A program made the position numbers and the translations under genes. The notes under the pieces are model-generated. The model was not told the DNA's origin and did not search any database. It saw nothing but the letters and a program-made list of their open reading frames with translations. 37,012 nt of DNA. Origin: Accumulibacter sp. (GTDB lineage: Bacteria > Pseudomonadota > Gammaproteobacteria > Burkholderiales > Rhodocyclaceae). The DNA lies in the NCBI RefSeq assembly GCF_023806635.1, contig NZ_JAMTDQ010000010.1:1-37012 (forward strand), read 5' to 3'. How positions within the stretch are numbered: the first letter of the stretch is position 1; each line of letters starts with the position of its first letter. Positions 1 through 37,012 of the stretch are shown piece by piece.

Positions 1-47
1 GGGTACATCTGACGGCGTCCCGCGAGCGTGCAGAGCGGATCGGAGGT

Positions 48-69
48 CCCCCCCCCCCCCCCCCCCCCC
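48..69. repeat. Poly-C homopolymer, 22 bases
   Basis: An uninterrupted run of 22 C follows GGAGGT. Tracts of this length are prone to slipped-strand change in length and to sequencing or assembly error. No gene start lies close enough in the window to show a phase-variation role; the nearest credible gene begins almost 500 bp downstream. Confidence 0.9.
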
Positions 70-410
70 GGTTTGATGACCGTTTCTGCATCCTGACGGC
101 ATCATCGCCGGTGGTCTCCGTTCACGGCAGCGTCATTTCTGCGCGCGAGCCAGGGACGGCGTTGCGCGTAACCTCGCCCCGGTTCCGGCAGGGCGAGGCA
201 TCGTCATCCGCACTGCACGTCCGGCCCCGGCCGCATGCCGCAAGCCGTCAGACGCCGCCAGGCAGCCAACCGGACGCGCGAGGTCGCTGCCTGTGAGGCC
301 GGGCACGACAATCAGCCACGGAACCGCGATGTCGGAAATTATTACACCATGGGATCAAGGAAGGCGCGAGATGAGCTCGCAAGCTGTTTTCTTACAATAT
401 GTTGCGACAT

Positions 411-427
411 CTGGCACGCAATATGCG
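411..427 (+). promoter_or_regulatory. Sigma-54 (RpoN) type -24/-12 promoter
   Basis: The sequence CTGGCACG (411-418), a four-base spacer, then ATGCG (423-427) closely matches the sigma-54 consensus YTGGCACG-N4-TTGCW. The invariant GG (413-414) and GC (425-426) are exactly 12 bases apart. It lies about 135 bp upstream of the PEP-CTERM gene at 563, leaving a leader of roughly 125 bases. PEP-CTERM genes of floc- and biofilm-forming Betaproteobacteria are known to depend on RpoN with the PrsK/PrsR pair, which supports the assignment. The activator site was not identified. Confidence 0.65.
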
Positions 428-562
428 TTGTTTCCGGTTGGGTGCCATGCGCAGACCTGGGAGCTAGCAGGAAAGTCCGGGCCTACCACGGAGCATTCGT
501 ATGCAGGGTTCCATGTTAAGCCCTGGCGGTATTCACATTCAGTTTCTGAAAGGTTAAAAGTC

Positions 563-1246
563 ATGAAGAAAACTCTCCTCGCAGTGGCGCTGGCGACTGG
601 TCTCGTTTCGGCGGCACAAGCGGCGGTAACGGTCAGCGCGTCGAACGGCGTGCTGCAAACGACGTCCGGTCTGACCGGGTTCACCACCCTGGGCGACAAC
701 ATGGACGGCATGCAGATCACCGCCACCTTTGCCAGCGGCGCGGTGCAAACCGCGACCTGGGCTGACGGCGCCTCCACCTGCGGCCAGGCGAGCGGCACCG
801 GCTGGAATGTGGCCATGTGCGGCGATACCTTCAGCCAGCCCTGGACGCTGACCAACCTGCTCACGGACGCGATCAACTCCGTCCGGTTCGACGGCAAGCC
901 TGGAAGAACCGTCTGGGACCGCTCTGCTCCAGCCCCGGGAACTCCGGGCTCGGCCAATGGCGGCGATTTCGCATCGGCTTCGTCGCTGACACTCGGTGCC
1001 GCTTATACCGACATTCTCGGCGTGACGCCGAACGCTCCGGTCGGTGACGTCTATACCGTCCTGAACCTGACGATCCAGGGGGGCCTTGCCGCTGCCAGTT
1101 CGACCGCGCCGCCCGCAACACTCGTGTTCACCATGGACGCCGACAACGCGACGACCGACATCGTCACGGTCCCGGAACCCGCCTCGGTGCTCCTCTTGGG
1201 ACTCGGCCTGGTGGCTGCCGCCGGCGGCCGTCGTAGGAAGGTCTGA
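563..1246 (+). CDS. PEP-CTERM sorting-signal exported protein
   Basis: Exported protein of 227 residues, probably surface or matrix associated and processed by an exosortase. The start at 563 gives a clean signal peptide (MKKTLLAVALATGL, ending near SAAQA). The C-terminus is a textbook PEP-CTERM tail: VPEPAS, a hydrophobic helix (VLLLGLGLVAAA) and a basic end (GGRRRKV). The middle, residues 25-200, is rich in Thr, Ser, Ala and Gly with two Cys (about 73 and 84); I recognise no named domain in it. The gene stands alone between a sigma-54-type promoter (411-427) and a strong terminator (1268-1296). The frame stays open upstream to 293, but that part has no signal peptide. Known for the class: substrates of exosortase/archaeosortase-like enzymes. 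Inferred: a role in extracellular matrix or floc formation. No exosortase gene is in the window. Confidence 0.9.
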   Translation: MKKTLLAVALATGLVSAAQAAVTVSASNGVLQTTSGLTGFTTLGDNMDGMQITATFASGAVQTATWADGASTCGQASGTGWNVAMCGDTFSQPWTLTNLLTDAINSVRFDGKPGRTVWDRSAPAPGTPGSANGGDFASASSLTLGAAYTDILGVTPNAPVGDVYTVLNLTIQGGLAAASSTAPPATLVFTMDADNATTDIVTVPEPASVLLLGLGLVAAAGGRRRKV

Positions 1247-1267
1247 GTCTCCGACTCGTCGCCGCGG

Positions 1268-1296
1268 AAAGGGCCGCTCGAACCGAGCGGCCCTTT
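1268..1296 (+). terminator. Rho-independent terminator after PEP-CTERM gene
   Basis: A perfect inverted repeat: AAAGGGCCGCTCG, loop AAC, CGAGCGGCCCTTT, a 13-bp stem with a 3-base loop, followed by a pyrimidine-rich TCTTCTTCC tract. It begins 22 bases after the stop codon. This is the clearest terminator in the window. Confidence 0.88.
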
Positions 1297-1607
1297 CTTC
1301 TTCCTTTCTTCTTCCTGAGTGCGGGCCGAAGGGGCAGTCGTGCGCTGTCGGATCTGGTCCTCGTTGTTCTGCGCCAGCCAGACCGCGGACTACCGGCGGA
1401 GGTCTTGCGCCGCTGTCGTCGCCGAGTTGAGCGCGCCGCACACTGCCAGGACGACCCTGGTGGTGTCACCTGATGTCACCGCGAAACGGCCCTGACATGA
1501 CGCAGCGCCGAGCGAGTCGGCCGGGGCGAGAATGGACCCATCCTCCCCGCGTGCCGCCAGAACCCGCCTGACGAAGATGCAGGATCGTCACCGATGCCGG
1601 CTGCGGC

Positions 1608-1811
1608 TCACTGCCGCGACACCAGCACGAGCACATCGACGAATTCCATCGCATCAGCCTCCACCCGAACAAACCCCGTCATCAGGTCGCGCGGATCGAA
1701 AGCGAGGTAGAGGAAAGCCGGGAGGTCGCGGAAGAGGTTGGGCGGCAGGTCAGCGCGGAGGTGGTCGAGCACAGGTATGAGAGCGGCCCGGAGCTGAGTG
1801 CCGGAATGCAT
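1608..1811 (-). CDS. Possible small hypothetical protein
   Basis: A 67-residue reading frame starting with MHSGTQLRAALIP and ending VDVLVLVSRQ. Its composition, with alternating hydrophobic and acidic segments such as ADLPPNLFRDLPAFLYLAF, looks more protein-like than the other frames in this gap. The start at 1811 was preferred over a GTG at 1844 because it is an ATG with a weak purine-rich site (CCAGGC) just before it. I do not recognise the family. It could be the tail of a decayed gene or chance. Confidence 0.3.
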   Translation of the reverse strand: MHSGTQLRAALIPVLDHLRADLPPNLFRDLPAFLYLAFDPRDLMTGFVRVEADAMEFVDVLVLVSRQ

Positions 1812-1947
1812 GCCTGGCTTCGCCCGGCTGACCCGCCGCGCCACCCCGACTGCCGCAAGCTTGCGCCTCCCGTCCGATGCTTACCCCCAGCCGGCCGGCC
1901 AACGGCAGCGAAACTCCGTCAGGCGACCCGATGCCGTTGGTGGCTGC

Positions 1948-1975
1948 CTGACTGCTGGCGTGGATCGTCTACAAT
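1948..1975 (+). promoter_or_regulatory. Sigma-70-type promoter
   Basis: CTGACT (1948-1953) and TACAAT (1970-1975) with a 16-bp spacer resemble -35 and -10 hexamers (4/6 and 5/6). The site lies about 45 bp upstream of the start at 2019, a natural distance. It is likely to drive the small membrane protein and possibly the lytic transglycosylase behind it. Confidence 0.55.
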
Positions 1976-2018
1976 GCCGGCTCCGCCTGATTGCCAGGAC
2001 CGCACCACAAGGACATCG

Positions 2019-2411
2019 ATGAAGCGCAGCCCGCAAGGCACCCCCCTGACAACGCCCGGCGGCGGGCTGCTCGGCCGCGTCCTGACGATGCTCGCCGGCG
2101 CCGTGCTGTTGATCGCCGCCTTCATGTTCTCGCTCGTCGCGCTCGGCGTGCTGGTGATCGGCGGCGTGCTCGTTTACGTCTACCTGCACTGGAAGACCCG
2201 CCACCTGCGCCGGCATGTCGAAGAGCAGATGCAGGAGGCGATGCGGCAGCGCGAACGACGCGACGGACGGGTGATCGAGGGCGAAGTGCTGGGCGGTGCC
2301 GAATATGAGCGGCGGTCCGGCACGTCCGCCACCGACCCCGCAGCCGAACGACTGCCGCGGCCCGCTGACGGACACGCTGCCGACGATGCACGCGGTGACG
2401 GGGCGCGCTGA
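2019..2411 (+). CDS. Small membrane protein, unknown function
   Basis: A 130-residue protein. Residues 19-55 form a long hydrophobic segment (LLGRVLTMLAGAVLLIAAFM, then VALGVLVIGGVLVYVYLHW) that probably makes two closely spaced helices or a hairpin. After it comes a strongly charged helix (HLRRHVEEQMQEAMRQRERR) and a Gly/Ala/Asp-rich tail likely to be disordered. The start at 2019 was chosen because an AAGG lies 7 bases before it and the hydrophobic part then sits near the N-terminus; the same frame is open upstream to 1761 without protein character. A promoter (1948-1975) precedes it, and the transglycosylase starts 55 bases downstream, so the two may be co-transcribed. I do not recognise a named family. 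Confidence 0.65.
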   Translation: MKRSPQGTPLTTPGGGLLGRVLTMLAGAVLLIAAFMFSLVALGVLVIGGVLVYVYLHWKTRHLRRHVEEQMQEAMRQRERRDGRVIEGEVLGGAEYERRSGTSATDPAAERLPRPADGHAADDARGDGAR

Positions 2412-2465
2412 CGACCCGCGGCCCTGCCCTTCCCTCCGACCTCTCTCGTGCTCCAACGTCCGGCC

Positions 2466-3716
2466 ATGAAGACTGCTCGCCTTGCCCTCCTCGCCAGCCT
2501 CAGCCTCGTCGCTGGCCAGATCGCCGCCGAAACCGCCGCTGCCGGCGACCGCTTCGCGCCCTGCCTCGCCGGTCTGCGCGCCGACGCGGCGGCGAGAGGC
2601 GTCGCGACGACGAGCTTCGACCGCCTGACCAAGGGGCTGGAACCCGACATGAGCGTCCTCGAGCTGCTCGATTACCAGCCGGAGTTCCGCACGCCGATCT
2701 GGGACTACCTGGCCGCCCTGGTCGACGACGAGCGGGTCGCCGACGCACTGGCGATGCGGCAGCAATGGGCGGCGCCGCTCGCCGCGGCGGCCGAGCGCTA
2801 CCGCGTCGATGCCGACACGGTGATCGCCGTCTGGGGCGTCGAGAGCAACTTCGGTCGCAGTTTCGGCAAGCGGCCGTTGCTCACCTCGCTCGCCACCCTC
2901 TCCTGCTACGGAAGGCGACAGGTGTTCTTCCGCGGCGAGTTCATCAGCACACTGAAGATCCTCGACGCCGGCGACATCGCGCCCGAGCGTCTGGTCGGTT
3001 CGTGGGCCGGCGCCTTCGGCCACACCCAGTTCATGCCCTCGACCTTCCTGCGGCTCGCCGTCGATGGTGACGGCGACGGCAGGCGGGACCTGATCGACAG
3101 TGTTCCCGACGCCCTTGCCTCGACCGCCAACTTCCTCAACAGGGCCGGCTGGCGCCAGGGCGAGCCCTGGGGCTACGAGGTCCTTCTGCCAGCCGGTTTC
3201 GATGCCGCCGTCGCCGGCAGGACCAACAAGCGGCCGCTGTCCTACTGGAGCGAGCGCGGGCTGCGCCGGGCCGACGGACAGCCGCTGCCGGCGACCGCCA
3301 CGCCGGCCGGACTGCTGCTGCCGGCCGGCCCGCGCGGCCCGGCCTTCCTCGTCCTGCGCAACTTCGACGTCATCTACAGTTACAACGCCGCCGAGAGCTA
3401 CGCTCTGGCGATCGCCCACCTTGCCGACCGCATCAGGGGCGGCAAGCCCTTCGTCACACCCTGGCCGACCGACGACCCCGGCCTCTCGCGCCGCGAGCGG
3501 CGCGAACTGCAGACGCTGCTCGCCGCCCGCGGCCACCCGATCGGCGAGATCGACGGCATGATCGGCGCCAACTCGCGGCAGGCGATCCAGGCCGAGCAGA
3601 AGCGGCTCGGCATGGCAGTCAATGGCCGTGCCGGGCAGAAGCTGCTGCAGGCCCTGCGTGCGCCGGCGGCTGCCGGGCAGGAGGCGGCGCCCGATCCCGG
3701 CGGCAGCAGCCGATGA
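2466..3716 (+). CDS. Lytic murein transglycosylase, MltB-type with peptidoglycan-binding domain
   Basis: Periplasmic enzyme of 416 residues that would cleave the MurNAc-GlcNAc bond of peptidoglycan with formation of 1,6-anhydroMurNAc. The signal peptide spans residues 1-21 (MKTARLALLASLSLVAGQ, ending near AAE). The catalytic domain (about 25-325) has the family-3 motif GVESNFGRSFG with Glu126 as the catalytic acid, and AGAFGHTQFMPSTF, typical of MltB. The C-terminal part (about 345-400) is a PG_binding_1 domain (GEIDGMIGANSRQAI). There is no lipobox cysteine, so it is probably soluble periplasmic rather than a lipoprotein. The start at 2466 was chosen over 2448 because it gives the signal peptide directly. 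The length matches the MltB_2 subfamily. Family assignment is secure; the physiological role (wall turnover or machine insertion) is open. Confidence 0.92.
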   Translation: MKTARLALLASLSLVAGQIAAETAAAGDRFAPCLAGLRADAAARGVATTSFDRLTKGLEPDMSVLELLDYQPEFRTPIWDYLAALVDDERVADALAMRQQWAAPLAAAAERYRVDADTVIAVWGVESNFGRSFGKRPLLTSLATLSCYGRRQVFFRGEFISTLKILDAGDIAPERLVGSWAGAFGHTQFMPSTFLRLAVDGDGDGRRDLIDSVPDALASTANFLNRAGWRQGEPWGYEVLLPAGFDAAVAGRTNKRPLSYWSERGLRRADGQPLPATATPAGLLLPAGPRGPAFLVLRNFDVIYSYNAAESYALAIAHLADRIRGGKPFVTPWPTDDPGLSRRERRELQTLLAARGHPIGEIDGMIGANSRQAIQAEQKRLGMAVNGRAGQKLLQALRAPAAAGQEAAPDPGGSSR

Positions 3717-3785
3717 ACCCTGGCGCCATGGCTGCCGCGGCCGCGCGAGCGCCGCTGCGCGCGCTCGCCGACTGACGGCGAAGCG

Positions 3786-5108
3786 ATGGCAACCGCCCCA
3801 CCCCGCAGCGACGGCGACATCCAGGAGGGCGAAATCGCCATCGTCGCGTCGCAGTTGCGCCCCGGCGTGCACGTCCGCCTGCCGATCCCCTGGATGGCGC
3901 ACCAGTTCCTGTTCAGCTCCTTCGTGATCGCCGACGAGGAACAGGTCCGGCTCATCGCCGCCATGCGGCTGCCGGAGGTTTTCTGCGACCCGCGCCGCTG
4001 CCGGGTCGAGCCGCTGCCGCGACCGCCCGAGGTCGCGGTCGACCCGCCGCCGACTGCCGACACCGCCGCCGAGCAGGCTCGCCTGGCGGCCGTGACGGCG
4101 GCGGCCCTGGCCGAGAAGCAGGAGCGCAGCCGCGTCATGCAGCGTCTGCGCGAGGGCCTCGACAAGGCACAGAAGCTGTACCTCGGGGCGGCGACGGCGG
4201 TGTCGGGCGCGCTCCGCGACCTGCCCGCACGCCCACAGGCGGCGGTTGCGGAAGTACTCCGCCTCAGCGCCGACTCGACGGCCGCGCTCCTCGGCAACAC
4301 CGACAGCGCGCTCGTGCTGATCGCCGAAAGAGCGCACGACGACCGGCTCGCCGCGCACTCGCTGGCGGTGATGACGCTCGCCCTGCTGATCGGCAAACAG
4401 GCGCGGATACCGCCGGCCGCCTTGCCGGCGATCGCCAGCGGCGCGCTGCTGCACGACATCGGCAAGTTGCAGATCAATCCGGCGATCCTGCGCAGCAGCG
4501 AGCGCAACCGCCACGAGGAGGCGATCTACCAGTCGCACTGCGGCAGCGGCCACGACGCGGCAAGGCGCGCCGGAACACTGCCGCAGCTCGTGCTCGACGC
4601 GATCCGCCATCACCACGAACGCTTCGATGGCCGCGGCTTCCCGGATCGACTCGGCGGCAACGCGATTCCGCTCACGGCACGCATCGTCGCCATCGCCAAC
4701 CGCTTCGACAACCTCGTCAATCCGCTCGATCCCCGACGCGCGCTGTCGCCGTCGGAGGCCCTGTCGGTCATGTGGACCCGCGAACGGTCGGCCTTCGACG
4801 AGCAACTGCTGCAGTTCTTCATCCGCGCGATGGGCGTCTACCCACCGGGATCGATCGTCCGGCTGACCGATGGCCGCATCGCCGCCGTCGTCGCCGCGGC
4901 AGCGGCCGACAAGCCGCTCCTGCCGACGGTCATGGTCTACGCGCCGGAGATTCCACGCCAGCAGTCGCTCATCATCGACCTGGCGCAGGTCGACGGCCCC
5001 GCCATCGAGCGTGCCCTGCGTCTGCAGGAACGCAGCGCCGAGGAGCTCGACTACCTGCTGCCGCGACGCAGGATCAACTGGTGCCACCTGGCGGAGCGGC
5101 GATGCTGA
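3786..5108 (+). CDS. DUF3391 / HD-GYP domain protein (putative cyclic-di-GMP phosphodiesterase)
   Basis: Cytosolic protein of 440 residues. The N-terminus (about 14-75) resembles DUF3391, common in front of HD-GYP domains (LRPGVHVRLPIPWMAHQF). An alanine/charged helix follows, then an HD-GYP domain (about 170-340) with the HD pair at His223-Asp224 (LLHDIGK), the HHE cluster at 276-278 and the DG.G motif at 281-286. The GYP triad reads G-F-P, so the hallmark Tyr is Phe; many active members vary there. The expected activity is hydrolysis of cyclic di-GMP, inferred from the family. The last 7 bases overlap the ABC ATPase start at 5102, so the two are probably translationally coupled. This suggests nucleotide second-messenger control near the transporter. 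Confidence is high for the domains and moderate for the activity. Confidence 0.88.
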   Translation: MATAPPRSDGDIQEGEIAIVASQLRPGVHVRLPIPWMAHQFLFSSFVIADEEQVRLIAAMRLPEVFCDPRRCRVEPLPRPPEVAVDPPPTADTAAEQARLAAVTAAALAEKQERSRVMQRLREGLDKAQKLYLGAATAVSGALRDLPARPQAAVAEVLRLSADSTAALLGNTDSALVLIAERAHDDRLAAHSLAVMTLALLIGKQARIPPAALPAIASGALLHDIGKLQINPAILRSSERNRHEEAIYQSHCGSGHDAARRAGTLPQLVLDAIRHHHERFDGRGFPDRLGGNAIPLTARIVAIANRFDNLVNPLDPRRALSPSEALSVMWTRERSAFDEQLLQFFIRAMGVYPPGSIVRLTDGRIAAVVAAAAADKPLLPTVMVYAPEIPRQQSLIIDLAQVDGPAIERALRLQERSAEELDYLLPRRRINWCHLAERRC

Positions 5109-5764
5109 CGGTCTCCGGCCTCGCCCGGCGACACCGCCAGGCCAGCCGCGCGCTGTTCACCGACATCGCCCTAAGCGTCGCCGCCGGCGAGATCGTCGCC
5201 CTGGTCGGCGAGTCGGGGATCGGCAAGAGCACCCTGCTCAACTGCATCGCCGGCCTCGACACGCCGGACAGCGGCTCGATCGCGATCGGCTCGCCGGCGG
5301 TGGACATCGTCCGCCTCGACGAGGCCGCGCGGGCAGCGCTGCGCGCGCGCAGCATCGGCTTCGTCTTCCAGGCCTTTCATGTCCTGCCGACGCTGACCGT
5401 CGCCCAGAACATCGGCGTGCCGCTGCTCCTCGCCGGCGTACCGCCGGCCGAACACGCGCCGCGCACGCTGGCGCTGCTCGACGGCGTCGGCCTGCCCGGC
5501 TTCGCCGACCGCTGGCCGGCCTCGCTCTCGGGTGGCGAGCTGCAGCGCGTGGCGATCGCCCGCGCCCTGGTGCATCGGCCGCGACTGATCCTCGCCGACG
5601 AGCCGACCGGCAACCTCGACCCGCGCACCGCCGGCCAGGTGCTGGCGCTGCTGCTCGAGCGCGTCCGCGAGCAGGGGGCGAGTGCGCTGATCGTCACCCA
5701 TTCGCGGCACGTTGCCGAGTCCTGTGACCGCATCCTGACGCTGACCCCGCAGGGGCTCGAATGA
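5102..5764 (+). CDS. ABC transporter ATP-binding protein, LolD/MacB/YbbA type
   Basis: ATPase subunit of 220 residues for the permease that follows. Walker A is GESGIGKST with Lys42, the signature is LSGGELQR (142-149), Walker B is LILADEP with Asp166 and catalytic Glu167, and the switch histidine is in VTHSRH. Length and motifs fit the LolD/MacB/YbbA group, which powers FtsX-like permeases (lipoprotein release, macrolide or peptide export, envelope mechanotransmission) rather than small-solute import. The start at 5102 lies inside the end of the HD-GYP gene, and the stop overlaps the permease start (ATGA at 5761-5764), so the three are translationally coupled. The frame is open far upstream but has no protein character there. 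The substrate cannot be told from sequence. Confidence 0.93.
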   Translation: MLTVSGLARRHRQASRALFTDIALSVAAGEIVALVGESGIGKSTLLNCIAGLDTPDSGSIAIGSPAVDIVRLDEAARAALRARSIGFVFQAFHVLPTLTVAQNIGVPLLLAGVPPAEHAPRTLALLDGVGLPGFADRWPASLSGGELQRVAIARALVHRPRLILADEPTGNLDPRTAGQVLALLLERVREQGASALIVTHSRHVAESCDRILTLTPQGLE

Positions 5765-8271
5765 GGACACTCGCCGCCTGGCTGGTCCGCGCCCAGTTCC
5801 GCAGCCGGCGGGCGGCGACGCTGCTGTCGATGCTGGCGATCGCCCTCGGCGTGGCACTCGGCTACTCGATCCACCTGATCAATGCAGCGGCCCTCGCCGA
5901 CTTCGCGCGCGCCATGAAGACCGTCCAGGGCGAGCCCGACGCCGTCATCGCTGCCCGCGACAGCGCGGGCAGCGTGCCGCTGGCGCTGCTCGACGAGATC
6001 GCCAGCGATCCGGCGGTGCTCATCGCCGCGGCGGTGATCGAGACCCGCGTGCGGGTCGGCAGCCTGCGCACGCCGCTGCGCCTGATCGGCATCGACATCT
6101 TCAGCGCGCCGGCCCTGATGCCCGCCCTGCTGCCGCGCGCTGCCGATCGAGAGGCGGCCGGCGGCATCCTCGATGGCGCGCTGTACGCCTCGCCAGCCTT
6201 GCTCGGCGAACTCGGCCTGCAGGCCGGCGCGACGCTGACGCTGCTGCGCGGTGACCAGCGCTGGTCGGCGACGATCGGTGGCGACCTGCCCGCCGCCGGT
6301 CGCGACGACCTCCTGCTGGTCGCCGACATCGCCTGGGTGCAGGAACACTTCGGCCCGGCCGACGCGGTCAGCGAGATCCGCGTCCGGCTGGCGCCCGACA
6401 GTGATGCGGCCGGCTGGCAGGAGCGCGTCGCCGCGCGCCTGCCGCCGGCCCTGCTGCTGCGCGTGGCAGCGGACGACGGCGAGCGCGCCTCCAACCTGTC
6501 GCGCGCCTACCGCGTGAACCTCAACGTGCTCGCCCTCGTCGCCCTGCTGACCGGCGCCTTCCTCGTCTTCGCCACCCAGCTCACCGCCGTTGCGCAGCGC
6601 TCGACGCAGTTCGCCCTGCTCGGCGTCCTCGGCCTGCCGCCGCGCATGCGCCTGCTGCAGGTGCTGCTCGAGGGGCTGGCGATCGGCGTGCCGGGCGCGC
6701 TCTTCGGCCTCGTCCTCGGTTACGCGCTGGCGCTGGCCTTCACCCGCTTGCTCGGTGGCGACCTCGGCGGCGGCTACTTTGCCGGCAACGTGCCGGTGAT
6801 CGTGCCACGGCTCCTGCCGACGGCCGGCTTCCTGCTCCTCGGCTGTGCCGCCAGCCTGGCCGGTGCCGCCTACCCGGCCTGGCTGAACCTGCGCCAGCCG
6901 CTCGTCGCAGCGCTCAACAACGGCTTCACCGCCGGCGCGCAGCAACCGCGCCGCCGCGCCCGGCAACTCCTGCTGCCGGCTGCACTGGCACTCCTCGCCG
7001 GCGGGCTGCTGCAGCTGCCACCGCTGTCGGGCGTCCCGCTCGCCGCCTACATCGCGATCGCGCTCGTCCTGTTCATCGGCGTCGCCGGCGCGCCGCTGCT
7101 GACGCAGGAGCTGTTCGGCCGCGTCGCCGGCCTGCGGCTGCCGGCGCCGCAGCGCATCGCCCTGCAGAACGTCGCACAGGCGCCTCTGCTGGCGCAGGTG
7201 GCGGCCAGCGGCCTGATCGTCAGCTTCGCGCTGACCGCCAGCATGGTGATCATGGTGTCGAGCTTCCGCGTCGCGGTGGACCATTGGCTCGACCATGTCC
7301 TGCCGGCACCGCTCTACCTGCGCGGCAAGGCCAGCCCGCTGCCCGAGGAACTGCTGACGGCACTGGAGCGCGCCGATGCCCCCTTCCTGCGCGTCGAGCG
7401 GAGCGCCTACGCCAGCCTGACACTCGACCCGCGGCGACCGCCCGTGGCGCTGCTGGTGCGCGAACTCGATCGCCGCAACCCCGCCGCCCGCCTGCCGTTC
7501 ACCGGAGCGGTCCTGGTCCCGCCGGCGGCGATGCCGGTGGTCTGGATCAGCGAGGCGATGCAGGACCTCTACGGCATCGTCCCCGGGCAGTCGCTACGCC
7601 TGCCCTTGCTCGGCGGCGAGATCGAGGTTTTCGTCGGCGGCGTCTGGCGCGACTACGCACGGCAGTTCGGCGCCGTGGTGATCAGCCGCGACGATTATCA
7701 GCATCTCGGTGGCGACTTCCGCCCGAGCGATCTCGCGCTCTGGCCGCGGCCCGGCGAGGACGCCGCAGCCGGCAAGTGGCTGGCCGCACAGGCCGCCGCA
7801 CATGGCCTGGAATTCGCAACCAACGCCGCCATCCGGCAGTTGAGCCTGTCGATCTTCGACAAGCGCTTCGCCGTCACCTACGCCCTCGAGGCGGCGGCGA
7901 TGCTGATCGGCGTCTTCGGCCTCGCCGTCACACTCACCGCCAGCGTCTGGTTGCGCGCACGCGAGCTGGCGACGCTGGCGGCGCTCGGCTTCGACCAGCG
8001 CATGCTGCGCCACTCGCTGATGCTCGAAGGCGCGCTGATCGCCGGCATCGGCCTGCTGCTCGGCCTCGCCTGCGGCATCGCCATCGGCGCCGTGCTGACG
8101 CACGTCGTCAATCCGCAGGCCTTCCACTGGCGCATGCCGCTCGACGTGCCCTGGCTGGCCCTGCTCGCCGGCGCCGTCGCGACGCTGGCCGCGGCCGTCG
8201 TCGCCAGCCGGCAGGCAGCGCGCCAGGCGACGCGGCTGCCGCTGGCCGAGGTACTCGCCGGCAGCCAGTGA
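5761..8271 (+). CDS. FtsX-like ABC transporter permease (YbbP-like, 836 aa)
   Basis: Inner-membrane permease of 836 residues. It has an N-terminal helix (about 18-42), a large periplasmic region (about 45-245), a block of three helices typical of an FtsX domain (about 250-380), further helices in the middle (about 400-500), a second periplasmic region (about 510-705), and a final FtsX block (about 710-830) ending in a cytosolic tail. Two FtsX units on one chain are the layout of YbbP-type permeases, as opposed to single-unit LolC/LolE or MacB. It overlaps its ATPase by 4 bases. Members of this group are thought to handle hydrophobic or envelope-derived substrates; a specific substrate is unknown. 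The phenotypic link to the HD-GYP gene upstream is inferred from coupling only. Confidence 0.9.
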   Translation: MRTLAAWLVRAQFRSRRAATLLSMLAIALGVALGYSIHLINAAALADFARAMKTVQGEPDAVIAARDSAGSVPLALLDEIASDPAVLIAAAVIETRVRVGSLRTPLRLIGIDIFSAPALMPALLPRAADREAAGGILDGALYASPALLGELGLQAGATLTLLRGDQRWSATIGGDLPAAGRDDLLLVADIAWVQEHFGPADAVSEIRVRLAPDSDAAGWQERVAARLPPALLLRVAADDGERASNLSRAYRVNLNVLALVALLTGAFLVFATQLTAVAQRSTQFALLGVLGLPPRMRLLQVLLEGLAIGVPGALFGLVLGYALALAFTRLLGGDLGGGYFAGNVPVIVPRLLPTAGFLLLGCAASLAGAAYPAWLNLRQPLVAALNNGFTAGAQQPRRRARQLLLPAALALLAGGLLQLPPLSGVPLAAYIAIALVLFIGVAGAPLLTQELFGRVAGLRLPAPQRIALQNVAQAPLLAQVAASGLIVSFALTASMVIMVSSFRVAVDHWLDHVLPAPLYLRGKASPLPEELLTALERADAPFLRVERSAYASLTLDPRRPPVALLVRELDRRNPAARLPFTGAVLVPPAAMPVVWISEAMQDLYGIVPGQSLRLPLLGGEIEVFVGGVWRDYARQFGAVVISRDDYQHLGGDFRPSDLALWPRPGEDAAAGKWLAAQAAAHGLEFATNAAIRQLSLSIFDKRFAVTYALEAAAMLIGVFGLAVTLTASVWLRARELATLAALGFDQRMLRHSLMLEGALIAGIGLLLGLACGIAIGAVLTHVVNPQAFHWRMPLDVPWLALLAGAVATLAAAVVASRQAARQATRLPLAEVLAGSQ

Positions 8272-8336
8272 GCGGGCGCCGGACGCAGCAAGGCCGCTGA
8301 CGATCAACGACTGCCACCGCTGGCCCTGGGGTCACC

Positions 8337-8342
8337 TATACT
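8337..8342 (+). promoter_or_regulatory. Possible -10 element before the large secreted protein
   Basis: TATACT (8337-8342) matches the -10 consensus in 5 of 6 positions in an otherwise GC-rich 139-bp gap, 69 bases before the start at 8411. No good -35 hexamer is seen at the right distance, so the promoter may need an activator or be weak. Confidence 0.35.
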
Positions 8343-8410
8343 GTCCACAGACCGCTTCCGCCCGCAACGGGCAACGGCGGTCGCCAACGAGGTCACGGGA
8401 CAGGCTTGCA

Positions 8411-11400
8411 ATGAACTCGCTGCCGCAGCAACGGAGGCCACCGGGTCGTTGCCGGCGCGTGCTGCGACAGAGCGCCGTCGCCCTCCTCGCCCTTCTCGCC
8501 CTGTCGCTGCTGGTGGTTGCCTGGCCCGGTCCGGCAAGCGCCATCCAGAACTGCCATGACTACACCTACTACGCGCTGAGCGGCGAGGACGGCAACATGC
8601 TGAGTCCCGGCGAGCTGCGCACCCGCCTCGCGGCGCGAGGCTACACGAAGTACCGGTACAGCGCGTCGGCCGCCGTCGGCCGGCTTGACGAAAGGCAGCG
8701 CTATCGCCCGGGCGACGTGCTCCTCTTCGGCGACAGTCATTCCGGCTTCGTCAACGCAACTGGAACGATCGACCACTACTTCCAGAATTTCGTCGGCAAC
8801 AGCCTGCCACGCAGGAGCGAGGTGGTCGATCCACGCGACCTCGACTACCAGAAGACCTTTCTCAAGGGCTGGACCGTCGAGCGCATCCTGCAGACCCACC
8901 GGACCTATCGCGAGGACCAGATCGAAATCTGGCGCAAGGGGAAGCCGGACACCATCGGCTTCGTCGAATCCTGGGGCGAGGTCAGCAAGGACGTCGGCCA
9001 GGTGAGCCTTGCCGTCCACAGGTCCGGTGGTGGCCGGGGCGCCGTCAGCGTGCAGATCGTTCCCCGTGGCAGCCCGCCGTATCTGGCAACGGCATCGGCG
9101 GGTGTCAGCTACCGGCTCGCCAGCGACACCGTCGACTGGGCCGACGGCGAGGTCGGCAGGAAAGCCGTCGAGGTCGAGATCCTGAACAGCGATGCCGAAC
9201 CCGGTGACATCGGGCTCCTGCTCGGTGTCACCGTCAAGCGCGGCTATGCCCGCCCGGATCGCTGGCCGGAGACGACGCTGGTCCTCAAGCGCGCACCGGC
9301 GACCCGCGATCGTTCGCGGATGGGCGGCGAGATCAGCTTCGTCGAGGGCGAGGTGACCGCCGCTCCGGCCGACCGCCAGGTACGGCTCATCGTCACCCGC
9401 GACGGCTTCAGCAAGGGGGAGGTGACGGTCGACTATCGGACGCAGCCCGGCAGCGCCCGACCCGGGGTCGACTACACCCCGGTCACCGGCACGCTCGGCT
9501 GGGCCGACAGCGACAAGGGCATCCGCAGCATCGACGTTCCCATCCATGCCGGTTCCGGAGGCGGCGCGATGGCAAACTTCACCGTCACGCTCGGCAATCC
9601 GTCCGGCGGCGCCGAGGTCGTCCGCCCAGCGGCGGTCACCGTCAACCTGCAGCCAGCGCCGGCGGCCCCCGGCCAAACGCTCCCCGGAGGATCGAGCGCC
9701 GGGCCGGCAGGGAGCGACGAAAGCGAGCCGGGTCCTGCCGCCGCAGCGTCGCGGACGCGGCGCCCGGACTGTCGCTACCTGCGGCTGAGTCCGGAGCAGG
9801 TCCGCATCGGCCCGGGCCGTCAGTTCAGCTTCACGGCCACCGCCGTCTTCGACGACGGCTCCGAGAACGATGTGACGCGCCTTGCGAGCTGGCAGCCGGG
9901 GCCGGCGAACACCTATGGCGCGCCGCGGGAGCTGCGCTTCGACGAGCGCATGATCGTCAGCGCGCGCTGGGACGGTTGCGAGGGCAAGGCCACCGTCGAC
10001 CTGCAGGCAGCCTCGTGGACGCCACCCTTGAGCCACGCCGACGATCGCCGGCCCGGCGAACCCGGAACCGAGCCCTGGCGTCCGACCTGGTACGTCCTCT
10101 GCGACCGGAGTGGCCGCGTCGTGTACGGCGAGGACACCACTCCCGCCCTCTTCGGCATCATCGCTGGCCCTTTCATCGGACCGCGGGGCGCCGAGCAGTG
10201 GATCCGGGAGAACTGTCCGCGAACCGTGTGCACGACCGAGGGCATACACGGCCTGTGCGCCCGCGAGCCCCCACTGGCGGCAGCCACTGGTGACGGCTAC
10301 CACGCACTCTGCGATCCGACGGGACACGTAGTCATCGGCCGCTCCGGCACCCTGCCCGGACACCGCCCGATGTCGCCGGCGCTCGCCGGCGAGGCCAGTG
10401 CGCGCTGGTGGATCGAGCAGAACTGCCCGTCCTGGACGTGCACGCCCGACGGCGCCTGCGCCCGCGCCGGAGCGATCCGCAGCGGTGGCCGCTGGGCTGT
10501 GGTCTGCAGCCGGCAGCACGGTGGCGTCGGCTTCACCGAGTACCCCAATCGCGTCGATAGCTGGGTCTGGGTCGAGCATCTGCTGAGCGACGGCGATGCC
10601 CGCAACTGGATTGCCGCCAACTGCCCGAGCGAGCGCTGCGACCGGAATGGCCGCTGCCTACCCGGCGGCCCGGCCACCGCGCCGTCCGCCCAGCAGCGAC
10701 CCAGTGAGGTGCCGACAGGCAGCGTGCTCGACCTCTACGGACAGCGAGAGCGCTCGCGCCAGGGCGCCGGCAGCGGCAGCCTCGGGCCTTATTGGGGACT
10801 CGGTGGACGCTTCTCGTCCGACACCCTGCGGCAACAGATGTCGCGTGACGGCCAGACGCAGTCCACGTCGCGCGACGGCGACGGTCGCACCGCTGGCGGC
10901 GAGGTCCACTGTGCCAGCGACGCCACGTGTCCCGCCGGGTACAGCTGCCAGAACGGCCACTGTCTGCCAGCAACGACCGGCGACGGCGAGCAGCCAATCG
11001 GCGCCGCGACCGGCGACACGTCCAGCCGGCCGGCTGCTGTCGCAACTCCCGCCGTCACCGGAGCCAGCGCAGCGGCCGCCACAGCGGCCACCCCGTCGAC
11101 TGCGGCGGGCAGTCCGCCGGCCAGGACCCCGACCGGAGTCTACGAACCGAAGGGGAACGGTCAGCCGTGCCTGCAGGTCGGGCAGCAGATGGAAGCGCGC
11201 TGTCGCCAGATGTCGGAGGACTGCAACCGCCGCAACTGCTCGGGCGGCGGCTACTCGGGCTGCGCCCTCGACTGCCCGGGCTGTGGCGGCTACTTCGGCA
11301 ACTACATCGCCTGGTGCAGCCTGCACCCCGCCTACCAGGCGAAGGTGAGCGCCGGCCTGACGGGCTTCGTCGCCGACATCGGCACCTGCATCGCCCAGTT

Positions 11401-11584
11401 CCTCGCCGACGGCAAACCCGGCCGACGCGAGCGCGGCGCCGACTGCCAGCGCCAGGCGCAGCGCAAGCTGGACCAGGGCCGTGACGCCTGGGTGCAACAG
11501 ACGTGCCAGGCACGCTGCGCCGAGGACGGCCGCAAGGGCGTGGCGGTGCTCGGCGGTGCCCGCCATCGCTGCGAATGCCACTGA
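8411..11584 (+). CDS. Large secreted multidomain protein: CHAP/NlpC-like, Calx-beta-like, Cys-rich repeats
   Basis: Exported protein of 1057 residues. The signal peptide ends near ASA (residue 44). The next ~80 residues look like a papain-fold (CHAP/NlpC/P60-like) domain: Cys48 in QNCHDYTYYA and His110 in GDVLLFGDSHSGFV are the presumed catalytic pair. Two Calx-beta-like segments follow (about 178-297 and 310-416; e.g. GVDYTPVTGTLGWA), then an Ig-like segment (about 455-535). Three repeats of about 58 residues start at 560, 630 and 695 with the pattern [WY]xxxC ... W-I-x2-N-C-P-x3-C-x3-G-x-C. The tail has a CPAGYSCQNGHC unit and about 16 Cys. This composition implies a disulfide-bonded periplasmic or extracellular protein. 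The PDZ-TPR-CsgG gene follows 57 bases later. I recognise the modules, not the whole family; peptidase or amidase activity is inferred from fold similarity only. Confidence 0.85.
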   Translation: MNSLPQQRRPPGRCRRVLRQSAVALLALLALSLLVVAWPGPASAIQNCHDYTYYALSGEDGNMLSPGELRTRLAARGYTKYRYSASAAVGRLDERQRYRPGDVLLFGDSHSGFVNATGTIDHYFQNFVGNSLPRRSEVVDPRDLDYQKTFLKGWTVERILQTHRTYREDQIEIWRKGKPDTIGFVESWGEVSKDVGQVSLAVHRSGGGRGAVSVQIVPRGSPPYLATASAGVSYRLASDTVDWADGEVGRKAVEVEILNSDAEPGDIGLLLGVTVKRGYARPDRWPETTLVLKRAPATRDRSRMGGEISFVEGEVTAAPADRQVRLIVTRDGFSKGEVTVDYRTQPGSARPGVDYTPVTGTLGWADSDKGIRSIDVPIHAGSGGGAMANFTVTLGNPSGGAEVVRPAAVTVNLQPAPAAPGQTLPGGSSAGPAGSDESEPGPAAAASRTRRPDCRYLRLSPEQVRIGPGRQFSFTATAVFDDGSENDVTRLASWQPGPANTYGAPRELRFDERMIVSARWDGCEGKATVDLQAASWTPPLSHADDRRPGEPGTEPWRPTWYVLCDRSGRVVYGEDTTPALFGIIAGPFIGPRGAEQWIRENCPRTVCTTEGIHGLCAREPPLAAATGDGYHALCDPTGHVVIGRSGTLPGHRPMSPALAGEASARWWIEQNCPSWTCTPDGACARAGAIRSGGRWAVVCSRQHGGVGFTEYPNRVDSWVWVEHLLSDGDARNWIAANCPSERCDRNGRCLPGGPATAPSAQQRPSEVPTGSVLDLYGQRERSRQGAGSGSLGPYWGLGGRFSSDTLRQQMSRDGQTQSTSRDGDGRTAGGEVHCASDATCPAGYSCQNGHCLPATTGDGEQPIGAATGDTSSRPAAVATPAVTGASAAAATAATPSTAAGSPPARTPTGVYEPKGNGQPCLQVGQQMEARCRQMSEDCNRRNCSGGGYSGCALDCPGCGGYFGNYIAWCSLHPAYQAKVSAGLTGFVADIGTCIAQFLADGKPGRRERGADCQRQAQRKLDQGRDAWVQQTCQARCAEDGRKGVAVLGGARHRCECH

Positions 11585-11641
11585 GCACAGCAACACGCGC
11601 CACCGGCAGCCAGACGGCCGACGACGAGAAAGGACACCACG

Positions 11642-13750
11642 ATGCAAGCCGTTGCGCAGACGCCGCCACGCTCCCGCGGCGGCCCGCCCGCGATGACGGG
11701 CGCAGGCTCTGGCCGGCCAGGCAGCACCGCCGCCTGCCGCTGCCTGAGGAATTGCTTCCGCCTGCTGGCAGGCCTGTTGCTGTCGGCGGCGACCCTCGCG
11801 GCAGCAGCCGAGTTCGGCCTCCAGTTGCGCGATACGAGTGATGCGAGCGGTGCCGAGGTCGCGGCTGTGACCGCCGGCAGCAGCGCAGCGACGGCAGGAA
11901 TCCAGCCCGGCGACATCGTCCGCCGCCTGGAGCAGACGCCGATCGGCGGCGCCGCCCAGTTTTCCCGACGGGCCCGCAGCGTGCCTGCCGGCGAGCCCGT
12001 GACGTTGCGCATCTCGCGCCAGGGCTGGGAGCGAGACATCGTGCTGCCGCCGGAGGCAGCGCGACCGGCGCCGGCGCGAAGATTCGGCCTGCGCCTCGCC
12101 GAGCCACCTGCAGGCACCCAGCCCACCGGCAGCGTCGCGATCGCCGCCGTGCTCGCCAACACGGCAGCGGCCGAGGCCGGCCTGCAGCCGGGCGACATCG
12201 TGACGCAGGTCGACGGCCATCACCCCGGCGGCGCGAGCGGGCTCGTCCACCTGCTGCAGGAAGCCGCTGCCGCCAACCGACCCTTGCGTCTCGTCGTCCG
12301 CCGCGACGGCTGGGAGAAGGAAGCGCTGCTCAGCGCCGCCGCACCAGCGAGCGCGCTGACCACCGCCGAGTGGAACGCTGCCGACCAGCTCGTGGCGACT
12401 GCCGCAGCGGCTCCCGCCGCCACGAGCCGGTCGGCGGCAGACCGCGCGGCGGGCGCGCCGGCCGCCGACACTGCGGCAGCCGCGCAGGCGCGCGCCGAGC
12501 TGCTGGCGATGGACGAAGCAGGCAGCCGCGCCTACAGGACCGACCTCGAGATGGGCGACGCCGCCTACGAAGGCGGCCGCTGGCAGGACGCCGCACGCCA
12601 CTATCGGCAGGCGACCGCGCGCGTGCCGAGCGAGGTGCAGAGCTGGGCCAGGCTCGGCCATACCCTGCTGATGCAGCAGCGTCATGCCGACGCCGTCCGG
12701 GCCTGCCGCAGGGCGCTCGATCTCGGTGGGCCACGGGCGGAGACGCTGAACAATCTCGCCCTCGCCTACGCCGGACTCGGAGCACTGGCGCAGGCGCGGG
12801 ACGCCTATCTCAGGGCCATCGAGACGGCCCCGGAATGGCCGCTGCCCTACGCCGGCCTGGCCCTGGTCCACTACACGCGCCAGGATTGGCCAGCGGCCGA
12901 GAAATACTACCGCCTGGCGCTCGAACGCGACCCTGGCAACGCCGACCACCACCAGATGCTGCAGGTGCTGCGGCAGCGACAGGGCGAGGCGACGACGGCC
13001 AGCCCGGCGACAGCGGCGCCAGTCGCGGCGAGGCCCGGCGCCGCGCCCATCCAGCCGACGGTACCGCCAGCGCCGACAGCTGCAGGGGCCGAACCGGCGG
13101 CGCGCCCGCCAGTCCCGTCCAGCGGCGCGCCTCCTGCCGAAGCCATGCCGATGGGCAGGAAGACGACGCTCGCGATCGGCGAATTCATGGTCAAGGCGGC
13201 AGGTGCCGGGCAATTCATTGGCGATGGCCTGCGTGAAATGATGATGACGACGATGCACGAGAACGGTCGCTTCATCGTCGTCGAACGTCTCGATCTGCAG
13301 GGCCTTGCTGCCGAACAGGCCCTCTCGCGCTCGCCGCTGGCGCGCCCGGACGCGATCATTGCCGAAAGGCAGATGGATGTCGCCGAGATCATGGTCTCCG
13401 CTGCCGTCACCGAGTTCGAGCTCGAGGCGTCGGGCGGCGGCCTCGAACTCGGCGTGCCGAGGATTCCGCTCACTTTCGGCCATCAATCCCGCAATGCCCA
13501 CGTGGCGATCGACGTCCGCGTCATCGACATCGCGACCGGTCGCGTGCTCGCGTCAAAGAGGATCGAGGGCAGAGCGAGTGCATCGCAGACCAGCATCGGC
13601 GCGACGCTGTCGCGCCGCGGCACCGCCATCCCGGTCAGCCTCGGCGCCTTTCGCAACACGCCGATGGAAGCCGCGATCCGCGACTGCGTGCAGCAGGCGA
13701 GCGAGTACATCACCAGCAGCACGCCGAAGAAGTACTTCCGGCACGACTAG
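11642..13750 (+). CDS. PDZ-PDZ-TPR-CsgG domain envelope protein
   Basis: Protein of 702 residues. A basic N-terminus precedes a hydrophobic segment (about 38-60, LLAGLLLSAATLAAAAEF) that could be a signal peptide or anchor. Two PDZ-like domains follow (about 60-135 and 148-228), each with the AGIQPGD / AGLQPGD core seen in HtrA-type PDZ domains. TPR units lie at about 300-440 (GDAAYEGGRWQDAARHY, then LGHTLLMQQRHADAV and LNNLALAYAGLGALAQA). After a Pro/Ala linker comes a CsgG-like domain (about 505-690; LAIGEFMVKA, FIVVERLDLQGL, AHVAIDVRVIDIATGRVL). CsgG forms the outer-membrane secretion pore for curli; many CsgG relatives instead act in envelope lipoprotein complexes. There is no lipobox here, unlike true CsgG. 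A good AAAGGA site lies 7 bases before the ATG. It probably works with the secreted protein just upstream. Confidence 0.87.
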   Translation: MQAVAQTPPRSRGGPPAMTGAGSGRPGSTAACRCLRNCFRLLAGLLLSAATLAAAAEFGLQLRDTSDASGAEVAAVTAGSSAATAGIQPGDIVRRLEQTPIGGAAQFSRRARSVPAGEPVTLRISRQGWERDIVLPPEAARPAPARRFGLRLAEPPAGTQPTGSVAIAAVLANTAAAEAGLQPGDIVTQVDGHHPGGASGLVHLLQEAAAANRPLRLVVRRDGWEKEALLSAAAPASALTTAEWNAADQLVATAAAAPAATSRSAADRAAGAPAADTAAAAQARAELLAMDEAGSRAYRTDLEMGDAAYEGGRWQDAARHYRQATARVPSEVQSWARLGHTLLMQQRHADAVRACRRALDLGGPRAETLNNLALAYAGLGALAQARDAYLRAIETAPEWPLPYAGLALVHYTRQDWPAAEKYYRLALERDPGNADHHQMLQVLRQRQGEATTASPATAAPVAARPGAAPIQPTVPPAPTAAGAEPAARPPVPSSGAPPAEAMPMGRKTTLAIGEFMVKAAGAGQFIGDGLREMMMTTMHENGRFIVVERLDLQGLAAEQALSRSPLARPDAIIAERQMDVAEIMVSAAVTEFELEASGGGLELGVPRIPLTFGHQSRNAHVAIDVRVIDIATGRVLASKRIEGRASASQTSIGATLSRRGTAIPVSLGAFRNTPMEAAIRDCVQQASEYITSSTPKKYFRHD

Positions 13751-13769
13751 CCGCCGATCGACGAAGCCC

Positions 13770-14111
13770 ATGCGAACGCACCGCAGCGGCACCGCTCTCG
13801 TCGCCGGCCTGGTGCAGGCGATCGCCGTCGCCGCCGAACCGGCGACGGGCACCGTGCCGACGCAGGAAGTTCTGGAGATGTTCGCACGGCGCGAGCGCGC
13901 GCGCAGCGAGCAGTTGTGGCTGCGCAGCCACCTGCAGCCACCGGTCATGCTGCCCTTCGCCACTCGCGATCCGCAGCGCCCGGAGTGGCTGGACCCGTGG
14001 TCGCGCCCGCCGCGCAGCGAGCCGGCGAACGGCGGGCGCGACATGCCATGCCGTGCGACGCAGCACCCGCCGCCGCCCTATCGGCGCTGCCCCGAGGCCG
14101 GCGGCTGGTGA
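13770..14111 (+). CDS. Small secreted hypothetical protein
   Basis: A 113-residue protein. The N-terminus (MRTHRSGTALVAGLVQAIAVAAEP) looks like a signal peptide cleaved near AVAAE. The mature part has an Arg/Glu-rich helix (QEVLEMFARRERARSEQLWL) and then a Pro/Arg-rich, probably unstructured end with two Cys. It starts 19 bases after the CsgG-domain gene with GAAG 6 bases before the ATG, so it is probably the last gene of the same transcript. I know no family for it. The frame is open upstream inside the previous gene, where it is a shadow. Confidence 0.6.
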   Translation: MRTHRSGTALVAGLVQAIAVAAEPATGTVPTQEVLEMFARRERARSEQLWLRSHLQPPVMLPFATRDPQRPEWLDPWSRPPRSEPANGGRDMPCRATQHPPPPYRRCPEAGGW

Positions 14112-14188
14112 GCCGGATGCCGGCAGCAGCCGCCCCTTGCCGACGCAGTGCGTGCCGCCCCACCCTGCTCCGGCTCGCGGTCGCGCGT

Positions 14189-14194
14189 TAGAAT
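14189..14194 (+). promoter_or_regulatory. Possible -10 element before the ACT regulator
   Basis: TAGAAT (14189-14194), within GTTAGAAT, matches the -10 consensus in 5 of 6 positions and lies 30 bases before the start at 14225, giving a short leader. The -35 region is poor (a CTGCTC at 14165-14170). The site is a plausible weak promoter for the 14225-16284 genes. Confidence 0.4.
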
Positions 14195-14224
14195 GCAGGC
14201 TCACCGTCCCCGGAGCGCCACTTC

Positions 14225-14749
14225 ATGAACGTTTCCCTGGTTCTCACCGTCATCGGCGATGATCGACCCGGTCTCGTCGAGCAGCTTGCCACCGCCATCA
14301 GCCGGCACCACGGCAACTGGCTCGAGTCATCGATGTCGAACCTTTCCGGCAAGTTCGCCGGGATTGTGTGCGTCAGCATCGGCGAAGACGATCTGGCGGC
14401 GCTCGAAGCCGACCTTGGCGCGCTGCCCGGCCTGCGTGTCGGCTGTGAGGTCTCGCGACCGGCGGCCGCGCCGGCTGCCACGCGGCGGCTCAAGCTGTCG
14501 CTCGTCGGCCACGACCGCATCGGCATCGTCCGCGAAGTGTCGCAGGTGCTCGCGCGGCACGCGATCAACGTCGAGGATCTCAGCACGCACACCGCCAGCG
14601 CACCGATGTCGGCCGGCATCCTGTTTCACGCGACCGCCGAGCTGACCGCGGCAGCGACCCTCGACGTCCGCCAGCTGACCGGCGATCTCGAACACCTGTC
14701 GAACGACCTGATGGTCGACATCACCCTCGACGAGGCGATCCGCACCTGA
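14225..14749 (+). CDS. Tandem ACT-domain protein, GcvR-like
   Basis: A 174-residue protein made of two ACT domains. The first (about 3-75) begins LVLTVIGDDRPGLVEQLATA and the second (about 92-168) begins LKLSLVGHDRIGIVREVSQV. The D-R-x-G-[IL]-V signature at the start of each is the usual ligand-binding loop of ACT domains. The tandem arrangement and length match GcvR, the regulator that binds glycine and restrains the GcvA activator of the glycine cleavage operon in enterobacteria. Many Betaproteobacteria have such proteins without proven gcv control, and no gcv gene lies in the window. Cytosolic. The start at 14225 is the first ATG, 30 bases after a -10-like TAGAAT. Confidence 0.88.
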   Translation: MNVSLVLTVIGDDRPGLVEQLATAISRHHGNWLESSMSNLSGKFAGIVCVSIGEDDLAALEADLGALPGLRVGCEVSRPAAAPAATRRLKLSLVGHDRIGIVREVSQVLARHAINVEDLSTHTASAPMSAGILFHATAELTAAATLDVRQLTGDLEHLSNDLMVDITLDEAIRT

Positions 14750-14797
14750 CCGCAGGCAGACGATGCGGCCGATCCATCAAGCAGCCCGTTGCCATCC

Positions 14798-14803
14798 AAG
14801 GAG
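14798..14803 (+). promoter_or_regulatory. Ribosome binding site deciding the 14810 start
   Basis: A perfect AAGGAG sits 6 bases upstream of the ATG at 14810. It selects this start over the in-frame ATG at 14789, which lies before the site. Confidence 0.75.
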
Positions 14804-14809
14804 CCCAAC

Positions 14810-15103
14810 ATGCAGGTCACCCTCGTCCATGTCCGCGTCCGTCCGGAATCGGTGGACGCCTTCATCGCCGCCACGCGGGCGAATCACGAAGCCTCGGTCG
14901 CCGAGCCGGGAAACCGGCGCTTCGACGTCCTGCAGGCACCGGAGGACGCGACACGGTTCATCCTCTACGAGGCCTACGCGACGGCAGCCGACGCTGCCGC
15001 GCACAAGCAGACGGCACACTATCTCGCCTGGCGCGACGCCGTCGCGGCGATGATGGCCGAGCCGCGCCGCGGCGAGCCGATGAACGGGCTGTTCCCGGCG
15101 TGA
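14810..15103 (+). CDS. Antibiotic biosynthesis monooxygenase (ABM) domain protein, LsrG-like
   Basis: A 97-residue single-domain protein of the dimeric alpha-beta barrel ABM family. It begins MQVTLVHVRVRPESVDAFIA and has the motif EPGNRRFDVLQ followed by FILYEAYATAADAAAHKQTAHYLAW in two segments. That pattern (N..R.DV.., F.lyE.y....A...H..T.Hy..w) is typical of the quinol monooxygenase and LsrG branch. Functions in the family range from cofactor-free oxygenation of quinols to isomerisation of phospho-AI-2, so the reaction here is not known. Its stop overlaps the GTG start of the alcohol dehydrogenase (GTGA at 15100-15103), indicating that the two act in one pathway, perhaps aldehyde or small-ketone detoxification (inference). 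Confidence 0.88.
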   Translation: MQVTLVHVRVRPESVDAFIAATRANHEASVAEPGNRRFDVLQAPEDATRFILYEAYATAADAAAHKQTAHYLAWRDAVAAMMAEPRRGEPMNGLFPA

Positions 15104-16284
15104 GCGACGCCTTCGCCCCCTTCTCGATCGCGCGCCTGCCGCGCATCGAGTTCGGCAGCGGAGCGATCGCCAGGCTGCCGGCGATCGCCGCCGGCTATGG
15201 CCGGCGTCTGCTGCTCGTCACCGGCGCGCGCTCGTTCGTCGAGTCGGCTGCCGCCGGCCGCGTCTTCGCGCAGTTGCAAGAGCTCGGCCTGGCCTGGGAA
15301 CGGCTGCCGGTGTCCGGCGAGCCGTCGCCGGAGTTCGTCGATGCGAGCGTCGCCGCGCTGCGCGCGACAGCCTGGGATTGCGTCGTCGGCATCGGTGGCG
15401 GCAGCGCGCTCGACGCGGCGAAAGCGATCGCCGGCCTGCTGCGGCCGGGCAATTCGGTCCTCGACCATCTCGAAGGCGTCGGCCCCGAATTGCCCTACCG
15501 CGGGCCGGCAACGCCGTTCATCGCCGTCCCGACGACCGCCGGCACCGGCTCGGAGGCGACGCGCAATGCCGTCCTGACGGCGCCCGGCGGCTTCAAGAAG
15601 TCGTTCCGCGACGAGCGGCTGGTGGCGGAATGGGCGATCGTCGATCCCGACCTGCTCGCCACCTGCCCACCGGCGCTGATCGCCGCCGACGGCCTCGATG
15701 CCTTCACCCAGCTCCTCGAGTCCTTCGTCGCCACGCGTGCCAACCCGCTGACCGACGCCCTCGCCCGCTCCGGCATCATGGCCGCGCGCGATGCGCTGCT
15801 CGCGCTCCATCGCGAACAGTCGGCGACGGCCCGCGCGCAGATGGCGCATGCCTCGCTGTGCTCGGGGATCTGCCTCGCGCAGACCGGGCTCGGTGCCGTG
15901 CATGGCCTCGCCTCGCCGCTCGGCGCCTTCTTCCCGATCCCGCATGGCGTCGTCTGCGGCACGCTGGTGGCGAGCGCGACCGCGTGCAACATCGCCGCCC
16001 TCGAGGCGCGCGAGCCGGACAACCCGGCGCTGCCCAAGTATGCCGAGATCGGCCGCCGCTTTGCCATGCAGAAAGGCCTCAACGGTCGCGACGCCCGCCG
16101 CTTCCTGATCGACACGCTGCGCCACTGGGAAGCCGAACTCGAGCTGCCCCGTCTGTCGGCCTACGGCATCGGCGACGACGACCTGCCGCGCATCGTCGCC
16201 GCCAGTCGCGGCGGCAGCATGAAGACCAATCCGCTCGTCCTCAGCGACGACGAACTGCACGAGATCCTCCGCGCGCGGCTCTGA
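15100..16284 (+). CDS. Iron-containing alcohol dehydrogenase family protein with altered metal site
   Basis: Cytosolic NAD(P)-dependent dehydrogenase-like protein of 394 residues, normal for the group III (Fe-ADH) family. The cofactor domain carries GIGGGSALDAAKAIAG (about 101-116) and PTTAGTGSE. By spacing, the four metal ligands of the FucO type (Asp, His, His, His) fall at Asp200, Gln204, His268 and His282. The second ligand is therefore Gln, in GLDAFTQLLES. The extra histidine found four residues after the third ligand in FucO is Ser272 (HGLASPLG). This suggests a subfamily with a different metal or weak metal binding. GTG start at 15100, overlapping the ABM gene by 4 bases. The substrate is unknown. 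Family confidence is high; activity confidence is moderate. Confidence 0.9.
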   Translation: MSDAFAPFSIARLPRIEFGSGAIARLPAIAAGYGRRLLLVTGARSFVESAAAGRVFAQLQELGLAWERLPVSGEPSPEFVDASVAALRATAWDCVVGIGGGSALDAAKAIAGLLRPGNSVLDHLEGVGPELPYRGPATPFIAVPTTAGTGSEATRNAVLTAPGGFKKSFRDERLVAEWAIVDPDLLATCPPALIAADGLDAFTQLLESFVATRANPLTDALARSGIMAARDALLALHREQSATARAQMAHASLCSGICLAQTGLGAVHGLASPLGAFFPIPHGVVCGTLVASATACNIAALEAREPDNPALPKYAEIGRRFAMQKGLNGRDARRFLIDTLRHWEAELELPRLSAYGIGDDDLPRIVAASRGGSMKTNPLVLSDDELHEILRARL

Positions 16285-16359
16285 GAGTGGCTGGCCCGCC
16301 ATCCTGCCGGCGGTGGCGGCGGACCGGTCCTGCGATCATGGTCCCGGCGCGCGGGCGGC

Positions 16360-16388
16360 TTGCATTGCCCATGGCCCTGTTAAATAAT
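16360..16388 (+). promoter_or_regulatory. Candidate promoter of the TIR-SIR2 operon
   Basis: TTGCAT (16360-16365) and AATAAT (16383-16388) are separated by 17 bp. The -10 matches in 5 of 6 positions; the -35 matches only TTG. It lies in an unusually A/T-rich patch (GTTAAATAATGG) of the 217-bp gap before the start at 16502 and is the only such patch there, so it is the best candidate for transcription of the three-gene unit. Confidence 0.5.
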
Positions 16389-16501
16389 GGCACGGCAGGC
16401 AGCGACAGCCGTCAGCGCGATGGGTGCGGCGGTCGGGCCCGGCCACTGCGGGAACCGGCGCCGTCGCCTGCCGCCGACGCCCTGTCAGGAACGGAACAAC
16501 G

Positions 16502-18052
16502 ATGAGCTACGACGCTTTCCTGAGCTACAGCAGGGAGGACGAGGACGAGGTGACGCGGATCGCCGAGCGCCTGCGCGACGAGGCCAACCTGCAGGTGTGG
16601 TTCGATCGCTGGGAACTCGTCCCGGGCGACCCGTGGCAGGAGAAGCTCGAGGAGGCACTGCGCCAGCTCAACACCAGCGTCGTCTTCATCGGCCGCAAGG
16701 GGCTGGGCAACTGGCAGGCGCCGGAGGTGCGGGCGGCGCTGAACCGCAATGCCGAACGCAAGATGCGCGTGGTACCCGTGGCGTTGCCCGGCGTCGACGT
16801 CCGCGACGAACGAATCCCGCTGTTCCTCAAGAACCTCGACTTCTGCCTCCTGCGTTCGCTCGACGACCAGCCGAACTTCGAGCGCCTTGTCGCCGGCATC
16901 ACCGGCGTCCATCCGCGCTTCGCCCGCGCGGCGCAAGCGGCACGCCCGGCGGCGACGACGCCCGAGCCGAGCGATCCGAACCGCGAGGCGATCGCCTATC
17001 TGCAGGGACACCTCGAGAACGATGCCATCTCGTTCTTCGTCGGCCGCGGCCTCATGTCGGCGCTCACCCCCTGCGACATCAGCGAGAAACTGTTGCGATC
17101 GCTCGAACTGATCGGCGAGGAGGCACCGGCGATGCTCCCGTCGCTCGACCTGGCAGCCAACTACTACGCCGTCAAGAGCGACGAGAACCGCCTGCAGACC
17201 GATGTCGCGAGCATCCTGCGCCAGGGCCACCTGCAGATACCGCCGGCGTATGGTGAGCTTGCGCTGCTGCTGCGCGGACTCTGTGCCCGCCCCGCCGGCC
17301 GCGGACGCCGGCGCTACCGCCATCTCGTCATCACCTCGGTTCTCGACACGACGATCGAGCAGGCCTTCCTGCGTGCCGGCATGGGATTCACACGCTTCGT
17401 CCAGTCGGCCTCGGGCAGGCGGCTCGACATCAACCTCTACGACCAGGTGGAGCTGAGCGACAGTGGCTTCATCCGCGTCAGCGAGCGCAGTGGCTACCAC
17501 CACTCCTTCCCGCTCGACAGCAGCGACGACATGGACCGCGTCATCGAGGAATGCGACGCCCGCAGCGTCAGCCTCGAACAGGCCAGCGCCGGCTCGCCCG
17601 ATGGCGCGCAGCTGGCGACCATCTTCGGCGACCTGCGCGAACCGATCCTCTACAAGCTGCACGGCTCACTCGACGTTCGCGACAGCTTCACCCTCTCGAC
17701 CGAACAGTATTACGAAGCCGTGTCGCGCTCGCCGTCGCACAGGGCCGTACCGGAGCAGATCGGACAGATTCTCTCCAATACGCCGATCGTCTGCCTTGGC
17801 AGCCGCATCCTCGACCCGGATTTCCGCCTCAGCTACTACCTGCTGCGCGAGTGCCTCGACGTGCGCCGCGGACAGATCCGGCGCTTCGCCGTGCATCCGC
17901 GCGATCTCGGTGACCAGCGCGACTGCAGCCACCAGATGGGGCTGCGTGCCTGGAGCCGGCTGGCGAACTGGGCGACGACGCGCTACGGTGTCGAGATGCT
18001 CGACATGCCCGGCGAACGGTTCCTCAGGCAACTGCGCGGAGGTTCGCCGTGA
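16502..18052 (+). CDS. TIR-SIR2 fusion protein (putative immune NADase effector)
   Basis: Cytosolic protein of 516 residues. Residues 1-135 are a TIR domain: MSYDAFLSYSREDEDEV, then FDRWELVPGDPW, with Glu38 at the position of the catalytic glutamate of NAD-cleaving TIRs, and a GLGNWQAPEV box (67-76). After an Ala/Pro linker (141-160), residues about 170-500 form a SIR2-like domain: FFVGRGLMS (178-186), VITSVLD (276-282), KLHGS with His387, and LGSRILDPDF (432-441). The usual GAGxS motif is G-R-G-L-M, and the catalytic Asn of T-x-N-x-D is Val280, so the SIR2 part is probably not a normal NADase and may bind a nucleotide instead. In Thoeris, TIR and SIR2 sit on separate proteins. The start at 16502 places the TIR domain at the very N-terminus; the frame is open upstream to 16424 without domain character. 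The stop overlaps the next gene's start. Confidence 0.88.
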   Translation: MSYDAFLSYSREDEDEVTRIAERLRDEANLQVWFDRWELVPGDPWQEKLEEALRQLNTSVVFIGRKGLGNWQAPEVRAALNRNAERKMRVVPVALPGVDVRDERIPLFLKNLDFCLLRSLDDQPNFERLVAGITGVHPRFARAAQAARPAATTPEPSDPNREAIAYLQGHLENDAISFFVGRGLMSALTPCDISEKLLRSLELIGEEAPAMLPSLDLAANYYAVKSDENRLQTDVASILRQGHLQIPPAYGELALLLRGLCARPAGRGRRRYRHLVITSVLDTTIEQAFLRAGMGFTRFVQSASGRRLDINLYDQVELSDSGFIRVSERSGYHHSFPLDSSDDMDRVIEECDARSVSLEQASAGSPDGAQLATIFGDLREPILYKLHGSLDVRDSFTLSTEQYYEAVSRSPSHRAVPEQIGQILSNTPIVCLGSRILDPDFRLSYYLLRECLDVRRGQIRRFAVHPRDLGDQRDCSHQMGLRAWSRLANWATTRYGVEMLDMPGERFLRQLRGGSP

Positions 18053-20160
18053 CGACGCCGATGCTCGAGCAGTACAAGCCGTACAAGGGCCCGGAGAGCT
18101 ACCAGGTCGAGGATGCCGCCTTCTTCTTCGGTCGCAGGGAAGTGGCCGACCAGATCGTCGCGCACGTGCTCTCGGCGCAGATGAGCCTGCTGCACGCCCA
18201 GTCGGGCGCCGGCAAGACCTCGCTGCTCAACGCCCTGGTGATCCCGCAACTCGAGGAGCGCGGCTGGACACCGGTGCGCGTCCTGCCGCAGAACGATCCG
18301 GTGCGGGCGACGCGGATTGCCTGCCTGCAATACGTCGTGCCACCGCCGGAAGCCGAGGCGCTTGCCCTGCGGCGCGCGCTGGACGGCCTCTTCGCCGCCG
18401 CCGATGATCCGACTCTCGACGAATTGCTGGCGCGCTACGACGATCCGGAGATTCTGCCGGTGCGCGATCCGCGCAAGCGCTGCCTCATCGCGCCGGTCCC
18501 GCTCGCAGGGCTCGGCGCCCGCTACCCGGCGCTCGACGATGGCAAGGTGACGCCCTACATCTGCCGCCTGCTGCGCTCCAGCCTCGATCTGGCAACCGTC
18601 GCCGACCATCTGGCAGCGATCGCCACCGCCTGTGGCACCGGCGGCGAGTCCTGGCAACCGGTTCGCGGCGACACGCGCGTGCGGCAGCTGCTGCAGACCC
18701 TTGACGGTCCCGGCTGTCGGGCGGCCTACGCGACGACGCTCGACTACCTCGACCTGCCGGTACGCGAACTGCGACCCTTCATCGACAACCTGCTGCGCAT
18801 CTACGGCTCGGTGCGACCGGGTTTCTGCCTCGTCCTGCTATTCGACCAGTTCGAGGAGCTGTTCACGCGCTTCGTCGACCCCGGTTCGCTGCACGCGCCG
18901 GGCAGCAACGAGATGCCGGACTGGCGCCTGCGCGTCGAGTTCATCGACGAACTGCGAACACTCTGCCGTGAGCCGCGGGCAGAAAGCGGGCGCCGTCGTG
19001 GCGGTCGGCGGTCGCTGCTGCCGGTCCGCTACCTGCTCTCGATGCGCAGCGAGTACATCGCCCAGTTGCGGCCGATCCGCGAGTTCGTTCCCGAACTCGA
19101 CCGCTCGGCCTGCCAGCTCGAGCTGCTGACCCAGGCGAGCGCACGCCAGGCGATCGAGGAACCGGCGGTGCTCTACGGCTATACCTACGAGGAAGAGTGC
19201 TTCAACCAGATCCTCGCCGACCTCTTGAAGGAAGAGCGCTACATCGAGCCCGCCCACCTCTCTCTGGTGTGCGAGAAGCTCTGGCTCGAGTCGGGCCGCC
19301 TGCTCGTCGGCCGCGATGCCCCGGCTGCCGCCGGCGAGTTGCCGACCGTGCCGCTCGCCACCTACGCCGAGCGCCTGCACGGCGCGCGCGGAATCCTGCG
19401 CGACTTCCTGCACGACTTCCTCGTCGCCCTGGCCGACGACGACGAGCGGCGCGAGGCGCTCGAACTGATCGAGCCGCTGATCACCGGCAGCGGCACGCGC
19501 AACATCGTCGAACGTCGGCAACTGATCCATTCTCCGTTCCGCGACGCGACGCGACGGACGGCGCTGCTCGACAAGCTGGTCAACCGCACGCTGGTGCGCA
19601 TCGAGCCACGCCTCGGTGGCCAGTTCATCGAGATCACGCACGAATTCCTCATCCCGGCGATCCAGGAGGCCCTGCAGAAGTATCTCTACGGCAACGTCGA
19701 GTACCAGCAGTTTCGCGTCGCGCTGCGCGCCCTGGCAGAGAGCCAGCGCGATCCCGCCGCCTCGGCCACCGACTCGGTGATCAACCGCGCCGAGTTCGCC
19801 ATCCTCGACCGCAACCGACACCGCGTGCAATGGAACGGCTGGGCGGTCGAGCAGATGCTGCGTGCCTGGCTCTGCCACGGCAGCGGCAGCGAGCAGCGGC
19901 CGACCCTGCGCTACTGGCTGGACGCCGCCAGCGGCCTCGCCTCGATCGCCGACCTCGGAACCATCCGCCAGCACCTCGCCGGCAGCGCTGCCGGACCGGG
20001 CGCACTGGCGCGGCCCGAGCTGCAGCAGATCAATGCCAACCGTGAGCGGCAGCCCTTCACGCCCGCCGAGCGGCAGGCGATCCTGCGCAGTGAACTCCTG
20101 CGCGCCACCGCCGACGAGCACGACGACGTGCGCTACTGGACCCTGCAGGTGATGCAATGA
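18049..20160 (+). CDS. nSTAND-type P-loop NTPase
   Basis: Protein of 703 residues, likely a cytosolic signal-activated ATPase switch. The N-terminus has F-F-F-G-R-R-E (25-31), the entry motif of nSTAND proteins, and Walker A AQSGAGKTS with Lys56. Walker B is LLFDQFEELFT with Asp266 and Glu269-270, highly typical of the nSTAND1 family. About 200 residues between the two Walker motifs form a long insertion, including a DPRKRC segment and a helical part. After it come the arginine-rich sensor region (YLLSMRSEYIAQL), the helical lid (ASARQAIEEPA) and a winged-helix-like ITHEFLIPA motif (about 528-536). The last ~170 residues are helical. No WD40 or TPR sensor is fused. GTG start at 18049 overlapping the TIR-SIR2 stop; the ATG at 18061 is an alternative. 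In STAND immune proteins (e.g. Avs) such a module senses an invader and activates an effector. Confidence 0.87.
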   Translation: MTTPMLEQYKPYKGPESYQVEDAAFFFGRREVADQIVAHVLSAQMSLLHAQSGAGKTSLLNALVIPQLEERGWTPVRVLPQNDPVRATRIACLQYVVPPPEAEALALRRALDGLFAAADDPTLDELLARYDDPEILPVRDPRKRCLIAPVPLAGLGARYPALDDGKVTPYICRLLRSSLDLATVADHLAAIATACGTGGESWQPVRGDTRVRQLLQTLDGPGCRAAYATTLDYLDLPVRELRPFIDNLLRIYGSVRPGFCLVLLFDQFEELFTRFVDPGSLHAPGSNEMPDWRLRVEFIDELRTLCREPRAESGRRRGGRRSLLPVRYLLSMRSEYIAQLRPIREFVPELDRSACQLELLTQASARQAIEEPAVLYGYTYEEECFNQILADLLKEERYIEPAHLSLVCEKLWLESGRLLVGRDAPAAAGELPTVPLATYAERLHGARGILRDFLHDFLVALADDDERREALELIEPLITGSGTRNIVERRQLIHSPFRDATRRTALLDKLVNRTLVRIEPRLGGQFIEITHEFLIPAIQEALQKYLYGNVEYQQFRVALRALAESQRDPAASATDSVINRAEFAILDRNRHRVQWNGWAVEQMLRAWLCHGSGSEQRPTLRYWLDAASGLASIADLGTIRQHLAGSAAGPGALARPELQQINANRERQPFTPAERQAILRSELLRATADEHDDVRYWTLQVMQ

Positions 20161-21737
20161 GCCATGATGCCGCCCATCAGATCATCGACGAGTTCCTGCA
20201 GGCCGCCGACAGCAGCGCGCAGGCGCGGCGCAACGCCGCCGTCGCACTCGCCACCATCGCCGACGACACGGCGCTGCAGAGACTGTTGCGGCTCGCCATC
20301 GGCGACGCCGACGGCAGTGTGCGCGCCACCGCCGAAGCCGAACTGGCCACCCTTTGCCGGCAGTCACCGGCGAATCTCGGCCGGGCGATGGCAGCGACCC
20401 TCGCCGGCAGCGAGCAGGCGCCGGCAGCCTACGCGCTGCTCGGCCGCCTGCAGGCGCAGGGTGCCAGCCTGCCGCCGCTGCCGGCGGCACTGCCCTGGCT
20501 GCAGCTCGCGCTGTCGCTGTTCCGTCAGGCGCGCGGTGCTGCCGGCTGGTGGTCGCGCTCGGTGCGGGCGATGGTGCCGGGATTGTTCACCGCCCTCCTC
20601 GGCGTCCTTGCCGCGCTCGCCTACATGCAGTGGCTGGCCGAGATCAGCCTGCGCAGCGAGCACGACGTCGTCGGCCCGCTGGTGGCCAGCCTGCTGTTCA
20701 TCGCCGGCCCGCTGATCGCCTTCGGCACCTGGCGAACGACGCCGTACCGCCTGCATCCCCGTCGCGGCAGCGGGGCACTGGCGGAGATCGCCTGGGCCGG
20801 CCTGCATACGGCGGCGCCGGGAGTCGTCTGCGTCGCCGCGATCCTCCTCGAGGATTCGCGGGGCGCCCTCGCGGATCCGGAAGACTGGGTCATCGCCGGC
20901 ATGCTGCTCCTGCTGCCGCCGATCGTCGCCGCTGCCATCCGCGCCGGCACCGTCGTCGCCGACGGCGCTCTCGGCAGCTGCCGGCGCCTCGTCGGCGGCT
21001 CCTTCGCCAGCATCGTCGGCGCTGCCGCCGGCCTCGTCTGCGTCACCCTCGCCACCAGCCTCTTCCATGGCATCAGCAGCAGCGTCTGTTCGCAGGTCTG
21101 GATCTGGTGGCTGCCGATCTGCTTCGGACTCGCCGGAGCCTACGCCTGGATCGACGCCCGTGTTCCGGCTGCCCCCGGAGCGGCGGCCGACAGCCAGCGG
21201 CTGACGATCTCTGCCGTCGTCCTCGGCGTTTTTCTCGTTGGCGCACTGATCCCGGTGGTGCGCGCCAGTGGCGGCATTCTCGGCCTGGCGACACCGCTCG
21301 CCAGCCTCGATGTCGCCGCGCTCGAGACGCGGCCGGCGACCATTCCCCTGCGCTCGCTGCCGGCACGCATCGATCTCAGGCTCCGCGGCGGCGAGCGCTG
21401 GAACCTCATCGTCGACATCGAACCGCCACCGGCCGAGGAATCCGGCGTCTATCTCTGGCGCGCCCGCACCCGTCTACCGCTGCAGCAGGTGGCGGCGGGC
21501 TCGATCCACGAGATCGGCGGCACGAGCAGCTCGACCCTGCTGTTCTTCGAGCGCAATCTCGATCAGCTGCTGCGCGACTCGCAAGCCCTTGGCGCCTTCC
21601 TCGACGCCTGGTGGGGCCGCCAGAGCGTGCCGCCGGTACGCCCCGGCAACGGCAGCGAAACCCCGACCGAGCCACGCGTCGTGAAACTCTCCGCCTTCCC
21701 CGTGGCGCCAACCATCCACTTCGGCAGCAAGCAGTAA
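20157..21737 (+). CDS. HEAT-like protein with seven predicted transmembrane helices
   Basis: Protein of 526 residues, third gene of the TIR-SIR2 unit, overlapping the NTPase by 4 bases (ATGA). Residues 1-100 are a cytosolic helical repeat region of HEAT type (ARRNAAVALATIADDTALQR, then SVRATAEAELATL). Seven hydrophobic segments follow at about 139-160, 171-191, 212-231, 244-263, 283-304, 313-332 and 350-369. The last ~155 residues are soluble, with a beta-rich look (IDLRLRGGERWNLIVDIEPP) and a conserved-looking FFERNLDQLL segment. With an odd helix number the C-terminal domain would be on the far side of the membrane if the N-terminus is cytosolic. I recognise no named family. By position it is either a membrane effector (pore or depolariser) or an anchor that senses envelope damage; both are inference. 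Confidence 0.8.
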   Translation: MSHDAAHQIIDEFLQAADSSAQARRNAAVALATIADDTALQRLLRLAIGDADGSVRATAEAELATLCRQSPANLGRAMAATLAGSEQAPAAYALLGRLQAQGASLPPLPAALPWLQLALSLFRQARGAAGWWSRSVRAMVPGLFTALLGVLAALAYMQWLAEISLRSEHDVVGPLVASLLFIAGPLIAFGTWRTTPYRLHPRRGSGALAEIAWAGLHTAAPGVVCVAAILLEDSRGALADPEDWVIAGMLLLLPPIVAAAIRAGTVVADGALGSCRRLVGGSFASIVGAAAGLVCVTLATSLFHGISSSVCSQVWIWWLPICFGLAGAYAWIDARVPAAPGAAADSQRLTISAVVLGVFLVGALIPVVRASGGILGLATPLASLDVAALETRPATIPLRSLPARIDLRLRGGERWNLIVDIEPPPAEESGVYLWRARTRLPLQQVAAGSIHEIGGTSSSTLLFFERNLDQLLRDSQALGAFLDAWWGRQSVPPVRPGNGSETPTEPRVVKLSAFPVAPTIHFGSKQ

Positions 21738-21740
21738 CTG

Positions 21741-21766
21741 CTTTCCGGGGACAGTATATTCAATTC
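21741..21766. repeat. Short repeat-like remnant (GGGGACAGTATATT type)
   Basis: CTTTCCGGGGACAGTATATTCAATTC lies immediately after the TIR-SIR2 operon. I associate GGGGACAGTATA-type sequences with the borders of REP-associated transposase (RAYT) elements in Betaproteobacteria; this is from memory. No transposase gene is intact here. The 177-bp gap to the kinase stop at 21915 holds no other recognisable feature. Confidence 0.4.
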
Positions 21767-21914
21767 TTCCTGCGCGGCCCTGTTGCCTGCGCAACCGGGT
21801 CGGTTCGACCACCCTGGCGGCGCCGGGAGTGCCACGCCCGCAGGCAACGCCGCAACTCGCGCCCGGCCGGGTCGGCAAGATCGAGGAACCCGGCGGCAAG
21901 CCAATCCCCCATCA

Positions 21915-25489
<3,575 letters not shown>

Positions 25490-25493
<4 letters not shown>

Positions 25494-25723
25494 CGCCGTG
25501 TCAGCCGCCAGGGGACGCGTCGCCGTTCACCGGCGACTGCAGGGCAGCGTCCGATGGTTTCGCCAACGACGGCACGGTCCTCGGGGCTGACGAGTTCGTG
25601 CGCAGCGATCGTGTCGATCAGGTCGGTCGCCGCGGCGTAGCCGAAGATGGCGGCAAAGCCGGGAGTGAAGCCGATGCCGAGCACGACGAGCAGCATCCGC
25701 AGGAGACGGCGCGAGAGCGTCAT
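25490..25723 (-). CDS. Tiny membrane protein between sensor genes
   Basis: A 77-residue protein. Residues 1-34 contain a basic start and one hydrophobic helix ([20 protein letters not shown]), probably one membrane span; the rest is a charged helix and an Arg-rich tail. It overlaps both neighbours by 4 bases (stop of the PAS protein at 25720 and start of the kinase at 25493), which strongly supports it being real and translated. The family is not recognised. It may be a remnant of the N-terminal sensor part of a kinase, because the following kinase itself lacks a membrane region (inference). Confidence 0.65.
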
Positions 25724-26925
25724 GCCGGGTCATCCCGTTCAAACGACAGAGGATAGGGCGGCGCACGGCCGAGTTCCATCGACAGCGCGTTGATGCGCTT
25801 CTTCATGTCGATCAGCGTCAGCTCGCGGCCGATCGTCACGCGATTGAATCGCTCGAGATCGGCATTGCGCTCGCGCAACTCGTCTTCCGCCTGTTTGCGG
25901 TCGGTGATGTCGAAGATGACGCCGTCGAAGTGCAACGCCGTTCCCGATGGACCGCGGACCGGGCGCGCGTGGTCCAGTACCCAGCGGACTTCCCCGCCGG
26001 CGTGATGAATCCGATAGATGGTGCTGAACGGGCGGTCATCGCTGATCGCGGCATCGACCTCGCGCAGAACGCTGGGAAGATCCTCGGCGCAGACCAGGTC
26101 TTTCCACAGCAGTGGGTTCTCCTCGCGCAGGAAGTCCCGTGCCGCATGTCCCGTCAGCGGCAGGACGCCATCCGACATCATCGTGGCGCGCCAGGGGGGC
26201 CGCAACGCGCAGCGATAGACCGCACCCGGAATGTTGCTGGTCAGGGAGCGGAACATCTCTTCACGCTCCGCCAGCTCATCCGCCGCCCGCTTGCGCTCGC
26301 TGATGTCCCGCGAGATGCCGAACATGCCGCAGATCGTGCCCTCGCCATCGCGCAATGGCCCCTTGGTAGCGAGGAATGTCCGCTTGCCGAGCACCGTATC
26401 GAGACATTCCTCGCTCGTCTCGATCCGCTCGCCGGCAACGATGCGTTCACCGATGGCCATCAGCTTCAGGGCCTGGCCCGCCGGGAAAAGATCCCGGTCG
26501 TCGTGGCCGAGCACGTCCGCCGGCGGTCTGCCGACGTAACGGCTGGCAGCGCCGTTGAAAAGGACGTAGCGGCCCTGGGTATCCTTGGCATATATGGCGT
26601 CGTCCGAGTGGTCGGCAATGGCCTGCAGCAACTCCAGCGATTGCTGCCTTTCCTGCAGCATCGTGATTTCCTTCCGGTGCGCCGTGTCGATCCGGCGGAC
26701 CTGGCGCCTGAGCAGCAGATACAGCAGCAGTGTGGTGACGGCGACGAACAGCCAGCCCTTGAACATGCTGACGCGGATGATCTGCTCGCGGCCGGTGAAC
26801 ACGGATTCGACCGCATGGTCCGACAGCAGGAGCCAGAGTGCGGCGAACACTCCGTAGATCGATGCCACCGCGAATGGCACCTGGTCGAGCGTTCGTCGAT
26901 GCGCCACGTGTTGCTGTCGCTTCAT
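25720..26925 (-). CDS. Membrane PAS-domain protein without a kinase domain
   Basis: A 401-residue protein. Two membrane helices at about 16-38 (VASIYGVFAALWLLLSD) and 55-76 (KGWLFVAVTTLLLYLLL) are followed by a coiled helix, a PAS (about 103-215), a second PAS of the PAS_3 type (about 226-350) and a helical C-terminus with the tail ERFNRVTIGREL ... MKKRINALS ... PPYPL. There is no HisKA, GGDEF, EAL or other output. The same architecture and tail occur in the gene at 31276-32835. Both are followed by a large hybrid kinase, so I infer that they act as detached sensor subunits. The start at 26925 was chosen because it overlaps the upstream stop (ATGA); an ATG 21 bases further upstream is also in frame. 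Confidence 0.85.
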   Translation of the reverse strand: MKRQQHVAHRRTLDQVPFAVASIYGVFAALWLLLSDHAVESVFTGREQIIRVSMFKGWLFVAVTTLLLYLLLRRQVRRIDTAHRKEITMLQERQQSLELLQAIADHSDDAIYAKDTQGRYVLFNGAASRYVGRPPADVLGHDDRDLFPAGQALKLMAIGERIVAGERIETSEECLDTVLGKRTFLATKGPLRDGEGTICGMFGISRDISERKRAADELAEREEMFRSLTSNIPGAVYRCALRPPWRATMMSDGVLPLTGHAARDFLREENPLLWKDLVCAEDLPSVLREVDAAISDDRPFSTIYRIHHAGGEVRWVLDHARPVRGPSGTALHFDGVIFDITDRKQAEDELRERNADLERFNRVTIGRELTLIDMKKRINALSMELGRAPPYPLSFERDDPA

Positions 26926-27197
26926 GTCTGGTCGGGCCCGCGGCATTGCAGAGCAATGCTGACGAACTCATCGCAGGGATCGACGAAGGCGTGCACCATG
27001 GCTGGATCGAACCGGCGGGCGCAACCGGAAACGACGAGCAGGTCGGGTGGCGGACGGTCGTGCGCCAGAGACAGGCAACGTCCGCCCGATGTCGCCGCCA
27101 GAACCCGGTACCCGGTCGCCGGCAGACCCGCGAGAAGCTGCGGCTTCCCTGCCGAATCATCGACGATCAGGATCGTCACCCGCGTACCGTCTGTCAT
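26922..27197 (-). pseudogene. Internally deleted response regulator (REC start fused to HD-GYP tail)
   Basis: A 91-residue frame. The first ~57 residues (VTILIVDDSAGKPQLLAGL ... GYRVLAATSGG ... PPPDLLVVSG) are the N-terminal half of a REC domain. The acidic pair is present (DD), but at the phospho-acceptor strand the usual LLLDV reads LVVSG, so the Asp is missing. The next residues (RRFDPAMVHAFVDPCDEF) read like the extreme C-terminus of HD-GYP response regulators, where FDP-x-[LM]-V-x-A-F commonly occurs. The whole middle (rest of REC and the HD-GYP domain, about 250-300 residues) is absent. The simplest reading is an in-frame deletion of a cyclic-di-GMP phosphodiesterase response regulator. 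The frame still overlaps the PAS protein start (ATGA), so it may be kept for translation coupling. Confidence 0.6.
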
Positions 27198-27337
27198 CGA
27201 TCATGCCTCGCGCCCACCTGCAACAGTTTAGAGCAGATCCGGACTCCCGGCCGCTCCACTCCGGCCGCAGTGCTGCCGATCCACAGCCCGGCCTCGCCGG
27301 CAGCCGCGATCCTGCAACACGGCAGCCAGCCAGCCGG

Positions 27338-30300
27338 TCACCGCGGCGCCGGGATCTCGATGATCGTCGCCAGCCTCTCCAGTTCGGCATCGACGGCAAC
27401 GATCAGAAGCGGGAGATCTGATGCGGCACCGCCCGTGCCGCTCACCAGGCTCCTTTCGACCGCCTGCGCCGTCGCCGACAGCGCCCGTGCCCCGAGTGTC
27501 GCCGCCACGCCCTTGAGCGTATGGGCGATGCGCCGCGCGTCGGCGCTGGCGCCCCGCTGCAGGCAATCCTCGAGTTCGCGCATGGCGTTCCGCTGCGAAG
27601 CCAGCATCGAGCGCAGCAGGTTGACCAGCTTGCCGCGGTTGCCGCGCACCACGCCCAACCCCTGACGCAGGTCCATTCCCGTTTCCTCTGCCAGGCGGGC
27701 GATGACGGTGAGGTCGTCGGCAACGGAAGGCGCGCCAGTGGGCGCGGGCACCGCTGCACCAGCGACCGCCGCGCCGCGAGCCGGCAAGGGCGCGACCACG
27801 GGCAGCCACTTCTCCAGTACGGCATAGAGGGCCGGCGGGTCGATGGGCTTGGCGACGAAACCGACCATCCCCGCCGCCAGACACGCCTGGCGATCTTCCT
27901 CGAAGGCATTCGCGGTCATCGCCACGATCGCCACGTCCTGGCGTCCGGGCAGCGAGCGGATCGCTCGCGTCGCCTCGAAGCCGTCCATCTCCGGCATCTG
28001 CAGGTCCATCAGGACGAGGTCATAGGGATCCGTGCGCAGCCGGTCGACTGCCAGGCGGCCGTTTTCGGCCACGTCGACGCAAAGCCCGGCCTCCCGCAAC
28101 AGCTCGCCTGCCACCTCGCTGTTGAGTGGACTGTCGTCCACCAGCAGCACGCGCGCACCGCCGTGCAGGCGGCGCAGTTCGGCGGCACTGATGCCCCCCG
28201 ACTCCCTGCTGGCGGCACCCGCCATCTCGCCTCTTCCCAGCCAGGCGCTGAACCAGAACCGGCTGCCGACCCCCGGCGTGCTGTCCACACCGGCATCACC
28301 GCCCATCATCCGCGCCAGGCGACGGGTGATCGCCAGCCCGAGTCCCGTGCCGCCGAAGCGGCGGGTGGTCGACACGTCGGCCTGCTCGAAGGCCTGGAAC
28401 AGGCGCGGCAGCACGTCGGCGGCGATGCCGCTGCCGCTGTCCTCGACCTCGAAGCGGACCAGGCTGCGGTCGCTGTCGCTGTCGATCAGGCGGGCACGCA
28501 GGACGATTTCCCCCTGCTGCGTGAATTTCACCGCGTTGCCGGCGTAGTTGAGCAGGCACTGGCGCAACCGGGTGAGGTCGCCGCGCAGCCACTGCGGAAC
28601 GTGATCGCCGTCGGTGCGCACACGCAGACCCTTGGCGGCTGCGTCGCCACCGATCAGGTGGGCGACGTGGTCGAGCACTGCCCCGAGCGCGAAGTCGTGC
28701 GCTGCCAGCTCGCACTTGCCGGCTTCGATCTTCGACAGCTCGAGGATGTCGTTGATGACCGCCAGCAGATGCCTCGCCGCGCCGTCGATCTTGCCGAGCC
28801 GATCAATCGCGGGCGACGAAGTGGCATCCCGCCGCAACAGGTGGGTCAGGCCAAGGATCGCATTCATCGGCGTGCGGATCTCGTGGCTCATGTTGGCGAG
28901 GAAGGCGCTCTTCGACCGGCTGGCTGCCTCGGCCCGCCCGCGCTCTGCGCGCAGTTCGGCCGTGCGCTGTGCGACGAGATCCTCGAGGTGGTGGCGATGG
29001 GCCTCGAGTTCCTCGTCCACGCGCCGTCTCGCTGTGACGTCCTCCTTGATGGCCACGTAGTGGGAAACCGTTCCATCAGGCTGGCGGATCGGCGAAACGA
29101 TGGCGAACTCGATGTATTCGCTGCCGTCCCGGCGCCGGTTGACGAACTCCCCCCGCCAGATCTCGCCGCGCTTCAGGCTTTCCCAAAGGGCGGCATAGGT
29201 TTCCGGAGGCGTCCTGCCTGACCGCAGGATGCGCGGATTGCCGCCGATCAGCTCCGCGCGGTCGTAGCCCGTCTGGCACACGGCGGCCTCATTGACGTAC
29301 TCGATCCGACCCGAAAGATCGGTGATGACGATGCTTTCCGGGCTCTGCTCGACCGCCTGCGACAACTTGCGCAGCGCGTCGGCAGCGGCTTCGCTGCGCG
29401 CACGCGCCGCCTGCGCATCCTCCATCAGGCTCATTGCCGCGAGGCGTGCACGCTGCTGCTCGTCGAGTGCCTCGAGGAGCCTGGATTGGGCGATCTTGCC
29501 CTGCGTGATGTCCTCCGAGAAGATCACGATGCCACCCACCGTGCCGTCGGCGGCGTGCCAGGGCCGCACTTGCCAGCGCTCCCAATGCACCGTGCCGTCG
29601 GCGCGTTCGAAACGGTCCTCGTCGCAGCTGATGGTTTCGCCCGCCAGCCCGCGCCGGTGCGCCGCCTTCCACGCGTCGCCGATCTCCGGGAAGATCTCGT
29701 AATGCAAGTGACCGACGAGCTCGCGCTCGCCGAGGCGGTAGTCGTCGCGCCAGCGCTGGCTGACGGCGAGATAGCGCATGTCGCGGTCGAACATGGCCAG
29801 CGCCGCCGGTGCGTGGTCGAGCAGCAAACGCAGCCGCTGCCGGCTGTCCAGCAACGCTGCGGCACTGTCTTCCGCTTCCCGCCGCGCCGCGTCGGCTTCC
29901 GCCATCCGCCTGAGCGCCTCCAGCCTCGCCTCGCTCTGCTCCGCCAGCGCAGCCTCGAGCACCAACCCGGCCTGCCTCTGCGCGGTGACGTCGATGAAGA
30001 AAGCGAGGAATCCCTCCGGCTGCGGGATCGAAGAGATGAGGACGTCGCGTTGCCCGCCATCCTTGCAGGCGATCACGTACTCCCGCGGCCCGATGTCTTC
30101 GCCGGCGACGCTGCGCGACCAGCTCGAGCGCGCGCGCTCGCACGAAGCCGCCTCCCGGTAGGCATGCAGGAACCAGGCCTCGACATCCGGCAGGTCGTCC
30201 AGCGTATACCCGAAGAGATCCTGGAAGCGTGTGCTGAGCCTCAGGATGCGGCCGTCGGCGGCGACGAGGGCGAGCGCCAGCGGCGCGTTCTCGAGCAGGC

Positions 30301-31279
30301 GGAGGAAGCGCTCCTCGCTGGCGTCCCTGGCAGCCCTGGCGGCGTCGATGCGCACCCGCGCCGCTGCGAATTCAGTGATGCCGGACGCACCGCCAGCCGC
30401 CTCCGGGGCGACGAGCGCCGTCACTTCGCGACCGATCCGGCGGCTGGTCAGGGCGCTACCGGCGGCGCCGATGAGCGTGGCGAGCAGGATCGCGCCGGCG
30501 AGGATGGCGACCGATTCGCCTTGCGCTTGCCGATGGCTGCTGCGCGGAATCTCGACTACCACCGACCAGGCCGAATTCGCCACGGGGACGACGACGCGAT
30601 GGTCGGCATCGACGTCGCGCGCGCTGTCGAATCCGGGCGGCGAGCGTCGCGCGATGTCGGCGCCGGTCCCATCCTGCAGGGCGAGCGACCAGCCAGCGGG
30701 CAGCGCGGCCTGGTCGAGTCGTCGCTGCAGTTGCGCCAACTCGATCGTGCTGATCATCAGGTGGGTCACCTTGCCGGCGCGCAGGTGGGGCACGACGATG
30801 GCGACCAGGGGCAGCCCGGCGACCGGCCCGAAAAAGATGTCGCCGACCTGCGGTTGACCGGTCTCGAGTGCCAGCAGCGTGGCGCTGCGGCCCTTCGGTC
30901 GCGGCAGCATGGGCAACGGTTCGCCGAAGGGCCTGCGGGTGTTGAAGAGCATCTGCTGCGTGCTGCTGGCAAGGATCACGTGCGTGCCGAAGGCTTTCTG
31001 GTAAGCCAGGGCTTCGGCATAAAGCTCCGGCCAGCGTCGCGGATCGTCGGCCAGCGGCGAATCAGCCAGCATTCGCAGCGCGGCGATGCGCGCACCGAGA
31101 AAATTGTCGTGAGCGACGGCCTGGTTGTGCGCCAGGTTGGCACCCTCGCGCAGGTGCCGGGCCTCCTGTTCCTGCAGGTTGTTCCAGGCCAGCCAGACCG
31201 CGAGCAGCAGCAGGGGAGCCATGCACAGCCAGATCAGCCGCGCGAGGAAGGACGAGAGCGGGCGCGCGCGACCGGTCAC
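27338..31279 (-). CDS. Membrane multi-PAS hybrid histidine kinase with REC and Hpt domains
   Basis: Protein of 1313 residues. A membrane helix (about 13-33), a periplasmic sensor region (about 35-255; resembles a double-Cache/dCACHE-like domain by size and by segments such as [20 protein letters not shown]) and a second helix (about 258-278) are followed by PAS (about 325-435), a coiled helix, PAS (about 490-600), PAS with PAC (about 645-765), HisKA with His799 in NMSHEIRTP, HATPase ([22 protein letters not shown]), REC with Asp1092 in LVLMDLQMP and Hpt with His1253 in IAHTLKG. All relay residues are present. The start is GTG at 31279, overlapping the stop of the membrane PAS protein (GTGA). 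The periplasmic ligand is unknown. It is paralogous to the kinase at 21915-25493 over the PAS-kinase-REC-Hpt part. Confidence 0.92.
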
Positions 31280-32835
31280 CGCCGCCCCTCCGGCGCGCCA
31301 TCCTCGTCCGGCAGGAAGGCCAACGGATACGGCGGCTCGCGGCTGAGTTCCCGCGACAGCGCATTGATGGTCTTCTTCATCTCGAGCATGTCGAGCTCGC
31401 GGCCGATCGTCGCGCGGTTGAAGCGCTCGAGCTCGGCGTTGCGCTGCCGCAACTGGTCCTCGGCCAGCTTGCGCGCGGTGATGTCGCGCGACAGGACGAT
31501 GAAACGCTCGCCCTGCCCGCTGACCATCGGCTTGCGGGCGACGGAAATCTCGAAATGGCTGGGGCCAGCCGCCAGCGGCAGCATGATCGTCCGGCCGTAA
31601 TCGCTGCCGTTCCGACTGGCGGCCGCCAGGGCCGCCAGCATCGTCGCGGCCGCATCGGGCGGCAGGACGTCCGTCACCGTTCGTCCGAGCAACTGATCGA
31701 CCGGAGCGGCCAGGTGTGCTTCATGGCTGGCCATCACCTTGAGGTAGCGGCCATCGGCATCGAGCTCGAACAGCAGGTCGGGGATCGCCCGCAGCGTCGC
31801 CCCGAGGTCGTCCGCCAGTTGCTGTCGCGCCCGCTCGGCTTCCCGGCGTCGGGAGATGTCCTCGGAAAAGATGACGATGCCGCCGATCTTCCCGTCCGGC
31901 AGCAGCCACGGGCGCAGTTCCCAGCGCAGCCACAGTACGCTGCCGTCGGCACGCTCGAAGCGGTCGGCTTCGTGTCCCAGCGTCTCGCCGGCCAGCCCCC
32001 GCCGATGCAGTTCCTTCAGATCCTCGCCGATTTCGGGGAAGACCTCGTAGTGGGAACGGCCGATGATGCCACCCGCGGGCAGAGCGAAATCCTTCAACCA
32101 GCGGTTGCTCGCGGCCAGGTAGCGCATTTCGCGATCGAACATCGCCAGCGCCGCCGGCGAGTGCTCGACCAGGAGGCGCAGCCGCACCGCGCTCTCCAGC
32201 AGGGCATCCCGCGCCTCCTTGCTGGCGGTGATGTCGCGCGAGATGCCGAAGGTGCCGATGATCTGCTGCCCGGCATCGCGCAGCGGTCCCCTGGTGGCGA
32301 GAAAGGTCCGCTGGCCGAGGGCCGTGTCGAGCGTTTCCTCGCTGGTCTCGATGCTGCCGCTGGCGATGATGCGCGCGGCGATCTCGCGCAGCATCGCGGC
32401 CTGTTCCAGCGGGAAGAAATCGCGCTCGTCGCGGCCCAGGACTTCGCCTGTCGGCTTGCCGAGAAAGCGGCTGGCGGCGGGGTTGAAGAGCCGGTAGCGA
32501 CCCTGCAGGTCCTTGGCGAAGATCGCATCTTCCGAATGCTCGGTGATGGCGGCGAGCAACTCATGGGTGCGCTGCCGCTCGAGCAGGTTGTCGACTTCGC
32601 GTCGCAGCGACGCATGCAGCGCGCCGAGGTAATGCTCGACGAGGAAGAACAGCAGCAGCGACGTCGCTGCGACATAGAACCAGCCTTTCAGCATGCTGGC
32701 GCGGATGATGGCGTCCGGGTCGCTGAAGAGCCACTCGACCACCTTGTCCGAGAACAGAATCCACAGGCAACCGGTCACCGCATAGACCAGGGCGACCACC
32801 AGGGCCGACCGCTGCGTGTCGCGGCCGTCGCTCAT
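31276..32835 (-). CDS. Membrane PAS-domain protein without a kinase domain (paralogue)
   Basis: A 519-residue protein. Two membrane helices (about 10-28, [19 protein letters not shown]; about 45-66, [17 protein letters not shown]), a coiled helix, a PAS (about 95-205), a second PAS of the [10 protein letters not shown] type (about 217-325), a third PAS (about 345-465), and the C-terminal tail [12 protein letters not shown] ... MKKTINALS ... PPYPL. It matches the protein at 25720-26925 from end to end, with one more PAS. It has no output domain. The start at 32835 gives [18 protein letters not shown] and places the first helix at the N-terminus; the frame is open upstream to 33105 without sensible sequence. 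Overlap with the following kinase indicates coupling. Confidence 0.85.
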
Positions 32836-32938
32836 GCGCACCCTCGCGCTGAGCCCAGCCGCGTCCGGCGATGGCAGCGAACGCGCCGAAGTCGTCCACG
32901 CGGCACGAATCGAACGCAGCGACCGCGTCGGCGCGGGG

Positions 32939-34813
<1,875 letters not shown>

Positions 34814-34826
34814 TCGATCCTCCGAC

Positions 34827-36980
34827 TCAACCCGCGCGGCACGGGAAAGCGATGCGGAACTCGGTGCCGTCCTCGCAGCCGATGTCGACCACGCCCTGCA
34901 ACTGGCTGACCAGCATGAACACCAGCTGCAACCCCAGGCTGTCGCTGCTGCGCGGGTCTCCCGGCGGCAGGCCGACGCCGTCGTCCGCCACCGACAGCGT
35001 CAGCAGCCCCTTCGGCAACATCCCTGCCGCGACGACGATCTGCCCGCTGCGGCCCCCCGGGAAAGCGTGCTTCAAGGCATTGGACACCAGTTCGTTGATG
35101 ATCAGCCCACAGGGCACGGCCTGATCCAGCGGCAGCGAGAGGTCGTCGATCCGCTGCTCCAGCCGGACGTTGGCGGCCACCGAGCCGGCCGCGTGCCACA
35201 ACGGCGCGCACAGACTGCCGACGTACTGCCGCAGGCCGATCCGTGCGAGACTGCCCGACCGGTAGAGCGCTTCGTGCAGCAGCGCCATCGACCGGATCCG
35301 GCTCTGCGTGTCGAGCAGCGTCTCCCGCGCCTCCGGGATCTGCGTCCGGTTCAGTTGCAGGTTGAGCAGGCTGGTGATGATCTGCAGGTTGTTCTTCACC
35401 CGGTGATGGACTTCCTTCAACAGGACGGTCTTCTCCTCCAGCGACGCGCGCAGGCTTTCCTCGGCCTCCTTGCGATCGCTGATGTCGGTGCAGATCGCGC
35501 CCAGGGCATCGATCCGGCCACCGGCATCACGCAGCGGGAACTTGACCGAGAGATAGGTGCGCAGGCCATCGTCGAGCCGCGCCGACTCCTCGAATTCCAG
35601 ACAACGGCCCGCCTCGAGCGCCTGCCGGTCATTGCTCGAAAAGGCTGCGGCCTCGGCCTGCGGGAAAATCTCGGCGACCGTGCGACCAAGCAGTCGTTCC
35701 CGCGGCAGGCCGAGCACGGCTTCCGTATGGCGATTGACGACCAGGAATCGTCCCTGCAAATCCTTGATCCAGACCAGGCTTGCGGCGTTGTCGAAGAACG
35801 CCTGCAGGCGCCCCTCGCTGGCTGCAAGTCTCTGGTTGCTTTGCGCGGTCGCACGCAGCGCGGCGGCGACGCGCAGCTGACCCCAGGCGAGAACGCCCAT
35901 CAGGGCCGCCAGCAGTGCGCTGCCGATGCCGCCGGAAAAGGCGATCAGCTTCGACTCGTCGGTGTTCAGCCGCGCGTCGAATGTGGTACGGGAAGTCACC
36001 AGCAGCGACCAGCGATGGCCACCGTACTCGATCGGGCGCAGCATGCGAAACGCTGCCCCCCCGGTGGCACGATGCGCCTCGTCGCTGTCGAACATCAGGG
36101 CCTCGGGCGCAATCGTGGCGCCATCGTAGATCTCGATGTCGAGCCCGGCGAGCACGCCCGCCAATCCGACTGCTCCGAGCACGCCGTGCATCAGGTCGTA
36201 CATGCGCAAGGGCGAATAGGCCCAGCCCAGCAGATTGGCCCGGCGTTCCTCCACGGTGTCGTGGGCGAGACCGCGACGATAGACCGGCACGTAGATGAGG
36301 AAACCAGGCTGGACGCCGGTCTTCGCTTCCTGCACCAGCGTCACCTTGGCCGACAGGCTCGCCCGGTTTTCGTCGCGCGCCCGCGCCATTGCCGCCTGGC
36401 GCACCGGCTCCGAGAACATGTCGTAGCCGAACGCGCGCAGGTTGCGGCCGGAGAACGGCTCCAGGTAGATGATCGACGTATGGACCTCGCGCTCGCCATC
36501 GGGACGGATGGCGTAATCGGGGAAGCCTTCGCGGCGGATGGCGGCGGTGTGCGCCGCCTTGCGCCCGGGCGGAACGAGCAGCGAGAAACCGACGCCCAGG
36601 ATGCCCGGGTAGCGCTCGTCGAGCCGCAAGGCGGCGACGTAGGCGGCAAACTCCTGCCGCGTCACATCCTCCGAGGCGCCGAACAGGCCGACGACTCCGC
36701 GCAGCACCTGAACGTTGCCATCGAGCTGGCGCTCGATGGCGTCCACCACCCTGTCGGCCGAGAACTCGAACTCCGCCGCCAACATGCGCTCGGCGTCCTG
36801 GCGGGCGGCCTGCCACAGCCAACCGGTCACCGCCAGCCCCAGGAGCAGGACCAGCCACGGCAGCAGCAACAACTGTCGTCGCCGGCTGGCCGTGACCTCG
36901 ACCGAGCGCTGCCGGCCGGCAGCGAGCGCGCGCAGCACGTCCCGCCACCGCCGCAGGCTAGGGCTGCCCTTTACCCGCAA
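34827..36980 (-). CDS. CHASE-PAS-HisKA_2 sensor histidine kinase (N-terminus uncertain)
   Basis: About 700 residues. After a basic N-terminus and a membrane helix ([20 protein letters not shown]) there is a CHASE domain (motifs [41 protein letters not shown]), a second membrane helix ([20 protein letters not shown]), a PAS ([14 protein letters not shown]), and a HisKA_2/HATPase transmitter with [16 protein letters not shown] as phosphorylation box, [12 protein letters not shown] as N-box and DDGVGLP as G-box. CHASE domains sense small extracytoplasmic ligands. The frame stays open to the window edge. A TTG at 36980 is used as the boundary, but a GTG at 36938 is an equally possible start, and base composition changes abruptly beyond about 36970. 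It is the first gene of the minus-strand sensor cluster. Confidence 0.88.
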
Positions 36981-37012
36981 AATTAGGTCTGGACTTTTTT
37001 GGTCGAACCAGC
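36970..37012. other. A/T-richer window end with different composition
   Basis: The last ~43 bases (TTTACCCGCAAAATTAGG ... CTTTTTTGG) are much richer in A/T than the kinase gene next to them, while the kinase frame remains open through them (minus-strand reading [15 protein letters not shown]). This may be the border of an inserted element, a repeat or simply the promoter region of the sensor cluster. I cannot decide from so short a piece. Confidence 0.35.

Follow-up and report, generated by a model that had tools for sequence, protein, structure and literature searches.

From the sequence of a 37,012-nucleotide stretch of Accumulibacter DNA (the window) and its comparison with related genomes, three adjoining genes (A, B and C) emerge as a coherent, conserved unit that combines a TIR, a STAND and a membrane module. 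Our best explanation, to which we give about even odds (a probability of roughly 0.5), is that they encode a split, membrane-linked, NLR-like TIR receptor with a dead SIR2 domain as adaptor. In such a receptor, C would be an inner-membrane protein whose HEAT-like N-terminus faces the cytoplasm and whose variable C-terminal domain lies outside, and would either sense an envelope-level event or anchor the complex; B would be the STAND ATP switch; and A would be the executioner, its TIR domain cleaving NAD+ once B clusters A, and its SIR2 domain, an enzyme no more, serving as the adaptor through which A docks on B. The outcome may be abortive immunity or programmed cell arrest. The features concerned, in window coordinates, are the following.

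15100..16284, plus strand: Fe-containing alcohol dehydrogenase gene, directly 5' of A in 7/7 loci (genomic context; we do not count it as a component)
16357..16390, plus strand: upstream patch GGCTTGCATTGCCCAT..CTGTTAAATAATGG, kept in 6/7 loci, candidate promoter or operator
16502..18052, plus strand: gene A, 516 aa, fusion of a TIR domain with a degenerate SIR2-like domain
16517..16891, plus strand: TIR_2 domain, A residues 6-130 (Pfam E 3.5e-22)
16712..16726, plus strand: WxxxE motif W71-E75, with the predicted catalytic Glu of the TIR domain (alignment to AbTIR)
17042..17056, plus strand: GRGLM replacing the sirtuin GAGxS motif (motif alignment; motif names from extracts of PMC12931631)
17333..17347, plus strand: TSVLD replacing TTNxD, with Val280 at the catalytic Asn (motif alignment)
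17636..17947, plus strand: SIR2_2 match, A residues 379-482 (E 2.4e-10), His387 of KLHG retained
18049..20160, plus strand: gene B, 703 aa, nSTAND1 NTPase
18199..18222, plus strand: Walker A QSGAGKTS, Lys56 (B alignment)
20157..21737, plus strand: gene C, 526 aa, with a weakly HEAT-like N-terminus, some seven TM segments and a C-terminal domain predicted to lie outside
20571..21260, plus strand: C residues 139-368, spanning its seven hydrophobic segments (Kyte-Doolittle script)
21267..21734, plus strand: C-terminal domain of C, where conservation is lowest (mean identity 70%, against 80-85% elsewhere in C)

The arrangement described in the original prediction, three plus-strand genes joined by GTGA (A/B) and ATGA (B/C) overlaps, is borne out by the open reading frame coordinates, and both overlaps recur in the six other loci read. 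Of 28 genomes of the Accumulibacter genus, six (seven loci) contain full-length copies of all three genes, in identical order and with identical overlaps, and no full-length A, B or C was found lacking its two partners, so that the co-conservation proposed as a check holds. The dN/dS ratios (0.08-0.16 for A, 0.15-0.18 for B and 0.27-0.41 for C) indicate purifying selection on all three genes and, together with their joint occurrence, argue that the unit is more than chance. Beside the TIR-only paralogues of A (10 fetched out of 11 places), tblastn found no homologue of B or C; six of these paralogues resemble, in our own reading, a TIR domain with a methyltransferase. The six cassette genomes constitute one clade (support 100/100) in an rpoB tree of 27 of the 28 genomes, from which G155 was left out on account of its split gene, and this pattern indicates that the cassette is inherited vertically, at one site and in one clade. 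A core position in all relatives, named beforehand as a sign against a defence system, therefore describes the cassette within this clade and not across the genus, because the other 22 genomes lack it.

As for the surroundings, the promoter-like patch noted about 114 bp upstream of A is conserved as listed, but a consensus scan of positions 16357-16390 found no sigma-70 promoter; in the seventh locus the patch is missing and A begins 5 bp past the upstream stop codon. The cassette is flanked by PAS kinases and metabolic genes, and a Pfam scan of the flanking genes recognised no defence system or mobile element, with two exceptions in one locus (L046), a gene for a PIN-domain protein and one for an ABC transporter that matches AAA_21; as to the suggested check for enrichment near known defence genes, no defence island is visible in the scanned flanks. 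The plasmid search gave no match to the SIR2 part of A or to C, viral contigs hold no relative of A or C (in a scan that reaches close relatives only), and phage records hold a single match to A, restricted to the TIR domain.

These observations, with the low dN/dS and the vertical inheritance in a single clade and site, are what favours a somewhat unlikely alternative, namely that the same protein mechanics serve a resident circuit for stress response or programmed arrest in the aggregate-forming Accumulibacter, set off by envelope or metabolic stress, and not phage defence. Vertical inheritance at one site is indeed unlike most phage-defence systems and speaks partly against defence. Nevertheless, TIR, SIR2 and STAND modules serve chiefly in conflict systems, and the related gene pairs described below (a SIR2-TIR fusion beside a STAND gene) are patchily distributed, in 8 of 399 genomes of the order, both of which weigh against a resident circuit. 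A defence role for A-B-C is a plausible proposal.

Gene A had been read as a TIR-SIR2 fusion, and both domains are matched by Pfam, whose scan of A returned only TIR, SEFIR (sub-threshold) and SIR2; what had been overlooked is that the SIR2 part is without the sirtuin motifs. No hydrophobic segment was found in A. In the TIR domain, Glu38 had been put forward as the catalytic residue, but this candidate was ruled out by alignment to AbTIR, in which E208 sits in a WxxxE motif (extracts of PMC11374754): this motif falls on W71-E75 of A, with W71 and E75 identical in 7/7 loci, and Asp35 is likewise kept in all seven. The TIR domain of A is likely to cut NAD.

The SIR2 domain points the other way. 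When A was checked for the motifs of active SIR2 NADases, GAGxS and TTNxD were both missing, as they are in 7/7 loci, and for this reason the domain is probably not an NADase. The residue concerned matters in experimentally studied relatives: extracts of PMC7272460 report that N112A abolishes NAD+ cleavage by ThsA, and extracts of PMC12931631 that N110A and D112A abolish Avs5 immunity. The proposal that the SIR2 part executes is accordingly dropped on the evidence of GRGLM and TSVLD, since the Asn required by NADase SIR2s is Val in every locus. The AlphaFold model of A could not be used (pLDDT 38.9), so that the SIR2 reading beyond residues 379-482 relies on motif alignment, and a PDB profile search with the SIR2 part gave no match.

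The original prediction knew of no named system with this exact gene set, and this still stands: PADLOC gave no match to A-B-C as a unit, with partial TIR matches for A, weak P-loop matches for B and nothing for C; none of the three proteins matched an Avs-named model up to E 1; and the phrases TIR-SIR2 or SIR2-TIR were not found in the literature searched. The nearest known designs were compared through extracts of the papers cited. Avs5 (AVAST type 5; PMC12931631) likewise combines SIR2 and STAND modules, with NAD+ as presumed target, but it joins nSTAND3 and an active SIR2 (with GAGxS and TTNxD) in one chain, whereas in Accumulibacter the NTPase is an nSTAND1 encoded separately from A, the SIR2 motifs are lost, a TIR domain is fused and a membrane protein is added. 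The STAND/TIR conflict systems with effector-associated domains (EADs; PMC8195603, PMC7159879, PMC10907252) resemble the cassette in their adaptor-linked effector and STAND sensor genes, in the reuse of inactive enzymes and in their enrichment in multicellular or aggregating bacteria, and A-B-C shares the intact Walker A and B and the TIR catalytic Glu of this class; their adaptors, however, are small EADs in place of a whole degenerate SIR2, and the pairing of TIR with a degenerate SIR2 does not appear in the extracts of these three papers. Swarozyc and the DUF4062 TIR-like NADases (extracts of PMC13174449) also couple a TIR-like NADase to an auxiliary sensing part, but the tested KpSwz is described there as TIR-like with an HTH/winged auxiliary domain, and A has TIR_2; one locus discussed below (L133) is a relative in design of this group.

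Thoeris (ThsA SIR2-SLOG with ThsB TIR; extracts of PMC7272460) also brings TIR together with SIR2, and L131 and L133, two of the fusions described below, have SIR2 parts that match ThsA models, the TIR of L131 matching a ThsB model as well. With His387 kept, one could therefore picture a Thoeris folded into one chain, in which the TIR would make cyclic ADP-ribose and the fused SIR2 would bind it or still consume NAD+. We consider this improbable: Asn and GAGxS are lost in 7/7 loci, A carries neither a TM sensor nor, at E 1, a SLOG or Macro domain, and its own ThsB matches are weak (E 0.0016 and 0.0057). Unlike in Thoeris, TIR and SIR2 share one polypeptide and are accompanied by STAND and membrane genes.

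Gene B was correctly recognised as an nSTAND NTPase (nSTAND1, Pfam E 2.4e-38), with Lys56 of Walker A and Asp266 of DQFEELF intact in the five B proteins aligned, out of seven loci. Pfam recognised no WD40 or TPR repeats in B, which has no hydrophobic segment either, and the sole candidate for sensor repeats is a weak HEAT-like stretch on C. The role of sensor once given to the NTPase is better split, B being the putative switch and C the putative sensor or anchor. For C, the predicted architecture of HEAT repeats, seven helices and a C-terminal domain holds for the seven segments, but the HEAT match (19.4 bits) falls below the Pfam cut-off of 27.7. Six of the segments score at least 1.6 on the Kyte-Doolittle scale and the seventh 1.51, followed directly by an eighth at 1.38, and the GES scale marks more segments. 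The loops hold 11 Lys/Arg on the inner side against 2 on the outer (summed), and the C-terminal domain, compared in six of the seven C proteins, is forecast to lie outside; were the eighth stretch a helix, the C-terminus would be inside.

Further support comes from related genes. In 21/21 loci read, of four architectures, a fusion of a TIR or DUF4062-like domain with a SIR2 domain that lacks the Asn and/or the His adjoins a STAND gene, the Asn being lost in 19. These loci are the seven A loci, L131/L132 (= L100/L101), L133 (= L104), L134 (= L120), L137 (residues judged by eye), L202-L209 and L224, and outside the cassette the STAND gene is on the same strand throughout. Pfam identifies it as nSTAND1 in L131, L133, L134 and L137 and in the partners of L202, L203, L207 and L224, the remaining partners being identified by tblastn only. 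L133 combines a DUF4062-like domain (match below cut-off, E 0.0093), a degenerate SIR2 and nSTAND1-WD40. L134, L137, L202-L209 and L224 resemble the cassette in fusing TIR to a degenerate SIR2 beside a STAND gene and differ in that the TIR is C-terminal; the nine SIR2-TIR loci among them (L202-L209 and L224) were found with a degenerate query and count as a single family instead of nine tests. Between A and the other fusions, the SIR2 parts are only 14-23% alike.

The survey took in 60 loci read among the matches listed, mostly picked for open frames of 400-1200 aa, and 30 of 49 non-cassette SIR2_2 places (those given as loci); STAND neighbours were sought within 1.5 kb in the genus and about 4 kb in the phylum, alignment A5 comprised 34 hand-chosen rows including 19 of the 60 loci, and the Asn site was not assessable in L108, L110 and L111. 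It also disposed of three broader generalisations. A STAND neighbour does not entail a degenerate SIR2, since TIR-less SIR2 genes adjoining nSTAND1 retain Asn and His in 3/3 cases (L138, L139 and L141, by eye), a contrast with the fusions that favours the receptor reading; nor is every TIR-SIR2 fusion degenerate, L156 being intact and without a STAND neighbour; nor is Asn loss peculiar to STAND pairs, given seven TWYD-type loci without STAND. These seven and L170 are degenerate SIR2-like genes that lack both TIR and STAND, and, among the 60 loci, L158, L182 and L189 have no STAND neighbour and no plain HG motif; both observations count against the receptor reading.

All ten fusion partners read for helices carry a single segment beyond the NTPase, with Lys/Arg richer on the NTPase side, a charge sense that the helices of C share; in eight partners of the SIR2-TIR type, this helix and a C-terminal region are fused to the NTPase. 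These ten partners carry their own membrane helix, and in the Accumulibacter cassette C would supply the membrane part. Fusion partners are not alone in having such a helix, as the partners of the SIR2-alone genes have one segment (L139), three (L141) or none (L138). That C is itself the executioner, a membrane pore or channel for which A and B merely make and relay the signal, would suit its roughly seven TM helices, its faster change relative to A and B and the frequency of membrane effectors in other conflict systems, but is improbable given the retained TIR catalytic motif and the ten related pairs, whose membrane part, the NTPase's own single helix with a C-terminal region, would make a poor pore.

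The related gene pairs suggest that there is a family of immune-like receptors, linked to the membrane, in which a dead enzyme acts as connector. We tentatively extend the receptor reading of A-B-C to propose that TIR or TIR-like domains, dead SIR2 and nSTAND1-membrane proteins make up an unrecognised class of transmembrane immune receptors, which arose by a hand-over of the effector role and of which the Accumulibacter cassette is the most split form. In the ancestor, an active SIR2 would have been the partner of an nSTAND1 receptor and would then have gained a TIR domain that took over NAD+ cleavage, the SIR2 fold being retained solely as a docking adaptor; in the Accumulibacter cassette, the sensing membrane part would have become a third gene.

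One practical warning, should the proposed reading be true, is that labelling SIR2 domains as NADases from a Pfam match alone misleads. In that case, a bacterial SIR2, known in defence as an effector that burns NAD+, doubles as the catalytically dead link from an NLR-like switch to a TIR effector, and the cassette would offer a direct test of how STAND proteins recruit TIR effectors when the small adaptor domains known to date are absent. Receptors with a dead-SIR2 connector would then span the membrane, placing the sensing of infection or stress at the envelope.

Three overlapping genes are present on the plus strand of the window, as the original prediction held:

16502-21737, plus strand: cassette of three overlapping genes, A (TIR-SIR2), B (nSTAND1 NTPase) and C (membrane protein)

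In the Pfam scan, A is composed of TIR_2 and SIR2_2 domains and B matches nSTAND1. The description of C as a HEAT/7-TM protein stands for its membrane part, with about seven hydrophobic segments (hydropathy script), but not for its repeats, since the HEAT_2 match is sub-threshold (Pfam scan). A check with PADLOC gave partial TIR matches for A, weak P-loop matches for B (PtuA 0.015, PbeC 0.085) and no match for C.

Among the 28 genomes of the Accumulibacter genus set, full-length A, B and C occur together in the same six and in no other (seven loci, two of them in genome G163), which bears out the proposed co-occurrence; partial matches (TIR-only or NTPase-only) are found in many genus genomes. 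Gene order and both overlaps are kept in all seven loci; B includes a stretch of Ns in G156, while of the two G163 loci one has a frame break in B and the other a C truncated at the contig end. Relative to the window, dN/dS is 0.08-0.16 for A (five comparisons), 0.15-0.18 for B (three) and 0.27-0.41 for C (five). A 34-bp patch 5' of A (16357-16390) is conserved above its surroundings in six of the seven loci and is absent from G151; there, A begins 5 bp past the stop codon of the dehydrogenase gene that precedes the cassette. Searching genome contigs with A returned six loci, five of them full-length and all in Accumulibacter records, the sixth being a TIR match only, in a Chloroflexi record. 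The SIR2 part of A was matched in two of 399 order genomes, the window's own and a marginal one (E 6e-4, internal stop), and C in one of 369 class genomes, again the window's own. Plasmid records gave no match for A's SIR2 part or for C, only TIR-only matches to A (13 records) and partial NTPase matches to B (19 records); phage records gave a single TIR-only match to A, and viral contigs gave none for A or C, in a type of scan that finds close relatives.

The residue first named as the TIR catalytic Glu, Glu38, had to be given up: in the phmmer alignment to AbTIR, NWQAPEV of A sits on DWTNYEL, so that its WxxxE is W71-E75, and Glu38 lies outside this motif, right after D35, which aligns with the Asp taken as AbTIR D167 (AbTIR numbering by our own reckoning). 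In the SIR2 part, GRGLM and TSVLD occupy the sirtuin-motif positions in all seven loci, and in an alignment of hand-chosen rows the catalytic Asn (of TTNxD) and His (of HG) are present in all 23 reference rows, the window having Val and His. This Asn is found in 25 of the 27 assessable genus SIR2 loci outside the cassette and in 58 of 60 phylum SIR2 loci. According to excerpts of the respective papers, the sirtuin motifs of Avs5 are GAGxS and TTNxD, with N110A and D112A inactive (PMC12931631), and N112A abolishes cleavage by ThsA (PMC7272460). The excerpt on Avs5 also has the HG His replaced by Asn in about half of its homologues (PMC12931631), so that His loss alone proves little.

A similar alteration was seen in other fusion loci, in which a TIR or DUF4062-like domain is joined to SIR2 and a STAND gene adjoins. 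The genus survey covered 30 of the 49 non-cassette SIR2 places, and a STAND neighbour (within 1.5 kb) was found in only four: L100 and L101 (TIR-SIR2; Asn intact, His replaced by Phe), L104 (DUF4062-like-SIR2; Asn replaced by Gly) and L120 (SIR2-TIR; Asn replaced by Thr and His by Leu). The 60 phylum loci added one further separate STAND neighbour (L178, identical in place to L224; SIR2-TIR with Asn and His lost) and one SIR2-STAND single chain with intact residues (L157). On plasmids, with residues judged by eye, L137 is a degenerate SIR2-TIR beside nSTAND1, and L138, L139 and L141 are intact SIR2 alone, each beside nSTAND1. When the protein of L134 (the longer stretch of L120) was used as query on the 399 order genomes, nine full-length SIR2-TIR loci were obtained in eight genomes, and in all nine both Asn and His are lost and a STAND match starts 24-89 bp past the SIR2-TIR frame. 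Overall, Asn or His is lost in 21 of 21 fusion-plus-STAND loci, and Asn in 19 of them; as these loci represent four architectures (A; L131/L132, the longer stretches of L100/L101; L133, that of L104; and SIR2-TIR), they amount to about four independent cases at best.

Some further features of these and other loci were observed. L131 and L132 (G157 and G155) encode TIR, a weak CHAT-like region and SIR2 in a frame of 863 aa, followed by an nSTAND1-TM-WD40 gene; in L131, the TIR matches a ThsB model and the SIR2 a ThsA model (Pfam and PADLOC). The L134 query also returned seven SIR2-only TWYD-type loci, without TIR or STAND. These seven loci (L216-L220, L222 and L227) encode SIR2-like proteins of 284-366 aa in which a TWYD-type motif replaces TTNYD, and L170 has TLWYD in this position and no TIR or STAND neighbour; the TWYD-type proteins are another degenerate SIR2 family. 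Six loci (L121-L126) encode TIR proteins of about 425-475 aa, with a TIR 42-47% identical to A's and a C-terminal half that, in our own reading, resembles a methyltransferase; no B or C homologue lies in the stretch examined.

For ten fusion loci (L131, L133, L134, L137 and L230-L235), the STAND partner was checked for helices; all ten partners have one membrane segment past the NTPase, with Lys/Arg commoner on the NTPase side. At least eight are nSTAND1 by Pfam, the scan of L233 and L235 covering their best 25 families. The segment is followed by WD40 repeats in six and an FGE-type domain in one; in the other three, no recognised domain is among the matches listed at the thresholds used. The FGE-sulfatase domain ends the nSTAND1-TM partner at L232; it has a C-lectin-type fold, of the kind diversified by DGRs in other systems according to an excerpted source (PMC10907252). 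Of the three STAND partners of SIR2 alone, two carry helices (a single one and three, respectively) and the third carries none. B has no membrane segment of the fusion-partner kind, and membrane segments are found in C, for which the positive-inside count predicts, if there are seven helices, a HEAT-like N-terminus inside and a C-terminal domain outside. By analogy, C may be the detached sensor half of an nSTAND1-membrane-type receptor, a parallel design rather than homology.

Ahead of the cassette, all seven loci have an ABM and an Fe-alcohol dehydrogenase gene, and six also have an ACT-domain gene before these two. The dehydrogenase is found in 16 of the 28 genus genomes (E 1e-60 or better), and in the ten of these that lack the cassette the stretch examined behind it is free of matches to A, B and C, the one exception being G159, which has a TIR-only match at a distance of about 8 kb. 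In the rpoB tree (27 genomes), the six carriers form one clade (support 100/100). In all five loci compared (up to 3 kb), the DNA 3' of C is dissimilar to the corresponding DNA of the window. The fixed place behind the dehydrogenase and the single clade are most simply explained by one gain followed by vertical inheritance. The genes scanned 3' of C encode PAS/GAF kinases in L044 and L048, an eCIS-core protein in L045 (479-5899, G161; 1807 aa, also with a Lactamase_B-fold match) and, in L046, a DUF2269 protein, a PIN protein and an ABC transporter that matches AAA_21; in the window, PAS-rich hybrid histidine kinases and PAS proteins are encoded in succession at 21915-36980 on the minus strand. 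No defence island is visible among the flanking genes scanned with Pfam. The inheritance pattern favours the view that the cassette is a resident circuit rather than a defence system; we rate the resident circuit as rather unlikely.

The terms TIR-SIR2, SIR2-TIR and TIR-sirtuin gave no match in the literature searched, which leaves most subscription journals outside; the same literature gave no paper on Accumulibacter together with Thoeris, and no description of the TIR-SIR2/STAND pairing was found among the matches listed, as excerpted. Beyond the sequence features, the mechanism is a proposal: a signal would arise at C or else at the envelope, B would exchange nucleotide and cluster, A would be recruited via its SIR2 part, and its TIR domains would pair and cleave NAD+, resulting in cell arrest or death. 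Defence is the likeliest use of the cassette, since TIR, SIR2 and STAND modules serve conflict systems and Accumulibacter grows as dense microcolonies. An excerpted source describes conflict systems as enriched among multicellular bacteria (PMC10907252).
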